Assembly (NCBI GenBank): GCA_020830965.2
Contig: JACCFC020000007.1
Location: 69,633-133,632 of the forward strand
Direction of reading: 5' to 3'
From: Neisseriaceae bacterium TC5R-5
GTDB lineage: Bacteria; Pseudomonadota; Gammaproteobacteria; Burkholderiales; Chromobacteriaceae
Length of the DNA stretch: 64,000 bases
Positions within the stretch are counted from its first letter, which is position 1. Every line of letters starts with the position of its first letter. The notes under the pieces are model-generated. The model was given only the letters and a program-made list of their open reading frames with translations. It was not told where the DNA came from and searched no databases. The translations under genes and the position numbers were made by a program. Shown piece after piece: positions 1 through 64,000 of this stretch.

Positions 1-2486
1 AGCTATCAGACGTAGACGAATACGAAAGCTGGCTTTCCCCCTTAAGCATTCACTCTGGCCAGTTAGGCACTGCCGAATTGGAAGTGCTCCGCACAGAGTT
101 AAATACTTTGATTGAGGAAACGCTAAGTTGGCAGGAAAGGCCCTGGCCACATTTACAGACAACAAGAGGCTTTTTACTCCCATTGTTTGCTACCTGCTGT
201 TTGCAGTTGCTAGGTCAAACTATCCCCAGTGTCGAGTTGTTGCATTCCAGCTATCTCTGCTTGCATTTAGCTAATTCAAACTATTATGATCGAACATCTT
301 TCACTGCTCTTCAGCAAGTGGTTAATCAACTTGCCCCTGAGCATCGAAAAACCGCTTTTAACGAATTAGATACGCTGCTGCAAAACATTCATCAGGAAAG
401 CGACCCTTGGGAGCGTTTTATAAGAACAGCGCACCTTCCCCTGTTACCCCTGAACCGCGAACAAGATATGGACTGGGTATTAGCGATGTTGGCGGATACT
501 ACGCTTCCCAACGACAAACGCGAGTTGATGCTGGAAATAGCGATTAGGCTGCCCACTAGAACAGAAGATTGTGCCACTTTTCAAAAAAGACTGACGCCTA
601 TGGTTAGCGATCTACCCCACTTGCTAGCCAGACTCAATCCGCCAGCGGAGCCTGCTGATCCCGCCATGACCACCCAGCCAAGCAGACTTGATCAGATCGC
701 GGCACAACACCGGCAAGGTGAACAAAACAAACGAGATGGATGGTTACGTTTTTACCAAGAGTTAATCGACAACCCTGCTGCCGCCTTCGCCAAAGATAGG
801 GCAGAAGACACTGCCTGGAATCTCTGGCAAGCGATGAGAAAAGCAGAGGAGCAGAATGCTGAGTACGGTTGGAATCGTGCCTTCATTGAACAGCATTTTG
901 GTCAAAGCTTTGCGGATCAACTGCGCACCACTTTAATGACCATGTGGCGACAAGAAGATTTACTCATTTCAGACCCAAAAATAGGTTTAACAGCGATTAC
1001 CGCCGAGGCCGAGCAGGACGATTGGGCTACCTCGCTGACAACTGAAGAAGCACAATTGGCAACGCGCTATGCTTTGCTTGCCCCCAATTGCTGGCCAAGC
1101 TGGCTGGAGTCGCTAGCTAAATCCCATCTGTCCCATATTGCCCCCCTCTTCGAGGCTGAACTGGCCGAAACCACCACTCCCAGCGCTTATATCTGGCTAA
1201 TACCCATGCTAAGGACAGCGCCGCGTGTGCTGATTACGCAGCTATTACCGACGCTGGCAAGCTGGCTAGACGCGCAGTTTCACGCTGCTAGTGAGCAGGC
1301 ATCCGGCGCCACGCTGGCGCAAGTGGCTGAGCTTCTGCTCCGGCATGGTAATGATGCGCAACGTGCTGATTTATGCACACTTGCCCACACTCAGGCGCTG
1401 CCAAGCAGCCCACTTAACAAGATCAGCCTACCCTTATTACTGAATCTGGATGCCGCAGCGGGTATTGCCGCCTTAGAGCGATTGCTAAAACCTATTCCGG
1501 TGGCGCAGGATAGTACCGCGACGCACTGGTTTGGTTTTCTGTTCGGCCACGGCCCCACCTGGCTTCAGCCTGAGCTTACGCCCACAAACTTTACCCCGGA
1601 GCAACTACTGCGCTTACTCCGTCTCGCTTATAAACATATACGGCTAGAGGATGACTTACGACGCGGTGGGGGTGTCTACTCCCCCAATCAGCGCGACGGT
1701 GCTGAAGAGGCACGGAGTGCTTTATTCAACGCCTTAATGAGCTACCCTGGCGAAGACGCCTGGCAAGCCAAGATGGCACTCTGTGATGACCCCTTATTTG
1801 TCCAACACAAAGACCGCATCTACGCATTGGCGGGAGAACAAGCCGCTGCCGATGCTGATTCCAGCATTTACAGCGAACAGGAATATGCAAAGCTCGCACA
1901 AAATCACGAACTGCCACCCAAAACAGGCGACGCAATGTTTGCCTTACTGCGTGATCGTTTGGATGATCTGGACGATTTGCTGCTACGGGATGCTTCGCCG
2001 CGCGATGGTTTGGCGGCCACTACAGAAGAGACCAGCATGCGCCGACAACTTGCCTATGTGCTGGGAAGTATGACGCGATCAGCTTACCTGATCACTCAGG
2101 AAGAAGTGACGGCTGACGAGAAAAGAACCGACATCCGGCTGCGCTCCACCGGCTCAGACCAGCAGGCGGTGATTGAGCTAAAAATTGCTGAGAAGAAATG
2201 GACGATTGCCGCACTTAAAAAAGCCTTGAGCGAACAATTAGTCAGCAAATATATGGCCTCAGAAAACTCCCGCAGTGGTTGTCTGCTGATTACCCGTGTA
2301 AGCAAGGAATATTGGATAGATCCAAAAAGTAAAAAACATCTGAGTTTTGATAGGCTCATTGAGTTATTGAATGAAGAAGCGCAAAGCATTCAACAACAAC
2401 TAGGCCAACAACTCCGGCTGACTGTTAAAGGCCTAGACTTGCGGCCTCGGCTGGCTACCGAGGCCAAGAGAGACAAGGCCCCGTAG
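1..2486 (+). CDS. 3' part of a large helical protein with C-terminal PD-(D/E)XK nuclease-like domain
   Basis: The reading frame is open from the left edge (first full codon at base 3), so the N-terminus lies outside the window; the TTG at 78 is only the first start-like codon and need not be used. At least 828 residues are visible. Most look alpha-helical and repeat-like, with no obvious P-loop here. The last ~130 residues carry a PD-(D/E)XK-type signature. Counting from the TTG, Asp685 lies in KRTDIRL, followed by VIELKIA with Glu700 and Lys702, then a helix with SEQLVSKYM. From memory this C-terminus, including the upstream GGGVYSPNQRD stretch, resembles the tails of very large STAND/NACHT-like proteins found in defence regions, but that is recall and not a search. 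The stop codon lies inside a 16-bp tandem repeat, so the extreme C-terminus may be altered by it. Function unproven. Confidence 0.8.
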   Translation, partial: LSDVDEYESWLSPLSIHSGQLGTAELEVLRTELNTLIEETLSWQERPWPHLQTTRGFLLPLFATCCLQLLGQTIPSVELLHSSYLCLHLANSNYYDRTSFTALQQVVNQLAPEHRKTAFNELDTLLQNIHQESDPWERFIRTAHLPLLPLNREQDMDWVLAMLADTTLPNDKRELMLEIAIRLPTRTEDCATFQKRLTPMVSDLPHLLARLNPPAEPADPAMTTQPSRLDQIAAQHRQGEQNKRDGWLRFYQELIDNPAAAFAKDRAEDTAWNLWQAMRKAEEQNAEYGWNRAFIEQHFGQSFADQLRTTLMTMWRQEDLLISDPKIGLTAITAEAEQDDWATSLTTEEAQLATRYALLAPNCWPSWLESLAKSHLSHIAPLFEAELAETTTPSAYIWLIPMLRTAPRVLITQLLPTLASWLDAQFHAASEQASGATLAQVAELLLRHGNDAQRADLCTLAHTQALPSSPLNKISLPLLLNLDAAAGIAALERLLKPIPVAQDSTATHWFGFLFGHGPTWLQPELTPTNFTPEQLLRLLRLAYKHIRLEDDLRRGGGVYSPNQRDGAEEARSALFNALMSYPGEDAWQAKMALCDDPLFVQHKDRIYALAGEQAAADADSSIYSEQEYAKLAQNHELPPKTGDAMFALLRDRLDDLDDLLLRDASPRDGLAATTEETSMRRQLAYVLGSMTRSAYLITQEEVTADEKRTDIRLRSTGSDQQAVIELKIAEKKWTIAALKKALSEQLVSKYMASENSRSGCLLITRVSKEYWIDPKSKKHLSFDRLIELLNEEAQSIQQQLGQQLRLTVKGLDLRPRLATEAKRDKAP

Positions 2487-2526
2487 AGACAAGGCCCTGT
2501 AGAGACAAGGCATGCCTTGTCTCTAC
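2470..2526. repeat. 16-bp tandem repeat ending in a 28-bp perfect palindrome
   Basis: The unit GAGACAAGGCCCCGTA starts at 2470, 2486 and 2502 with an exact 16-bp period. The third unit runs into a perfect palindrome at 2499-2526 whose arms are GTAGAGACAAGGCA and its complement. The TAG at 2484-2486 that ends the upstream gene is part of the repeat. As RNA the palindrome would form a strong stem just after the stop codon, but no T-run follows, so it is not a typical terminator. Confidence 0.85.
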
Positions 2527-2565
2527 GGTGGTGGCGACGGTGGTAACGGTGGTAACGGTGGTGAT
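2527..2565. repeat. GGTGGTAAC-type 9-bp minisatellite
   Basis: GGTGGTGGCGAC, GGTGGTAAC, GGTGGTAAC and GGTGGTGAT follow one another directly after the palindrome. No coding frame with a convincing start spans it. Confidence 0.7.
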
Positions 2566-2647
2566 GAATGACAAACGAACGCCTTGACACCCCCGCCACA
2601 AGCCAATACGCTAGCCGACGTGCCGTCATACCAACGGCATTCGGGTT

Positions 2648-2770
2648 TAGAAGCCCGAAACACACTGCGGATAAGCCAGCCTTATTCGTGACTGTGCCAT
2701 TGCATGCCCCCCGGGCAGGCCGTGGCGCTGGGCCTTCGGGCCACCGGTCTCAGTGTGTATCGGGCTTCTA
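2648..2770. repeat. 123-bp segment with 20-bp terminal inverted repeats
   Basis: The arms at 2648-2667 and 2751-2770 are inverted copies (TAGAAGCCCGAAACACACTG) with one mismatch, around an ~83-bp core that contains GGGCCTTCGGGCC. The size and ends resemble a small non-autonomous element or a long cruciform-forming repeat. It occupies most of the gap between the nuclease-like gene and the next small gene. Confidence 0.7.
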
Positions 2771-2788
2771 ACTGTGTCATGTGTCTGC

Positions 2789-2812
2789 CCCATCTGCCCA
2801 AAGGCAGATGGG
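2789..2812 (+). other. Stem-loop upstream of the small coiled-coil gene
   Basis: A 10-bp perfect stem (CCCATCTGCC, loop CAAA, GGCAGATGGG) ends 30 bases before the start codon at 2842. It has no T-run. It could be a leader hairpin, or part of the repeat cluster that fills 2470-2812. Confidence 0.5.
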
Positions 2813-2841
2813 CGCCAGCTAAACGCGTTAGGAGCCATAGC

Positions 2842-3189
2842 ATGCCAACACCGTTAGACAACAACCTTGCCCCTCTGGCTGCCCGCCAAGCCGTGATAGA
2901 CCTAGGCTTGGAACTGGGCGCTTTACATGCTTTACACCAGAAACTGCCCGAGCCGAGTCGGCTCAATCTCCATCTACAGCGCGCCCGGGGTTATCAGCAA
3001 GCCATCGCCCACACCTTGAGCGAGAGTGTGCAAACCCTCAATGATACCCACTCGGCCTTGCAGATTATCTTGCAGAGTTTGACCAAGCTGGAGGATGACA
3101 AATTAATCGCCAGCCAGATGCGGGTATTGCTCAAGCCTTTTGAGCAGAAAATTGATGAGGCGGTGCAGGCACTGGAGGCTATGGTGTAA
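2842..3189 (+). CDS. Small helical protein, unknown function
   Basis: A 115-residue protein. The ATG at 2842 is chosen because TAGGAG lies eight bases upstream; the frame stays open further upstream, but only through the repeat region. The sequence is almost wholly alpha-helical with heptad-like leucines, acidic in the second half, and has no signal peptide or membrane segment. I recognise no family motif. It stands alone between repeats and a hairpin, downstream of the nuclease-like gene and in the same direction. It could be a small partner of that gene, but the 355-bp repeat-filled gap argues against co-transcription. Confidence 0.6.
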   Translation: MPTPLDNNLAPLAARQAVIDLGLELGALHALHQKLPEPSRLNLHLQRARGYQQAIAHTLSESVQTLNDTHSALQIILQSLTKLEDDKLIASQMRVLLKPFEQKIDEAVQALEAMV

Positions 3190-3195
3190 AGCACT

Positions 3196-3222
3196 GGCGT
3201 ACCCCGTGCGGCGGGGTACGCC
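3196..3222 (+). terminator. Strong hairpin after the small gene
   Basis: GGCGTACCCC at 3196-3205 pairs perfectly with GGGGTACGCC at 3213-3222, six bases after the stop codon. The tail is TTGATGG and not a clean T-run, so it may be a weak terminator or only an mRNA-stabilising stem. Confidence 0.5.
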
Positions 3223-3493
3223 TTGATGGTGTAGCCGTGATTAGCGCCGCGCAAACAGCCGGGCCAGGCAGTTCGCAGTCCCTCATTATCCTTCCACGAT
3301 GAATACCAAAATTATCCGCTAGCTGAGCTTTCCTATTAGCTGCTATGCGCTGCCAGCTTGCTGGCTTTCAAATTGCCTTTCCCTTCTCTTCAAAAAATTA
3401 TTTATTCAGTGCAGCAGCACGGTCATTTTATTGTCATTGTTTAACGTTATGCTCAACGCTGTCCCATTGGTTTCTTTGCGAAAGAATTAAATT
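3223..3493. other. AT-rich intergenic stretch
   Basis: No convincing gene on either strand. The GC content falls clearly towards the right (from about 3380), and this low-GC character continues through the small lipoprotein and its broken tail up to 3930, in contrast to the phospholipase gene that follows. Confidence 0.5.
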
Positions 3494-3667
3494 ATGAAAT
3501 ATATTCAAAACAAACCCACCCATTTAGTCAATAAAGTTATTAAATTGACGCTTCTATTTTGTCTAGTGGGTTTGGCATCCTGTGGCTCGAGTTCTAGTAG
3601 TACAAGTAGTGAAAAAAGCAATAATTTAGAACAGGATAAAAAACCGACGGTACATTGCGCACCTTAA
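3494..3667 (+). CDS. Tiny putative lipoprotein (57 aa)
   Basis: Starts at ATG 3494 with a weak GAAAG upstream. The product has a basic N-terminus, a hydrophobic stretch (about residues 16-28) and a lipobox VGLASC with Cys30, followed by a serine-rich linker GSSSSSTSS. That is what a lipid-anchored envelope protein would show. It ends at two adjacent stop codons (TAA TAG), after which the same frame stays open to 3928. It is therefore either a genuine very small lipoprotein or the N-terminal half of an interrupted gene. Codon use is AT-rich, unlike the flanking genes. Confidence 0.5.
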   Translation: MKYIQNKPTHLVNKVIKLTLLFCLVGLASCGSSSSSTSSEKSNNLEQDKKPTVHCAP

Positions 3668-3670
3668 TAG

Positions 3671-3928
3671 CAAAAGCGGCCTATAGCCTATGGAATAAGG
3701 CGCACAGATGCAGTGGCTGATATGGCAACCGATCAGAATTTGAATAAAATCAATAGCCATCAGAATGGGCAAATATTTAATATTGACTTCAGCATTAATA
3801 GTTTAACAACAGTCAATAATGCGATGAAATTAAGCATGATTAACACTAACTTTTCTAAATCATGCTCACGATCAGAACTGATGTCTATTTATGCATCAGA
3901 CCGTGACTTAAAAACATTATTTCAATAA
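3671..3928 (+). pseudogene. In-frame continuation of the lipoprotein after tandem stops
   Basis: Directly after the TAA TAG that ends the small lipoprotein, 85 codons stay open in the same frame, with protein-like composition (PIAYGIRRTDA near the start, SRSELMSIYASDRDLKTLF at the end). A GTG at 3713 with TAAGG upstream, or ATG at 3722, could start it independently as a ~70-residue protein. The shared frame makes an interrupted lipoprotein gene of about 144 codons more likely. It ends 20 bases before the phospholipase start. Confidence 0.35.
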
Positions 3929-3948
3929 AGACACAAAGGCTTGTCACC

Positions 3949-6156
3949 ATGACGGTTAATCACAGTAAGCGTAAATTTTTGCAAAGTTCTGCCGGTACGG
4001 TTGCTGCCTTGGCAGCAATGCAAATGTTCCCGCCCAGTATTCAAAAAGCGCTGGCCATTGCCGCGAATAATAAAACGGGCACGATTAATGATGTTGAGCA
4101 TGTTGTGATCTTCATGCAGGAGAACCGTTCTTTCGATAATTATTTTGGCACGCTGCCTGGTGTACGTGGTTTTGGGGATCGCTTTACCATTCCGCTGGCA
4201 AATGGCTTGAATGTCTGGCAGCAGCGTGATGGTAACGGCAATGTGATTCTGCCCTATCGATTGGATCAGACCCAGGGTAATGCGCAACGGATTGCCGGCA
4301 CACCGCACTCGTGGACCGACGCTCGTGACGCCTGGAATAAGGGCCGCATGGCACAGTGGCCTAAGTATAAACAGCCTCAGTCCATGGCCTATTTTGGCGA
4401 GCAGGAGCTGCCGTTTCAGTTTGCTCTGGCCAATGCCTTTACCATTTGTGATGCTTATTACTGCTCCTTGCATGGTGGCACGAATAGTAATCGCCTGTTT
4501 CACATCAGCGGCACCAATGGGGCCACAACCGCTACCGGCAAGGTGGTTGTCAATAATGTGTTTGACGACTTAGAGACGACCACTAATCTGAACTTTGGGT
4601 ATGACTGGACAACTTATCCAGAGCGGCTGGAAGCGAAAGGGGTGTCCTGGAAGACTTATCAGAACATGCCGGATAATTTTACAGATAATCCTTTGATGGG
4701 TTTCAAGCAGTATCGCGCCGCCAATATAGCCTCGGGCAAACCGGTTTACCATGATCTCAATGCTCTCCAAAATCCAGCCTACGACCCCGCCAGCGATCAG
4801 GTCGGCCTGTATAAGGGGATTGCCAATACCATGCCTGATGGTGGCTTTTTAGCCAGTTTCAAAGCGGATGTACTCGCTGGAACCCTGCCACAGGTAAGCT
4901 GGATTATTGCCCCGGCAACCTATTCGGAACATACCGGCCCCTCCAGCCCGGTACAGGGTGCTTGGTACACCCAGGAGATTCTGGATGCGCTAACGGCTAA
5001 TCCGGAGGTGTGGAGCAAAACGGTGCTGTTTATTAATTTTGATGAAAATGATGGTTTTTTTGATCATCTGCCACCGCCCTGCGCACCGTCACTGGATGAC
5101 AATAATCAGCTGATTGGCAAGTCCACCATCAGCAATCAGGATTTGTCTTACGAGTATTACACTCACCCGATAGTCGATGGCGCCACCATGCCTCCACAGG
5201 ACAAAGACTGCTATGGCCCTGGCCCACGGGTGCCGATGTATATTATTTCGCCCTGGAGCCGTGGCGGTTGGGTTAATTCGCAGAACTTTGATCACACTTC
5301 GGTATTACGTTTCCTGGAAGCCCGCTTTGGGATTGCGGAGGAAAATATCAGCCCCTATCGCCGCGCGGTGTTTGGCGATCTGACCAGCGCATTCAATTTT
5401 GCCAACCCCAATTTTGAAACACTACCCACCTTGGCTGGCCGCAGCAGCAAACAGCAGGCGGATGCCTTACGCCAGGCGCAAGAGACTTTATTAAAAATCC
5501 CGGTACCACCCGCACAATTGTTCCCGGTGCAAGCAAGCGGCACCAAGCCATCACGCGCACTACCTTATGAGCTGCATACCAGCGCCAGAACCGATGTGGC
5601 CGCACGTAGCGTCAATCTGATTTTTGCCAATAGCGGCAGCGCTGCTGCGGTGTTTCATGTCTACGACAAATTGCATCTTGATCGGGTACCACGTCGTTAT
5701 GTGGTGGAAGCGGGCAAGCAACTGAATGATGTCTGGAGTGCCAATGGTGCGGATGCCGGACGTTATGATTTATGGGTGCTCGGCCCCAATGGCTTCCATC
5801 GTAGCTTCATCGGGGACTTAAGCCAGCAAACAGCACAGAACCATGTTGATCCGGAAATACGCGTTTGCTACGACATCACCAATGGCAATGTGCAAATTAC
5901 TCTGATGAATGCCGGTAGCCAGCCTTGTGTGTTGAATGTCGCCGCCAAAGCCTACCGTAGTGACGGGCCGTGGAGTGCCACCGTTGCCGCCGGCGGACAA
6001 CAGGAACTGAGCTGGCAGTTGGCCGCTAGTGGTAGCTGGTACGATTTTGAGGTGAGTTGCCCTAGCCTGCCCGCCTACCGCCGTCGTTTTGCCGGACGCG
6101 TTGAAACGGGAGCACATGGTATTACTGATCCGGCCATGGCTGTGCTGAGTTATTAA
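3949..6156 (+). CDS. Phospholipase C, phosphocholine-specific type, Tat-exported
   Basis: 735 residues, the usual length of bacterial PlcH/PlcN-type phospholipases C, which cleave phosphatidylcholine or sphingomyelin to phosphocholine plus diacylglycerol or ceramide. The N-terminus is a Tat-like signal with Lys-Arg in place of Arg-Arg (SKRKFLQSS), followed by an alanine-rich hydrophobic segment to about residue 38. The phosphoesterase domain begins with FMQENRSFDNYFG (about 55-67) and includes DENDGFFDH (about 365) and FDHTSVLRFLEARFG (about 447). The last ~200 residues match the two C-terminal beta-rich domains of the family. AAAGG lies nine bases before the ATG. Secretion and preference for choline lipids are inferred from the family. 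Confidence 0.9.
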   Translation: MTVNHSKRKFLQSSAGTVAALAAMQMFPPSIQKALAIAANNKTGTINDVEHVVIFMQENRSFDNYFGTLPGVRGFGDRFTIPLANGLNVWQQRDGNGNVILPYRLDQTQGNAQRIAGTPHSWTDARDAWNKGRMAQWPKYKQPQSMAYFGEQELPFQFALANAFTICDAYYCSLHGGTNSNRLFHISGTNGATTATGKVVVNNVFDDLETTTNLNFGYDWTTYPERLEAKGVSWKTYQNMPDNFTDNPLMGFKQYRAANIASGKPVYHDLNALQNPAYDPASDQVGLYKGIANTMPDGGFLASFKADVLAGTLPQVSWIIAPATYSEHTGPSSPVQGAWYTQEILDALTANPEVWSKTVLFINFDENDGFFDHLPPPCAPSLDDNNQLIGKSTISNQDLSYEYYTHPIVDGATMPPQDKDCYGPGPRVPMYIISPWSRGGWVNSQNFDHTSVLRFLEARFGIAEENISPYRRAVFGDLTSAFNFANPNFETLPTLAGRSSKQQADALRQAQETLLKIPVPPAQLFPVQASGTKPSRALPYELHTSARTDVAARSVNLIFANSGSAAAVFHVYDKLHLDRVPRRYVVEAGKQLNDVWSANGADAGRYDLWVLGPNGFHRSFIGDLSQQTAQNHVDPEIRVCYDITNGNVQITLMNAGSQPCVLNVAAKAYRSDGPWSATVAAGGQQELSWQLAASGSWYDFEVSCPSLPAYRRRFAGRVETGAHGITDPAMAVLSY

Positions 6157-6158
6157 GA

Positions 6159-6240
6159 ACCGCTAGCAAAATCCCTGATCTGGCGTTGCGCCTCTTTAGG
6201 GTTTAGCGCTGCTGACTATGTCGGCGATATTGTTAGCAGC
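6159..6240. repeat. MITE-like repeat, copy A
   Basis: CCGCTAGCAAAAT at the left end and GATATTGTTAGCAGC at the right end form imperfect inverted repeats. The inside shares CCCTGATC and GGCGTTGCGCCTC with the copies near 39.1 and 45.0 kb. It sits between the convergent phospholipase and response-regulator genes. Confidence 0.55.
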
Positions 6241-6249
6241 CCACCGACA

Positions 6250-7383
6250 CTAATGCCCACCCTCGGCTTCAACATCAGCATATTTCTGCGCAATATCCTG
6301 AAAAGCCTGCTCTACCTGTAAAAAAGCTTCGACCACGTCGGGATCAAAATGCGAGCCCTTATTTTTGACAATAAATTCGCGCGCCTCGGCGTGCGTCATC
6401 GCCGCCTTGTAAACACGCTTGCTGATCAATGCATCATAAACGTCGGCTAATGCCATCAGACGTCCCGAAATAGGAATGTCATCTCCTTTCAGGCCATCCG
6501 GATAACCTTTGCCATCCCATTTTTCATGGTGTGTGCTGGCGATTTCTTTGGCAAAGCTGAGAAATTCCACTTCCAGCCCCAGTTGCCGCTCTGCCGCGAC
6601 AATCGCTTCCTTGCCCAGTCGGGCATGGCTTTTCATGATTTCAAATTCATCCTCGGTCAAGCGCCCCGGTTTGAGCAGGATATTATCGGGCACGCCCACC
6701 TTGCCGATATCGTGCAGCGGTGCCGACTTGACCATGAATTCAATATTGCGCGGGCTAAGATAGGCCTGAAAGCGTGGGTGGGCTTGCAGATATTCGGCCA
6801 GTACCTTGACATAGTATTGGGTGCGGCGAATGTGATTGCCGGTTTCGTTATCGCGTGTTTCTGCCAACGATGCCAAGGCCCAGATCGCCACATCCTGCAC
6901 CATTTCGGTTTCGCGGGTACGGCGTACTACTTCTTGCTCCAGATAATCGTTCTGGTTTTTCAGGAAGTCGCGTGCCACTTTCAGTTCCAGATGATTACGT
7001 ACCCGCGCCAGCACAATCGGCGGGCTGATCGGTTTGTGCACATAGTCCACAGCCCCCAGCTCCAGCCCCAGAGTTTCGTCTTCCACTTCATTTTTGGCGG
7101 TGAGAAAAATCACCGGAATATCACGACTAGCCGGGTTTTGCCGCAGGCGGCGCAGCACTTCATAGCCATCCATCTCTGGCATCATCACATCCAGCAGAAT
7201 CAGATCAGGCGGGTTGCTTTCAATAATCTGCAAAGCACGTGGCCCGCCTGGTGCCACTTTAACCCGATACAAACCATGGAGCAGACTACTCATCAAGGAC
7301 AAATTATCCGGGGTATCGTCCACCACAAGGATAGTCTGCTTGTCGTTCTGCTTATTAACATTATCCATCTGCGTCACCGTCAC
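6250..7383 (-). CDS. Response regulator with HD-GYP domain
   Basis: 377 residues. An N-terminal receiver domain (about 17-135) has the acidic pair Asp22/Asp23, the phospho-acceptor Asp65 ([13 protein letters not shown]) and Lys117. A helical linker leads to an HD-GYP domain (about 165-350) with His224-Asp225 in HDIGKVGV and the full motif [11 protein letters not shown] (Gly293-Tyr-Pro). HD-GYP proteins of the RpfG type hydrolyse cyclic di-GMP, so phosphorylation probably controls c-di-GMP turnover. The start GTG overlaps the kinase stop by four bases (GTGA), so the two are co-translated; an ATG 15 bases later is an alternative. It is the last gene of the stressosome operon and its likely output. 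Confidence 0.9.
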
Positions 7384-10300
7384 TTACCGGGCAAGCTCTG
7401 TTTGACCGCCTGTAATGCCTGCAAGGCATCACTGAAGCGATATTGCTGCAAAGCCTGCTCAATTGATTTGGCGGCCGAACCCAAGGCAGAGCGCAATAAA
7501 GCTGCCGCCCCGGAAAAGACCTCAACCGCCTCAGCATCATCATCTGCCAGGAGTTCCTCTAGCCTGTCCAATAGCTGTCGTAGCTGCACCCAATCTATAT
7601 CTGCCTGACTGCGTAATGCTTCTTCTTCGTCGGGCAGTGCGCGTTGCAAAGCAGCCAGTAAGCGCTGCAATTCTTGCTGAGCATTAGCCAACAGTGCCTG
7701 CATACTGCTCAAGCTCTCACCGGCTTGCGCACTTTTTTCCATTTGTGCCGCCAGTGCCTGTAACTCGCCCGCCCCTATCGTGCCAGCCACCCCTTTGAGC
7801 GTATGGGCAATACGTATCGCGGTGTTTTGCTCATTGCCCTGCAAGGCGCCCTCGAAATCGCTGAGTGCGCTGGCTTGCCCGCTGATAAAGCGTCGCAGCA
7901 AACCCTCGTAAGACGCGCGCTTGCCTAATACCCGCCGTAGCGCGCCAGTCACATCCAGCCCGGTAATTTGTCGCAAAGGATCATCACCATGCTGGCTAGG
8001 CTCTGCTGCCGGGGGCGCACTGACCAGCTGAGGAGCAGCTGGCTGCTGTATTTTGGGCGCCCAATGCTTGAGGGCGGCAAATAGTCGCACCGGGTCTATC
8101 GGTTTGGCGATATGGTCATTCATGCCAGCGTCCAGGCAACGCTCGCGATCACCCGACATGGTGTTGGCAGTCATTGCCAGAATGGGCAGGCTGGCTGTCG
8201 CCGGGAGGGCTCGCAATTGACGGGTGGCCTCCAGGCCATCCATCACCGGCATTTGCATGTCCATCAGAATCAGATCAAATTTTTCCAGTTTGGCAAAACG
8301 TACCGCTTCATCGCCGTTATTCGCGACCTTGACCTTGATATTGGCGGCTTCCAGCAACTCGGTAGCCACTTGCTGATTCAGTTCATTATCTTCAGCCAGT
8401 AGCACCGACAAGCCATGAAGGGCGGCAACATCGGCCAGCGGATCCTCATTATCACTTTCCTGAGCGAACGGCTGTTCCTCCTCGCCCCCCAGCAGGCGCA
8501 TAGCAGCATCAAACAGTACTGAGGCACTGACTGGCTTGACCAGGGTCATTTCAATACCGGCGGATTCCGCCTCGCGGAAAACTTCTTCACGACCATAACC
8601 TGTCACCATCACCCGATGCGGCCGTAAGGCCTCCGGGCGCAGTGCTAGACGACGGGCGACTTCCATGCCATCCATATGTGGCATACGCCAGTCAAAGAAC
8701 ACCACTTCGAACGGGTCTTGCTCCTCTTCTGCCTGCTCTACCATTTCCATCGCCTTGAGTCCGGCATTGGCTTCATCAACCCGAAAACTCATGCTGCGCA
8801 GTTGCTCGGCCAGAATGTGGCGGGCTGTTTCGCTGTCGTCCACCACCAGTACACGGCGATTACGTAAATCGATACGCGGTACTTTCGCTGGCCGCACACG
8901 CCCTTTACCCAAGCGAGCAGTAAACCAGAAGGTACTGCCTTTGCCGGGTTCACTATCTACCCCGACTTCACCGCCCATCAAGCCAGCCAGTTTTTTGGAA
9001 ATGGCCAGACCCAGGCCGGTGCCACCGTATTTGCGCGAAGTCGAGGTGTCCGCCTGCTGGAAGGATTGGAACAATTTACTCTTTTGCTCCAGAGTCATAC
9101 CGATGCCGGTATCCTGTACTTCAAAGTACAGCAACATATCATCCTGCTTGTCTTCACGGCATTGCACCCGCACCGTGACATCACCCTGCTCGGTAAACTT
9201 AACCGCATTATTGGCGTAGTTAATCAAGATCTGCCCCAGACGTAAGGGGTCACCGACCAGGCTGCGGTTCAGTTGCGGGTCAACATCAAAGACCAACTCC
9301 AGTCCTTTGGCCTCGGTTTTTTCACAAACCAGCGTGGCCAGATTGTCTAACACCTTATCCAGATCAAACTCGATCTGCTCAAGGTCCAGTTTGCCGGCTT
9401 CAATCTTGGAGAAATCGAGAATATCGTTGATGATGCCGAGCAAATGTTTGGCCGAACTTTGAATTTTGCCCAGATAGTCCTGCTGCTTAGGGTCCAGTAC
9501 GGTACGTAAGGCAAGGTGAGACATACCGATGATGGCGTTCATCGGGGTGCGGATTTCGTGGCTCATATTGGCCAGAAAATCGCTCTTGGCGCGAGTGGCA
9601 CTTTCAGCCTGTTCCATCGCATCCTTCAAGCGCTGTTCTGCCTGTTTACGCGAGCTGATATCACGCAAAAACAGCGTACCGGTGCGCTCCCCTTCCAGGT
9701 CAACAATGGTGAGCCCCACTTCAACCGGCAGTTCTACCCCATCGGCACGACGCAGCTGCAACTCCCAGAAATTACCTTCTAATACCGAAAGGTCTGCGGC
9801 AGCCAAGCCATGCGCCAGAATGCTAGGCAGCGGCCCTTCGCCACTTAGCGAAATCAAGTCCTGCAGCTTGGCCGACAAGGCCTCGTTCTCTTCCAGACTC
9901 AACACCGCTAGGGCCGTACGATTGATATGGCTGAGTTGGCCATGCGCATCCAGAATCGCAATCCCCACTGGCGCACCGGCAATGATGGAGTGCGATAACT
10001 GCTGGCTATGATGTAAAGCCGCAGTACGGCGTACGATCTCCTCTTCCAGCCCCGCCTGATAGCGCGATAGCTCCTGATTACTCGCCATCAGTTCCGCCAG
10101 CAGTTGCTCGCGGCTTTTTTCATTGAGAATCGCCAGAATAGTATCGTCATCAGTTTCGCCCATGCCGGGCGCGTCGATCTGAATGCACGAATGTCCCTGA
10201 CGATACACTAGGCTCCATAAAGGATCGAGCAATGCAATATTCAGTTGGCGCGTACTTTCCGGAATCAACAGCAAGGTATCCCAGTCCACCAGCAACTGGC

Positions 10301-10472
10301 AGCTATTCACCCCCTGCCGCTGCAAGTGCTGCAATAAGGAAAACAGCGTCACCGCATGGCGTTCCAGCGCGCCGGCACCCAGCCACGACAGCGACATCAG
10401 TTTCAATAATTTGCTGCGAGCGGTATAGACACCCTCTTCGCCAGTCAAAGACAAACTAATCTGTTCGCTCAT
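7380..10472 (-). CDS. Hybrid sensor histidine kinase (PAS-HisKA-HATPase-REC-REC-HPt)
   Basis: About 1030 residues. The chosen ATG overlaps the rsbX stop (ATGA) and has GGGAG upstream; an ATG nine bases earlier is also possible. Order: an N-terminal ~110-residue region of unclear family, a coiled coil (about 118-155), a PAS domain (about 160-275), HisKA with the H-box [14 protein letters not shown] (His305), a HATPase domain with DTGIGM and [12 protein letters not shown], two receiver domains (phospho-Asp in [11 protein letters not shown] and [13 protein letters not shown]) and a C-terminal HPt with HTLKG. No membrane segment is visible, so it is cytosolic. It should pass phosphate to the receiver of the HD-GYP protein. 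Its place behind rsbRSTX suggests that RsbT acts on it in place of RsbU. Confidence 0.92.
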
Positions 10473-11077
10473 GGCTCCCATCTCACTGCCACGCAGCTGG
10501 CATCATCATGCCATTTTGCATAGTCGTTAATGAGTTGATTGCTTAGCCGTGCCAAAGGCAGATGCCGCCAACTCTGCAACACACCGGCAGGAAAATGTTC
10601 CGGCACCCCATCGGTGGTTAACAATAACAAGGCGCCGGGCGCCAATTGCAAGCACTGCTCGCTTAAAGTGGGCAACACATAACCCACGGTACCCGGCTGG
10701 CCGGTTAACACCTGCTCACTAGCCTGCAACACCCGTAACAGGGTATTGCCCACGCTGACACAACGTAAACCACCATCCTTGTCCAGCTGTACCAGGCACA
10801 CGGCCGCCCCACGGCTACCTTTAAACTGCTGATGCATTGCCTGCATACAGGCGGGCAATGGCTGCCAAGCTTGTTGCTGCAACCAAGCCTCCATCTGCCT
10901 GGCGAGGACATGCGCTTCTTCACCATGCCCCAGCACATCCAGCATCGCCAAGAACCAGCCCTGCTCGGTCTGCCGGATCAATTGACCATCACCAGAGACC
11001 CGCTCACCAAAATAAGGGCGGGTACAGATTCCATGCTCCAATGCTTTTCCTAACGGCGCAGCCATTTGCGTATGCAT
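10469..11077 (-). CDS. rsbX: RsbX-type PP2C phosphatase
   Basis: 202 residues with the PP2C/SpoIIE phosphatase metal-binding pattern: SGDG near residue 30, MLDVLGHG (about 45-52), [11 protein letters not shown] and the terminal [10 protein letters not shown]. RsbX removes phosphate from RsbR and RsbS and so resets the stressosome. The first ATG (11077) overlaps the end of rsbT by 28 bases; a second ATG at 11065 would overlap by 16. AGGA lies just before the first. The tight overlap on both sides points to translational coupling within the operon. Confidence 0.88.
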
Positions 11078-11499
11078 ATCCTGGTACCCTTACCCGGCTG
11101 GCTATCGATACTGAACTCGTCCACCAGCCGTCGGGTGCCTGGCAAGCCCAGCCCCAAAGTACCGCGACTGCTATAGTGTTCACTCAGTGCCAACGCCACA
11201 TCGGCCATGCCCGGCCCCTGATCAATCGCCCACAACTCAAAACCTGATCGGCCCGCCCCCTCACATTGTCCCCACGACACATCACCCCGACCGGCGTATT
11301 TGACGATATTCATCGCCAACTCCGACGCCACCGTGGAGAGCTGTGTCGCCATCACAACATTAAAGCCCAGATGCTGCGCCGCATGCTGCACCTGCAATAC
11401 CAGTAAACAAACGTCACTCTCATGACAGATAGACACGCTTTCAAAAGCCCGACTGCCATGCTCCGACAATTTGGAGGAGGGCATATTGGGCAAGCTCAT
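11050..11499 (-). CDS. rsbT: RsbT-type serine/threonine kinase (anti-sigma-factor ATPase fold)
   Basis: 149 residues of the GHKL ATPase family: N-box ELAMNIVKYA, then AIDQGPGM, then GLGLPGTRRLVDEF. In known stressosomes RsbT is held by RsbR/RsbS, phosphorylates them on stress, leaves the complex and activates a partner. The start ATG overlaps the rsbS stop by four bases (ATGA). The order rsbR-rsbS-rsbT-rsbX is the standard one, which supports this name over RsbW. Confidence 0.9.
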   Translation of the reverse strand: MSLPNMPSSKLSEHGSRAFESVSICHESDVCLLVLQVQHAAQHLGFNVVMATQLSTVASELAMNIVKYAGRGDVSWGQCEGAGRSGFELWAIDQGPGMADVALALSEHYSSRGTLGLGLPGTRRLVDEFSIDSQPGKGTRICIRKWLRR

Positions 11500-11867
11500 T
11501 TGCTACCTATCTTCAGGGTCAACGCCTGTTCCAGCGAAATCGCTCCACGAAATGCCGATAAATCAGCCCCAACCTGCGATAAGCCTTGAATCACACTCGG
11601 GCGCAAGCCTACCAACACCGTGCCAGCCCCCATCAAGGTAATGGTTCGTTTCAGGTCAATCAAAGCCTGATAAGCATCCAAATCCATCACCCCCACCTCG
11701 GAGACATCCAGCAGCACACGCCGAATCGTCGTACCCGCGATACGCTCCAACAGGCGATTCTGCATTTGGCGCACCAGTACCGGGCGCAACTCGGTCTGCA
11801 CACAAGCGAGCAAAGCATCGCCGATTTGCGACAGGCTGATTCTGGCTTCCTGCGTTTCTTCAAACAT
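11496..11867 (-). CDS. rsbS: RsbS-type STAS-domain scaffold protein
   Basis: 123 residues forming a single STAS domain; RsbS and RsbR together build the stressosome core. The segment LLDVSEVGVMDLDAY aligns by eye with the region holding the phosphorylated serine of Bacillus RsbS (Ser59, within D-S), but here the position appears to be Leu63. If the alignment is right, this RsbS cannot be phosphorylated at the usual site. It lies 15 bases after rsbR and overlaps rsbT by four bases. Confidence 0.85.
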   Translation of the reverse strand: MFEETQEARISLSQIGDALLACVQTELRPVLVRQMQNRLLERIAGTTIRRVLLDVSEVGVMDLDAYQALIDLKRTITLMGAGTVLVGLRPSVIQGLSQVGADLSAFRGAISLEQALTLKIGSK

Positions 11868-11882
11868 CCGCGCCTCCTCACA

Positions 11883-12767
11883 CTAAAGCTGGCGAATTCC
11901 CAGCCCCACTAGGCGGAACGCCTCTTCCAACGCATCACGCAAAGTAGCAAAGGTAGAAATTTCTTCGGTATCAATTCCCAGATGCACAATGGTCTGCGCA
12001 ATCGCCGGCGACAAGCCCGACACCAAACTCTCACACCCCATCAAGCGGGTGGCCTTAGTAATTTTGATCAGGTGATTAGCTACGGCCGAATCCACCACCG
12101 CCACCCCAGAAATATCCATGATGAACACCCGCGAACGCGTAGCAGCAATCTTGCTCAAGATGCCTTCCATAATGCTTTGTGCTCGTAGTGAGTCAATAAT
12201 GCCGACAATGGGTAACAGCAGGATCTCTTCCCAGATCATCGTCACCGGCGTAGACATCTCCATCATCGCCCGACTCTGCTCACTGACACGCTCGTTCACC
12301 AAACTGGAATAGGTTTCCACCACCAAGGTGGTATCCAGTTGCAACAGCTTGCTCAACGATAACAACTGCTGCGATGCCGACTCACGGCTACCGCTTTTAA
12401 TCTGCGCGGCAAACTGCACATAGCAAAAATTCATCGCCGCAAAGTAGCTCGACAAACTCATGCCAATGCGGGCATGCGTCTCCCCCAGCTTGAAACGCTC
12501 TGCCACATAATCGTCCGACACCTCTGCCGCAAAAAAGCTGCGCCAGTAGTCTGACTGCGACTGGCGCGCACTTTCCATAATGCCGGGCCGGGCAAACAGG
12601 CTGCCAAACTCTGGCCTAGAAGGCAGCCACTGATAAAAGTGCTCCATCATTTCGTCCAGCGCAGGTAGCACTAAGGCTCCCACCTCACGAACACGCTGCA
12701 AATCAGGCTCCGTAATAGAAAAGCTGCCTAATAAGCTATCGATATCGGTAAAGCTGACAGATCCCAT
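11883..12767 (-). CDS. rsbR: RsbR with haem-type globin sensor and STAS domain
   Basis: 294 residues from the ATG at 12767, preferred because AGAGG lies six bases upstream; the ATG at 12773 touches that site. The N-terminal ~155 residues form a globin-coupled-sensor fold with FKLGETHARIGMSLSSYF, in which His98 sits where the proximal haem ligand of such sensors is found. Bacillus RsbR lacks that haem. A helical linker leads to a C-terminal STAS domain with MDISGVAVVDSAVANHL, where Ser227 takes the place of the first phospho-Thr of RsbR; the AQT threonine near 259 may be the second. Likely an oxygen- or redox-gas-sensing stressosome subunit. Confidence 0.9.
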   Translation of the reverse strand: MGSVSFTDIDSLLGSFSITEPDLQRVREVGALVLPALDEMMEHFYQWLPSRPEFGSLFARPGIMESARQSQSDYWRSFFAAEVSDDYVAERFKLGETHARIGMSLSSYFAAMNFCYVQFAAQIKSGSRESASQQLLSLSKLLQLDTTLVVETYSSLVNERVSEQSRAMMEMSTPVTMIWEEILLLPIVGIIDSLRAQSIMEGILSKIAATRSRVFIMDISGVAVVDSAVANHLIKITKATRLMGCESLVSGLSPAIAQTIVHLGIDTEEISTFATLRDALEEAFRLVGLGIRQL

Positions 12768-12826
12768 CCACATCCTCTCTCACGCCGCTAGCCCTGCCAT
12801 GAAAATAAAATGAGTACCTATTGCTA

Positions 12827-12856
12827 TCTATAGGTTATCCAAGCCCAACAGACCAA
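12827..12856 (-). promoter_or_regulatory. Candidate promoter of the stressosome operon
   Basis: On the minus strand TTGGTC (12851-12856) and TATAGA (12827-12832) are 18 bases apart, about 60 bases before the rsbR start. It is a moderate match to a housekeeping promoter and was found by eye. Confidence 0.3.
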
Positions 12857-13320
12857 GACGATTACATATCCTTACATTCGGTAAAGTGCGTACCGGCTTA
12901 CAACTACCTATAGTGAAAACATGGCAGGCAACAGCACTCGGCCTTAAGCTGCCAGAAAACACAAAAAGTCTCAGCAGATCATTAACTTAACAGCCGACAA
13001 CCATCATTAGTGCGGCGTCTGCGACACCGTTATAGAGCTAGTTGATATTAATTTTATTGTTAATTTTTTAACTTAAATAAATTATTTCGGTACCAACTCA
13101 GTGAATCGATACGAATGGCCCGCAGCGACTAAAGAGACTTGCAAAATGTCAATCCGTGCCAAAGAATGAAGAAGAGAGCCGCACTAGCACCCCATGCCAA
13201 CAAGCCATTTAAGCAAGTAATAAACCAGAGGCAGAAGCGGGAAGGAATCGGGCAGCTCCCCTTGAAAAAAGCGCAGGGGGAACCAAGATTAGACCGGACG
13301 CCCTTGCCACGAAAGCCGAC
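12857..13320. other. Divergent intergenic region between rsbR and clpS
   Basis: No gene supported. It must hold the clpS-clpA promoter. The part at 13040-13090 is strongly AT-rich (TTGATATTAATTTTATTG and similar), about 250 bases before clpS. A short frame beginning at 13139 has no ribosome-binding site and overlaps clpS, so it was not accepted. Confidence 0.5.
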
Positions 13321-13629
13321 ATGTCAACGCAGTTTAAAGACGATGCCGTACAACAGGCTTCCAATATAAAAGAAGTTCCTCCACCGATGTATAAGGTCTT
13401 GTTATTAAACGATGATTTTACACCGATGGATTTTGTGATTCATGTCCTTCAACAGTTCTTCTATATGAGCAACGAGAAGGCCACGCAAATCATGTTACAA
13501 GTCCACACGCAAGGCCGCGGCGTATGTGGAATTTATACCAAAGACGTGGCAGCAACCAAAGTCGAGCAGGTGTCGCAATTTTCACGTGCACACCAGCATC
13601 CGCTTCAGTGCGTAATGGAGGAAAACTGA
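13321..13629 (+). CDS. clpS: ClpS adaptor for ClpAP, N-end rule
   Basis: 102 residues. The core has [17 protein letters not shown] with Asn30, Asp31 and Asp32, and His62 in VHTQGRG. These correspond to the residues that bind the N-terminal destabilising amino acid of N-end-rule substrates. The family hands such substrates to ClpAP and tunes ClpA. The ribosome-binding site is weak (CGAAAG). The stop overlaps the clpA start (TGATG), as is common for this pair. Confidence 0.95.
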
Positions 13630-15911
13630 TGATTGCCCAGGAGCTTGAAGTAAGCCTACACATGGCGTTCATGGACGCTCGGCGCAAGCGCCACGAGTTC
13701 ATCAGCGTGGAGCATTTATTACTTGCTATGACCGACAACCCATCGGCCACGGAAGTACTACGCGCATGCGGAGCCAATATCGATCAGCTGAAAAGATTGC
13801 TGAGCGACTTTATCGACGAACACACTCCTACCGTACCCGGTGAGGTGGACGTTGAAACCCAACCGACACTGGGTTTTCAGCGAGTGATACAGCGTGCCAT
13901 TTTGCACGTACAGTCATCCGGTAAAAAAGAAGTGACCGGAGCGAATATTCTTGTGGCCATTTTTGGTGAAAAAGACTCGCATGCTGTGTACTACCTGCAT
14001 CAGCAGGGTATTTCACGGCTGGACGTGGTCAACTTTATCTCGCATGGCATCACCAAACAACGCTCGGCACAGCAACCACCAGAGCCACGGGACAGCCATA
14101 GCAGCGAAGGGGAAGGTGACGAGCAACCTAGCGGGCCAGGCGGCGCGCTGGAGAACTACACTCAGAACCTGAACCAGCAGGCGCGTGAAGGCAAGATCGA
14201 CCCACTGATTGGCCGTGAGTCGGAGCTGGAACGCACGGTACAGATTCTATGTCGTCGCCGTAAAAACAATCCGCTACTAGTTGGTGAGGCCGGGGTAGGC
14301 AAAACAGCTATCGCTGAAGGGCTGGCCTTACGTATCGTTGCCGGTGATGTACCGGAAATTTTGGCCAAATCCACTGTTTACGCACTGGATATGGGTGCCT
14401 TGCTGGCTGGAACCAAATATCGCGGCGATTTTGAACAGCGTCTGAAGGCCGTGATCAAGCAATTGGCTGAAGACAGCAATGCCATTCTGTTTATCGACGA
14501 GATTCATACGCTGATCGGTGCCGGCGCTGCCTCCGGCGGCACCTTAGATGCCTCTAATCTGCTCAAGCCGGCGTTATCCAATGGCAGTATGCGCTGTATC
14601 GGTGCCACGACTTACACCGAGTACCGTACCATTTTTGAAAAAGACAACGCCCTGTCACGACGCTTCCAGAAAATCGATGTCAACGAACCGACCGTAGAAC
14701 AGACGGTAGAAATTCTGAAAGGCCTGAAAGCACGTTTTGAAGCGCATCATGGCGTGAAATACACCCAGGCGGCCTTATCCACTGCCGCAGAACTGTCGGC
14801 ACGTTTTATTAATGACCGTCATCTGCCGGATAAAGCCATTGACGTGATTGACGAAGCTGGTGCCGCACAGAAAATTCTGCCGAAATCCAAGCAGAAAAAA
14901 GTTATCAACAAAAACGAAATCGAAGAAATCGTGGCCAAGATTGCCCGTATTCCACCGAAAACCGTTTCCAATGATGACAAGAATGTGCTGAAAAATCTGG
15001 AGCGTAATCTGAAGAATGTCGTGTTTGGTCAGGAAAAAGCCATAGAAGGCTTGGCCAGCGCCATCAAGATGACACGTTCTGGCTTGGGTAACCCGCAAAA
15101 ACCGATCGGCTCCTTCCTGTTCTCAGGGCCAACCGGGGTGGGCAAAACCGAAGTGGCTCGCCAGTTGGCCTATATTCTGGGAGTAGAGCTGATCCGCTTT
15201 GATATGTCCGAGTATATGGAACGACACGCAGTGTCACGACTGATTGGTGCGCCCCCCGGCTATGTCGGCTTTGAGCAGGGTGGTCAGTTAACCGAGGCCA
15301 TCAACAAGCACCCTTACTCTGTCGTGCTGCTGGATGAAATCGAAAAAGCACATCCGGACATCTACAACATTCTGTTGCAGGTGATGGATCATGGCACCTT
15401 GACCGATAACAACGGACGCAAGGCCGACTTCCGGAATGTGGTGATCATCATGACCACCAATGCTGGAGCAGAGGCACTTTCCAAACCTAGTTTGGGCTTT
15501 ACCCAAACCAAGGTGGCGGGTGATGAGATGGGCGATATCAAAAAGCTGTTCAGCCCAGAATTTCGCAACCGCCTGGATGCCATCATCCCGTTCCGCATGC
15601 TGGACGAACAGATCATCATGCAGGTTGTCGATAAGTTCCTGATGCAGCTAGAGCAGCAACTGGCAGAGAAACGTGTCGATGTACACTTTACCGACGAGCT
15701 GCGTCAATTCTTGGCGAAAAACGGCTTCGACCCGGTCATGGGTGCCCGCCCGATGGCACGTTTGATTCAGGACACGCTGCGTAAGGCGCTGGCAGATGAA
15801 TTGTTATTCGGCAAATTGGTTTCTGGCGGCGAGGTGACCGTGACAGTGATAGACGATAAGGTCGAATTACAGTTTAAGCACAACGAAGCGCTAGCGATCG
15901 AACCTATCTAG
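13629..15911 (+). CDS. clpA: ClpA, AAA+ unfoldase of the ClpAP protease
   Basis: 760 residues, near the E. coli length. The start at 13629 overlaps the clpS stop by one base, with GGAGG just upstream. An N-terminal Clp repeat domain (1-~145) is followed by D1 with Walker [14 protein letters not shown] and Walker [15 protein letters not shown], then D2 with [14 protein letters not shown] and [13 protein letters not shown], and a C-terminal sensor domain with GARPMARLI. There is no long middle domain, which separates it from ClpB. Adjacent clpS fits. clpP is not in the window. Confidence 0.96.
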
Positions 15912-15933
15912 GCTCCGCCAGCACTGTCCAAAC

Positions 15934-15959
15934 ACGCCCGCTCTACGCGGGCGTTTTTT
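15934..15959. terminator. Intrinsic terminator between clpA and xerD
   Basis: ACGCCCGC at 15934-15941 pairs with GCGGGCGT at 15947-15954 around a 5-base loop, followed by a T-run on the plus strand. It lies between convergent genes, 22 bases after clpA. Confidence 0.9.
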
Positions 15960-15966
15960 ATGGCTA

Positions 15967-16863
15967 TTAACCACGCGGATGATGTTTGGCGTGTAGCTGT
16001 TTCAGCCGTTCACGTGCCACATAAGTGTAAATCTGCGTGGTGGAAATATCGGCATGCCCCAACAACATCTGCACCACACGCAGATCGGCGCCATGGTTGA
16101 CCAGATGGGTCGCAAACGCGTGACGTAAAGTATGCGGACTGACTGCTGGCAAACCCTGGCGTTTAGCATATTGGGAAATCAGGTGCCAGGCCATTTGCCG
16201 GGTCATCCCCGCCTTGCGCTGAGTGACAAAGACCGCATCACAAGGCATGCCGCTTAATAATTGTGGCCGCGCCTGTTGCAGATAATGCAGCAGCCACTCC
16301 TGCGCCACCTCACCCAAAGGCACCAGCCGCTCCTTATTCCCCTTACCCACGGTAGTCACCAGGCCGTCCAGCAAATTCACCTGATGCATACTTAAGCCCA
16401 CCAATTCTGACACCCGCAGACCACTGGCGTACAACACCTCAAACATCGCGCGATCGCGCAAGCCGAGCAGGGTTTGCGTGTCTGGTGCCGCCAGCAGGCT
16501 TTCCACATGCTGCTCGGATAAAGACTTGGGTAAACGCTGCCCCAATTTGGGCGCACGTAAACGCAAACTAGGATCATCGTCGCGCAAATGCTGCGCCAGC
16601 AGGTATTGAAAGAAACGACGCATCGCCGATGTCAGCCGCGCACGGGTGGCGGGCTTTTCGCTGTCGATACTGCTTAGCAGAACTTCCTGTAAATCACTCG
16701 CCGATGCCTGCAACAAAGTGCTCTCTCTAGCCCGCAACTTGACCGCCAGTTTGGATAAGTCACGACGATAGGAGGCCAGGGTATTGCGCGATAGACCATC
16801 CACCAGCCACAACTGGTCTAAAAACTGATCAATCAGCTCGGCATCGGCATCCATCGCGGTCAA
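15967..16863 (-). CDS. xerD: XerD site-specific tyrosine recombinase
   Basis: 298 residues, the same length as E. coli XerD. The catalytic set is complete: Arg150 (SGLRVSEL), Lys174 (GKGNKERL), His244 and Arg247 (HTLRHAFATH), His270 (LGHADIS) and Tyr279 (TTQIYTYV). With XerC it resolves chromosome dimers at dif. The TTG start at 16863 overlaps the tolQ stop (TTGA); an ATG at 16854 is the alternative and has no better ribosome-binding site. XerC is the alternative name, but length and motif spacing favour XerD. Confidence 0.92.
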   Translation of the reverse strand: MTAMDADAELIDQFLDQLWLVDGLSRNTLASYRRDLSKLAVKLRARESTLLQASASDLQEVLLSSIDSEKPATRARLTSAMRRFFQYLLAQHLRDDDPSLRLRAPKLGQRLPKSLSEQHVESLLAAPDTQTLLGLRDRAMFEVLYASGLRVSELVGLSMHQVNLLDGLVTTVGKGNKERLVPLGEVAQEWLLHYLQQARPQLLSGMPCDAVFVTQRKAGMTRQMAWHLISQYAKRQGLPAVSPHTLRHAFATHLVNHGADLRVVQMLLGHADISTTQIYTYVARERLKQLHAKHHPRG

Positions 16864-17528
16864 CGCGTTGCCAGACGTTGCAGAATATTGGAAAACTCTT
16901 CCATATAACTGTCAAAACGGTTGGCCAGCCTATCCACGTCGCTGGCAAAACGGTTATAGGCCACTACCGCCGGGATGGCGGCAAACAAACCAATCGCCGT
17001 AGCAATCAATGCTTCAGCAATACCGGGGGCCACTGTTGCCAACGTGGCCTGGCCGCCATTCCCCAGCCCGATAAAAGCATGCATGATGCCCCACACCGTA
17101 CCGAACAAACCCACATATGGGCTCACCGAGCCCACCGTTGCCAAAAAGGCATTATGTCTGTCCAGCGTATCCAGCTCACGTTGGGCAGCTGCCCGCATCG
17201 CGCGCCGTGCGCCCGTCATGGTGTCGGACAACTCGGCACCGCCTCGCCCACGTAATTTAAGAAACTCGGCAAAGCCAGATTGAAAAATACGCTCCATACC
17301 ACTGGTGCTGTCACGTTGCTTCGCTTCTTCATATAAGCGATTCAAATCTGCACCACTCCAGAAACGACGCTCAAACTCATCGCTATTGCGCCGTTCTGCC
17401 GTCAACACCGTTAATTTGTTGAAAATCAGGGCCCAGGACAAAATCGATACCAACACCAGCCCCAGCATGACCAGCTGAACGACTAGACTCGCCCCTAAAA
17501 CTAAGCTCACCAATGACATCTGTTGCAC
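16860..17528 (-). CDS. tolQ: TolQ, proton-channel subunit of the Tol-Pal system
   Basis: 222 residues with three membrane segments (about 12-35, 135-155 and 170-192) and the family sequences GSVSPYVGLFGTVWGIMHAF and GIAEALIATAIGLFAAIPAV. TolQ with TolR uses the proton gradient to drive TolA during outer-membrane constriction. ExbB is the alternative, but GTVWGIMHAFIGLG is typical of TolQ. Unusually, tolR and tolA do not follow; the next gene is xerD with a four-base overlap, and tsaC precedes it by nine bases. Confidence 0.88.
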   Translation of the reverse strand: MQQMSLVSLVLGASLVVQLVMLGLVLVSILSWALIFNKLTVLTAERRNSDEFERRFWSGADLNRLYEEAKQRDSTSGMERIFQSGFAEFLKLRGRGGAELSDTMTGARRAMRAAAQRELDTLDRHNAFLATVGSVSPYVGLFGTVWGIMHAFIGLGNGGQATLATVAPGIAEALIATAIGLFAAIPAVVAYNRFASDVDRLANRFDSYMEEFSNILQRLATR

Positions 17529-17537
17529 TGCGACTCC

Positions 17538-18113
17538 TTAACGTAAGACACGACCGGTTTCCAAATCAATAATGCTTGAAGGCTGCCGCCGTTTGCCAAT
17601 CCGGCCAGGTAGGGTTAACACCTGACGGCCAAATGCCAAGCGACACGCACGGGCGCTCTTCACAGGATGTTGACCCGCACGATTAGCCGAACTCGACACC
17701 AAGGCTGTTCCCAGCCTACGGCACAAAGCAGCGGTATCCTCATGGGCAGTAATTCGTACTGCAATTTTACGATGACGACCACGCAATAAGGCTGGCACCC
17801 GCGCCGCGGCAGGTAATAGGAAGGTATAAGGCCCCGGCCAATAACGCGCCAGCTGTGCCTGCTGATCGGCGCTAAGCGGACGAAGCAAATGACGGATTTG
17901 TGCAAAATCGGCGGCAATCACAATCAAGCCTTTAGAACGCGGACGAGCTTTAATCGTGAGTAATTTTTGGATGGCGCGGTGATCCAGCGGCAGGCAGCCC
18001 AAGCCATAACAGGATTCAGTGGCATAAGCGATCACGCCACCACACCGCAGAGTGGCACAAGCTGCCTGCTGTAAGCGATAAGCAGGCAGCCGCGCCGGTT
18101 TGTGATTCAACAT
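17538..18113 (-). CDS. tsaC: TsaC/YrdC, threonylcarbamoyl-AMP synthase
   Basis: About 191 residues from the ATG at 18113. The frame is open further upstream but runs through the preceding gene, and this start gives the usual TsaC length with its typical opening (YRLQQAACATLRCGGVIAYATESCYGLGC). The enzyme makes the threonylcarbamoyl-AMP used for the t6A37 modification of ANN-decoding tRNAs. KARPRSKGLIVIA and LVSSSANRAGQ are family signatures. It is the second gene of a likely operon ending in tolQ-xerD. Confidence 0.9.
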   Translation of the reverse strand: MLNHKPARLPAYRLQQAACATLRCGGVIAYATESCYGLGCLPLDHRAIQKLLTIKARPRSKGLIVIAADFAQIRHLLRPLSADQQAQLARYWPGPYTFLLPAAARVPALLRGRHRKIAVRITAHEDTAALCRRLGTALVSSSANRAGQHPVKSARACRLAFGRQVLTLPGRIGKRRQPSSIIDLETGRVLR

Positions 18114-18162
18114 GATGAAAGAAGCAGAGTGCCGAAAACGCTTATTGTAACGGCAAATGCAA

Positions 18163-18588
18163 CTAGCGACGTGGCCCCACCCGCAAGCGTGCCAGAGAAA
18201 AACAAGCGGTCTGCCAATCCTGGATGCTACGCAGGCCGCGCACAATGATATTCGCCAGACTGGCATCACAAACATTGGCACCAAACTGCAGCAGCATTTC
18301 CTGCAAGGTAAAATGTAGCGCCTGGTTACTGGCTAGCAATAAGGCCACCTGCTCCCGCACACAATCATCAATAGCAGGCGAGCCATCTGCCCCGACATAT
18401 ACGTGGTGACGCGGACAAAAACCCGAACGAATCAGCGCCTGCTCAGCCAATGTTTCTTCATCGAAGCATTGGGCACTATGGTGCAAATCGCTACAGGCCA
18501 AAATAAGATTGGCAACCGAATAACAAGATTCTGTCTGCCTGGGTTCATCATTTCTTAAAGCGCTCGGCTCAAATAGTGTGTCTAACAT
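18163..18588 (-). CDS. Hypothetical protein with scattered cysteines and histidines
   Basis: 141 residues. A strong AAGGAGG sits six bases before the ATG, so the gene is very likely real. The product has seven cysteines, several near histidines (LACSDLHHSAQC, FCPRHHVYVG), no signal peptide and no membrane segment; a metal site is possible but I recognise no family. It is first in the group hypothetical-tsaC-tolQ-xerD and ends 49 bases before tsaC. Confidence 0.75.
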   Translation of the reverse strand: MLDTLFEPSALRNDEPRQTESCYSVANLILACSDLHHSAQCFDEETLAEQALIRSGFCPRHHVYVGADGSPAIDDCVREQVALLLASNQALHFTLQEMLLQFGANVCDASLANIIVRGLRSIQDWQTACFSLARLRVGPRR

Positions 18589-18782
18589 GTTCTCCTCCTT
18601 GTTAGCGGTGAATACTCCTGCAAACTAATACTCGGCCTTGTTTCAGGCTCTTATAAAAAATACAAGCAGATAAATACGCAACATTAGTTTACTGCGATTT
18701 TATGTAAATATTCTAGTATCATGACCATCCCTAACGATGCTGCTAGCTTTTAGATCAGCAAACCTTGCGGAGTTCCCTTGCC

Positions 18783-19703
18783 ATGTGGTCTTACACTTTA
18801 CGACGTCTGCTCATCACCCTGCCCACCGTGCTGGCGGTGATTACTATCTGTTATCTGCTGCTGCACCTGACTCCCGGCGGGCCTTTTGACGGTGATCGTA
18901 AGGTATCTGCCGTGGTGCTGGCTAATCTGCAAGCCAAATATCATCTCGACCTGCCCTTGTGGCAACAGTATCTGTATTACCTGAAAAGCCTGCTGCAAGG
19001 CGATCTGGGTGCCTCATTCCGCTATGCCGACTGGAGTGTGAACGAACTGGTGGCCAAAGCACTGCCTATCTCGGTCACGATAGGTGGCAGCGCCATCATT
19101 ATTTCACTGCTACTCGGTATTTTGCTCGGCATTACCGCCGCACTGCGGCAAAACAGCCTAATAGATTATCTGGTGATGCTGCTGGGCAATATCGGCAGCG
19201 CTTTTCCGGTCTTTATCATTGGCCCGGTGCTGGTGCTGATTTTTGCCATCTGGCTACCCTGGCTGCCTTCCGGTGGCTGGAACAATTTTGAGCCGCGCTA
19301 TCTGATTCTGCCAATCACGCTACTGACGTTTATCAATGTAGCCTCCGTCGCCCGCGTTATGCGCGGCAGCATGATAGAAGTATTAAGCAGTCCTTTTATC
19401 CGCACCGCCCGCGCCAAGGGCTTGCCCATGTCGACCATCGTACGACGTCACGCCTTAAAACCGGCACTGATGCCGGTAGTGAGCCTGCTCACTCAACTGA
19501 CCATTTCGTCGATTACCGCCGCCGTCGTGACCGAAGCAGTATTTTCGCTACCGGGCCTCGGTACCCTGCTGGTTAACGGTGCTAACAATCGTGATTACAC
19601 CCTGGTTCTGGGGCTGGTGGTGCTGATTACCGTAATGGCCGTGGTATTGAACCTGCTGGTAGATATTAGCTATGCCTGGCTGGACCCGAAAATCCGTTAT
19701 TAA
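18783..19703 (+). CDS. oppB: Oligopeptide ABC transporter permease OppB
   Basis: 306 residues from ATG 18783 (CGGAG ten bases upstream). It has the OppB/DppB architecture: one N-terminal membrane helix with LLLHLTPGGPFDG after it, then five further helices with the EAA-loop ARAKGLPMSTIVRRHALKPAL that docks on the ATPases. The sequence TPGGPFDGDRK and the length match OppB of oligopeptide systems. First gene of the opp cluster; a LysE-type gene separates it from oppC. Confidence 0.9.
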   Translation: MWSYTLRRLLITLPTVLAVITICYLLLHLTPGGPFDGDRKVSAVVLANLQAKYHLDLPLWQQYLYYLKSLLQGDLGASFRYADWSVNELVAKALPISVTIGGSAIIISLLLGILLGITAALRQNSLIDYLVMLLGNIGSAFPVFIIGPVLVLIFAIWLPWLPSGGWNNFEPRYLILPITLLTFINVASVARVMRGSMIEVLSSPFIRTARAKGLPMSTIVRRHALKPALMPVVSLLTQLTISSITAAVVTEAVFSLPGLGTLLVNGANNRDYTLVLGLVVLITVMAVVLNLLVDISYAWLDPKIRY

Positions 19704-19770
19704 GTTACCACTCATGCAGACAAGAAGAACTTAATCGACCCACAACACTGTTCGTACTGATGGAGCATCT

Positions 19771-20391
19771 ATGAGCCTGGAGTTTTTAATCACCTGTTTT
19801 ATCATTGTCGTGTCACCGGGTGCCGGAGTGCTTTATACCTTAAGTATCGGTCTGTCACGCGGAGCACATCTCAGTGTCGCCGCCGCAGTAGGCTGTACGA
19901 TAGGTATCGTCCCCCATCTGGCAGCCGTTATCCTTGGCTTGGCCGCACTACTGCATACCAGCGCCTTGGCGTTTCAAATCATCAAATATCTCGGCGTGGT
20001 TTACCTGTTATACATGGCATGGCACACCTGGCGTGAGCGAGGTGCTTTTAAGATGGAAAACGCGCAGCAGCCACATAAGTCCGCGACAGAAATAGGCCTG
20101 AGCGGGGTGCTAACCAATACTCTCAACCCCAAGCTCTCCATTTTCTTTTTGGCGTTTTTACCGCAATTTATCTCCCCGAACAGCGCGCAACCCTTAATAG
20201 AAATGATACAGCTCAGCGCTGTATTTATGGCCATGACACTGGTGATCTTCACCATTTATGGACTATGTGCCGCCACCGTACGCAGCCATATCCACTCACG
20301 ACCACAGGTTTTAAACTGGGTGCGCCGAGTGTTCGCGGCTACTTTTGTCGCCTTGGGTGCCAAGCTGGCCTTGAGCGGGTCGGCAAATTGA
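19771..20391 (+). CDS. LysE/RhtB-family amino-acid exporter
   Basis: 206 residues, six membrane helices, with the family opening FIIVVSPGAGVLYTLSIGLSRG and the mid-region GVLTNTLNPKLSIFFLAFLPQF. Members export amino acids or homoserine lactones. TGGAG precedes the ATG. It lies in the same direction between oppB and oppC (67 and 62 bases apart), so it may be co-transcribed. An exporter beside a peptide importer could relieve excess amino acids from imported peptides; that is inference. Confidence 0.9.
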   Translation: MSLEFLITCFIIVVSPGAGVLYTLSIGLSRGAHLSVAAAVGCTIGIVPHLAAVILGLAALLHTSALAFQIIKYLGVVYLLYMAWHTWRERGAFKMENAQQPHKSATEIGLSGVLTNTLNPKLSIFFLAFLPQFISPNSAQPLIEMIQLSAVFMAMTLVIFTIYGLCAATVRSHIHSRPQVLNWVRRVFAATFVALGAKLALSGSAN

Positions 20392-20453
20392 TCCTACCTT
20401 GGCCCAAGCACCAGGAAATACCCAAGATTAAGCAGAAGAGGAAGGACCACTCC

Positions 20454-21362
20454 ATGTTCAAATCATTAGCGACCACCCAGGCACTACAAAACAGCCTGAC
20501 ACAAGCAGCTATCAGCGGACGCAGCCCATGGCAGGATGCGCGTCTGCGGTTTTTTCGCAATAAAGCCGCCGTGTTCAGCCTGCTGCTGCTGAGCAGTATC
20601 GTGCTGGCCTGCGTATTTGGGCCGCTGCTATTACCACACAACTATGACAGCACCGACTGGGATGCCATCAATCTGGCACCCAGTTGGCAGAACTGGCATC
20701 TGTTTGGTACCGATGATGTCGGCCGCGACCTGCTGGTACGCACCCTAGTAGGAGGGCGCATCTCGCTGATGGTTGGTGCCTTGGCCACCCTCGCTGCCGT
20801 GACCCTAGGGGTATTATGGGGCGCCACCTCCGGCTTTTTAGGCGGCCAAGCAGACAACCTGATGATGCGTGCCGTTGACATGATGTACGCCATCCCCTAT
20901 CTGCTGATTGCCATTCTAATGGTCACCTTACTGGGGCGTGAGTTTTATCTGGTGGTACTCACTATTACCGTCCTGTCCTGGATGGATATGGCACGGGTGG
21001 TGCGTGGACAAACACTCTCGATCAAATCCAAAGAATATGTCGAAGCAGCGCGTGCGATTGGTGTGAGTAAGCCAGCGATTATTGCGCGCCACATCATCCC
21101 TAACCTGCTCGGCATTGTGGTGATTTACACCACCGTCACCGTACCGGCGGTCATTCTGACCGAATCGATGCTGTCCTTTCTCGGCCTGGGGGTACAAGAA
21201 CCGATGACCAGTTGGGGAGTCTTGATAGGCGATGGCGTCAAAGTGATGGAAAGCCAGCCCTGGCAGCTTTTATTTCCAGCGGCAATGTTATCGCTCACCC
21301 TGTATTGCACTAATTACATAGGCGATGGCTTGCGCGATGCGCTGGACCCCAAAGACAAGTGA
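20454..21362 (+). CDS. oppC: Oligopeptide ABC transporter permease OppC
   Basis: 302 residues from ATG 20454 (AGAGGAAGGA upstream). The N-terminal cytosolic part with SPWQDARLRFFRNKAAVFSL is the OppC_N region, followed by a helix and the periplasmic HLFGTDDVGRDLLVR signature, then five helices with the EAA-loop EAARAIGVSKPAIIARHIIPN. It pairs with OppB to form the membrane channel. oppD begins nine bases after its stop. Confidence 0.92.
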   Translation: MFKSLATTQALQNSLTQAAISGRSPWQDARLRFFRNKAAVFSLLLLSSIVLACVFGPLLLPHNYDSTDWDAINLAPSWQNWHLFGTDDVGRDLLVRTLVGGRISLMVGALATLAAVTLGVLWGATSGFLGGQADNLMMRAVDMMYAIPYLLIAILMVTLLGREFYLVVLTITVLSWMDMARVVRGQTLSIKSKEYVEAARAIGVSKPAIIARHIIPNLLGIVVIYTTVTVPAVILTESMLSFLGLGVQEPMTSWGVLIGDGVKVMESQPWQLLFPAAMLSLTLYCTNYIGDGLRDALDPKDK

Positions 21363-21370
21363 GGCTAGCG

Positions 21371-22364
<994 letters not shown>

Positions 22365-22372
<8 letters not shown>

Positions 22373-23357
22373 ACACCAAACCACCCCTCTGCTGGCAGTG
22401 CAAAATCTCAAAGTCCACTTTCAGGTAAACCGTGCCAAGCACTGGCCATGGAGCCGCAAACAGACGCTGAAAGCAGTGGATGGCATCAGCTTTGAACTCT
22501 ATCCCGGAGAAACCCTCGGCATTGTCGGCGAGTCCGGCTGCGGTAAATCCACCCTCAGCCGCGCAATTTTGAATCTCATCCCCGCCAGCGCAGGCAATAT
22601 CATCTGGCAAGGCAAAACCCTGAGTCAGGGCAGTGCTGATGACTGGCAGCAGGCGCGTCAGGAAATCCAGATGATTTTCCAAGACCCTCTGGCTTCTTTA
22701 AACCCGCGCATGACCATCGCCCAGATTATCGGCGAACCCTTACGAGTGCATAAGCCCGGCTTGTCCGCACAAGAGCTAATGCACAGCGTACAGGCGATGA
22801 TGCAAAAAGTGGGTTTGCGCGCCGAAATGATTAACCGCTATCCGCACGAATTCTCCGGCGGCCAATGCCAACGCATCGGCATCGCCAGAGCACTGATACT
22901 ACAACCCAAGCTGATTATCTGCGACGAGCCGGTATCGGCACTGGATGTCTCGATTCAGGCCCAGATCATTAATCTGCTGCAAACGCTACAGCGCGAAATG
23001 GGGTTAGCCTTAATCTTCATCGCCCATGATCTGGCGGTGGTCAAACATATCTCCCACCGCATCTTAGTGATGTATCTAGGGCGAGAAATGGAGCTGGCTG
23101 ATAAAACCGCCCTCTATCAACAAGCTACCCACCCCTATACCCGTGCGCTACTCTCCGCCATTCCACTGCCCGATCCCCGACTGGAAAAAAACAAAACGAT
23201 ACAGATTCTGCAAGGAGAGCTGCCCAGCCCGATCTATCCGCCTTCTGGCTGCGTTTTTCGGACTCGCTGCCCGCAAGCACAGGAGCGCTGTGCGCACGAA
23301 AATACAACACTACGACGCATTAATCCCTCTAGCCAAAGCGCCTGCGTACTGGCCTGA
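22365..23357 (+). CDS. oppF: Oligopeptide ABC transporter ATPase OppF
   Basis: 330 residues from ATG 22365, placed by GGAGG seven bases upstream and inside the end of oppD. Walker A GESGCGKSTLSRAIL, signature EFSGGQCQRIGIARAL, Walker B LIICDEPVSALDVSIQAQ, and the C-terminal SGCVFRTRCPQAQERC. No substrate-binding protein (OppA) gene is found before oppB or after oppF, so the peptide receptor must be encoded elsewhere. Confidence 0.93.
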
Positions 23358-23370
23358 GCCAAACGGCACC

Positions 23371-23430
23371 TAAGCGCCGCCAACAACACTTAGCGCAACG
23401 CAGCAGCAAAGATTTGGTCAGCGGCTCTAG
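23371..23430. repeat. Degenerate MITE-like repeat, copy F
   Basis: TAAGCGCCGCCAACAACACT on the left and GATTTGGTCAGCGGCTCTA on the right are imperfect inverted ends resembling those of the family seen at 39.1 and 45.0 kb. It lies right after oppF. Confidence 0.35.
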
Positions 23431-23570
23431 ACGCCCCCACTCTACCTATTACCAATCAACATACACATTAATAGAACATCTATTACAAGGAATTTATGCC
23501 AAAAGCTTTGCAAAACCGAAAAAACTCGATAGCATTTCACTGTTTTTAACCTAAAAAGAGAGCCTGTTTC

Positions 23571-24320
23571 GTGAAAAAACTTGTCCTAGCCATTATTGCT
23601 GCCACCTGTTTTAGCGCCCCTGTTTATGCTTTTGATCTGAACTCCATGATCAGCGCTGGCTCCGATGCCTTAAAAGCCGCCACTCTCAGTGATGCCGACG
23701 TCAAAGCCATGGCTAGCCAAGCCCGCGCTGAGCTCGACAAAACCAATAAAGTAGCCCCCGCCAATAGCACTTACGCTAAGCGCTTGGCCAAGATCACCAA
23801 AGGCTTGAATAGCGAAGATGGCACCCCATTAAACTTCAAGGTTTATCTGTCACCAGAAATCAATGCCTTTGCGATGGCCGACGGCACCGTACGGGTATAC
23901 AGCGGCTTAATGGACAAGATGAACGATGACGAAGTACGCTTTGTGATTGGCCATGAAATTGGTCACGTCAAGCTTGGCCATACCAAAAAAGCGATGCAGG
24001 TAGCCGCTGCGACCAGCGCGGGTCGTAAAGCCGCCGCTGGCAGCGGTAGCGAAGTAGCGGCAGTATTATCTAAATCGGAAATTGGCGAATTCGCTCAAAA
24101 ACTGGTCAATGCCCAGTTCTCGCAATCTCAAGAAAGCGATGCTGATGCCTATGGCCTGAAATTCCTCAAGCGCAATAATTATAAATTGGAAGCCGGCCCT
24201 GCTGCCTTGCGCAAGCTAGCCGAACTTTCTGGTGGCAGCGATGAGAAGAGCATGCTGTCTAGCCACCCGGCTCCTGGTGAACGTGCTGTCGCGCTGGAAA
24301 AACAGATTCAAAAACTGTAA
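23571..24320 (+). CDS. Secreted M48-family zinc metalloprotease (LoiP/YggG type)
   Basis: 249 residues. The GTG start gives a clean signal peptide (MKKLVLAIIAATCFSAPVYA, cleavage after Ala20). The zinc motif HEIGH is at 128-132, with a further acidic ligand likely in QESDADAYG. Relatives such as LoiP and YcaL are periplasmic proteases of envelope quality control. The cysteine in the signal (Cys13) has no proper lipobox, so the protein is probably soluble in the periplasm, unlike LoiP. It is a single gene followed by a strong terminator. The ribosome-binding site (AAGAGAG) is rather distant. Confidence 0.88.
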   Translation: MKKLVLAIIAATCFSAPVYAFDLNSMISAGSDALKAATLSDADVKAMASQARAELDKTNKVAPANSTYAKRLAKITKGLNSEDGTPLNFKVYLSPEINAFAMADGTVRVYSGLMDKMNDDEVRFVIGHEIGHVKLGHTKKAMQVAAATSAGRKAAAGSGSEVAAVLSKSEIGEFAQKLVNAQFSQSQESDADAYGLKFLKRNNYKLEAGPAALRKLAELSGGSDEKSMLSSHPAPGERAVALEKQIQKL

Positions 24321-24342
24321 TACCGTTTACAACGGTGAATAA

Positions 24343-24370
24343 AAAACAGGAGGCTGCTGCCTCCTGTTTT
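24343..24370. terminator. Bidirectional intrinsic terminator
   Basis: AAAACAGGAGG at 24343-24353 pairs perfectly with CCTCCTGTTTT at 24360-24370. It serves both the M48 protease gene and the convergent acid-shock-like gene. Confidence 0.9.
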
Positions 24371-24388
24371 CGCTGCTAGCTAGCAGGC

Positions 24389-24676
24389 TTATTTCTTGGC
24401 GTGTGTTTTTTTAGCGTGCTCACCGTGATGCTTCTTGCCGTGTTTTTTCTTCGCGGCCTGAGCTTTTTGTGCTGCCGGTGCCATTTCTGGCTTCTTCATC
24501 TGATCCTTGGCATGCACGATCTTGGCATCGGGTTTGTGCATCTTGGTAGCAGCCTCCTTATGCATCGCAGCAGCAGGCTTGCCGGCTTTGGCCGGAGCCG
24601 ATGCATCGGCAGCAAAACCTGCAGCAGAGCTAACACCCAGGACAGCGGTAAGGATAAGGGCAGCGAATTGTTTCAT
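24389..24676 (-). CDS. Acid-shock (Asr)-like basic periplasmic protein
   Basis: 95 residues from ATG 24676 (GGAG nine bases upstream). A signal peptide (MKQFAALILTAVLGVSSAAGFA) is followed by a very lysine-, alanine- and histidine-rich body ending HGKKHHGEHAKKTHAKK. It contains AAQKAQAAKKKHGKK, close to the APAQKAQAAKKHHK repeat that I recall in enterobacterial Asr. Asr proteins are induced by low pH and act in the periplasm. Low complexity means the resemblance could be convergent. Confidence 0.75.
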   Translation of the reverse strand: MKQFAALILTAVLGVSSAAGFAADASAPAKAGKPAAAMHKEAATKMHKPDAKIVHAKDQMKKPEMAPAAQKAQAAKKKHGKKHHGEHAKKTHAKK

Positions 24677-24855
24677 GATCATTCTCCAGATTAGTGCTAT
24701 CGGTCTGCGGAGCTCCAAGTGCGGTGCGTCCTTGACTTCATACTAGGCTGCCGATCATGCGGAATATGTGAGGTCTATGTAAGCAGCTGTAACCAATCGT
24801 ACACAAGCCCTCAACTGCGCAACGAAGTTCAGCCAGCAGCTTCATTGCCTACGCC

Positions 24856-26160
24856 CTATTCTGCTGCACCAGGCACCAACACCCTGGTCACCAGAATCTG
24901 ATCGATTTTATGATTATCGATATCCATCACTTCGAACTTATAACCGGCATACTGCACCGAGTCGGTACGCCGTGGAATTTTACGCAGCATATACATCATA
25001 AAACCGGCTACCGTTTCATAACTCTGATCCTCCGGTAGCGAATCAATATGCAGCACTCTCAGCACATCCTCCACGGGTGTAATACCATCCACCAGCCAGG
25101 AGTCATTATCACGCTGAATAATCTGCTCTTCCTCGCCCTGCCCTACCAGATCCCCCATCACGGTCGACATCACATCATTTAGCGTGATTAAACCGACGAC
25201 TAGCGCGTACTCGTTAAGAATAATGGCGAAATCCTCACGCGTGCCTTTAAAACGATCCAACGATTCGGACAAGGTCAGGCTATCCGGAATCAACAAGGCC
25301 GGCTTCAACAAGCCCGGTTCACGCAAGGAGATGGAACGACCGGCAAATACCCGCCGCAACAGATCTTTGGAATCCACATAGCCCAGTACATTATCAATGC
25401 TGTCATCACACACCAGATACTTGGAGTGTGGATGCTCAGCCGCTTTTTGCTTGATACTGTCTTCACTTTCAGTGATTTCAAAATAAATCACCCCATCGCG
25501 TGGCGTCATCGACGAAGGAACCAAGCGGCTTTCCAGCTCAAAGACATTTTCAATCACCTGATGCTCCTCTTTATGCAGCAGGCCGGCTTCAGCCCCGGCA
25601 TCCATCATCGCAGACAGGTCATCACTGGTAATTTCATCACGATTACTACTCGACACGCCCACCATTTGCAGTAAGTGTGTAGACAGACCGTTAAACAGCC
25701 ACACCAGCGGTTTGAATAGCCATACTAGGCACAACATCGGCCGTACCACCCACACGGCCATCGGCTCAGCACAAGCCATGCCCAACCGCTTTGGGGTTAA
25801 ATCGGCAAATAGAATAAACAGGCTGGTCACGAGTAGAAAAGAGCAGAGAAAAGCCAAGGTATCTGCTCTGTCTGCCGCTAGAAACAAACCGAATATTTTG
25901 GCAAAAAAAGGTGTAAATGCCGCCTCGCCGACAATACCGCCCAGGATGGCGATAGCATTTACACTGATCTGTATCACTGTAAAGAAATGCCCGGGGTGCT
26001 CCTGTAAAGCCAATACCTTAGCCGCATTGGCATTACCTTCCTCCATCATTTGCCGCAAACGTAGCTTGCGGGCAGCCGCTAATGAAATTTCAGAAACCGA
26101 AAAAAACGCACTGACTAAAACTAAAATCAGAATAAGCAATATGCTCGTCATTAAACTCAT
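24856..26160 (-). CDS. paeA: PaeA (YtfL)-like CNNM/CorC-family membrane protein
   Basis: 434 residues from ATG 26160 (GGAGAG six bases upstream); a longer frame upstream lacks support. An N-terminal CNNM membrane domain (1-~190) with FFSVSEISLAAARKLRLRQM and FADLTPKRLGMA precedes two CBS domains with SSMTPRDGVIYFE and AEHPHSKYLVCDDSIDN, and a C-terminal CorC/HlyC domain. Long stretches closely follow E. coli YtfL as I remember it (VAGFMMYMLRKIPRRTDSV, NEYALVVGLITLNDVM). That protein was renamed PaeA for cadaverine/putrescine export. Single gene, divergent from the HIT gene. Confidence 0.88.
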   Translation of the reverse strand: MSLMTSILLILILVLVSAFFSVSEISLAAARKLRLRQMMEEGNANAAKVLALQEHPGHFFTVIQISVNAIAILGGIVGEAAFTPFFAKIFGLFLAADRADTLAFLCSFLLVTSLFILFADLTPKRLGMACAEPMAVWVVRPMLCLVWLFKPLVWLFNGLSTHLLQMVGVSSSNRDEITSDDLSAMMDAGAEAGLLHKEEHQVIENVFELESRLVPSSMTPRDGVIYFEITESEDSIKQKAAEHPHSKYLVCDDSIDNVLGYVDSKDLLRRVFAGRSISLREPGLLKPALLIPDSLTLSESLDRFKGTREDFAIILNEYALVVGLITLNDVMSTVMGDLVGQGEEEQIIQRDNDSWLVDGITPVEDVLRVLHIDSLPEDQSYETVAGFMMYMLRKIPRRTDSVQYAGYKFEVMDIDNHKIDQILVTRVLVPGAAE

Positions 26161-26352
26161 TAGTGCTCTCCATGTTCCACTGCAACAGACCAAGCACAGC
26201 ACCGACCTGGCAAACAGCCGACCGCTTTGGACAAAAGTCTCATAAATAATACAGGCCTGCTGTTTCAGCATAGCAAGTAAGGAGCCGATTTGACCCTGCC
26301 CCACCGCTAACCGCTACAATAGCCATTCCGCTTTATTAGGGTAAGCTGCGAT

Positions 26353-26754
26353 ATGAATTGTGAATTATGCCTGAATCCTGACGGCGAGTTACTGGCAGAA
26401 GACGCACAACTACGCGTTTTACTGATAAACGAACCCGCCTTTCCCGGCTTCTGTCGTGTCATCTGGAAGCAACATATTAAAGAGATGACCGACCTTAGCC
26501 ATAGCGAACGCCACCACTTGATGGACTGGGTCTTTCGCACTGAAAAAGCCATCCGCCACATCATGCAGCCCAGTAAAATCAACCTCGCCAGCCTAGGCAA
26601 TGTCGTTCCTCACCTGCATTGGCACATCATCCCGCGCTTTGAACAGGATAGCCACTTTCCCCAAGCAATCTGGGCCAAACCGGTACGCGAAGTCACGGCC
26701 CCCTCCTGGCCTCAGTTGGCGCAACAACTCAGACAACAACTCATTTCCACCTAA
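26353..26754 (+). CDS. HIT-family nucleotide-binding protein
   Basis: 133 residues with the histidine triad HLHWHIIPRF (about 92-101) preceded by ASLGNVVPHLHWH. HIT proteins hydrolyse or transfer nucleoside monophosphates from substrates such as AMP-lysine or dinucleoside polyphosphates. The variant with NCELC at the start is a common proteobacterial subgroup without an assigned substrate. Followed by a short MITE-like repeat and a sulfurtransferase gene. Confidence 0.9.
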   Translation: MNCELCLNPDGELLAEDAQLRVLLINEPAFPGFCRVIWKQHIKEMTDLSHSERHHLMDWVFRTEKAIRHIMQPSKINLASLGNVVPHLHWHIIPRFEQDSHFPQAIWAKPVREVTAPSWPQLAQQLRQQLIST

Positions 26755-26762
26755 GACCAAGA

Positions 26763-26812
26763 GTCGCTAGCAAAACGCTTGGCCATGCCGGGTCAGTTTT
26801 GTTAGCGACTTC
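26763..26812. repeat. Minimal MITE-like repeat, copy B (50 bp)
   Basis: GTCGCTAGCAAAAC and GTTTTGTTAGCGACTT form near-perfect inverted ends around ~20 bases. The ends match the family at 39.1 and 45.0 kb; the internal GCGTTGCGCC part is absent. As RNA it would fold into a hairpin between the HIT and sulfurtransferase genes. Confidence 0.55.
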
Positions 26813-26838
26813 TGGAGTCCAAACTCATAGGAGCTATC

Positions 26839-27693
26839 ATGTACCAAACCCTGATTACCCCCACGCAATTACGCGCCTTACCCATCGAACACCTCGTTAT
26901 TCTGGATTGTCGTTTTCAGTTGGAACAAGCTGATTACGGCCGCGCCGCCTATGATGCCGGTCACATCCCGCATGCACATTATCTGCACCTTGATTACCAC
27001 CTGTCCGGCAGCAAAACCGGTAGCAATGGCCGTCATCCACTACCGGACAGCAGCCGCTTTGCCACCGATATGGGGGCTATCGGCATCAGTACTGACACGC
27101 AAGTGGTTGTCTATGATGATGCCGCCGGCCAATACGCAGCACGCGCCTGGTGGCTGCTGCGCTGGTTAGGCCACTCGGCGGTAGCGGTGCTGGATGGTGG
27201 CTTTGCCGCCTGGCTGGCCGCTGGTGGAGAAAGCTGTAGCGATGCCGCCCAGCGCCACCCTTGCCGTTTCGGTTACCATCCAGCACTCACGACTACCGTC
27301 AGCGTTGACGAGGTGATGGCCAATCTGAACAAACCGGAATTTACCGTCGTCGATGCGCGCTCAGCAGAGCGCTATCACGGTCAGGGAGAAACACTAGACC
27401 CGGTAGCTGGCCATATTCCTGGTGCCCTCAATCGCTTTTTCATGCAGAACCTGCAAGCGGACAAACGCTTCAAGTCAGCAGAAGTATTACGTGCCGAATG
27501 GCAACAATTACTGGGAGAAGAAATGGCACCGGATAACATCGTTCATCAGTGTGGCTCTGGTGTCACCGCCTGCCACAACCTGCTGGCCATGGAGCACGCC
27601 GGTCTGACTGGTAGCCGCCTCTACCCCGGTTCGTGGAGCGAATGGTGCAGTGATGCCGAGCGGCCAGTAGAGCGCTCTGAGAGCCGGTGTTAA
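26839..27693 (+). CDS. sseA: Two-domain rhodanese sulfurtransferase (3-mercaptopyruvate type)
   Basis: 284 residues, two rhodanese domains (about 5-140 and 155-275). Only the second has the catalytic loop, CGSGVTACHN with Cys238. CGSGVTA is the form typical of 3-mercaptopyruvate sulfurtransferases; thiosulfate-specific rhodaneses usually have CRxGx[R/T]. It transfers sulfur from mercaptopyruvate to thiols or cyanide. TAGGAG lies six bases before the ATG. Confidence 0.88.
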   Translation: MYQTLITPTQLRALPIEHLVILDCRFQLEQADYGRAAYDAGHIPHAHYLHLDYHLSGSKTGSNGRHPLPDSSRFATDMGAIGISTDTQVVVYDDAAGQYAARAWWLLRWLGHSAVAVLDGGFAAWLAAGGESCSDAAQRHPCRFGYHPALTTTVSVDEVMANLNKPEFTVVDARSAERYHGQGETLDPVAGHIPGALNRFFMQNLQADKRFKSAEVLRAEWQQLLGEEMAPDNIVHQCGSGVTACHNLLAMEHAGLTGSRLYPGSWSEWCSDAERPVERSESRC

Positions 27694-27720
27694 TACTCGC
27701 AAGCTAGCCACCTCCAGCCC

Positions 27721-28149
27721 TCACTGCGTGGTAAACGGCAGTTGATAGTGGTTGCCATCAATCACCAGATTGGCAAGCCACTCGTGACCGCCACTACTGC
27801 ATAAGGGCAGAATGATGCTGGCGACCCAGTCATCCTGCTGCCGCACAAAGGTATAGCGGTTAAAGCCCATCTCCATCGCCGGCATCGTAAATGCCACCGT
27901 AGGCGGCTGTGAGGAGCGAATACCATGCACGCGCAACTCAAATGGTCGGCCATGCTGCGGGACACGATTGAACGACAATTGGCCGCCATCAGGCAGCAAG
28001 CAAGGCCCGGTCAGTCGCTGGCAACGTAAACGCTGCGCTACTGGCTGCAGGTGCTGCTCAAGGTAGCCTTTGAGCACCAGCACTTTTACACCGGCTAAGA
28101 GTAATAAAAGCAATGCGATGATAAGCCATTTTTTTTGACTGGCTTTCAT
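27721..28149 (-). CDS. Hypothetical membrane-anchored protein
   Basis: About 142 residues from the ATG that overlaps the preceding stop (ATGA); an ATG six bases earlier is the alternative. A basic N-terminus and one hydrophobic helix (about 8-27) anchor a periplasmic domain with four cysteines (RLRCQRLTGPCLL, LPLCSSGG). I do not recognise the family with certainty. It is translationally coupled to the MutT-ThiE gene. Confidence 0.75.
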   Translation of the reverse strand: MKASQKKWLIIALLLLLLAGVKVLVLKGYLEQHLQPVAQRLRCQRLTGPCLLPDGGQLSFNRVPQHGRPFELRVHGIRSSQPPTVAFTMPAMEMGFNRYTFVRQQDDWVASIILPLCSSGGHEWLANLVIDGNHYQLPFTTQ

Positions 28150-29081
28150 TGCCATGCCCGTCTCATCAAGGCCACGCCGTGCGCACCATGCGCACGAGCC
28201 AGCTCAAGACTGTCTTTCGCCAGGCCACCCAAGGCATACACTGGCAGCGGCGTACCAGCGGCCAGGCAGTTTGCAAAACCCTCCCAAGCTAGTGGTGTGG
28301 CCTGCGGGTGACTGGCGGTGGCGGCCACATGGCCGAGCAAGGCGTAATCCAATTGCAGCGCAGCAGCCTGCTGTAGTTCGGCAGCCGAATGAATCGACGC
28401 ACCCACCCACGCAAAATCAGGCCGACTGCTGAGTGCCGCCAGGCGCTGAGCGGATAGATGGACGCCCGCTATTGGCCAACCGACGACTTGTGCCGGATCG
28501 GCGTTCACCAGCAAGCTAGTCTGATGAGGTGCCACAATATCGGCAACCTGAGCGACAAAATCGGCCAACTCGGCAATCGACATTTGTGGCTCGCGTATCT
28601 GTAAAATCCCCCAGGCCGGGCCCTGACGTAAACACTGTAATTGCTGCGCTACCCCCAACTCATGTGCGCAGCTAATCGCATAGTAAGGCGGCAATTGCAA
28701 AGATTTGAGAATAGGCTCATTTGCTGGCAGCATCGGCCCGACGGTGTAGCGGCCGGGCTGTTGCCAGGCAAACGCCTGCCCTTCTCTAGGCTGCGGCTCG
28801 CCTTGCCACTCCCACACTTTAAAAAATCGCAGATGCACCGATGCATGCTCATAATGGTGTACCTTGCTCAACCACGGTGTTGCCCGGGTGACCACGATGC
28901 CCATTTCTTCCTCAAACTCGCGCACCAGCGCCTGCCATGGCGTTTCTCCCGGCTCCACCTTGCCACCGGGAAACTCCCAATAACCGGCATAAGGCTTACC
29001 CTCTGGCCGGCTGCCCAACATGAAGCGGCCATCGGCCTGCATCAAGACACCAGCAACCACAGCGATCGTTTTTGTGTTCAT
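28146..29081 (-). CDS. Nudix (MutT-type) hydrolase fused to a ThiE/TenI-like domain
   Basis: 311 residues. The N-terminal half is MutT-like with a complete Nudix box: GGKVEPGETPWQALVREF followed by EEEMGI. It should sanitise 8-oxo-dGTP or similar. The C-terminal half (about 135-305) is a TIM-barrel of the thiamine-phosphate-synthase/TenI type (LQIREPQMSIAELADFV, VNADPAQVVGWPIAGVHLS, LLGHVAATASHPQATPLAWEGF). This fusion is known in many beta- and gamma-proteobacteria; the ThiE-like half is often judged non-canonical, and the role of the fusion is not settled. A weak AGGC precedes the ATG. Confidence 0.9.
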   Translation of the reverse strand: MNTKTIAVVAGVLMQADGRFMLGSRPEGKPYAGYWEFPGGKVEPGETPWQALVREFEEEMGIVVTRATPWLSKVHHYEHASVHLRFFKVWEWQGEPQPREGQAFAWQQPGRYTVGPMLPANEPILKSLQLPPYYAISCAHELGVAQQLQCLRQGPAWGILQIREPQMSIAELADFVAQVADIVAPHQTSLLVNADPAQVVGWPIAGVHLSAQRLAALSSRPDFAWVGASIHSAAELQQAAALQLDYALLGHVAATASHPQATPLAWEGFANCLAAGTPLPVYALGGLAKDSLELARAHGAHGVALMRRAWQ

Positions 29082-29170
29082 GCTTTGCCTATGTGTTATC
29101 TGATAATTTGTTTGGCCATCCGGCCCAATTAGCTTTATGCTGCGCGGGCTCTGTTTATCAGGAGATGACT

Positions 29171-29614
29171 ATGTCCGTCAAAATTTATCGTATCTGCTTG
29201 TTAGTAGGCTGCCTATCAGGTTTAACGCAACTTGCCAGCGCCCAGGCGCGTGGCGGCTCCTACAGCAGCAGCGCGGTAGGGCCAGATCTGTTCCAGCAAG
29301 GCGGCCACTTCTGGCAGGATTTCCCGCTTGATCCCATTCCCTTACCCGGTCATGCCCAAATCACCACCGTGTCCTGGCGCTGGCAACGCGAGAATATACC
29401 GACCGGCACTCAGGTATGGCTGTGCTACCAACACCAGTCAAGCACTTGTCTGAATATCAGCAATCAACCCAGTGGTCTGACCAGCCATTTTGCCGGCAAG
29501 GCCGCCAACCAGCCTCTGCAGCTACGCTGGCAAGTGCCGGGCAAAGGCCCACTGCCAGTACCCAGCTTTGGCCTGAATGATCAGTTGGCGGTGAATTGGC
29601 AATTGCCACAGTAA
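29171..29614 (+). CDS. FlhE-like secreted protein
   Basis: 147 residues from ATG 29171, six bases after AGGAG; the ATG at 29165 touches that site. A signal peptide (to LTQLASA) is followed by a beta-rich domain with two cysteines (VWLCYQHQSSTCLNI). TTVSWRWQRE, then PTGTQVWLC, then PLQLRWQVPGKGPL, then a terminal NDQLAVNWQ follow the pattern I recall for the flagellar protein FlhE. FlhE is periplasmic and prevents proton leakage or mis-secretion through the flagellar export gate. No flagellar gene is nearby, so the assignment rests on similarity only. Confidence 0.65.
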   Translation: MSVKIYRICLLVGCLSGLTQLASAQARGGSYSSSAVGPDLFQQGGHFWQDFPLDPIPLPGHAQITTVSWRWQRENIPTGTQVWLCYQHQSSTCLNISNQPSGLTSHFAGKAANQPLQLRWQVPGKGPLPVPSFGLNDQLAVNWQLPQ

Positions 29615-29704
29615 GCTTGATTTGTCACGAAAACGACAGCAAAACAGCTTGATCATGCAGACGCCTTGCCAGAGCAGGAAACTAGGCAAGAGCTGACATG
29701 AATG

Positions 29705-29740
29705 AATAAAAGAAGCCGCCAGCCAAACTTAAGCTGGCAG
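29705..29740 (-). terminator. Likely terminator of the pan operon
   Basis: On the minus strand GCCAGC, a 9-base loop and GCTGGC are followed by GGCTTCTTTT, about 35 bases after the panC stop. Confidence 0.6.
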
Positions 29741-29772
29741 CCTTCCTGGCTGCTCGATAAGCACGCGGCGGC

Positions 29773-30624
29773 TCAAGCAGCGCTGCTCGCCACTCGCTGC
29801 ACTTCGATATTGTCGATCAGACGAGTACGACCCAAACGGGCGGCAATTAATACGACCAGGCGTTCCTCGCCGGCGTGGGCAATCGCCAAGGTGTCGGCCT
29901 GCCGGATTTCAACATAATCCACCCGCCAGCCCGCCTGCTCCAAATCCTGCCAGGCGGCGCGCTCCAGCGCGACATAGTCCTGGCTACCCGCCAATAGGCT
30001 ATCACGCATGCTCTGCAAATGCCGATACAAACGCGGGGCTTCGCTACGCTCTTCTGCCGATAAATAGCCATTGCGCGAGGACAGCGCCAGGCCATCTGCA
30101 GCACGGCCGGTATCCACCGGCACAACGTCTATCGGCATGTTCAGATCGGCGACCATCGCCTTAATCACGTGCAACTGCTGATAATCCTTCTTGCCGAAGC
30201 AGGCGATATCCGGCTGTACAATATTGAACAGCTTGCTTACTACCGTCGCCACACCGCGAAAGTGACCGGGACGAAATGCCCCGCACAGCTCGTTTTGAAT
30301 ATGCGGCGGCTCGACATTGAATGCCTGTTTAACACGTGGATACAGTTCCTGCTCGGACGGGAAAAACAGCACATCCACCCCGGCTACGCGCAATTGTTCG
30401 CAGTCGGTCTCAAATGTACGCGGATAGGCGTCAAAGTCCTCACCCTGACCAAACTGGATGCGGTTGACAAAAATACTGACCACCACCTTATCGGCCTGCT
30501 GCTTGGCTGCTTGTACCAGCGCCAGATGGCCAGCATGCAGATTACCCATAGTGGGAACAAAAGCCAGTTTACCGGCGCTACAGCGCCAGGCACGCATCTC
30601 CGCAATGCTGCGTATGATTTGCAT
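29773..30624 (-). CDS. panC: PanC, pantothenate synthetase
   Basis: 283 residues, the standard length. It joins pantoate and beta-alanine using ATP. The nucleotidyl-transferase motif is [11 protein letters not shown] (HIGH-like), the pantoate-site region [11 protein letters not shown] follows, and the KMSKS-like loop is [16 protein letters not shown] lies upstream of the ATG, and panB ends 15 bases before it. Confidence 0.96.
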
Positions 30625-30639
30625 CTACTTGATCCTGTT

Positions 30640-31431
30640 TCAGAAAGTGTGCTCGGCAGCAGGAAAGGTCTTCGCCTTTACCGCTGCAACATAAGCCTGT
30701 ACGGCCTGTTGGATGCTATGACTACCCTGCATGAAGTTTTTGACGAAGCGGGCTTTTTTGCCGGGATACACGCCTAGCATGTCATGCAACACCAGCACCT
30801 GACCGGAAACCTCTACCCCGGCCCCGATACCTATCGTCGGTACCGCGATAGCTTGAGTAATATCGCTAGCCAGCACCGCCGGTACGCACTCCATCAGCAC
30901 CAGGCTGGCACCGGCAGCAGCCAGTACCTTGGCATCCGCCAGAATCCGTACGGCATCGACCTCGCTCTTGCCCTGCACACGATAGCCGCCAAAATGGTTG
31001 ACGTACTGCGGGGTGAGCCCGATATGTGCACACACCGGTATGCCGCGCTCGGCCAGAAACTGCACGGTATCGGCCATATAAGCGCCGCCTTCCAGCTTGA
31101 CCATATGCGCCCCGGCCTGCATCAGCCGCGCGGCATGGGAAAAAGCCTGTTGCGGGCTTTGCTGATAAGCACCGAAGGTCATATCGCCCAATACCAGCGC
31201 GCGCTTGGCTCCGCGCGCCACACAGCGTACATGGTAGAGCATGTCCTCTTCTGATACCGGCAACGTGGAGTCCTGGCCCTGAATAACCATCCCAAGCGAG
31301 TCGCCAACCAGTAGCACATCTACGCCCGCCTCATCCAGCAAGGCAGCAAAGCTGGCATCGTAACAAGTCAGCATACTGATCTTGTCCCCTTGTGCCGCCA
31401 TCTGCTGCAAAGTATTGACCGTGATTTTCAT
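30640..31431 (-). CDS. panB: PanB, ketopantoate hydroxymethyltransferase
   Basis: 263 residues from ATG 31431, giving the family opening [11 protein letters not shown]; the longer upstream frame is not supported. It makes ketopantoate from 2-ketoisovalerate and methylene-tetrahydrofolate. Metal and substrate residues are in [20 protein letters not shown] and VKLEGGAYM, with Glu in [12 protein letters not shown]. Operon with panC downstream and the kinase gene upstream. Confidence 0.95.
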
Positions 31432-31465
31432 AGCAGGACTTTCAGAATCTATCGACCAGCGCGTG

Positions 31466-32101
31466 TCAGGCGCTTTTATTGAAATAGCTGCGCTGACCAC
31501 GCATTTCGCTGATGCAGCGAATCAGCAGTTCAAAATCCTCATCACCTTCCACCAGATTTAAATGATCAGTGTTGACGATTAATAAAGGGGCAGCTTCGTA
31601 TTGATGGAAGAACTCGTTATAAGCACCATGCACCCGCTTCAAATACACTTCCGGGAAATGGATTTCATACTCAATCGCACGCGCAGCCACACGCTTGAGC
31701 AATACCTCTTCCGAGGCTTGCAGATAAATCACCAGATCCGGTGCCGGGTGCTGCGGCATCAGCCGCTGTGCCAACTGTTTGTACAGGGCCAGCTCGTCTT
31801 CATCCAGATTCAGGCTGGCAAACAGTGCGTCTTTCTCAAACAGAAAATCCGACACCAAGGGGCTGGCGAGTAAATCACCATCCAACATTTGCTCGGCACT
31901 TGTCGCACGTTGCAATAAAAAAGACAGTTGGCTGGAAAGGCCGTTGCTGGCCAGATTACGATAAAAACGTGGTAAGAAGGGGTTGCTAGCTGGGTTTTCC
32001 GCCAGCAGCCGCACGCCCCAGTATTCACTCAGACGACGTGCCAGCGATGATTTTCCCACCCCGATAGGGCCTTCCACCACCACATAACGCAGTTGGCTCA
32101 T
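31466..32101 (-). CDS. Deoxynucleoside kinase family protein
   Basis: 211 residues with a P-loop [15 protein letters not shown] (about 10-24), [13 protein letters not shown] and [25 protein letters not shown], as in the deoxyadenosine/deoxyguanosine kinase family. It phosphorylates deoxynucleosides in salvage; which base is preferred cannot be read from sequence. AAGGAGG precedes the ATG. Sits between folK and panB, a placement common in beta- and gamma-proteobacteria. Confidence 0.88.
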
Positions 32102-32133
32102 CTAAACCTCCTTTTTCTGATTTAACGCCGCCG

Positions 32134-32613
32134 CTAGACGAGACGCTCCACCCCACTGTCAGCAAACGCCTCCGCCAGATGGCCAATCGTGCCATAACCA
32201 TCCAAACTGAGATCGGCAGCAATTTCTGCCCAAGGAATCAACACAAAACCACGTTGATATAAGCGCGGGTGCGGCAGGGTAAGTTCTTCATCATTGAGCG
32301 TGACATCATGGTAATACAGCAAGTCCAGATCCAGCACACGCGGTGCATTCTGGAAAGTCCGCACTCTACCAAAGCTTTGCTCAATTTGCATCAGCGCCTG
32401 TAATAACTGATGCGGAGATAGACGGGTATCCAGTTCGGCCACGGCATTGATGAAATCCGGCTGATCGACATAGCCAACGGGTACCGTGCGATATAAGGAG
32501 GAATGCACCAGCAGGCGACTACCCGTCAGTTCGGCAAGCGCCGCGAGCGCAGCCTGGATCTGCGTTGCCGGCTGCTCCAGATTACTGCCCAGCGCGACAT
32601 AAGCCTGTGTCAC
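32134..32613 (-). CDS. folK: FolK, HPPK pyrophosphokinase
   Basis: 159 residues. Folate pathway enzyme that pyrophosphorylates 6-hydroxymethyl-dihydropterin. Family features are YVALGSNL at the start, FINAVAELDT, RVLDLDLLYY and LPHPRLYQRGFVLIPW. The GTG start shares one base with the pcnB stop (TAGTG). Confidence 0.95.
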   Translation of the reverse strand: MTQAYVALGSNLEQPATQIQAALAALAELTGSRLLVHSSLYRTVPVGYVDQPDFINAVAELDTRLSPHQLLQALMQIEQSFGRVRTFQNAPRVLDLDLLYYHDVTLNDEELTLPHPRLYQRGFVLIPWAEIAADLSLDGYGTIGHLAEAFADSGVERLV

Positions 32614-33965
32614 TATGCGTTCCCTGTTTGAGGCCCATTGCTTAGCTTACGGGCAGGATGACGGCGACGGCGCTTTTTCACCGGTGAGGCTTGCTCACCC
32701 AGTTTGGCCGTAGCAATCAGTTTTTCACGCTCAATAAAATCGGCCCGCTGAAAATCGGTCCACCACTGCACCAGATCCAGCTCTACTTCGCCGACTTCAC
32801 CACGCAGGGCGAAAAAGTCGTATGCCGCGCGGAATCGTGGCTGTTCAATAAAGCGATACGGCCGCTGGCCACTACGGCTATCAAACCGCGCCTGCAACAT
32901 CCAGATTTCACGCATAGTGATGCTGAAACGGCGCGGAATGGCGAAATCCTCATCCTGTTCCGCCTCGACATCGGCAATCGCCTGACTTAAGGCCAGCGTT
33001 GGTTTGTAACCGGCAGCCTGATGCTGCGCCCAGCGCTGCTCGACCTGTCGCCACAACAAGGCAGCCAGCAAAAACCCTACTGATACAGTTTTACCGGCGC
33101 GAATACGGCTATCGGTACTCTCCAGCCCCAGCTTGAGAAACTGGTGATCATCACCATCGCTCAGCACAGCATCCAGCAGCGGGAAGGCACCACAGGCCAA
33201 TCCCTCCTCACCGAGTTTGATCAGACAATCATAAGCATGGCCCGACATCAGCAGTTTCAGCAATTCATCAAATAGACGTGCCGGCGGCTCTTTTTTCAGC
33301 AGATGGGCGTGGGCGGCAATCGGTTGCCGCGTTGCCTCATCAATACTAAAGCCCAGCTTGGCAGCCAGACGCACCGCGCGCAGCATCCGCACCGGGTCTT
33401 CCTGATAGCGTCGCTCCGGCGAGCCTATCATCACCAGCTTTTTATGCTGTAAATCCTTTACCCCATGATGGTAATCAATCACCGTTTGCTGAGCAGGATC
33501 GTAAAACAAGGCATTCACGGTGAAGTCACGGCGCTGTGCATCCTCAGCCTGGCTGCCGAAACTATTGTCAGCCATGATGCGACCGGTTTCATTGGTAGAC
33601 GCTACCGAGCCACCCCGGAAGGTCGTCACCTCAATGGTTTCCTGCCCCATCATCACATGCACGATACGAAAACGCCGCCCGATAATACGTGCACGGCGGA
33701 ATACCCGCTGCACCTGCTCCGGCGTGGCATTGGTGGCCACATCAAAATCTTTCGGCGTCAGCCCCAACATCAGGTCACGCACAGCGCCCCCGACGACAAA
33801 GGCAGAAAAACCGGCCTCCTGCAGCTGGGTAGTCACTCTGAACGCCGCCTTGCTCAACTGCTCGCGACGAATGCCATGCTGTGATAGCGGGATGACACGG
33901 GGCTTGTGGCGCTTGGCCATGCCAGAGGGTAGCTCGAGTACTTTGCGAATTAGCTTGCGGATCAT
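32613..33965 (-). CDS. pcnB: PcnB, poly(A) polymerase I
   Basis: 450 residues. The nucleotidyl-transferase core has FVVGGAVRDLMLGLTPKDFDVATNATPEQV with the catalytic aspartates, then RRARIIGRRFRIVHV, a motif that distinguishes PcnB from CCA-adding enzymes, and FTVNALFYDP. The C-terminus is very basic (KKRRRRHPARK), as expected for RNA binding. It adds 3' poly(A) tails that speed RNA decay. First gene of the operon pcnB-folK-dNK-panB-panC. Confidence 0.94.
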   Translation of the reverse strand: MIRKLIRKVLELPSGMAKRHKPRVIPLSQHGIRREQLSKAAFRVTTQLQEAGFSAFVVGGAVRDLMLGLTPKDFDVATNATPEQVQRVFRRARIIGRRFRIVHVMMGQETIEVTTFRGGSVASTNETGRIMADNSFGSQAEDAQRRDFTVNALFYDPAQQTVIDYHHGVKDLQHKKLVMIGSPERRYQEDPVRMLRAVRLAAKLGFSIDEATRQPIAAHAHLLKKEPPARLFDELLKLLMSGHAYDCLIKLGEEGLACGAFPLLDAVLSDGDDHQFLKLGLESTDSRIRAGKTVSVGFLLAALLWRQVEQRWAQHQAAGYKPTLALSQAIADVEAEQDEDFAIPRRFSITMREIWMLQARFDSRSGQRPYRFIEQPRFRAAYDFFALRGEVGEVELDLVQWWTDFQRADFIEREKLIATAKLGEQASPVKKRRRRHPARKLSNGPQTGNA

Positions 33966-34030
33966 TATTGAGCAGATAGTCGTATAGAGAAGGCCAGGTT
34001 CGGCAAGATAGAGGTGAATTTAAGGGCGCG

Positions 34031-34036
34031 ATTATA
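34031..34036 (-). promoter_or_regulatory. Candidate -10 box for pcnB operon
   Basis: A perfect TATAAT on the minus strand, 66 bases before the pcnB start. No good -35 box at 17 bases. Confidence 0.35.
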
Positions 34037-34147
34037 TCCCGATTTGCTGTGCAAAAGACACTTTGCTTTCATTCACCCTACTTGCAGCTCCTTGTGACTA
34101 TAGACACAATTGCGGGCCTGCCTAGGACAAGTGCGACCGTGGCACCG

Positions 34148-34153
34148 TATAAT
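34148..34153 (+). promoter_or_regulatory. Candidate -10 box for the MATE-murB operon
   Basis: TATAAT on the plus strand, 36 bases before the MATE gene start. The -35 region (around GGACAA) is a weak match. Confidence 0.35.
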
Positions 34154-34188
34154 CAGCGCTTTTCGCCCTAGCCGTTTGTCTGCCGCCC

Positions 34189-35592
34189 ATGTTTTTCGGA
34201 TTAGCACACGCCCCCGCCGGGGCCATTTCACAGGAAGCCCGCTACCTCAGCAAACTTGCTCTGCCGATGATGGTGGCGCAGATTGCCCAGGTTGCCACCG
34301 GTTTTGTCGATACCGTGATGGCCAGCCGTGTCAGCACCGATGATCTGGCCGCCGTCTCACTCGGCGCCAGTATTTTTATTACCTGCTATGTCACGCTGAT
34401 GGGTGTGGTCACTGCGCTCAACCCCATCCTGTCGCAACTGCTAGGTGCCGGCAAACACGATCAATTCCGCGAAACGGCGCGCCAGGGCTTATGGTTCGGC
34501 CTGCTATTAGGCACGCTGGGCGGCATCCTGATGATGATCAGTGAGCCCTTGCTACGGCTGTGGCTGGATTTACCCACCGCCGTAATCGACAAAATGATGC
34601 TATTTATCACCGGTGCCGCCATCGGCATGCCAGCGGCGATGATGCACCGTGCGCTGCATGCTTACGCCTCCAGCCTGGGCCATCCCAAAGCGATTATGGT
34701 GGTGAGTCTGATCGCACTGGCGCTGAATATACCGCTCAACTACATTCTAATTCACGGCCTGTTCGGCCTGCCCAAGATGGGCGGTGCCGGTTGTGGCTGG
34801 GCCACTGGGCTAGTGTTCTGGTTCAATTGCCTGGCCTTGTTCTGCTATGTCAACTGGCATCATCGCTTCCGTCAGTTTCGCTTGCTAGGCCAGTTCAGTT
34901 GGCCGCAATGGTCACTCTACTGCTCATTTCTCAAGCTGGGCCTACCGATTGGCCTGTCTTTCTTCGTTGAAGTCAGCCTGTTTTCCTTCATTGCACTACT
35001 GATTGCCAATCTGGGTACTACGGTGATTGCCACGCATCAATCAGTGCTCAACTTCACCAGCCTGGTGTATATGATTCCGCAAAGCATAGGCACCGCCCTA
35101 TCGGTTCGTATTGGCCACCATGTCGGCGCGCGCCATTACCAGGCTGCACGCTTTAGTGCCGGTGTGGGCTTACTGCTAGGGCTGTCGATTGCCTTTACCA
35201 CCATGTTGCTGGTGATTGTGCTACGCCAACAGATTATGCAGGTCTACACGCCAGACCCGGCCGTGATCGCGATGGGCTCCACCCTGCTGCTATTCGCTGC
35301 CGTGTTTCAGCTCACCGATGCCGCCCAAACCATCGCCTCCAGCGCCCTGCGTGGCTATAAACTCACCACCGTCCCACTGATTATTCACATCCTCTCCTTC
35401 TGGGTCATCGGCCTCGGTCTCGGCATGGTTTTAGGACTAAGCGACTGGCTGGGCAAAGCGATGGGGGTTTATGGTTTCTGGAGCGCACTGGTACTCAGCC
35501 TGTCAGTAGCAGGCCTGGGTTTAAGCTATTACCTATCTAGGGCAAGTCGTCGTCACCTCCCGCCGCAGCCGGCAGCGAAAGCGCAGCCATGA
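34189..35592 (+). CDS. MATE-family multidrug efflux pump (NorM type)
   Basis: 467 residues with twelve membrane segments in two halves. The N-terminal half has LSKLALPMMVAQIAQVATGFVDTVMASRVS, and both halves carry the family's ALN/acidic pattern (for example VTALNPILSQLLGAG). Such pumps export cationic drugs or dyes by sodium or proton antiport. No clear ribosome-binding site precedes ATG 34189. The stop overlaps the murB start by four bases. Confidence 0.9.
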   Translation: MFFGLAHAPAGAISQEARYLSKLALPMMVAQIAQVATGFVDTVMASRVSTDDLAAVSLGASIFITCYVTLMGVVTALNPILSQLLGAGKHDQFRETARQGLWFGLLLGTLGGILMMISEPLLRLWLDLPTAVIDKMMLFITGAAIGMPAAMMHRALHAYASSLGHPKAIMVVSLIALALNIPLNYILIHGLFGLPKMGGAGCGWATGLVFWFNCLALFCYVNWHHRFRQFRLLGQFSWPQWSLYCSFLKLGLPIGLSFFVEVSLFSFIALLIANLGTTVIATHQSVLNFTSLVYMIPQSIGTALSVRIGHHVGARHYQAARFSAGVGLLLGLSIAFTTMLLVIVLRQQIMQVYTPDPAVIAMGSTLLLFAAVFQLTDAAQTIASSALRGYKLTTVPLIIHILSFWVIGLGLGMVLGLSDWLGKAMGVYGFWSALVLSLSVAGLGLSYYLSRASRRHLPPQPAAKAQP

Positions 35593-36614
35593 GCCTGATC
35601 CTGCATGAGAACCAGTCACTCAAACCCTGTAATAGTTTTGGCATCGCGGCTACCGCCCGCTATTTCTGCGAACTAAGCCAACACCAGCAGATTGCTCATT
35701 TATTAAACAGCTCGGCTTATCAGAACGGCCCAACCCTCTATCTAGGAGCTGGCAGCAATGTCTTGTTCACCCAGGATTTTGCCGGCCTGGTAGTGCGCAT
35801 GGCGCTGCGTGGCATACGGCTATTAGCGCAGGATGAACAATATGTCTGGGTTGAGGCTGCCGCTGGCGAGAACTGGCACGACTTTGTGCAATATGCGCTA
35901 GCACAAGGCTGGTATGGCTTGGAAAACCTCAGCCTGATTCCCGGCACCGTCGGTGCCAGCCCGATTCAGAACATCGGCGCCTACGGCGTTGAAGTCAAAG
36001 ACTATATCAGCGAGGTGGTTTGTGCCGACCTGCAACAAGCAGGGCAGCAACGGCTAGTCCGTGCCCAGGACTGCCACTTTGGCTACCGCGACAGCATTTT
36101 CAAACGCCCTGTCAGCCAGTCTCTACTGATCACCGCAGTACGTTTCAGGCTATTACGTCAAGCACAGTTGCGCACCACTTATGGCGATATTCAGCAAGAG
36201 TTGGACGCCAGCGGCATTCGCCAGCCGACGCCACAGGATGTCAGTCTGGCGGTGATGCGCATCCGCAGCCGCAAACTCCCCAATCCGGCCAAACTCGGCA
36301 ACGCCGGCAGCTTCTTCAAAAACCCTATCATTCCACAGCAGCAAGCCGCTGCCTTATTACAGCAATACCCGCAATTGCCGCACTACCCGGCCGGTCCGGA
36401 GCAGGTAAAGCTGGCTGCGGGCTGGCTGATTGATCAATGTGGTTTAAAAGGCTACCGCTCAGGTGATGCCGGGGTGCATCAGCAACAGGCGCTGGTGCTG
36501 GTCAATTATGGTCAGGCCAGCGGCAGGCAGATTCAGGCACTGGCAGACAAGATACGCACGACCGTACAACAACGCTTCGGCGTGACGCTGGAAGCCGAGC
36601 CGCTACAGCTCTAA
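35589..36614 (+). CDS. murB: MurB, UDP-N-acetylenolpyruvoylglucosamine reductase
   Basis: 341 residues, E. coli-type MurB. FAD-binding signatures are LYLGAGSNVLFTQDFAG and PGTVGASPIQNIGAYGVEVKDY; the catalytic serine is in GNAGSFFKNP and the glutamate in the terminal LEAEPLQL. It reduces the enolpyruvyl group to make UDP-MurNAc for peptidoglycan. ATGA overlap with the MATE gene. Confidence 0.95.
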   Translation: MSLILHENQSLKPCNSFGIAATARYFCELSQHQQIAHLLNSSAYQNGPTLYLGAGSNVLFTQDFAGLVVRMALRGIRLLAQDEQYVWVEAAAGENWHDFVQYALAQGWYGLENLSLIPGTVGASPIQNIGAYGVEVKDYISEVVCADLQQAGQQRLVRAQDCHFGYRDSIFKRPVSQSLLITAVRFRLLRQAQLRTTYGDIQQELDASGIRQPTPQDVSLAVMRIRSRKLPNPAKLGNAGSFFKNPIIPQQQAAALLQQYPQLPHYPAGPEQVKLAAGWLIDQCGLKGYRSGDAGVHQQQALVLVNYGQASGRQIQALADKIRTTVQQRFGVTLEAEPLQL

Positions 36615-36617
36615 GCA

Positions 36618-37238
36618 TCATACTTTGGCAGCCTTAGGCTTTTGCCAACGCCACCACAAGCGCAGCCCCAGCAGCAGCGTTAACACAGCCGCGTAAATGA
36701 TAGGCTGCGTCAGATCCTTCTTCACCAGCCACCAATAATGCGTGACCCCCAATATCGCCGCTGGGTAGACCAGCCGGTGCAGACGCCCCCAGTGACGCTT
36801 CAAACGCCGCATCCAGCCTTGGGTAGAGGTGATCGCCAAGGGCAATAACAACACAAAAGCGGCAAAGCCCACGGTAATGAATGGCCGCTTGTAGATATCC
36901 TTCACAATACTGCTCAGATCAAAAAACTGATCTAGCCAGATATAGGTGATGACATGCAGAGAAAGATAAAAAAAGGCAAACAAACCCAACATCCGGCGGC
37001 ACTTCAGCGGCCAGCTCGCACCGGATAGGCGCCGTAGTGGCGTCATCCCCAAAGTCACCAATAGCCACACCAGCGTCCAGGTGCCAGTGGAACGGGTAAT
37101 CAACTCAATCGGATTCACCGCTGCGCCCGACAGCACTATCCAACTGGTGCGCAACAACGGCAATAAGCAGAGTACAAACAGCAAACACTTGCCGATTTTC
37201 AGATAGTCATCAACAAGGCGAGCGGGACGTGGTTTCAT
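36618..37238 (-). CDS. msrQ: MsrQ, haem-binding membrane partner of MsrP
   Basis: 206 residues, about six membrane helices. RRMLGLFAFFYLSLHVITYIWLDQ and WGRLHRLVYPAAILGVTHYWW hold the histidines expected to bind haem b. MsrQ passes electrons to the periplasmic methionine sulfoxide reductase MsrP. Usually msrP and msrQ are adjacent; here msrP lies ~3 kb away (40142-41050), beyond the porin and htpX. Confidence 0.9.
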   Translation of the reverse strand: MKPRPARLVDDYLKIGKCLLFVLCLLPLLRTSWIVLSGAAVNPIELITRSTGTWTLVWLLVTLGMTPLRRLSGASWPLKCRRMLGLFAFFYLSLHVITYIWLDQFFDLSSIVKDIYKRPFITVGFAAFVLLLPLAITSTQGWMRRLKRHWGRLHRLVYPAAILGVTHYWWLVKKDLTQPIIYAAVLTLLLGLRLWWRWQKPKAAKV

Positions 37239-37319
37239 TCACAAGCACTCTTTTTAATGAAAGATAGGGAGCCAAGATAAGGTCACTGCTGTGTACTTTA
37301 GCCTAAAACCCCTGGCTAA

Positions 37320-37348
37320 CTACGCAGATAGCCCTTGCTGTGCGTAGC
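37320..37348. other. Hairpin between msrQ and the porin gene
   Basis: CTACGCA pairs with TGCGTAG around a 15-base loop, close to the terminator that follows. Meaning unclear. Confidence 0.35.
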
Positions 37349-37353
37349 CATGA

Positions 37354-37381
37354 AAAATGCCGCCCCAAAGGACGGCATTTT
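37354..37381. terminator. Porin-gene terminator
   Basis: AAAATGCCG at 37354-37362 pairs with CGGCATTTT at 37373-37381. On the minus strand the stem is followed by a T-run, 43 bases after the porin stop. Confidence 0.85.
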
Positions 37382-37423
37382 AAAACGGTTCGCAGCTATA
37401 AAGCTTAACGTCAGCCCGTTAGC

Positions 37424-38551
37424 TTAGAACTTGTGAACAACGTTCAGACCAAAAGCGTTGATTTTCTCTGCGAAAGGAGAACCTTCACCAGTATAGAGAA
37501 GATCGCCATCTGTCTTGATCTGACCATACTGAGCACCAATTACAGTACGCTTAGACAGATTGTAATCAACGCCTACGATAAACTGTTTGTAATCGCTATC
37601 AGGCAGTTTTTGTCCATCAATCTTCAGATCTTTAGCTTGTGCATAGCTAATCTTAGGCATGAAAGCACCGATCTGATAACCAGCGGTCAAAGCCCATTCT
37701 TGCGACTCAAACTTGCTAGCACCAGTAACTCCACCTTGAGCAAGATTAGCGGCAGTGAACGCAGCGCCATTGTTGAAATAGCTTTGCGCGGTCACACCAG
37801 CATCACCTTTGTCATTGCGGTAACCAACAGCCACGTAAATGTTGTTGGCATCATAACCGAACTCAACACGATGCTTGCGGTTAGCTTCACTATTAGCCAC
37901 AGCAGAAACAGCTACAGGACTTTCGCGAGTGTACTGATATTTACCAAACAGGCCAATATCGTGACGATAAGACAAGCCTAGGTTGTAAGTTTCACGATCC
38001 TGACTCGACAAGCTCTTATTTTCTTTAGTGCCATACAAGAAGCTGGCCTTGAAGCCTTCAAACTCAGGGCTATCATAACGTACAGCGTTCTTCACAAAGG
38101 CATTGTCACGAGTGAAAACATCCAGCTTCAATGCTCTGCTGGAAGCTTCCCACAGGTCAACTACGTCATCCATATCGGACTTACCGTAGTTAGCAATCTG
38201 ACCTAAACGCAGAGTACCGTAATCACTCTTCAAACCAATGAAAGACTCACGGTTAGCCAAGCTACCACTCTGGCCATTGAAGTCCTGGGTATCTGTTCTA
38301 TCAGTACCGTCGATATTGAAGCCGGACTCAACCTGCCAGATAGCTTTCAGGCCGTTACCTAGATCTTCACTACCTTTAAACCCGATGAATGAACCCAAAT
38401 CATCGATATTGGTTTTATTCTGCTTCTCACCAACAGAAGGCTTGTTCTCAACTTGTTCGATACCACCTTTGATGGTGCCATAGACCGTAACATCGGCCAT
38501 TGCAGCTGCAGGCAAAGCGGCAACTACTAATGCAATCAGACTTTTTTTCAT
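37424..38551 (-). CDS. Gram-negative porin of the neisserial/burkholderial type
   Basis: 375 residues. A signal peptide (MKKSLIALVVAALPAAAMA) is followed directly by DVTVYGTIKGGIEQ, the usual first beta strand of the family. SFIGFKGSEDLGNGLKAIWQVE and RESFIGLKSDYGTLRLGQ are conserved porin strands. The C-terminus ends FGLNVVHKF with the terminal Phe required for outer-membrane assembly. It should form a 16-stranded trimeric diffusion pore. AAGGA precedes the start. Codon use is more AT-rich and restricted than in neighbours, consistent with high expression. Confidence 0.93.
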   Translation of the reverse strand: MKKSLIALVVAALPAAAMADVTVYGTIKGGIEQVENKPSVGEKQNKTNIDDLGSFIGFKGSEDLGNGLKAIWQVESGFNIDGTDRTDTQDFNGQSGSLANRESFIGLKSDYGTLRLGQIANYGKSDMDDVVDLWEASSRALKLDVFTRDNAFVKNAVRYDSPEFEGFKASFLYGTKENKSLSSQDRETYNLGLSYRHDIGLFGKYQYTRESPVAVSAVANSEANRKHRVEFGYDANNIYVAVGYRNDKGDAGVTAQSYFNNGAAFTAANLAQGGVTGASKFESQEWALTAGYQIGAFMPKISYAQAKDLKIDGQKLPDSDYKQFIVGVDYNLSKRTVIGAQYGQIKTDGDLLYTGEGSPFAEKINAFGLNVVHKF

Positions 38552-38592
38552 GGTGTAGCTATCCTTCTTTGTTTACTTTAGGAAGTGAGCAG

Positions 38593-38621
38593 ATACTAAT
38601 TCCTGTGTTTCACTTTTGCAA
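38593..38621 (-). promoter_or_regulatory. Candidate porin promoter
   Basis: On the minus strand TTGCAA (38616-38621) and TAGTAT (38593-38598) are separated by 17 bases, leaving a leader of about 35 bases. Confidence 0.45.
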
Positions 38622-38629
38622 CTACTGAT

Positions 38630-39020
38630 ACTTATTTGTTGCTATTAAACAACATACATGACCAAAAAAACAACATATATCGTCACTCTATTTTAATGTA
38701 TCAGCAGAAGCGGCCAGACGTGCGTGAATGAAATATGTGATCAAAGCTTGATAAAACAAGGGTTACGACCCAAAACCATGTAATCAACTTATTGCCACCC
38801 TTAACATAGTCATATTTTATTCATCAATATTAGTTGCTTAAAAGCAACATAAATATGAAATCATTTAGTATCTAAAACAACTCATAAATCGTTACTTATT
38901 TTGAATTTTTATTAAAATACAAAGAAAAAATAAACAATCTTTATTAATTTCATCAGTCACGCAATAAATCATAACAAGGGGTGCGCTTGACATTCTGTTC
39001 ACCACAAAAGGACACACAAA
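38630..39020. other. Long AT-rich porin upstream region with repeated half-sites
   Basis: No gene found. AAACAACATA occurs twice, at 38647 and 38668, 21 bases apart. A perfect 16-bp palindrome GTTGCTTAAAAGCAAC lies at 38833-38848 and is followed by ATAAAT. GTTGC and CAAC half-sites therefore recur upstream of the porin promoter, as expected for binding sites of a regulator. The remainder (38850-38990) is mostly A and T. Confidence 0.5.
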
Positions 39021-39023
39021 GAC

Positions 39024-39053
39024 AAGGCCCCGGGCACGAATGCCCGGGGCCTT
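39024..39053. terminator. Very strong hairpin, likely htpX terminator
   Basis: AAGGCCCCGGGCA pairs perfectly with TGCCCGGGGCCTT around CGAA: a 13-bp stem. It lies downstream of htpX on the minus strand, beyond the MITE-like repeat. Confidence 0.6.
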
Positions 39054-39054
39054 T

Positions 39055-39170
39055 AGAGCCACTAACAAAACCCTTCATCCAGCGTTGCGCCTCCTTGCCG
39101 TACCACTTGCACTACCTGCGTCGGCGCGCCTCGGCTCAGGTTCTCTTCGAGGTTTTGTTAGCCGCTCTTA
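39055..39170. repeat. MITE-like repeat, copy C (~116 bp)
   Basis: The ends AGAGCCACTAACAAAACC and GGTTTTGTTAGCCGCTCT are imperfect inverted repeats. The inside holds CCAGCGTTGCGCCTCCTTG, then TGCGTCGGCGCGCCTCGGCTCAGG, which recurs inverted at 44991-45110. No coding capacity. One of the two longest copies of the family. Confidence 0.75.
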
Positions 39171-39209
39171 TGAGGTACCGTCTTCAAACTAATGCTAACA
39201 ACAAATAGA

Positions 39210-40091
39210 TTAGCGTCTTGTTTCCAGCATGCTGATTCTAGATTCTATGCTGGGATGGCTAGCCAGCAACGATAGCAAGCCCGCCTTGCCACCGGCAATA
39301 CCAGAAACTGCCATATTTTGTGGCAATTCCCCAGTGGCAACGCCTCCCAAACGCCGCAAGGCATTAATCATCGGCCGCGGCTCGCCCATCAGGCTGGCCG
39401 CACCGGCATCGGCACGATACTCACGCTGCCGGGAGAAATACATCACTATCACCGAAGCCAGAATGCCAAACACAATCTCACACACGATGACCGTTACCAT
39501 ATAGCCGATACCGGGGCCTCTGGATTGCTCATCATTGCGCCGTAAAAAACTATCGACAAAGAAACCCACCACCCGCGCCAGAAAGAAGACAAAGGTATTC
39601 ACCACACCTTGAATCAGCGTTAGCGTCACCATATCGCCGTTCTGAATATGCGCCACTTCGTGCGCCAGCACCGCTTCTACTTCTTCTTCGGTCATTGAGC
39701 TGAGTAAACCGGTAGACACGGCCACCAGCGCATTGGATTTGCTAGGCCCAGTGGCAAAGGCGTTAGCTTCACCATCGTAAATGGCGACTTGCGGGGTGGG
39801 CATATTGGCACGGCTAGCCAGTTTTTGAACGGTAAACAGCAACCAACGTTCGGTTTCGTTAGTCGGGTTTTCGATCACGCGGGCACCGGTGCTCCACTTG
39901 GCCATGGTTTTGGATAGCAAGAGCGAAATAAAAGCGCCACCAAAACCAATCAGACCGGAGAACGCCAGCAGGGTGCCTAAATTAAGGGTGCCGCCGGCCA
40001 TAAAGCGATTTAAACCTAATACGCTGGCCACAATGCTTAACACCACCATAACCGCAATATTGGTCGCGATGAGCAGGATAACGCGTTTCAT
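39210..40091 (-). CDS. htpX: HtpX, membrane zinc metalloprotease
   Basis: 293 residues. Two N-terminal membrane helices, then the M48 catalytic domain with HEVAH (His144, Glu145, His148), further helices (about 155-215) and the downstream acidic ligand in [11 protein letters not shown]. HtpX degrades damaged membrane proteins together with FtsH. GAGGAG precedes the ATG. It sits between the porin and msrP, both envelope-related. Confidence 0.95.
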
Positions 40092-40141
40092 AACACTCCT
40101 CGTTTTGAATAATGGTCTACTGCTAGATTCTAGCGTGAGAC

Positions 40142-41050
40142 TTAATAGTTCTTCCGCAAGTCCATACCGCGATACAGGCTGGCCACTTGGGCGGCATAAC
40201 CATTAAACGGCAGCGTTTTACGTTTGAAGAACTCACCAATGCGCCGCTCGGAGGCCTGACTCCAACGCGGATGATCCACCTCCGGGTTCACATTCGAATA
40301 AAAACCGTACTCTCTGGCATTGCTCATATTCCAACTGGTGGCGGGCTGGTTTTCCTGCAAGTGGATGCCCACGATTGATTTGATGCTTTTAAAGCCATAT
40401 TTCCACGGTACCACCAGCCGAATCGGTGCACCGCTCTGGTTCGGCAGCACATCATTGTACAAACCGACTGCCAGAATAGTCAGCGGATGCATGGCCTCGT
40501 CGATACGCAGGCCTTCACGGTAGGGCCAGTCGAGTACCCGGCTACGCTGCCCCGGCATTTGCTCGGGGCGCTGCAGTGTTTCAAACGCCACGTATTTAGC
40601 CCGCGAATTAGGATTCATCTGTTTAAGCAGACTGGCCAGCGGAAAACCTACCCAGGGAATCACCATGCTCCAGCCTTCTACACAGCGCAGCCGGTAAATA
40701 CGTTCTTCCAGCGGAAACTTCAGCAGTTCTTCAATACTGAACTGACGCGGCTTGGCTACCTCGCCGTCCACCTTCACCGTCCAGGGACGGGTTTTCAGTC
40801 GGCCGGCGTTGGCTACCGGATCGCTTTTATCGGTACCAAATTCGTAGAAATTATTGTAGGTGGTGATCTCTTGACGGCTATTGAGCGTCTCATTGGTCGA
40901 CAGCACACTTTTTTTGCTGGCCAGCGCAGCCAGCGTTTCGGTGGATAGCAGTAAACCGGCAGCACCCAACATAAAATGGCGCCGATTAAGATAAACACTT
41001 TCCGAGGTAATCTCTGAAGAGCGGATATCGCTGGCAGATTTGATCAGCAT
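40142..41050 (-). CDS. msrP: MsrP, periplasmic molybdopterin methionine sulfoxide reductase
   Basis: 302 residues with a Tat signal ([16 protein letters not shown], about 21-36). [19 protein letters not shown] carries Cys123, which ligates the molybdenum cofactor in this family. It repairs oxidised methionines in periplasmic proteins, receiving electrons from MsrQ. AAGGAG precedes the ATG. msrQ is separated from it by htpX and the porin gene. Confidence 0.93.
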
Positions 41051-41168
41051 TGGGGTACTCCTTCATTATCTTAAGAATGGCTAGCCGAGCCAGCAGGCTA
41101 AGGCAATCTCTTCTCAACATAGTTCACCCTGCCACGAAAAACTGGCCAGCAATAGATGCCGGCAGGCG

Positions 41169-41351
41169 CTAAAACCGGCGCCAACCCAAACCATATAATA
41201 GGGTGAACAGCGCGGCACTAATCAATAAGGCCCAGGCCAGGGTATGAAATAATTCGCGTAAACTTTGCCGCTGCTGACGATTCAGCAACCAGCGAGCCAG
41301 AGCCAATAATACGACGGCCAGCACCACAAATTTAAATAGTCGACCCAACAT
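41169..41351 (-). CDS. Small two-helix membrane protein (60 aa)
   Basis: Two hydrophobic helices (about 4-20 and 36-54) flank a basic, glutamine-rich turn ([14 protein letters not shown]). The amino-acid pattern is that of a genuine small membrane protein, although no good ribosome-binding site is seen. Unknown function; it lies between msrP and the divergent metX. Confidence 0.6.
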
Positions 41352-41422
41352 GATTTAGCCAGCAGGAAGCAGTGCCGCGATTATCATCATCCTCTGCCAC
41401 TCACGCAAGCAATGGTTACGGC

Positions 41423-41428
41423 TATAAT
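41423..41428 (+). promoter_or_regulatory. Candidate -10 box of metXW
   Basis: TATAAT, 73 bases before the chosen metX start; the -35 match is poor. If it is used, the start codon at 41412 would lie upstream of the transcript, which supports the later start. Confidence 0.35.
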
Positions 41429-41501
41429 CGCAAGCCATGATGCAGTCCTAGCCAGCGATGACAGCAGGCTGAACAAGAACAATAAGGCGAATTCAAGCAC
41501 T

Positions 41502-42641
41502 ATGTCCGAACACACATCTGTCGGTATCGTCCAGGCGCAAACAGCGGTATTCGACACCTCCTTAGCTTTGCTCAGTGGGGCTATTCTGCCCAGCTATCAA
41601 TTGCGTTTTGAAACCTATGGCACGCTTAATGCCGCCAAAAGCAATGCCATTCTGATTTGCCATGCTCTATCTGGCCATCACCATGTCGCCGGTCGCTACC
41701 AGGCAGACGACAAGAATCCTGGCTGGTGGGACAGCATGGTCGGGCCAGGCAAGCCTATCGATACCACCCGTTTTTTTGTGGTCGGCGTGAATAATCTGGG
41801 GGGATGTCACGGCAGCACAGGCCCTTCATCCATTAATCCGCTGACGCAGCAGCCCTGGGGTTCCAGCTTTCCCGTTGTTACGGTAGAGGACTGGGTCAAC
41901 AGCCAGGCCAGGCTGGCCGATCAATTAGGCATTCAACGCTGGGCCGCCGTGATTGGTGGCAGCCTGGGCGGCATGCAGGCGATGCAGTGGAGTATTGCCT
42001 ACCCCGAGCGCATTGCCCACGCCTTGATGATTGCCTCTGCCCCCAAACTGTCGGCACAGAATATTGCCTTTAATGATGTGGCACGCCAGGCCATCATTAC
42101 TGACCCTGATTTTCATGGCGGCGATTTTTATACACAGGCGACACTGCCACGTCACGGCCTACGCTTGGCACGCATGCTGGGACATATTACTTATTTATCC
42201 GACGATGGTATGGGCGAGAAATTTGGCCGCCTGCTGCGCTCCGGTGATTATCGCTTTGGCTATGATGTGGAGTTTGAAATCGAATCCTATCTGCGTTACC
42301 AGGGTGATAAGTTTGCCGATACCTTTGATGCCAACACCTATCTGCTGATGACCAAAGCGCTGGATTACTTTGACCCGGCCAAGGAGCATGATGGCGATCT
42401 GGTCGCGGCATTGCGTCCGGCCACCGCGCATTTTCTGGTCGCCAGTTTCACCAGTGACTGGCGTTTTTCGCCACAACGCTCACGCGAGACAGTCAAAGCC
42501 CTAGTGGCGGCGGATAAACAGGTGGCCTACGCCGAGATTGAATCTATTCATGGTCATGATGCTTTTCTGATGACCGACACCCCCTACGTTAATTTGATGC
42601 GCGCCTATCTGTCGCGAGTAGCCGAGGAGTGCGCAGCATGA
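41502..42641 (+). CDS. metX: MetX, homoserine O-acyltransferase
   Basis: 379 residues from ATG 41502; a further 30 codons are open upstream but lack a ribosome-binding site and family similarity. Alpha/beta-hydrolase fold: the nucleophile Ser154 is in GGSLGGMQ, with Asp in [11 protein letters not shown] and His in IHGHDAFLM completing the triad. [16 protein letters not shown] and [14 protein letters not shown] are family signatures. It activates homoserine with acetyl- or succinyl-CoA for methionine synthesis; which acyl group cannot be told here. ATGA overlap with metW. Confidence 0.94.
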
Positions 42642-43249
42642 GTACCAGCACAAGTAAGCCGCAAACTTTGCGCGCTGATCTGCAGTTAATCGCCAATTGG
42701 ATTAAGCCACATAGCCGGGTACTCGATCTGGGCTGTGGCGATGGCGCACTATTACACTGGTTGCAGCAATATAAGCAGGTCAAGGCTTATGGCGTGGACT
42801 TCGACGTTAATAATGTGGTGCGTTGCGTCGCCGCCGGTGTGAATGTTATTCAGGGCGACCTAGAAGCAGGCCTAGCCGAATTTCAGGATGGCCGTTTTGA
42901 TTATGTCATTCTGTCGCAAACACTGCAGGCGATGCGTAATACCGAGCAAATTCTCAAGGAAATGTTTCGGGTGGGTGATGAGGCCATCGTCACCTTCCCC
43001 AACTTTGGCTACTGGGAAAACCGCTGGCAGATTTTACAAGGCCATATGCCGGTATCCGACACGATTCCTTACCAATGGTATGACACGCCCAATATTCATC
43101 TATGCATGTTGCGCGACTTTGAAGCACTGTGCCGTCAGAATGGTCTTTACATTGTGGAACGAGAAGTGATGAACGGCACCAAACCGGTGCGCTTTTTACC
43201 CAATCTACGCGGCAGCCTGGCGTTTTATCGTATTGCCCGCATCCATTAA
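42638..43249 (+). CDS. metW: MetW
   Basis: 203 residues. A class-I SAM-methyltransferase-like fold with [17 protein letters not shown] as nucleotide motif and [22 protein letters not shown]. MetW is almost always encoded directly after metX and is reported to be needed for, or to stimulate, MetX activity in several proteobacteria. Translation is coupled by the ATGA overlap. Confidence 0.93.
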
Positions 43250-43276
43250 CCCGCAGCCAAAAACGACTAGCCGCCC

Positions 43277-44542
43277 ATGAACTCATCGCCCTTCAACTGG
43301 CAGCGTGATATTTTTTCACGCAATATGCTGATCTGTGTATTTACTGGCTTTGCCTCCGGTCTGCCGCTATACACCTTGCTCAACCTATTACCTGCCTGGC
43401 TACGTAGCGAAGGAATAAACTTAAAAACCATAGGATTATTTGCGCTGATTGGCCTGCCTTATACCTGGAAGTTCTTGTGGTCGCCATTGCTGGACCGGTT
43501 TGCCCTGCCCAGATTGGGGCGGCGCCGTGGCTGGATGCTGCTCAGCCAGTTGGCACTCATCGTCGGCATTGCGGCCTTTGGACTGCTGCAACCCAAAATT
43601 GGCATGTCTAATATTCTGATGCTGGCAAGCGCGGTAGCCTTTTTTTCTGCCAGCCAGGATATTGTACTGGATGCCTATCGCCGCGAAATTCTAAGCGAGC
43701 AGGAACTGGGTTTGGGCAATAGCGTGCATGTGAACGCCTATCGTCTGGCTGGGCTGATTCCTGGCTCGCTGGCGCTAATTCTGGCCGATCATTTACCATG
43801 GAGCAGCGTGTTTCTGATAACAGCACTGTTTATGCTGCCAGGGCTGCTGATGACCCTAGTAGTCAGTGAGCCGAAGCTGATCACCCAAGCCCCCAAAACT
43901 CTGCGACAAGCGGTAGTAGAACCCTTCCATGAGTTTATTCATCGCCGTGGCTGGCAGCACGCCGCCTGGATTCTCGGCTTTATCTTTCTCTATAAGCTTG
44001 GCGATAGCATGGCGACGGCACTGGCCACACCGTTTTATCTGGATCTGGGCTACAGTAAGTCGCAAATCGGGCTGGTTGCCAAAAATGCTGGCTTGTGGCC
44101 AGCGGTAATCGGCGGCCTACTGGGCGGCATCTGGATGATGAAACTAGGCATTAACCGCGCCTTGTGGCTATTTGGTGTGGTGCAGGTACTGTCCATACTC
44201 GGTTTTGTCTGGCTGGCCAGTTTTGGGCACTTTGATACAGTAAGCAGTGTGGAGCTGGCCAAACTTGGCCTGGTGATCGGCTTCGAGGCGCTGGGTGTGG
44301 GTCTGGGAACAGCCGCCTTTGTTGCCTTTATCGCCCGCTGCACCCACCCAGCGTATACCGCCACCCAGTTTGCCTTGTTTACTAGCCTGGCCGTGGTACC
44401 GCGTACCCTGGTCAATGCCAGTACCGGCTTTATGGTGGAAGCCGTGGGCTGGGGGCCATTTTTCATGCTCTGTACTATACTGGCCCTGCCCGGCATGTTG
44501 TTCTTGTTCAAAGTTGCCCCATGGAAACAGGAGGAGATATGA
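43277..44542 (+). CDS. ampG: AmpG-like muropeptide permease (MFS)
   Basis: 421 residues, about twelve membrane helices. FASGLPLYTLLNLLPAWLRSEG at the start, GLPYTWKFLWSPLLDR and AFFSASQDIVLDAYRRE are typical of AmpG, which imports GlcNAc-anhydroMurNAc peptides released from the cell wall. It is followed with a four-base overlap by a lysozyme-inhibitor-like gene and preceded by metW at 27 bases. Confidence 0.88.
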   Translation: MNSSPFNWQRDIFSRNMLICVFTGFASGLPLYTLLNLLPAWLRSEGINLKTIGLFALIGLPYTWKFLWSPLLDRFALPRLGRRRGWMLLSQLALIVGIAAFGLLQPKIGMSNILMLASAVAFFSASQDIVLDAYRREILSEQELGLGNSVHVNAYRLAGLIPGSLALILADHLPWSSVFLITALFMLPGLLMTLVVSEPKLITQAPKTLRQAVVEPFHEFIHRRGWQHAAWILGFIFLYKLGDSMATALATPFYLDLGYSKSQIGLVAKNAGLWPAVIGGLLGGIWMMKLGINRALWLFGVVQVLSILGFVWLASFGHFDTVSSVELAKLGLVIGFEALGVGLGTAAFVAFIARCTHPAYTATQFALFTSLAVVPRTLVNASTGFMVEAVGWGPFFMLCTILALPGMLFLFKVAPWKQEEI

Positions 44543-44931
44543 CTCACCGGAAGCTTTTGTTCATCATTAGTCTGTCTAGCAATCTGACTCTGGCCAGCGT
44601 ACATGAGGCGGGTCTGCCACCAGAACCAGCAAGTAGCCCCTCTAGCGCAGCAGCAACAGATAGCAGCGAAGTGGTGAAATATCGCTGCAGTGGTAATCGA
44701 CTAGTTACGGTGGAATATTCCATCGCCGAAAGTAGCACCCCCGCTTCTATTCACTTACGCTGGAGCGGACGACGCTATCGACTCAATCTAGTACCAGACA
44801 ACAACGACGAGACACGCTACGTCAGTCAGCAAATGATATGGCGCACCCGCAATGAACGCGGTTTTTTGTCTACCCGTGGTGGCCGCCTACTAGCTAGCCA
44901 ATGTGAACCCATCAAACAGAGCCATCGCTAA
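44539..44931 (+). CDS. MliC-like putative lysozyme inhibitor
   Basis: 130 residues from ATG 44539, with AGGAGG upstream and the AmpG stop overlapping (ATGA). A signal-like hydrophobic start (to about residue 20), a serine/alanine linker, then a domain with YRCSGNRLVTVEYS, SIHLRWSGRRYRLNLV, RYVSQQMIWRTRNERGFLST and a final SQC. The Cys pair and the middle pattern fit the MliC/PliC C-type lysozyme inhibitor domain. No clear lipobox, so probably periplasmic and not lipid-bound. Pairing with AmpG makes cell-wall protection plausible. Confidence 0.65.
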   Translation: MTHRKLLFIISLSSNLTLASVHEAGLPPEPASSPSSAAATDSSEVVKYRCSGNRLVTVEYSIAESSTPASIHLRWSGRRYRLNLVPDNNDETRYVSQQMIWRTRNERGFLSTRGGRLLASQCEPIKQSHR

Positions 44932-44933
44932 AA

Positions 44934-44991
44934 ACTGCTGACAAAACTCGGGGCAAGGTCGCCAAGACAGCAAGTGTTTTGTTAGCGGCGC
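44934..44991. repeat. MITE-like repeat, copy D (short)
   Basis: CTGCTGACAAAACTC at the left and GTGTTTTGTTAGCGGCGC at the right are imperfect inverted ends. It starts just after the MliC-like gene and abuts copy E. Confidence 0.55.
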
Positions 44992-45110
44992 TAAGAGCCG
45001 CTGACAAAACCTCGAAGAGTCCCTGAGCCAAGGCGCGCCGACGCAGCCAGTACCAGTAGTACGACAAGGAGGCGCAACGCTGGATCAGGGGTTTTATTCG
45101 CGGCGCTAAG
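44991..45110. repeat. MITE-like repeat, copy E (~120 bp)
   Basis: Inverted relative to copy C: TAAGAGCCGCTGACAAAACCTC, an inside with GGCGCGCCGACGCAG and CAAGGAGGCGCAACGCTGG, and a right end GGGGTTTTATTCGCGGCGCTAAG. Roughly 80 percent identity to copy C by eye. Confidence 0.75.
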
Positions 45111-45449
45111 CACACTCTCTCCCCTTTGCGCACAAGCTAGGAATGGTTCGGTCGACTTGATCATTCCACCATAATGCGATTATCCCCATCAGTAAGCCCT
45201 CCCTCCTTTCCATGAATTTATTTATACAGACTATATAATTAACTTATTGTTTATTAGCTCGGCAAGCATTACATTGTCTTCACGAGGCTTTATTTTTTAT
45301 TTGTTTTCAATAAAATCAGCCATTTATGAATGACTTACTAGCGGCTTAAGATTGACAGCAGTCAAGGCCCTCACCATAATCCGCCAGCTTTTACCTAAGT
45401 AAACAGTCAAAAAGCACTTGTTTTGTTAATACCAAGGAGAGATCCCTGA
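45111..45449. other. Upstream region of the liv operon
   Basis: AT-rich, no gene seen. It must hold the livH promoter; the most AT-rich part is 45220-45330. AAGGAGA at 45434-45440 is the livH ribosome-binding site. Confidence 0.5.
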
Positions 45450-46373
45450 GTGGACATTTTTCTGCAACAAATTCTGAATGGTCTGGTTCTCGGCAGCATT
45501 TATGCGCTGATTGCATTGGGCTATACCATGGTGTACGGCATTATGGGCTTGATCAATTTTGCCCATGGTGAGGTAGTAATGGTTGGCGCTATGGTCGCTA
45601 TTTCCGTGATCAGTGCCTTAAGCGGTAGCGGCCTGCCCGGCCCACTGCTGGTACTCATCGGCCTAATTGTCGCCATCCCGGCCTGTATGTTGCTGGGTTT
45701 TACTGTGGAGCGGGTGGCTTATCGGCCTTTGCGAGGTAGACAACGACTGGCCCCGCTCATTACGGCGATTGGTGTCTCCATCGTGCTGCAGCAGTTGGCT
45801 ATTCTCATCTGGGGACGTAGCTATATCCCTTTCCCGCCCATTCTTGATCACGATGTGATCTCAATTGGCGGTGCCAGCATTACCAAACTGCAAGTCATTA
45901 TTATCGCCCTCTGCCTAACGATCATGGCCGCTTTATTGCTGATGGTGGAAAAAACCAAGCTGGGCCGGGCCATGCGCGCCACCAGTCAGAACCCTGCAGT
46001 AGCAGGCTTAATGGGCGTCAATGTGAACACCATTATTTCTGCCACTTTCGTCATTGGCTCCGGCCTGGGGGCGGTAGCTGGTGTGATGATTGCCGCTAAT
46101 TATGAGCAAGCTCATTACTACATGGGCTTTATGATTGGTCTGAAAGCTTTTACCGCTGCAGTGCTAGGAGGTATTGGCAATCTGGGTGGTGCGGTGGCAG
46201 GTGGCTTGCTGCTGGGCATTATCGAAAGCTTGGGCGCGGGTTATATCGGACAATTAACTGGTGGCTTCCTCGGCTCCAATTATCAAGACATCATCGCCTT
46301 TATGGTACTCATCCTCGTGCTCATTTTCCGACCATCGGGTTTATTGGGCGAGAAAATGGCCGACCGTGCCTGA
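45450..46373 (+). CDS. livH: LivH, branched-chain amino-acid ABC permease
   Basis: 307 residues from a GTG nine bases after AAGGAGA. About eight membrane helices with GSIYALIALGYTMVYGIMGLINFAHGEV at the start and GLMGVNVN and FTAAVLGGIGNLGGAVAGGLLLG later, all typical of LivH. It forms the channel with LivM for leucine, isoleucine, valine or a related substrate. First of four liv genes. Confidence 0.93.
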   Translation: MDIFLQQILNGLVLGSIYALIALGYTMVYGIMGLINFAHGEVVMVGAMVAISVISALSGSGLPGPLLVLIGLIVAIPACMLLGFTVERVAYRPLRGRQRLAPLITAIGVSIVLQQLAILIWGRSYIPFPPILDHDVISIGGASITKLQVIIIALCLTIMAALLLMVEKTKLGRAMRATSQNPAVAGLMGVNVNTIISATFVIGSGLGAVAGVMIAANYEQAHYYMGFMIGLKAFTAAVLGGIGNLGGAVAGGLLLGIIESLGAGYIGQLTGGFLGSNYQDIIAFMVLILVLIFRPSGLLGEKMADRA

Positions 46374-46393
46374 TCCAGAAGGAAAAAAACATT

Positions 46394-47479
46394 GTGACCA
46401 TGGCTACTGATCTTGACTCTTTAACAACATCCAAAAAAGTGCTGCTATTCGTTCTGTGTGCGATGGCACTAGCGGTCTTGCCATTTGTTGTAGGCGGCAT
46501 ACTGGGCAACTCCTGGGTACGTATCATCGACTTTGCCCTGCTCTATGTGATGCTGGCCTTAGGCTTGAATATTGTGGTGGGTTTTGCCGGTTTGCTTGAC
46601 CTGGGCTTTATTGCCTTTTATGCCGTCGGTGCTTATAGCTTTGCTCTATTGGGTTCACCGCATTTTGGCCTACATCTACCCTTCTATATTTCCATACCGC
46701 TAGGTGCTCTACTGGCAGCGTTCTTTGGCATTCTGCTAGGCACACCGGTGCTGCGTTTACGCGGCGACTATCTGGCCATTGTCACACTAGGCTTTGGCGA
46801 GATTGTGCGTATTTTCATGAACAATCTAAATGCACCGATCAATATCACCAATGGCCCGCAGGGGATTAATCTGATTGACCCCATTACCATTGCGGGTGTC
46901 TCATTGGGAGATAATCTGCAGCTATTTGGCCTGTCGTTTCACAGCGTCTATTTGTATTACTACCTGTTTTTAGCCTTGACCGTACTGGTAGTGATTATGG
47001 CCTGGCGCTTACAGCACTCCCGTATTGGTCGTGCCTGGGTTGCTTTGCGTGAAGATGACATCGCTGCTGCTGCCATGGGGATCAATCTGCGCAATATGAA
47101 ATTACTGGCCTTTGCGCTGGGCGCTTTATCCGGCGGCGTTGCTGGAGGCCTGTTTGCCGCGTTTCAGGGCTTTGTCTCACCCGAATCCTTTACCCTGCTC
47201 GAATCCATCATGATTCTCACCATGGTGGTCTTGGGTGGCATGGGTCATATTCCCGGCATCATCCTGGGAGCGGTCGTCCTGACCGTGGTGCCGGAATTGT
47301 TGCGCGATGTGATTGGGCCTTTGCAGATGCAAGCTTTTGGCCGGATGCTGATTGATCCGGAAAACGCCCGCATGCTGTTGTTTGGCTTGGCCATGGTAGT
47401 GATGATGCTGGTACGACCCGAGGGCATGTGGCCCGCCAAGCCACGCGGCGCCAAACATCACCGCGCGCGAGGAGTTTAA
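46394..47479 (+). CDS. livM: LivM, branched-chain amino-acid ABC permease
   Basis: 361 residues from GTG 46394 (AAGGA ten bases upstream); the ATG two codons later is less well placed. LALGLNIVVGFAGLLDLGFIAFYAVGAY and TPVLRLRGDYLAIVTLGFGEIVR are LivM signatures. A basic C-terminus (KPRGAKHHRARGV) runs up to livG with a two-base gap. Confidence 0.93.
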   Translation: MTMATDLDSLTTSKKVLLFVLCAMALAVLPFVVGGILGNSWVRIIDFALLYVMLALGLNIVVGFAGLLDLGFIAFYAVGAYSFALLGSPHFGLHLPFYISIPLGALLAAFFGILLGTPVLRLRGDYLAIVTLGFGEIVRIFMNNLNAPINITNGPQGINLIDPITIAGVSLGDNLQLFGLSFHSVYLYYYLFLALTVLVVIMAWRLQHSRIGRAWVALREDDIAAAAMGINLRNMKLLAFALGALSGGVAGGLFAAFQGFVSPESFTLLESIMILTMVVLGGMGHIPGIILGAVVLTVVPELLRDVIGPLQMQAFGRMLIDPENARMLLFGLAMVVMMLVRPEGMWPAKPRGAKHHRARGV

Positions 47480-47481
47480 AC

Positions 47482-48252
47482 ATGGCCGAAACACTATTAA
47501 AAATTGAAGGCATCCACAAAAGCTTTGGTGGCTTGCAAGCCCTGAGCGACGTTACTCTCAGCATTCATCGCGGTGAAATTTATGGCCTGATCGGCCCCAA
47601 CGGTGCCGGTAAAACCACCTTGTTTAATGTGCTTACCGGCTTGTATGTACCCGATAGCGGCGCTTTTGTTTTCAACGGTCAGAACCTGTTTCAACAAAAA
47701 CCTCATCTCATCGTCAGCGCCGGCATTACACGTACTTTTCAAAATATCAGACTGTTCGCGGCGATGACCGCACTGGAAAACGTGATGGTAGGCCGCCACA
47801 TTCGCTCCTCTGCCGGCGCCTTGGGCGCTATTCTGCGCAATAAACGCACCATGGCCGAGGAAGCCGCCATCCGAGCCAAGGCCTGGCAGCTACTCGAATA
47901 CGTCGGCATCAGCGATGTGGCCGAAGAGCAGGCGCGCAATCTGTCATATGGCCATCAGCGTCGACTGGAAATTGCCAGAGCCCTAGCCACCGAACCACAA
48001 TTGCTGGCACTGGATGAGCCCGCTGCCGGCATGAATCCGCGCGAAACGGAAGAGCTGAAAGCGCTGATGTCCAAGGTGCGCCAGGATGGTGTCACCGTGC
48101 TGCTGATTGAACACGATGTAAAGCTGATGATGGATTTATGTGACCGCATCGCGGTACTGGACTATGGCAAAAAGATTGCTGAAGGTATTCCGGAAGAGGT
48201 ACGCAAAAACCCGAAAGTTATTGAAGCCTACCTGGGAGCCACACACGCATGA
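47482..48252 (+). CDS. livG: LivG, branched-chain amino-acid ABC ATPase
   Basis: 256 residues from ATG 47482 with CGAGGAG upstream. Walker A GPNGAGKTTLFNVLTG, signature LSYGHQRRLEIARAL, Walker B LLALDEPAAGMNPRET. The C-terminus KVIEAYLGATHA is the conserved LivG tail. Four-base overlap with livF. Confidence 0.95.
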   Translation: MAETLLKIEGIHKSFGGLQALSDVTLSIHRGEIYGLIGPNGAGKTTLFNVLTGLYVPDSGAFVFNGQNLFQQKPHLIVSAGITRTFQNIRLFAAMTALENVMVGRHIRSSAGALGAILRNKRTMAEEAAIRAKAWQLLEYVGISDVAEEQARNLSYGHQRRLEIARALATEPQLLALDEPAAGMNPRETEELKALMSKVRQDGVTVLLIEHDVKLMMDLCDRIAVLDYGKKIAEGIPEEVRKNPKVIEAYLGATHA

Positions 48253-48959
48253 GCTTATTAGCAGTCAACAATCTACAAGTATCCTATGGTGGCATTCAGG
48301 CAGTAAAAGGAATCGACTTTCATATTGACGAGGGAGAGTTGGTTACCCTGATCGGCGCCAATGGTGCTGGCAAAACCACCACACTCAAAACACTGGTTGG
48401 CATGGTAAAGAAATCGGCCGGCAGCATTGTTTACGATGGCAAAGACACTGCCAGCATTCCTAGCCATCACTTTGTCCGCAACGGTTTAGCCATGGTGCCG
48501 GAAGGTCGTGGCATCTTTGCCAAGCTCACGGTTACCGAAAACTTGCTGATGGGTGCTTACTATCGTGACGATCAACACGCCATTGCTGACGAACTGGAAC
48601 GGGTGTATCAGTTATTTCCGCGCTTGCAGGAACGCCATAAACAACTGGCTGGCACCCTCTCGGGGGGGGAGCAACAGATGGTGGCAATGGGGCGGGCCAT
48701 TTTGTCTAAACCTAAACTGCTGTTACTGGATGAACCCTCAATGGGGCTAGCCCCCATCATTGTTGAAAAAATTTTTGAGATCATCCAGATGATTGCCAAA
48801 GAAGGCGTCACCATGTTGCTGGTGGAACAAAATGCCAAACTGGCACTGGAGATCTCGCAGCGGGCTTATGTGATGGAAAGTGGCCGTATCAGCATGACGG
48901 GCTCTGCGCAACAACTATTAAACGATGAAAGAGTACGTCAAGCATATCTAGGGGAATGA
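48249..48959 (+). CDS. livF: LivF, branched-chain amino-acid ABC ATPase
   Basis: 236 residues. Walker A GANGAGKTTTLKTLVG, signature LSGGEQQMVAMGRAIL, Walker B LLLLDEPSMGLAPIIV, terminal RQAYLGE. Completes livHMGF. No periplasmic binding protein (LivJ/LivK) is encoded before livH or after livF. Confidence 0.95.
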   Translation: MSLLAVNNLQVSYGGIQAVKGIDFHIDEGELVTLIGANGAGKTTTLKTLVGMVKKSAGSIVYDGKDTASIPSHHFVRNGLAMVPEGRGIFAKLTVTENLLMGAYYRDDQHAIADELERVYQLFPRLQERHKQLAGTLSGGEQQMVAMGRAILSKPKLLLLDEPSMGLAPIIVEKIFEIIQMIAKEGVTMLLVEQNAKLALEISQRAYVMESGRISMTGSAQQLLNDERVRQAYLGE

Positions 48960-48963
48960 GCGC

Positions 48964-49054
48964 TTCATTTGAAATGAAAAGTTAAAACTCTCTTACAAGC
49001 GTTCGCTCTCGCTAACGAAAAAAAATTAGCGTATTATGCCATTTCGATTGAAAT
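48964..49054. promoter_or_regulatory. Two related palindromes before the TetR gene
   Basis: TTCATTTGAAATGAA at 48964-48978 is a perfect palindrome around one G. ATTTCGATTGAAAT at 49041-49054 has the arms ATTTC/GAAAT. Both lie between livF and the TetR-family gene and could be its operators. The interval also has TATTAT (49032), a possible -10 box. Confidence 0.4.
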
Positions 49055-49074
49055 AAAATGACATAAAGTTACTT

Positions 49075-49725
49075 ATGCAGATTAAACGAACACAGCAAAG
49101 TCGTCGAGAAAGCACTATTGGAAAATTAGTAGAAGCTGCTATCGAATGTTTAATGGAGTTCGGTTATCACGGCGCCAGCGTACAACTAATTTGCAGTCGT
49201 GCCGGTGTGTCACAGGGCGCGTTGTTTCGCCATTTTTCGACCAAAAATGAACTAATGCTGCCGGTAGGCAGAAAAGTGGTGGATGATATTTTCGCGGCCT
49301 GCATCGAACAGGCTGCGAAACTACCCGGCCACATCTCGGAAGAAGAACGCATCGTCGCCTTGATGAAAGCACTGGTATTGGCACCACGCCATATTGTACT
49401 GATGGAATTGCTGATGGCCGCACGCACCACTACCGATTTGCGCGAAGTCTTTCTGGTAAATTGCTGTGACTATTTTCGGGATCGCTTTGTTGCCCTAATG
49501 GCTTCGCTATTTCCCCGTTATGCCCTTTCCAATGGCTTTTTTGCCACCTTGCTCACCATGATGACCACCTTCCATGGCATAGCGCTGCACCGCATGCTGG
49601 ACGAACAGGCCACAGAAGAGAAAATGCGTGAGCAATGGTTACAAGCAGCGCTACATACCGAGCTGGAACGTATCCGTACCGAAAGTGCCAGCAGCCGTAA
49701 CCCTCTGTACCCCATGAGCTCTTAG
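49075..49725 (+). CDS. TetR/AcrR-family transcriptional regulator
   Basis: 216 residues. The N-terminal helix-turn-helix (about 15-60) has GYHGASVQLICSRAGVSQGALFRHFSTKNELM, typical of TetR repressors. The C-terminal ligand domain gives no substrate hint. The ribosome-binding site is weak (TAAAG). It follows the liv operon in the same direction with a 115-bp gap holding two palindromes, so it may repress itself and perhaps act on nearby transport genes. Confidence 0.85.
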   Translation: MQIKRTQQSRRESTIGKLVEAAIECLMEFGYHGASVQLICSRAGVSQGALFRHFSTKNELMLPVGRKVVDDIFAACIEQAAKLPGHISEEERIVALMKALVLAPRHIVLMELLMAARTTTDLREVFLVNCCDYFRDRFVALMASLFPRYALSNGFFATLLTMMTTFHGIALHRMLDEQATEEKMREQWLQAALHTELERIRTESASSRNPLYPMSS

Positions 49726-49820
49726 CGACCTCTCATACAAGGTGTAGGCTTGCTGGTGCGCATTTATGCCAAGGCAACTATCGTATTTCTACACACTAGG
49801 TTGCGTCACCCCAACACCTT

Positions 49821-50768
49821 TTAAACAGACAACAGGCTGGCCGGCATTTCAGCTCGAGGAATAATCGCCCCAGGATGCTGAATCACCCGGGCGGCCAGGC
49901 AATTACCCGCCAACGCAGCCTCCTGTGGACTGTAGCCACGCAGACGAGCCGCCAGATAGGCCGCCGCGAAAGAATCCCCAGCTGCGGTTGTGTCCACAAC
50001 TGTGCTGACCGCTTCGGTATGAACCTCACGCACCACTCGCTTGGCATCATAAAGCAGCACTGAATCCGCCCCGCGCTTGACGGTAATCTCCGGGCAGGCA
50101 CAGGCAATAATCTTCGCCAGCACGGCAGCCTCATCCTGACTCTGATGCAAGGCCATTTCATCCTCCAGTGTGAGCAGGGCGATATCAGCACAAGCATATG
50201 CCTGCGCATAAACCTGACGGGCTAACTCCGGCGCAGACCATAATCTGGGGCGATAATTATTATCGAATACCACGCGGCCGCCATGCTGACGCAGGCGTGT
50301 CATCAGCGCAAACAGACGCTGACGCCCGGCTTCCGGCAGAATCGCCAGGCTGATACCGCTCAGATAAAACACATCTACTTGATCCAGTCCTCGCTCCAGA
50401 GGGCTGGATACATCATTGAAATAGTTACGCGCAGCACTGGACTGACGCCAGTAGCAAAAAGAACGCTCACCGCGCTGATCCACCTCAATGGTATACAGCC
50501 CCGGTAACTCACCCGCACGCTGGCTAACCCAGCGGGTATCGATATTTTCTGCCTGCCAGCTTTGCAGCATCTGCCGGCTGAAAGGGTCATGGTCACCAAT
50601 AGCGGTGGCATAACCCACCGAAAATGCTGAACCAGCCAATCTGGCCAGATAAATAGCGGTGTTCAGGGTATCGCCACCAAAGGAGCGACGCATTACATCC
50701 GCCTCCAGATGGCGCAGCTCTATCATGCATTCGCCAAAGGCAACAATATGAGGGCTTAAAACTGACAT
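49821..50768 (-). CDS. kdgK: KdgK, 2-keto-3-deoxygluconate kinase (PfkB family)
   Basis: 315 residues. Ribokinase fold with FGECMIELRH at the start, SFGGDTLNTAIYLARL (substrate loop) and VDTTAAGDSFAAAYLA with the catalytic Asp. It phosphorylates KDG to KDPG, the last step before aldol cleavage in uronate breakdown. Last gene of the galacturonate island and 24 bases after the GntR regulator. Other PfkB sugar kinases are possible, but the neighbours favour KDG. Confidence 0.9.
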   Translation of the reverse strand: MSVLSPHIVAFGECMIELRHLEADVMRRSFGGDTLNTAIYLARLAGSAFSVGYATAIGDHDPFSRQMLQSWQAENIDTRWVSQRAGELPGLYTIEVDQRGERSFCYWRQSSAARNYFNDVSSPLERGLDQVDVFYLSGISLAILPEAGRQRLFALMTRLRQHGGRVVFDNNYRPRLWSAPELARQVYAQAYACADIALLTLEDEMALHQSQDEAAVLAKIIACACPEITVKRGADSVLLYDAKRVVREVHTEAVSTVVDTTAAGDSFAAAYLAARLRGYSPQEAALAGNCLAARVIQHPGAIIPRAEMPASLLSV

Positions 50769-50792
50769 GGGAATACCATTTTCCGGCCAGGC

Positions 50793-51506
50793 TTACCAGT
50801 AAGCATCGGTAGCCTCGCCCTCGGGTAAGTGATTAATAAAATATTCCGGCCGAAATGCTCGGGCCAACTCTATGCCGGGCAAGACCTTGTCCAGATGCAC
50901 CCGCATCGCACCCGCCGCCTGAGTCGGGTTGGCCGACTCAAGCGCCGTCACCACCGCACGATGCTCAGCAATTACGCTATCCATGCGAGCGGGCAACATC
51001 AGGGTTAGTCGCCGATAGCGATCCACCTGAATCTTCGCTTGCTGAATCAGCCGCCACACACCGGGGAAACCGGCAATTTCGGTTAAATGCTGATGGAATG
51101 CTTCATCGGCACGATAAAAACCACGCCTGTCCTCGGACAGCATGCACTCCTCCTGCTCCGCCAGAATATTCTGCAAGCGCGCAATATCCTGCTCCGTGGC
51201 CCGCGCGACTGCTTTTTCTATCATCACCACTTCCAGCGCAGTACGTACCAGCATTGCTTCTTCCAACTTATCCAGCGGAATGCGCGCCACAAAAGTACCG
51301 ACCCGCTGCACAATTTCAATCAGGCCCTCATCGGCCAAGCGTTGCACTGCCTCGTGCACCGGGGTGCGACTGGTACCATGCTCTGCCGCAAAATCACGTT
51401 CAATAATGCGGGTTCCTGGCAAGAGAATCATTTCCAGAATGCGCTGGCGTAAATCGAGATAGACCCGCTGTGACGCACTCAAGCTTGTCTTGATTTTCGG
51501 GGACAT
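50793..51506 (-). CDS. GntR-family (FCD) regulator, probably of uronate genes
   Basis: 237 residues. A winged helix (about 10-75) with LPGTRIIERDFAAEHGTSRTPVHEAVQRLADEGLIE precedes a helical FCD ligand domain with the metal-binding-type histidines DEAFHQHL (about 135), EHRAVV and AMRVHLDKVL. ExuR/UxuR-type regulators of hexuronate genes are of this subfamily. AGAGG lies eight bases before the ATG. Co-oriented with kdgK. Confidence 0.88.
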   Translation of the reverse strand: MSPKIKTSLSASQRVYLDLRQRILEMILLPGTRIIERDFAAEHGTSRTPVHEAVQRLADEGLIEIVQRVGTFVARIPLDKLEEAMLVRTALEVVMIEKAVARATEQDIARLQNILAEQEECMLSEDRRGFYRADEAFHQHLTEIAGFPGVWRLIQQAKIQVDRYRRLTLMLPARMDSVIAEHRAVVTALESANPTQAAGAMRVHLDKVLPGIELARAFRPEYFINHLPEGEATDAYW

Positions 51507-51682
51507 AGTGGCAGCCTCTTAGATGTTATTTTCAAAGTGAAAACCGACTTTGCTCGGTGTTAAATGCTAATCGCGTGGGCAAAACCGGAGTTCGCCCACG
51601 CACCAATCCAAGCACTCAATAACGACAAAATAAGCTATCTAATCATCATTTTTGAAGCGACACTATCATAAAACGTCAAACC

Positions 51683-53803
51683 CTATTGTGTTAAGGGAAA
51701 ATCCACATACGCCTGACTGCAATCCAGCACCTTACTCATCTCCACTGGCTGAGTGCTGAGGTCTTTCAACACCACACGATTGGCGGCAGACGCCAAGAGC
51801 GGCAGATTCACTCCATTCAGCGTGAGATTAGCGTCGGAAGAGACAACTCGCATCGACGAATCAGTCACTACATTGGTCAACGTCATCTGCAAAGGATAAG
51901 CCGGGTTCTGAAAGCCACCACTATTCGCCTGGAAGCCTTGCAGCTTGATATTGGTCGCACCCTGAATCACCACATTATTCAGGAAAATATCGTGAAAATT
52001 CGGATAGAGCGGGACACCTGTCGCCGGTAAGGCTCGGGTGCTGTAATAAGGCGTAAACAGCAAGGCATTCTGCGCATTACGAATACAGATATTGCTGTAA
52101 TAGATATTGCTTACCTCACCACCACGCGCATAGTCCGACTTAATACGTAGCCCCTCTTCTGAATCATCAAAGCTATTGTCGTAAACATGCACATTGGTAA
52201 CACCCGCATTAGTCTCACTACCTATCGAAATGCCGTGCCCCCAATAAATATGGTTATGCGCAATCATGATGCCCCACTTGCGATCCGCGCGTACATCACG
52301 ATTGCCATCAATACCTGGCAAACCGGAACCTGCCGGGCTCGGGTTATTACTGCCCTTGAGCACAATATCATCGTCACCGGTGCTGATGTAGTTGTAAGCA
52401 AACACCACATTCTTCAAATAGCCATCAAACGACATGCCGGTCGTACTCTTGCTAGTACTGCCAGTAGTGAGCAAACCATTTTTGCCGCTAATCGCCTTGC
52501 TCGCTGAGCCAGGGTCAAAAGCATCCGTGTTTTTGACATTATCCTCACCAAACTGCTCACCGTTATACAAAGGGTTACCATTACCCGCCGGATTAGCATA
52601 AGCAGCCGTAGAAGGGGTTTTCACTTTAACGCCCCACACGGTGAAGCCATCCACCCCGGAAGGCACAACGTGGAAGTTGGCACTATTGCTCAAGGTAAGG
52701 CGATACAAGGTCAGGTTTTTGGCGTAATTAAACACCATCATTCTGAAGTTGGATTGCGACGCACTGCCGGTGGTGCCGTTTTGAATCACATTACCCAGCC
52801 AGGCCAAATCCCACCAGGTCATATTACGCACCGAGGATTTAGAATTCACCCAATTACCGCCATTATCACAGGGCGTAAGGTCCGCAGCTTGCACGCCTCT
52901 GGCGTAGGCTTCATAAGTATTGGAACAGCTCTGATCCACCTTCATCAGCGGATACAGCGCATCACTGCTCACCACCTCGGCATAAGCGCGACTATCAATC
53001 GTGCCGTCACCCATTACCGCAGAGTTGACCAGATTATCGCCACTAATCAGTGCCTTACAGTTGCCGGAGCTACCCGCCTGGGTACCCGGATCACCATTCT
53101 TTTTCGGAACAGCCGTATTGGCACAATAGTCCCCGGCCTTACCCGTCGCATACGCCATCACATCACGCGAGGCAAACAACGTCACACCTTTATCAATCCA
53201 GAGTGTGACACCGGAAGGCAAGGTCAAGGGGCCGCTGATAAAGCTATTACCACCACCTGGATTCACCACCAGACGCACCGCAAATTTGCTGGCACGATAT
53301 TGTGGCTTGGCCAGCTCTTCGCCGGACACCCCGGCAATATTCTTATTTGGAATAGCTGCTGCCTGCTGACTGGCGGTCGCAGCAGCATCAGCCGCTAAAA
53401 TAGCGGCTCCCACCTCAGCCTGTACCGCGGCACCACAGGCATCCAGAGCCGCCTGAATTCTGGCCTGATCTGGATTAGCTATCGCAGTCGAAACCGCCAC
53501 GCCTACGCCTGGTTTGGATGGGTCAGCCTCTGGCGGTAAGGCACCATCAGGACGCTTGACCAGATTATTGCTTGCCAGCAATGTGCTACATACCTGCGCG
53601 TCATTTGGTAACGTAGGCTCTGGTGGTAGATCGGGATCAAAACGAGTGGTTCCTACCTGAAACAAACTCACGGTGCCACCGCCACCACCTCCTCCGCTGC
53701 TACCGCCACTCCCACCACCGCCATCAAAACAGGCGCTCAACGCCAGCACTAGGCCGAGCAGAGCCAAAGACGAACATCGTTTTACTATGATTTTCTGTAA
53801 CAT
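51683..53803 (-). CDS. GH28 polygalacturonase, surface lipoprotein
   Basis: 706 residues, long for GH28. A lipoprotein signal with lipobox LALSAC (Cys25) is followed by an extended glycine/serine linker (about 26-45), suggesting a lipid-anchored enzyme at the outer membrane. A ~130-residue alanine-rich part precedes the right-handed beta-helix. The GH28 catalytic set is present: NTDAFDPGS, STGDDDIVLKG, HGISIGSE preceded by WG-HG, and EGLRIKSD. It hydrolyses alpha-1,4-galacturonan of pectin. AAGGAG precedes the ATG. Follows the transporter gene by 50 bases. Confidence 0.9.
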   Translation of the reverse strand: MLQKIIVKRCSSLALLGLVLALSACFDGGGGSGGSSGGGGGGGTVSLFQVGTTRFDPDLPPEPTLPNDAQVCSTLLASNNLVKRPDGALPPEADPSKPGVGVAVSTAIANPDQARIQAALDACGAAVQAEVGAAILAADAAATASQQAAAIPNKNIAGVSGEELAKPQYRASKFAVRLVVNPGGGNSFISGPLTLPSGVTLWIDKGVTLFASRDVMAYATGKAGDYCANTAVPKKNGDPGTQAGSSGNCKALISGDNLVNSAVMGDGTIDSRAYAEVVSSDALYPLMKVDQSCSNTYEAYARGVQAADLTPCDNGGNWVNSKSSVRNMTWWDLAWLGNVIQNGTTGSASQSNFRMMVFNYAKNLTLYRLTLSNSANFHVVPSGVDGFTVWGVKVKTPSTAAYANPAGNGNPLYNGEQFGEDNVKNTDAFDPGSASKAISGKNGLLTTGSTSKSTTGMSFDGYLKNVVFAYNYISTGDDDIVLKGSNNPSPAGSGLPGIDGNRDVRADRKWGIMIAHNHIYWGHGISIGSETNAGVTNVHVYDNSFDDSEEGLRIKSDYARGGEVSNIYYSNICIRNAQNALLFTPYYSTRALPATGVPLYPNFHDIFLNNVVIQGATNIKLQGFQANSGGFQNPAYPLQMTLTNVVTDSSMRVVSSDANLTLNGVNLPLLASAANRVVLKDLSTQPVEMSKVLDCSQAYVDFPLTQ

Positions 53804-53853
53804 CTGTCACCATCTCCTTGGTACGTCATCACGTGCCAGTAGAATTAATCTAT

Positions 53854-55161
53854 TCAACCGGCAGACTTCATCGCCAACTCAGGCAAGTGCTTATTTTCTT
53901 GCTCATTGGCCACACTACGGTTCTTCGCCAAAACACAAACCACCAAGGCCGCCACTAGATCAAACACCGCCAGAGCAATAAACATCGGCCCATAACCCAC
54001 GGTGGTGACCAAAGCACCAAACAACAGGGTAAATGCTGCTGCGCCAAGATAGCCCATCATGCCGCCCATGCCGGTAGCAGTGGCGACTTCGTTTTGACCA
54101 AACATATCCGACGTCACTGAATACAAAGCACCGGACAAAACCTGGTGTGCAAAACCGCCGACACACAGCAATGCAATAGCGGTATAGGCACTATCCACAA
54201 AGCCCACGCACGCCGGGCCTATCATGAATAAAGCACCAAATACCACCACCATTTTGCGTGAGGTAAAAATCGATACTCGCGCATACTTATGGAAGAAGGG
54301 ACTCAAATAACCACCCAAGACACAGCCGATATCCGCAGCCAAAAAAGGCAACCAGGCAAACATCGCGATCTCTTTCAGATTCATATGCCGCTCAGTCATC
54401 ATGTACAACGGAATCCAGGCGTTAAAAGTCTGCCAGGCTGGTTCCGACAAAATACGTGGGATGCCGATAGCCCAAAAATCACGACTGGCCAACATCTGCA
54501 AGCCACTACGCTTCTTAACGCTAGGATCACGATGCTGCTCCTCCTGCCCGGCCAGAATATAATCACGCTCATCGTTGGATAAGCGCTTTTGCTGACGCGG
54601 ATGCTGATAACACAGTGCCCACAACAGGGTCCACAGCACCCCCAAACCACCGACAATTACAAAGGCCCAATGCCAGCTACCATGTAATAAGGCCCACACC
54701 ACCAGTGGTGGCGCCAGCAAAGCACCAACAGAAGAACCGATATTGAACCAGCCAATCGCTACAGAACGCTCTTTCGCCGGAAACCATTCCGAAGTCGCTT
54801 TCACCCCCGCTGGAATGCCAGCAGCTTCAGTCATACCCAACATGCCACGGAAAATTGCCAAGCTTTGCCAGCCTGTAGAAAATGCTGCCGCCGCACAAGC
54901 CAGTGACCAGGCACAGGCAAAAATGGCAAAGCCCAGCTTGGTGCCAATGGTATCCAGAATAAAACCAGCAATCGGTTGCATCAGCGCGTAACACACCTGC
55001 CAGGCCACCACGATGCTGGCGTACTGCTGCGTGCTGATATTGAGATCGACCATCATCGATGGCGCCGCCACCGATAGAATATTTCTCGCCAGATAATTGA
55101 CGATAAGCCCGGCTGTCACCAGACTCACCATCCACCAGCGTATGCCTTTAATCAGTTTCAC
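53854..55161 (-). CDS. exuT: ExuT-like hexuronate MFS transporter
   Basis: 435 residues with twelve membrane helices and the anion:cation symporter family motifs NYLARNILSVAAPSMM, GMTEAAGIPAGVKATSEWFPAKERSVAIG and SEPAWQTFNAWIPLYM. ExuT carries galacturonate and glucuronate with protons. Its position between uxaB and the polygalacturonase supports galacturonate. It is separated from uxaB by 534 bp of repeats, so it probably has its own promoter and is transcribed with the polygalacturonase gene. Confidence 0.85.
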   Translation of the reverse strand: MKLIKGIRWWMVSLVTAGLIVNYLARNILSVAAPSMMVDLNISTQQYASIVVAWQVCYALMQPIAGFILDTIGTKLGFAIFACAWSLACAAAAFSTGWQSLAIFRGMLGMTEAAGIPAGVKATSEWFPAKERSVAIGWFNIGSSVGALLAPPLVVWALLHGSWHWAFVIVGGLGVLWTLLWALCYQHPRQQKRLSNDERDYILAGQEEQHRDPSVKKRSGLQMLASRDFWAIGIPRILSEPAWQTFNAWIPLYMMTERHMNLKEIAMFAWLPFLAADIGCVLGGYLSPFFHKYARVSIFTSRKMVVVFGALFMIGPACVGFVDSAYTAIALLCVGGFAHQVLSGALYSVTSDMFGQNEVATATGMGGMMGYLGAAAFTLLFGALVTTVGYGPMFIALAVFDLVAALVVCVLAKNRSVANEQENKHLPELAMKSAG

Positions 55162-55361
55162 ACCCTCTCTCCTTTGTACTATCTACTGTCAAAATATGGG
55201 TTTGATCTTATATTCATTATCAAAAAAGTCGTTTGACATCGATTAAGGTCGCCAGCGCTGCCAGTCGATAACACAATCAATGAAGACCTAAAGATGCTCT
55301 GAAGAAACCGATGAAGCTAAACCGGCCCCTGTACTTATCAAAGAACGCTTCCCGATTCATG
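55162..55361. other. Upstream region of exuT
   Basis: No gene. ATTATCAAAAAAG with TTGATCTTATATT nearby (about 55202-55228) is the only AT-rich, promoter-like part. I did not find a palindrome of the ExuR/UxuR kind (TTGGTATACCAA). Confidence 0.45.
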
Positions 55362-55650
55362 CTTCGACAAGCTCAGCACGAACGGAGAATAAGACGTTTC
55401 CCCCCAACCGTTCACCCTGAGCTTGTCGAAGGGCAAGTTGCCATCCGTACTTAGACGGGCTCAACACCAACGGGGAATAAGACGTTTCCCCCCAACCGTT
55501 CGCCCTGAGCTTGTCGAAGGGCAAGTCGCCATCCGTACTTAGACGGGCTCAGCACCAACGGGAAATAAGACGTTTCCCCCAACCATTCACCCTGAGCTTG
55601 TCGAAGGGCAAGTCCTCCTCCCTACTTCGACAAGTTCAGCACAAACAGAG
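55362..55650. repeat. 88-bp tandem repeat with CTTCGACAAGCTCAG motifs
   Basis: AATAAGACGTTTCC starts at 55388, 55476 and 55564, an exact 88-bp period. Each unit carries CCCTGAGCTTGTCGAAGGG and a diverged partner such as TACTTAGACGGGCTCA; the outer ends at 55362 and 55624 carry CTTCGACAAGCTCAG and CTTCGACAAGTTCAG. This motif is a dispersed repeat found in many bacterial genomes. A short frame over it translates to TLSLSKG, a classic false protein. Confidence 0.85.
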
Positions 55651-55695
55651 AATGGCCTGGTTTATTCCAAGCATCCTTAGCAACACAACATGGAA

Positions 55696-57129
55696 CTAAG
55701 CCAGATGACGCAAATAGCGGCGAATGCCCATTTGCTCGATATCCAGCACAGCTTGACTCACGCTGTCGGTCAGGCCGGATAACTCACTCAGATCGCGACC
55801 CCACACATTGCGCTTGGCCAACCACTGCTGCACCAGATCACGCACGCTCTGCTCACCACTGGCCACCTGCGCCCAAGCCTGTTCAAACCAGGCCAGATGC
55901 GCAGCATCATCCACCAGCGGAATAACATCACCGCGATAAAGTAAAAAAGTGGCGGCTAAAGCGGTGACCAAATGCTTGGGAAATACCCCGGTACGGGCAT
56001 GACAACTCAACAATTGCGGCAATACCCGCGCCGCAAACTTACTCCAGCTGTTCAAGGCAATGGATTGCAGACGATGCTGAATAGCCGGATTGCGGAAACG
56101 ACGCAGCACCTCAGCCGCAAACGCATCCAACTGCGCGGCGGGTAACGGCAAGCTGGGAATGATCTCCTGCGACAGCGCCCGCATCAGAAATGCCCCCACC
56201 TCAGCATCCTCCACGGCCGCACGCACCGTCTCCAGCCCCGCCAGCAAGGCCACCGGCACCATGCTGGTATGCCCGCCATTCAGAATGCCCACCTTTTGCT
56301 GCTTGTACGGACGGATATCCTCCACCAACTGGATATTCAGCCCGCCTTGCGGCAGACGTAGCGCCTGCGCCAGCCAGGCCGGCCCCTCGATCACCCATAA
56401 ATAAAAATGCTCGGCCGTCACCAGAAACTGATCGCGATAACCCAGTTCGGCCTCCAGCTCGGCGATTTCCTCCTGCGGGTAGCCGGTCACAATCCTATCC
56501 ACCAAGGTGGAACAGAAAGTACACGCCTGCTCCAGCCACTGCTGAAACACCGGCCCCAACTGCCACCACGCGGCAAAATGTAGCACCGCGGCTTTGAGCG
56601 CCGGGCCGTTATCATCAATCAGTTCACAAGGCAGCAACACCACGCCCTTATCCATCGCCCCGGCAAAATGCATGAAGCGCTCATGCAATAAACGGGTGAG
56701 CTTGGCCGGAAAAGTAGTGGGCGGTGCATCCTGATAAGCATCGCTATCATTCACTGCAATACCGGCCTCGGTGGTATTGGACACAATAAACTGCACATCC
56801 GGATTACGCGCCAGCGCCAGGTAGCCGGCATAGTCGGCCACCACATCCACCTCACGCTGTACACACTGAATCTGGCGGAACTCACGCACCGCCTGCCCGG
56901 CACTATTCAAACCACGCACCAGCGTGGTGTAGACCCCATCCTGCACATCCAGCAGCGGTTTATTACCCAGCGCCAGCGGACGCACCACCACCACTCCGGC
57001 CTGCAAATCGGTGCGCTCATTCAATAGATCAATCTGCCAATCGACAAAGGCACGCAAAAAATTACCCTCGCCAAACTGGATAAACCTGATCGGCAGATTA
57101 AAGGGCTGTTCCCGATGTAATGACTGCAT
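55696..57129 (-). CDS. uxaB: UxaB, tagaturonate reductase
   Basis: 477 residues, mannitol-dehydrogenase family. RFIQFGEGNFLRAFVDWQIDLLNE at the start and FIVSNTTEAGI and ILNGGHTSMVPVALLAG are signatures of UxaB. It reduces tagaturonate to altronate with NADH. AGGAG precedes the ATG; the gene starts 24 bases after uxaA. UxuB (fructuronate reductase) is the alternative, but neighbours uxaA and uxaC fix the galacturonate branch. Confidence 0.92.
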   Translation of the reverse strand: MQSLHREQPFNLPIRFIQFGEGNFLRAFVDWQIDLLNERTDLQAGVVVVRPLALGNKPLLDVQDGVYTTLVRGLNSAGQAVREFRQIQCVQREVDVVADYAGYLALARNPDVQFIVSNTTEAGIAVNDSDAYQDAPPTTFPAKLTRLLHERFMHFAGAMDKGVVLLPCELIDDNGPALKAAVLHFAAWWQLGPVFQQWLEQACTFCSTLVDRIVTGYPQEEIAELEAELGYRDQFLVTAEHFYLWVIEGPAWLAQALRLPQGGLNIQLVEDIRPYKQQKVGILNGGHTSMVPVALLAGLETVRAAVEDAEVGAFLMRALSQEIIPSLPLPAAQLDAFAAEVLRRFRNPAIQHRLQSIALNSWSKFAARVLPQLLSCHARTGVFPKHLVTALAATFLLYRGDVIPLVDDAAHLAWFEQAWAQVASGEQSVRDLVQQWLAKRNVWGRDLSELSGLTDSVSQAVLDIEQMGIRRYLRHLA

Positions 57130-57153
57130 ATTTGTGCTCCTGTGGCCGCCGCT

Positions 57154-58755
57154 TTACAGCGAAATATCGCGTTTCCAGAAAATAAAATCATACTGCTGCA
57201 AGCGCTCTGCCTTGGCTTGGTAGCTGGCGCTGGCTGTCGCCACCACCATCTGCAGCAAATCCTCCGCCACCTCGGGCAAAGGTTTACCCGCCAGCACCGG
57301 CCCACAATCAAAATCGATCACATCCGCCTGCTGCTGCGCGATACGGCTATTACTGGCCACTTTCAGTACCGGCACAATCGGGTTACCGGTAGGCGTCCCC
57401 AGGCCAGTGGAAAACAACACCACATTGGCTCCAGACGCCACAATACCCGTCACCGATTCCACATCATTACCCGGCGTACACAGCAAAGACAGCCCGGCTT
57501 TATCTGCCGACTCACCATAATCCAGTACCGCAACAATCGGCGAAGTGCCGCCTTTTTTCGCTGCGCCAGCCGACTTCATCGCATCCGTAATCAGACCATC
57601 ACGAATATTGCCGGGGCTGGGGTTATCGGCAAAATGCGTCCCCACCGCCTTAGCCTTGGCCTCGAAATCACGCATCAGGCCAAGGAAACGGCGCTTGTCA
57701 TCATCCTGGACACAGCGCTCGATCAAATTCGCCTCCACCCCACACAACTCGGGGAACTCCGCCAAGATAGATGTCCCGCCCAAAGCCACCACCATGTCCG
57801 ATACCAAGCCCATCGTCGGATTGGCCGAAATACCAGAAAACCCATCCGACCCGCCGCACTTCACCCCCACCTTCAAATGCGACAAGGGTACCGGCTGACG
57901 CTGCACCTGATTCGCCTGTTTCAGCGCCTGCAAAGTGTCACGCACCACCGCCTGCATCATCTCCTGCTCGCTGCCATCCCACTTCTGCTGCTCATAAATC
58001 AGGCAAGGCTTATCGAAATTCTCGTTCTGCTGTGCCAAAGCCTCTTTAAACATCGCAATCTGTGCATTCTGGCAACCCAGACTGAACACGGTCACTCCAG
58101 CCACATTCGGATGATCGGCATAAGCCGCTAACACCTTGCACAACAAGCGCGCATCAGCACGGGTACCACCGCAACCACCGGCATGCGTAATCATGCGCAC
58201 CCCATCCACATTCGGAAACGGCCGCGTCAGCGCCTGTGCTACCGTGGTGTCCTGCTCCAGCAAAGACAAAGTAAACGCGGCCAAATCCTGCTTGCTGTAG
58301 CCCAGCGGGCCTTCCAGCGCATTACGCAAATGCTCGACATTGCGGTTCTCGCAAAACACCAGCGGGAAAATCAGCCAATAATTCGCCGTCCCCACCCGAC
58401 CATCGGCCCGCACCACCCCTTGAAACGTCTGCCCCTGCCAATGCGTCACCTCCGGCGGCGTCCACTGGTACGGACGGCTATCACCCAGCTCCACCTCAGC
58501 GGCGTAATGCGCCAGATTCTCCGTGGTCACGGCCTCACCACGGCGGATGGGCTGCAACGCCTTGCCTACCGGCACCCCGTACAACTTCAAGACCTCGCCC
58601 ACCGCAAATGCACGGCGCGCCAGCTTGTGTTTCTTTGCCACCGGCGTACACAACAGAATGCTCTCCTGCTGCCACTGCACCACCGCCCCTGCCGCCAGAT
58701 CGTCCAGCGCCACCAACATATCGTCATCCGGATGAATGCCCAGAACCTTTTGCAC
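57154..58755 (-). CDS. uxaA: UxaA, altronate dehydratase
   Basis: 533 residues from a GTG eight bases after AGGAG, somewhat longer than the ~495 of E. coli. An N-terminal SAF domain (1-~75) is followed by the catalytic domain with GRVGTANYWLIFPLVFCENRN, THAGGCGGTRAD, VKCGGSDGFSGISANPTMG and LFSTGLGTPTGNP. It dehydrates altronate to KDG and needs iron. Lies between uxaC (31-base gap) and uxaB. Confidence 0.93.
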   Translation of the reverse strand: MQKVLGIHPDDDMLVALDDLAAGAVVQWQQESILLCTPVAKKHKLARRAFAVGEVLKLYGVPVGKALQPIRRGEAVTTENLAHYAAEVELGDSRPYQWTPPEVTHWQGQTFQGVVRADGRVGTANYWLIFPLVFCENRNVEHLRNALEGPLGYSKQDLAAFTLSLLEQDTTVAQALTRPFPNVDGVRMITHAGGCGGTRADARLLCKVLAAYADHPNVAGVTVFSLGCQNAQIAMFKEALAQQNENFDKPCLIYEQQKWDGSEQEMMQAVVRDTLQALKQANQVQRQPVPLSHLKVGVKCGGSDGFSGISANPTMGLVSDMVVALGGTSILAEFPELCGVEANLIERCVQDDDKRRFLGLMRDFEAKAKAVGTHFADNPSPGNIRDGLITDAMKSAGAAKKGGTSPIVAVLDYGESADKAGLSLLCTPGNDVESVTGIVASGANVVLFSTGLGTPTGNPIVPVLKVASNSRIAQQQADVIDFDCGPVLAGKPLPEVAEDLLQMVVATASASYQAKAERLQQYDFIFWKRDISL

Positions 58756-58786
58756 GCGCCTTACTCCTGTTGTGAATGGTTAACGC

Positions 58787-60181
58787 TCAAAGTGCGAAAT
58801 AACGCTTGGCATTCTCATAAGCCACCCCGCGCACAATCGTGCTCAGCGCCTCGATATCGGCCGGATACTCACCCGCCTCCACCCACTGCCCCAACTGACG
58901 GCACAACAAACGGCGGAAATAATCATGTCGTGGATAAGACGCAAAGCTGCGTGAATCGGTCACCATACCCACAAACGTCCCCAATACCCCATGATTCGCC
59001 AGCGTCTGCAACTGCTGCAAATTGCCATCCTTATGATCGTTAAACCACCAGGCCGGCCCAAACTGCACCTTGCCCGCGCTCGAACCATCCTGAAAACAGC
59101 CGATCAGGGTCGACAATACCTCGTTCATCTGTGGGTTCAGACAGAACAGCAAGGTCTTAGGCAACTGCTGCCCGGCGTCCAAGACATCCAGCAAAGCGGC
59201 CAAACCGGCACTGGTGCTCATATCCGCAATCGAGTCATAACCAGTATCCGGCCCCAACGTACGCAGCTGGCGGCTATTATTATTACGCTGCGCACCAATA
59301 TGCAGACACATCGCCCAATCATGCTCGGCATAGCAACGTCCCAGAGCCTCCAGCAAACCGCGCAAATACTGCCCCAACTCCGCCTCACTCAGCGTCTGCC
59401 CGGCCAAGCGCTTAGCAAACAAAGCCTGCAACTGCGCAGCACTGATCGCCCCCGTTGCCAAAGGCACATCCACCGCATGATCAGAAATACGCGCACCATG
59501 CTGATGGAAAAATGCCACCCGCCGTGCCAATGCGCTCACCAGAGCCGGGAAGGAGTCAATCTCCACATCGGCCACCGCGCCCAGATGCTGCAAATAATCC
59601 ACAAAACCCGGCGCATTAATCCGCATCGCCTTATCCGGGCGATAGGCCGGCAACACCCGCGTGCTCAACGCTGACTGAGCAATGTCGACATGCTGCGCCA
59701 GATCATCCGCCGGATCATCGGTGGTACACGCCACCTCTACCTTGGCCTGCTGCAACAAAGCCCAACAATCCAGCTCGGCCAGCTTGGCATTGGCCTGCTC
59801 CCAGATCGCATCGGCATTGGCCGCATTAATCACCAGATCTACGCCGAACAAACGGCGTAACTCCAAATGACTCCAATGATGGATAGGATTACCAATCGCC
59901 AACGGCAATACCTGACAAAACGCACGAAACTTGGCCAGATCAGACTGGTTGCCAGTAATGAAATCCTCACTCACCCCAGCGCTACGCATCAGCCGCCACT
60001 TATAGTGATCACCACCCAGCCACAGCTCCGCCAGATTACGAAAACGCTTGCGCGCTGCAATTTCACTCTGCTGCAAATGCGAGTGGTAGTCGATGATGGG
60101 CAGCTCGGCCGCCACCTCGTGATACAAACTGCGCGCCACCGGGCTATCCAGCAAAAAATCCTGATTCATAAACCTGTTCAT
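58787..60181 (-). CDS. uxaC: UxaC, uronate isomerase
   Basis: 464 residues from ATG 60181 (GGGAG seven bases upstream); an ATG four codons later gives the more usual opening. Amidohydrolase-like barrel with DYHSHLQQSEIA as the metal-binding start, CTTDDPADDL and the terminal VRGVAYENAKRYFAL. It converts galacturonate to tagaturonate and glucuronate to fructuronate. First gene of uxaCAB. Confidence 0.95.
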   Translation of the reverse strand: MNRFMNQDFLLDSPVARSLYHEVAAELPIIDYHSHLQQSEIAARKRFRNLAELWLGGDHYKWRLMRSAGVSEDFITGNQSDLAKFRAFCQVLPLAIGNPIHHWSHLELRRLFGVDLVINAANADAIWEQANAKLAELDCWALLQQAKVEVACTTDDPADDLAQHVDIAQSALSTRVLPAYRPDKAMRINAPGFVDYLQHLGAVADVEIDSFPALVSALARRVAFFHQHGARISDHAVDVPLATGAISAAQLQALFAKRLAGQTLSEAELGQYLRGLLEALGRCYAEHDWAMCLHIGAQRNNNSRQLRTLGPDTGYDSIADMSTSAGLAALLDVLDAGQQLPKTLLFCLNPQMNEVLSTLIGCFQDGSSAGKVQFGPAWWFNDHKDGNLQQLQTLANHGVLGTFVGMVTDSRSFASYPRHDYFRRLLCRQLGQWVEAGEYPADIEALSTIVRGVAYENAKRYFAL

Positions 60182-60569
60182 CTCGACTCTCCCTCGTATT
60201 TTTCACCGATAAAGCTATCTGCCACCGATCTGACATATCAGTGACACAAAACTGAAATATCAGAATAGGAAGGCAATTTAATCTCATTGCATTTTCATGT
60301 CAAACACAAATGCCAAAGCAATCAAAAAGCAATATGGCAGTCGCTTTGCACAAACAAAAAGGGTGCACTGCAACATCGCAATGCACCCCTGCTGTTCACC
60401 AATATCAATGAATTAAGCCACCCATCTCCTGCGCCAACAAAGTCAAACTCCGCAAGCGCTTACTAGCCAGCATTTACCAATCACCAAGCATCGACACACT
60501 GGATTTTAGCGGGTGCTCTGTTTAAGCTAGCACCTGCTTAACAATCTACCCCTCATCTATCAACTGAAT
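60182..60569. other. Divergent control region between uxaC and the LysR gene
   Basis: No gene accepted. It contains a terminator-like hairpin (60356-60388) read toward uxaC and imperfect repeats of CTGATATTTCAG type near 60225-60265 (GACATATCAGTGAC, CTGAAATATCAG). The latter is a partly palindromic stretch close to where the uxaC promoter would be and could bind a regulator. Confidence 0.45.
60356..60388 (-). terminator. Intrinsic terminator upstream of uxaC (leader or small RNA)
   Basis: On the minus strand GGGTGCA, an inner TGC/GCA pairing and TGCACCC are followed at once by TTTTTG. It has the form of a strong intrinsic terminator, yet lies ~175 bases before uxaC in the same direction, with no gene before it. 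It would end a short minus-strand transcript or act in a leader. Confidence 0.6.
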
Positions 60570-61481
60570 ATGTTATTCAATACCGAAGCTCTACACGCCT
60601 TCATCATCACCGCCAAATACAAAAGCTTTGCCGCTGCCGCCCTGCGCCTGCACAAGGTACCCAATGCGATTAGCTATACCATACACAAGCTGGAAGACTC
60701 GTTAGGCGTAGCGCTGTTTGAGCGTGATGGCAAACTATTGCGCTTAACCGAGGCGGGCCGGTTCTTTCTACAAAAAAGCCAGCACATTCTGGCGGAATTT
60801 GAAGAAGTCACCGACGCCACTCGGCAAATTGCCAAGGGCTATGAAACCGAGCTGAGGATTTCGGTCAATAATATTGTCAGCCTCCACCCGCTCTTCCCCT
60901 TATTACAAGAGAGTGAACAATTATTTCCACAAACAGAAATCCATATTGGTACCGATGTACACAATGGTGTGTGGGATGCACTGATTGATCAGCGCGCCGC
61001 CATTGCGATTGCTGCGCCGAATGAGCGCCTGTCCGGTGCCGACATCATGACCCGGGAGATGGGGCAGGTGAACTGGCTGTTTGCGATCAGCCCGCAACAC
61101 CCGCTAGCGGCGGTGAGCGGTTTACTCGGCGATGAGATGCTCAAACCTTACCCGGCCATCTGTATCAGCGATACCTCGGTGCAGTTGGAACAGAAAGAAG
61201 CCTGGCGACTGCGCGGTCAGAAAGCGCTGAGCGCACCGGATTACTACCATAAGATCAAGCTGCACATCGCCGGGCTGGGTATTGGCTTTTTGCCGGATTA
61301 TCTATGTCAGCCTTATCTGGAACAGGGTTTGCTGGTCAGCAAGGCCGTTGCCAATCCCAAACCGACCACCCCGCTGTTCCTGGCCTGGCAACAGCCTTCC
61401 ACCGGTCATTGCCAGGCATGGTGGCTGGAACGATTGCAGCAGCCGGCACTGCTGAGCAGTTGGACACAAACCGCGCTGTAA
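60570..61481 (+). CDS. LysR-family transcriptional regulator
   Basis: 303 residues. N-terminal winged helix-turn-helix (4-62) with FAAAALRLHKVPNAISYTIHKLEDSLGVALFERDG, then a two-lobed ligand domain. It is divergent from uxaC and 50 bases before an antiporter gene in the same direction, so it could control the downstream operon. No strong ribosome-binding site precedes the ATG. Confidence 0.9.
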   Translation: MLFNTEALHAFIITAKYKSFAAAALRLHKVPNAISYTIHKLEDSLGVALFERDGKLLRLTEAGRFFLQKSQHILAEFEEVTDATRQIAKGYETELRISVNNIVSLHPLFPLLQESEQLFPQTEIHIGTDVHNGVWDALIDQRAAIAIAAPNERLSGADIMTREMGQVNWLFAISPQHPLAAVSGLLGDEMLKPYPAICISDTSVQLEQKEAWRLRGQKALSAPDYYHKIKLHIAGLGIGFLPDYLCQPYLEQGLLVSKAVANPKPTTPLFLAWQQPSTGHCQAWWLERLQQPALLSSWTQTAL

Positions 61482-61531
61482 GCAATCCCGAAAACGTCGC
61501 ACCACCGATAAACCTGACGTAAAGAACCACT

Positions 61532-62983
61532 ATGTCTACCCCTCCGAAGCAAGCTCTCGTTTTTATTGGCAGTAATGGCTTTATTCTGCTCCCACTCGGT
61601 GTTTTCCTACTGATGGCGGTGTATCTCTTTGTGTTTCAGCAGGCTTTTGATCTACTGGGCCTGGCCATGGGCGGCTTTATCGGCATGATGCTGGGCGCGC
61701 TATTGTGTAAAAACAAGGCGCTGTACTGGCAATACATTATTGCCGGTTTTGCCTCGCCCCTCTCCGGTACGGTCGTCGCCATTCTGATGGCATCCGGCAT
61801 GTTTTCGGTGATGATGAAAAGCGCCGGGGTGGCCGATGGGCTGATCTGGCTGGGTGCGTATAGCGGGGTGCAGGGTGGCTGGTTTTGTGCCTTTACCTTT
61901 ATTGCCACCGCCATCCTTGCCACGGCAACCGGCTCTTCCATCGGTTCGATTTTTACTGCCGTGCCTTTGTTTTTTGCCGCTGGCACCTCCTTGAGTGCCG
62001 ACCCCTCAATGCTGGCAGGAGCCATTTTGAGCGGGGCTATTTTTGGCGATAATCTGGCCCCCGTGTCCGATGTCACGGTGATCTCTGCTTCCACGCAGCG
62101 TTACCGTCGAAAAACCGGCTTAGCCGAGCTTGGCGGAGTGGTAGCGAGTCGTTATCCCTATGCCTTACTGGCCGCCGCGCTGATTTTACCTTTCTACGTT
62201 TTATTCGGCGCGCAGACGATGCCACCAGGCAACCATGCCTTTGCCCAAGGCTCGCCGCTGGGCTTGATTATGCTGCTACCGGTAGCGATTCTGGTCTATG
62301 TAGCTATCCGCACACAAAATGTGTTTTCCGCGCTTATCGCCGGTTTACTCAGTGGTTGTGCCATCGGCTTATTGGCCGGGCGGTTTGATGTCAGCGCTTT
62401 GCTACATATTCAGCAAGGGCAGATCAGTGGCTTTTTTTACACCGGCTTGGCCAATATGAGCAGCACCATCATGCTGTGTCTGACTTTGTTTGGTATTGCC
62501 GGCCTGTTTGAATATAGCGGGATGCTGGAGCGCTTTAGTGCCAGGCTCAGCCAGCACGCCATCAGCAATAGCGCGCGCGGCGCGGAAACAGTGATGGCAG
62601 CGGGCGCCCTGCTCAGCAGTTGTGCTTTTGCCAGTGTCACCAGTGCTGCTTTGATTCTATTTGGGCCGATAGGCGACGAGATTGGCGGCAGACAGCATAT
62701 TCACCCTTATCGCCGGGCCAATATTATGAGTGCGATGGTCAACAGCCTGCCGGTGGTGATGCCATTTAGCGCATTTATCTTTCTGGTCATGGGCGCAATC
62801 AGCAGCCAGCCGCAGCATGAGCTGGTCACACCTTTTACGCTGTTAACGGCTACTTTGTATCCGTGGAGCCTGTTGCTGGTTTTTGCGTTCAGCATTTATT
62901 ACGGTATTGGCCGACGCTATGAAGGAAACAATGGCGAGCCGAGCAGTACACCACCCTCTCATTCTGAAGAAAGGAAAGCATGA
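61532..62983 (+). CDS. NhaC-type Na+/H+ antiporter-family protein
   Basis: 483 residues with about eleven or twelve membrane helices. Conserved membrane motifs include ATATGSSIGSIFTAVPLFFAAG and AGAILSGAIFGDNLAPVSDVTVISAS, the latter characteristic of the NhaC/malate-lactate antiporter superfamily. True substrate unknown: members exchange sodium, or organic acids, for protons. The stop overlaps the next gene by four bases (ATGA), so they are translated together. Confidence 0.85.
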   Translation: MSTPPKQALVFIGSNGFILLPLGVFLLMAVYLFVFQQAFDLLGLAMGGFIGMMLGALLCKNKALYWQYIIAGFASPLSGTVVAILMASGMFSVMMKSAGVADGLIWLGAYSGVQGGWFCAFTFIATAILATATGSSIGSIFTAVPLFFAAGTSLSADPSMLAGAILSGAIFGDNLAPVSDVTVISASTQRYRRKTGLAELGGVVASRYPYALLAAALILPFYVLFGAQTMPPGNHAFAQGSPLGLIMLLPVAILVYVAIRTQNVFSALIAGLLSGCAIGLLAGRFDVSALLHIQQGQISGFFYTGLANMSSTIMLCLTLFGIAGLFEYSGMLERFSARLSQHAISNSARGAETVMAAGALLSSCAFASVTSAALILFGPIGDEIGGRQHIHPYRRANIMSAMVNSLPVVMPFSAFIFLVMGAISSQPQHELVTPFTLLTATLYPWSLLLVFAFSIYYGIGRRYEGNNGEPSSTPPSHSEERKA

Positions 62984-63330
62984 TGTCTGCTGCCATCTCT
63001 GATAGTTTTGAACTCTATGATTTGCGTGTCGAAGTGGCCGAACCACGCTTCCCCATGGTGTGCCGCCATACGGTAGGTGATTATTTTCTGGTACAGGGCG
63101 AAAATCTGGTCTTCCCGCAAGCTAGCGCTTTTTCGATGTACGCCTTGGCCGCTATTCTGCCCTTACTACCGGCCAAGCAACGACCAACAGCCGCGACGGA
63201 CTGGATGAGCACCGATGCGCTCATTGCCTGCCCAGACCCTAATTGCGGGGCCTTGTTCCGCATCAGCCGTACCCAACGCCGCCAACAGAAACACAGCGAG
63301 TGCACGATTGTGCCATTAAGCGGCAACTAG
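62980..63330 (+). CDS. TIGR04076-family uncharacterised protein
   Basis: 116 residues, beginning with two ATG codons at 62980 and 62983. YDLRVEVAE, HTVGDYFLVQGENLVFP, FSMYALAAILPLLPAKQR and ACPDPNCGALFRI agree with the small TIGR04076 family as I recall it, in which a VGD..F core and cysteine pairs recur. No function is established. Coupled to the antiporter gene and 36 bases before an aldo/keto reductase. Confidence 0.75.
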   Translation: MMSAAISDSFELYDLRVEVAEPRFPMVCRHTVGDYFLVQGENLVFPQASAFSMYALAAILPLLPAKQRPTAATDWMSTDALIACPDPNCGALFRISRTQRRQQKHSECTIVPLSGN

Positions 63331-63366
63331 CCCCTCCCCATTTACGCCTACCAATGGAAACCGATA

Positions 63367-64000
63367 ATGACTACCCACTTTGCCTTAAGCCCCAGCTACC
63401 AAATACCCCGCGTCATCATCGGCAGCTGGCAGTTGTCCAGCGGCCATGCCTTACAAGCTGATATCGATTATCAGGCAGCCTTGGCCGCTTTTTCCTTCCT
63501 GGCAGACCATGGTTTGAACACCATAGATTGCGCCGATATTTACACCGGTGCAGAGAGTTTAATTGGCGAGTTTATTCAGCAGCGCAGACAACAGAGCGGC
63601 CGTGATGATATTCGTGTTCACACCAAATTTGTGCCCGATATCGACCGTTTAGGCCAGATCAAGCGTCAGGATGTACGCGCCATTATTACCCGCAGCCTGC
63701 AACGGTTGAATAAATCGGCGCTGGATTTGGTGCAGTTTCACTGGTGGGATTATGCGGTAGAGCATTTTATCGAGGTGGCCTTTTATCTACAGGAACTGAA
63801 AGACGAGGGCCTGATTTTACAGCTGGGCACCACCAATTTCGACACCCCTCATTTACAGCAATTACTGGCTGCCGGCATACCTATCATCAGCAATCAGACA
63901 CAGTATTCGCTATTGGATCAGCGCCCCGCCCGGCAAATGACCGCTTTATGTGCCGAATACCCGCTGAATCTGATCTGTTATGGCAGCCTGGCCGGTGGCT
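63367..64000 (+). CDS. Aldo/keto reductase, 3' end beyond the window
   Basis: At least 211 residues, open to the right edge. The family tetrad is visible: Asp54 and Tyr59 in TIDCADIYTG, Lys87 in VHTKFVPD and His in LVQFHWWD. These enzymes reduce aldehydes or ketones with NADPH. The Asp-to-Tyr spacing and TNF (GTTNFDTPHL) fit the family. Third gene behind the LysR regulator; the start is set by GGAAA upstream and the gap to the previous stop. Confidence 0.88.
   Translation, partial: MTTHFALSPSYQIPRVIIGSWQLSSGHALQADIDYQAALAAFSFLADHGLNTIDCADIYTGAESLIGEFIQQRRQQSGRDDIRVHTKFVPDIDRLGQIKRQDVRAIITRSLQRLNKSALDLVQFHWWDYAVEHFIEVAFYLQELKDEGLILQLGTTNFDTPHLQQLLAAGIPIISNQTQYSLLDQRPARQMTALCAEYPLNLICYGSLAGG

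Follow-up and report, generated by a model that had tools for sequence, protein, structure and literature searches.

The stressosome operon of TC5R-5

The window, a stretch of 64,000 nucleotides from Neisseriaceae bacterium TC5R-5 (contig JACCFC020000007.1, positions 69,633 to 133,632), holds an intact operon of six genes, all on the minus strand, in the order rsbR-rsbS-rsbT-rsbX-hybrid histidine kinase-REC-HD-GYP. A gap of 15 bases separates rsbR from rsbS, and the remaining neighbouring pairs overlap. The features, in window coordinates, are:

11883..12773, minus strand, rsbR: heme-type globin sensor plus STAS (Pfam Protoglobin 8e-24, STAS 5e-15)
11496..11867, minus strand, rsbS: STAS scaffold (Pfam STAS 6e-10)
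11050..11499, minus strand, rsbT: GHKL switch kinase, ATP motifs intact (HATPase_c_2 2e-8)
10469..11077, minus strand, rsbX: single-domain PP2C/SpoIIE phosphatase (Pfam SpoIIE 2e-12)
7380..10481, minus strand, hybrid histidine kinase, 1033 aa (open frame and Pfam domains)
10068..10472, minus strand, kinase residues 4-138: putative degenerate RsbT-like receiver domain, uncatalogued (profile tests)
10068..10124, minus strand, kinase residues 120-138: conserved linker into a signalling helix (family alignment)
9642..9989, ends approximate, minus strand, kinase PAS domain (Pfam match below cut-off)
8910..9590, minus strand, kinase HisKA and HATPase_c (Pfam 4e-23 and 2e-28)
8070..8849, start approximate, minus strand, two kinase REC domains, D597 and D741 (Pfam 5e-50)
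7644..7901, minus strand, kinase HPt domain, H893 (Pfam 2e-11)
6250..7383, minus strand, REC-HD-GYP output regulator, D65, GTG start (Pfam REC 7e-28, HD_5 1e-32)

Gene calls and Pfam matches bear out the original prediction that a stressosome, a hybrid kinase and a REC-HD-GYP protein share one operon. Of the span given there, 6250..12767, the lower end stands and the upper end has moved, rsbR being taken here to 12773, with 12767 as an in-frame alternative start. The kinase probably starts at the ATG at 10472 (MSEQ...), matching its congeners. The operon is also present in 3 of 18 other genomes of the same genus, with kinase identities of 65-69%, and is therefore not a chance assembly.

The first four products are, in this order, a globin-STAS RsbR, a STAS RsbS, an RsbT with ATP motifs and a PP2C RsbX, the make-up of a globin-type stressosome module. 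His100 of RsbR is present, which we take to be the heme-proximal position, as are E60/N64/D93 of RsbT, kinase H308, REC D597 and D741, HPt H893 and D65 of the regulator; in the HD-GYP domain the HD pair, the HHExxDGxGYP motif and the other metal ligands are found (E180/H184/H224/D225/H253/H285/H286/D314). The functional roles of these residues are taken from motif knowledge, and by sequence the phosphorelay and HD-GYP residues are intact. The nearest solved HD-GYP structure to the regulator is 4r8z, a c-di-GMP phosphodiesterase (E 2e-63) that we take to be P. aeruginosa PA4781.

PA4781-type proteins have the same set of domains as the window regulator, and PA4781 needs a phosphorylated REC, which unmasks its HD-GYP site, for activity; in the accessible text of the same paper it is slow on c-di-GMP, its authors doubt that phosphodiesterase is its primary role, and a Glu lowers its affinity for c-di-GMP (PMC3774798). 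This Glu probably corresponds to the one in the 4r8z chain at the position where the window regulator has A318, the consensus Ala.

Comparison with known stressosomes

Vibrio modules had been expected to end in a different output domain, and here the original prediction fails. The record of Vibrio sp. THAF191c contains the identical six-gene set, with globin RsbR, S, T, X, a kinase of the layout N-terminal domain-PAS-HisKA-HATPase-REC-REC-HPt and a REC-HD-GYP output; the two RsbR proteins share 53% identity. The regulator of THAF191c has SHQEKWDGSGYP, and that of the window differs at the corresponding 12-letter stretch. VvRsbRSTX-VvD1-VvD2 of V. vulnificus has the same architecture, a likeness resting on published descriptions (PMC9237108, PMC10014275). 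Published work has already ascribed c-di-GMP degradation to the V. vulnificus stressosome output, and Vibrio, Chromobacterium and Herbaspirillum are listed as c-di-GMP types by Heinz 2022 (PMC9237108). The six-gene architecture is thus already known from Vibrio and is not new. The megadalton assembly and O2-dependent RsbT activity are, in the accessible literature, known for the Vibrio proteins only.

The R, S, T core and the X phosphatase are also common to the window and the B. subtilis RsbRST-RsbU-SigB system, from which the window differs in having no RsbU, stand-alone RsbW or SigB, in a Leu at the RsbS Ser59 position and in a receiver that is not RsbU_N. In line with the original prediction, genome-wide searches found no RsbU/RsbW/SigB route: the only SpoIIE match in the TC5R-5 genome is RsbX itself, RsbT is the sole short open frame among six HATPase_c_2 matches, and none of five matches to the SigB/F/G model lies above the cut-off. 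Of the five STAS matches, two are RsbR and RsbS themselves; the remaining three are also short proteins, which occur without an RsbW.

The stressosome of Moorella thermoacetica, with a GGDEF cyclase, is also wired to c-di-GMP (cited in PMC12143880), but its receiver is RsbU_N and its output makes c-di-GMP, whereas that of the window is predicted to degrade it. Some stressosome kinases keep their RsbT-like N-terminus intact (e.g. loci L039, L088, L117); these loci resemble the window in that an RsbT-type-led histidine kinase follows the RST genes. Their leading domain is clearly RsbT-like (E 6e-38 to 2e-39) and a second RsbT copy is fused to RsbX, whereas in the window the leading domain is degenerate and RsbX stands alone. 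Our literature search found no description of intact RsbT-kinase fusions or of degenerate RsbT-like receivers.

An uncatalogued domain at the kinase N-terminus

The first ~135 residues of the kinase match no Pfam or NCBIfam model (E<=1), and the original prediction overlooked them. In the family alignment, read by eye, the N-box, DxGxG and GLG ATP motifs are absent, and the domain ends in a conserved linker, xEKSRxELLxELxxxNxEL. A stretch considered as an ATP G1 box was dropped, as the same alignment, by eye, places it directly ahead of the linker.

The putative relation to RsbT emerges from a profile of seven receiver-type domains (window, three congeners, Vibrio, Flammeovirga and Methylocystis) that contains no RsbT. 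Searched against 7,773 ORFs, its best 14 matches were one member (Methylocystis), four intermediate receivers (E 6e-5, 7e-5, 0.011 and 0.27) and nine proteins (E 0.011-0.27), every one of which is an RsbT, RsbT-RsbX or RsbT-kinase; the RsbT of locus L043 was matched at model positions 6-82, outside the linker, with E 0.011. With hhalign, the seven receivers matched RsbT-kinase N-termini at 93% and five intermediates at 98%, and the intermediates matched RsbT at 97% over the whole domain; the window and its three congeners alone matched the intermediates at 93%, and eight unrelated family profiles reached at most 0.6% against three window-type sets. The direct match of the seven to the RsbT profile was 85%, over columns 2-82, a value that hinges on the Methylocystis row, first noticed using a model that held RsbT-kinase domains. 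When this row is left out the value is 13.5%, in a comparison whose decoys included the L100 protein, which turned out to be a receiver itself.

Taken closer to the window, the signal fades. Against RsbT, the window and congeners gave 0.7% in hhalign, and 0.5% with Vibrio added. HMM tests against RsbT placed the window domain among the decoys, 442 of 2,152 scoring above it. Two apparent decoys that outscored the window, L036 and L111, we judge to be family members. The best match of a model built from the window genus only was an unrelated ORF (E 0.51), L068 and L050 scoring weakly. An 11-row profile found a single match among solved structures (E 0.076), which we take as chance; viral contigs yielded no RsbT relative, and a search of 369 genomes of the class with the window kinase domain returned the window itself only. 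The profile evidence thus reaches RsbT by way of the intermediates and the shared linker, and not from the window kinase alone; taken together, the sequences suggest that the kinase N-terminus is probably a highly degenerate RsbT-like domain devoid of ATP-binding motifs. It is the likeliest candidate for a physical contact between kinase and stressosome.

Distribution of the receiver-type domain

In all 12 loci examined, among them four named phyla, the domain is encoded directly behind RsbX or RsbT-RsbX genes, an association that is partly one of ascertainment, most loci having been found by inspecting the genes behind RST. The scan of the collection for RST loci covered the matches listed, so that receiver loci number at least 12, with locus L041 left out. 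The outputs behind the domain are histidine kinases (nine), PP2C plus GHKL proteins (two) and a nucleotide cyclase (one), and the same linker stands in front of all three types. Full-length matches in 399 genomes numbered three, each inside such an RST locus, and a search with the receiver signature brought out the Methylocystis cyclase and a further kinase (G1083).

On the RsbT tree, the 12 receiver-type rows lie on one side of one branch (support 85/64), 8 of them carrying no phylum label. The three output classes require two changes, the minimum, over the 39 of 73 rows that have an output class (34 have none), and phyla require 22 changes over 62 rows against a minimum of 16. The RsbT partners of the domain may thus form one tree group, which is weakly supported.

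The window RsbS has Leu63 at the position of B. subtilis Ser59, in place of the canonical phospho-serine. This serine is lost in 10 of the 12 receiver loci (three, L068, L160 and L193, read by eye) and in none of 67 others (Fisher test, 5e-11; 2e-8 with genus collapsed), values that overstate the association because clustering means few independent events. As the Ser59 equivalent is likewise not conserved in V. brasiliensis RsbS (PMC4976288), it is not defining for this branch.

Proposed mechanism and alternatives

We propose, with a probability of roughly 0.6, that the operon encodes a Vibrio-type oxygen-sensing stressosome whose pseudo-RsbT domain would act as receiver and feed a phosphorelay to a c-di-GMP phosphodiesterase. 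In V. brasiliensis, loss of O2 from heme-RsbR speeds RsbR phosphorylation by RsbT (Jia 2016). By the same step here, the core or RsbT would then alter its grip on the receiver, and the linker would relay the change to the kinase by way of the signalling helix. Phosphate would pass from H308 to REC, HPt H893 and regulator D65, and the phosphorylated regulator would unmask its HD-GYP domain, so that c-di-GMP would fall and motility be favoured. Since the domain appears to be RsbT-descended and devoid of ATP binding, it would most likely bind RsbT's own partner, the STAS core of RsbR/RsbS; this docking is our tentative preference. Pairing with released RsbT is an alternative contact that we hold to be somewhat unlikely.

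RsbT might instead transiently phosphorylate the kinase on Ser/Thr, the N-terminal domain being a mere substrate or dimerisation element. The window RsbT keeps its kinase residues, and Heinz 2022 put this forward after seeing no VvRsbT-VvD1 interaction (PMC9237108). That negative result also counts against our proposal, though the same study saw VvRsbT bind neither RsbS nor RsbR when each was offered alone. Such phosphorylation leaves unexplained both the RsbT-derived look of the domain and the same linker before three different outputs, and we consider it rather improbable. A kinase merely co-transcribed with the stressosome, its PAS or N-terminal domain sensing another signal, is less probable again: the PAS could receive other input and co-location alone is no proof of contact, but the genes overlap, their order is identical in three congeners and Vibrio, RsbT proteins with the same class of output group together on the tree, and in V. 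vulnificus the loss of one half gives much the same phenotype as loss of the other, in milder form for the upstream half (PMC10014275). Slightly less probable still is a domain unrelated to RsbT, with matches driven by the shared linker. An earlier comparison of window-type and intermediate domains did match the linker alone (columns 110-136), and head regions without it score weakly, but the seven-sequence profile reaches true RsbT outside the linker, and it matches the RsbT profile over columns 2-82. An RsbU_N-type four-helix receiver, of the kind with which RsbU and the Moorella cyclase bind released RsbT, does follow RST genes elsewhere (e.g. L037, L056, L058, L092; motif-assigned), but is rejected as very improbable here by hhalign (0.1-0.2% against seven RsbU_N-like N-termini), by the lack of a Pfam match at the N-terminus and by its absence from the V. 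vulnificus proteins in the accessible text of Heinz 2022 (PMC9237108).

Returning to the pseudo-RsbT receiver, we propose that it represents a third receiver class for stressosomes, in addition to RsbU_N and the intact RsbT-kinase fusions. The broader form of this proposal, in which the pseudo-RsbT domain and linker, in several phyla, precede a histidine kinase, a PP2C phosphatase or a nucleotide cyclase, dock on the RsbR/RsbS core or RsbT, and switch the output with no release by RsbS Ser59 phosphorylation, we regard as a little short of an even chance.

Significance

What is new here is the uncatalogued domain at the kinase N-terminus and not the operon layout. Coupling in Gram-negative stressosomes has been puzzling in V. 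vulnificus, with neither RsbU_N nor an RsbT-kinase contact in the accessible text of Heinz 2022 (PMC9237108), and the receiver domain is a possible missing plug; if our reading is true, the pseudo-RsbT receiver would supply the coupling step that has been missing for the Vibrio stressosome. A recognisable receiver with a fixed linker, common to three output types, makes this coupling open to direct binding and deletion tests, and the two together offer a sequence signature for finding new stressosome outputs. The shared receiver would show how one sensor complex may come to control c-di-GMP, partner switching or cyclic nucleotides.

The operon in its genome

The six-gene operon of the original prediction (globin-rsbR, rsbS, rsbT, rsbX, hybrid histidine kinase and REC-HD-GYP regulator) stood as described: all genes lie on the minus strand, overlapping or 15 bases apart, with clear domain matches and the functional residues that were to be expected. 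In the host genome (3.53 Mb in 148 contigs, listed as 100% complete), the single SpoIIE-type phosphatase match is RsbX, and the sole short frame among the six HATPase_c_2 matches is RsbT; the other five frames are long, and in four there is an H-box like that of histidine kinases. None of the five matches to the SigB/F/G model in this genome exceeded the cut-off, and three short STAS proteins were found besides those of the window. The genome has seven GGDEF and five HD_5 matches (the window's counted), and c-di-GMP signalling therefore exists there. The neighbours of the operon are a 102-aa ClpS-like gene and a 795-aa gene, possibly its ClpA partner (window 13321-15911), and, by eye, a gene for a secreted phosphoesterase/phospholipase-C-like protein (window 3949-6156).

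A probable degenerate RsbT-like domain heads the kinase

The kinase opens with a putative stressosome receiver, probably a degenerate RsbT-like domain, with a conserved linker (residues 4-138); residues 1-160 have no match in Pfam. In an alignment of 11 receiver rows (A3), the window row has no Pfam or NCBIfam match at E <= 1, and the others give single-row matches only (best E 0.028 and 0.014).

The window sequence taken alone is weakly linked to RsbT by sequence comparison: 442 of 2,152 decoys outrank its domain with the RsbT HMM, hhalign of the window genus (the window and three congeners) against RsbT gives 0.7%, and the best of 7,773 ORFs for an HMM from the window genus alone is an unrelated one. 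The link runs through the shared linker and through intermediates, that is, degenerate receiver domains bridging window-type domains and RsbT. An HMM of RsbT-kinase N-termini and four intermediates, free of window, Vibrio, Flammeovirga and Methylocystis sequences, matched the window at E=0.017, with 2 of 1,893 decoys higher (four target proteins having been taken out of the set before the test), both of which we judged to be family members; the three congeners gave 0.40-0.46. By hhalign, the window genus matches five intermediates at 92.6% over nearly full length, and at 96.0% with Vibrio added. The seven window-type sequences (window, three congeners, Vibrio, Flammeovirga, Methylocystis) reach 85.3% with RsbT, 92.6% with RsbT-kinase N-termini and 98.1% with the intermediates, which themselves match RsbT at 97.1%; with the Methylocystis row dropped, the first two values are 13.5% and 86.6%. 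Against the window-type sets, none of eight profiles from unrelated families exceeded 0.6%. With the intermediates, seven of the eight stayed at or below 0.8%, and the profile of the histidine-kinase ATPase, which is a distant relative within GHKL, reached 9.8%. Of the 14 matches listed for the seven-sequence HMM among the 7,773 ORFs, nine are RsbT-family proteins (E 0.011-0.27), four are intermediates and one is a sequence of the HMM itself.

A genome scan for rsbR-rsbS-rsbT (RST) loci confirmed at least 511, of which 80 were kept, Vibrio being absent from these, and further loci were read from a second genome set. Twenty-two kinases led by an RsbT-like domain were found in RST loci (20 from the scan, 2 from the second set; E 1e-43 to 1e-4). 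A more degenerate group with the window-type linker comprises L038 (genome G506), L051 and L066 (Spirochaetales) and L068 (Myxococcales), joined later by L100 (Methylocystis), L161 (Flammeovirga) and L193 (genome G1083); the domain head of L068 matches the RsbT HMM at E=1e-6, above all 2,152 decoys. When 399 genomes of the order were searched with the 11-row profile, 13 of them held a total of 15 matches at E <= 0.01: two members, one new full-length receiver (G1083), nine RsbT-led kinases (seven adjoining RsbT genes, two an RsbR-like gene) and three others, without an RsbT/RsbR-like neighbour. Several stressosome operons (L039, L036, L194, L195 and others) hold three RsbT copies each, free, RsbX-fused and histidine-kinase-fused. 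Our literature searches found no description of the receiver class; priority is unproven, since the likeliest describers (Pane-Farre 2005, 2017; Quin 2012) lay outside their coverage.

Outputs of the receiver loci and loss of the RsbS serine

Over 12 receiver loci (window, L155, L156, L157, L159, L038, L193, L051, L066, L068, L100, L160/161), the outputs are nine histidine kinases, two PP2C plus GHKL and one adenylate/guanylate cyclase; the position behind the RST genes is partly ascertainment, because most loci were found by reading there. A REC-HD-GYP gene follows the kinase in the window, its congeners and Vibrio, and an HPt gene in L051; the sequenced stretch examined of L066 has no REC-HD-GYP or HD-GYP gene. 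An HD-GYP gene just upstream of globin rsbR (L038:2623-4191) is possibly an output gene on the opposite side of the module. In Methylocystis (L100:9932-10954), a receiver with a nucleotide cyclase (Guanylate_cyc 7e-55) lies behind a globin stressosome, a possible O2-to-cyclic-nucleotide route. The receiver is followed by PP2C and an RsbW-like GHKL domain in Myxococcales (L068:9983-11677) and Flammeovirga (L161:1-1620); the next gene in the latter encodes an anti-sigma antagonist.

The RsbT tree has 73 rows, and a single branch sets the 12 of receiver type apart from the rest; this branch is not well supported (85/64) and is present in 86% of bootstrap trees. The three output classes, assigned to 39 rows (RsbU_N by motif), require 2 changes, the minimum, although no single branch separates RsbU_N from the rest. 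Phylum labels, available for 62 rows but for only 4 of the 12 with a receiver, require 22 changes against a minimum of 16.

The Ser59-type serine of RsbS is lost in 10 of 12 receiver loci (all but L066 and L068), as against 0 of 67 others (Fisher, 5e-11), and in 7 of 9 with the window genus collapsed (Fisher, 2e-8); L068, L160 and L193 were scored by eye, and loci are not independent events. In the window, Leu63 (11679-11681) replaces the canonical phospho-serine. The loss tracks the receiver and not the globin, as the serine is retained in nine globin loci, namely L068 and eight whose outputs are of another kind or unassigned. In B. subtilis, S59A weakens signalling without abolishing it (PMC3944199), so that Ser59-independent switching has a precedent, and the site is non-conserved in V. 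brasiliensis (Jia 2016, PMC4976288).

Vibrio and the spread of the operon

In a tblastn search of plasmid records with RsbR, seven Vibrio records had some match, and three of Vibrio shared 53% identity with the query across 98% of its length. Vibrio sp. THAF191c (L159) has globin RsbR, S, T, X, kinase and REC-HD-GYP regulator like the window, and its 1057-aa kinase has a domain order identical to that of the window kinase. Its HD-GYP protein (L159:17425-18564) reads HQE at the HHE site, and catalysis may differ. The operon is followed by a REC-bearing 334-aa gene (L159:18756-19757), which may resemble the CheY-like neighbour noted in Jia 2016 (PMC4976288). For the V. vulnificus downstream pair, c-di-GMP degradation is considered most likely (PMC10014275, PMC10436020), and deletion of the kinase gives smaller motility zones (PMC10014275). 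Heinz 2022 (PMC9237108) reports c-di-GMP outputs in Vibrio, Chromobacterium and Herbaspirillum, V. vulnificus proteins without RsbU_N, and no detected interaction of RsbT with D1 in V. vulnificus. The contrast with the Vibrio output originally supposed was thus mistaken, and the combination of stressosome, kinase and c-di-GMP output was already known from the THAF191c locus and the V. vulnificus papers.

Among the matches listed in 61 family genomes, those that cover the kinase N-terminus come from the window genome and from three of the 18 further genomes of its genus, and all three have the complete six-gene operon. A full-length RsbR match (E <= 1e-15) is confined to the window among 369 class genomes; 22 others have partial matches, 21 of them through the C-terminal, STAS-bearing part. 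The operon thus occurs sporadically.

A proposed path from heme to second messenger

In V. brasiliensis, RsbT activity on RsbR and RsbS is higher with the RsbR heme unliganded (Jia 2016, PMC4976288). Downstream, phosphorelay residues are intact in the window kinase and regulator. The nearest solved HD-GYP structure to the latter is 4r8z (E 2e-63). HD-GYP activity of PA4781 needs REC phosphorylation, and the enzyme is slow and prefers pGpG (PMC3774798). The window regulator has Ala where the 4r8z chain has Glu; this probably corresponds to the PA4781 position at which Ala reportedly favours c-di-GMP (PMC3774798).

In a published proposal, outputs of the PP2C, GGDEF and kinase types are driven via coiled-coil linkers by N-terminal domains that can be exchanged for one another (PMC12143880). 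The receiver with its linker fits this scheme as a further module, one that the text examined of that paper does not include. Most simply, a degenerate RsbT copy would bind the partners of RsbT (the STAS core) or pair with RsbT itself.
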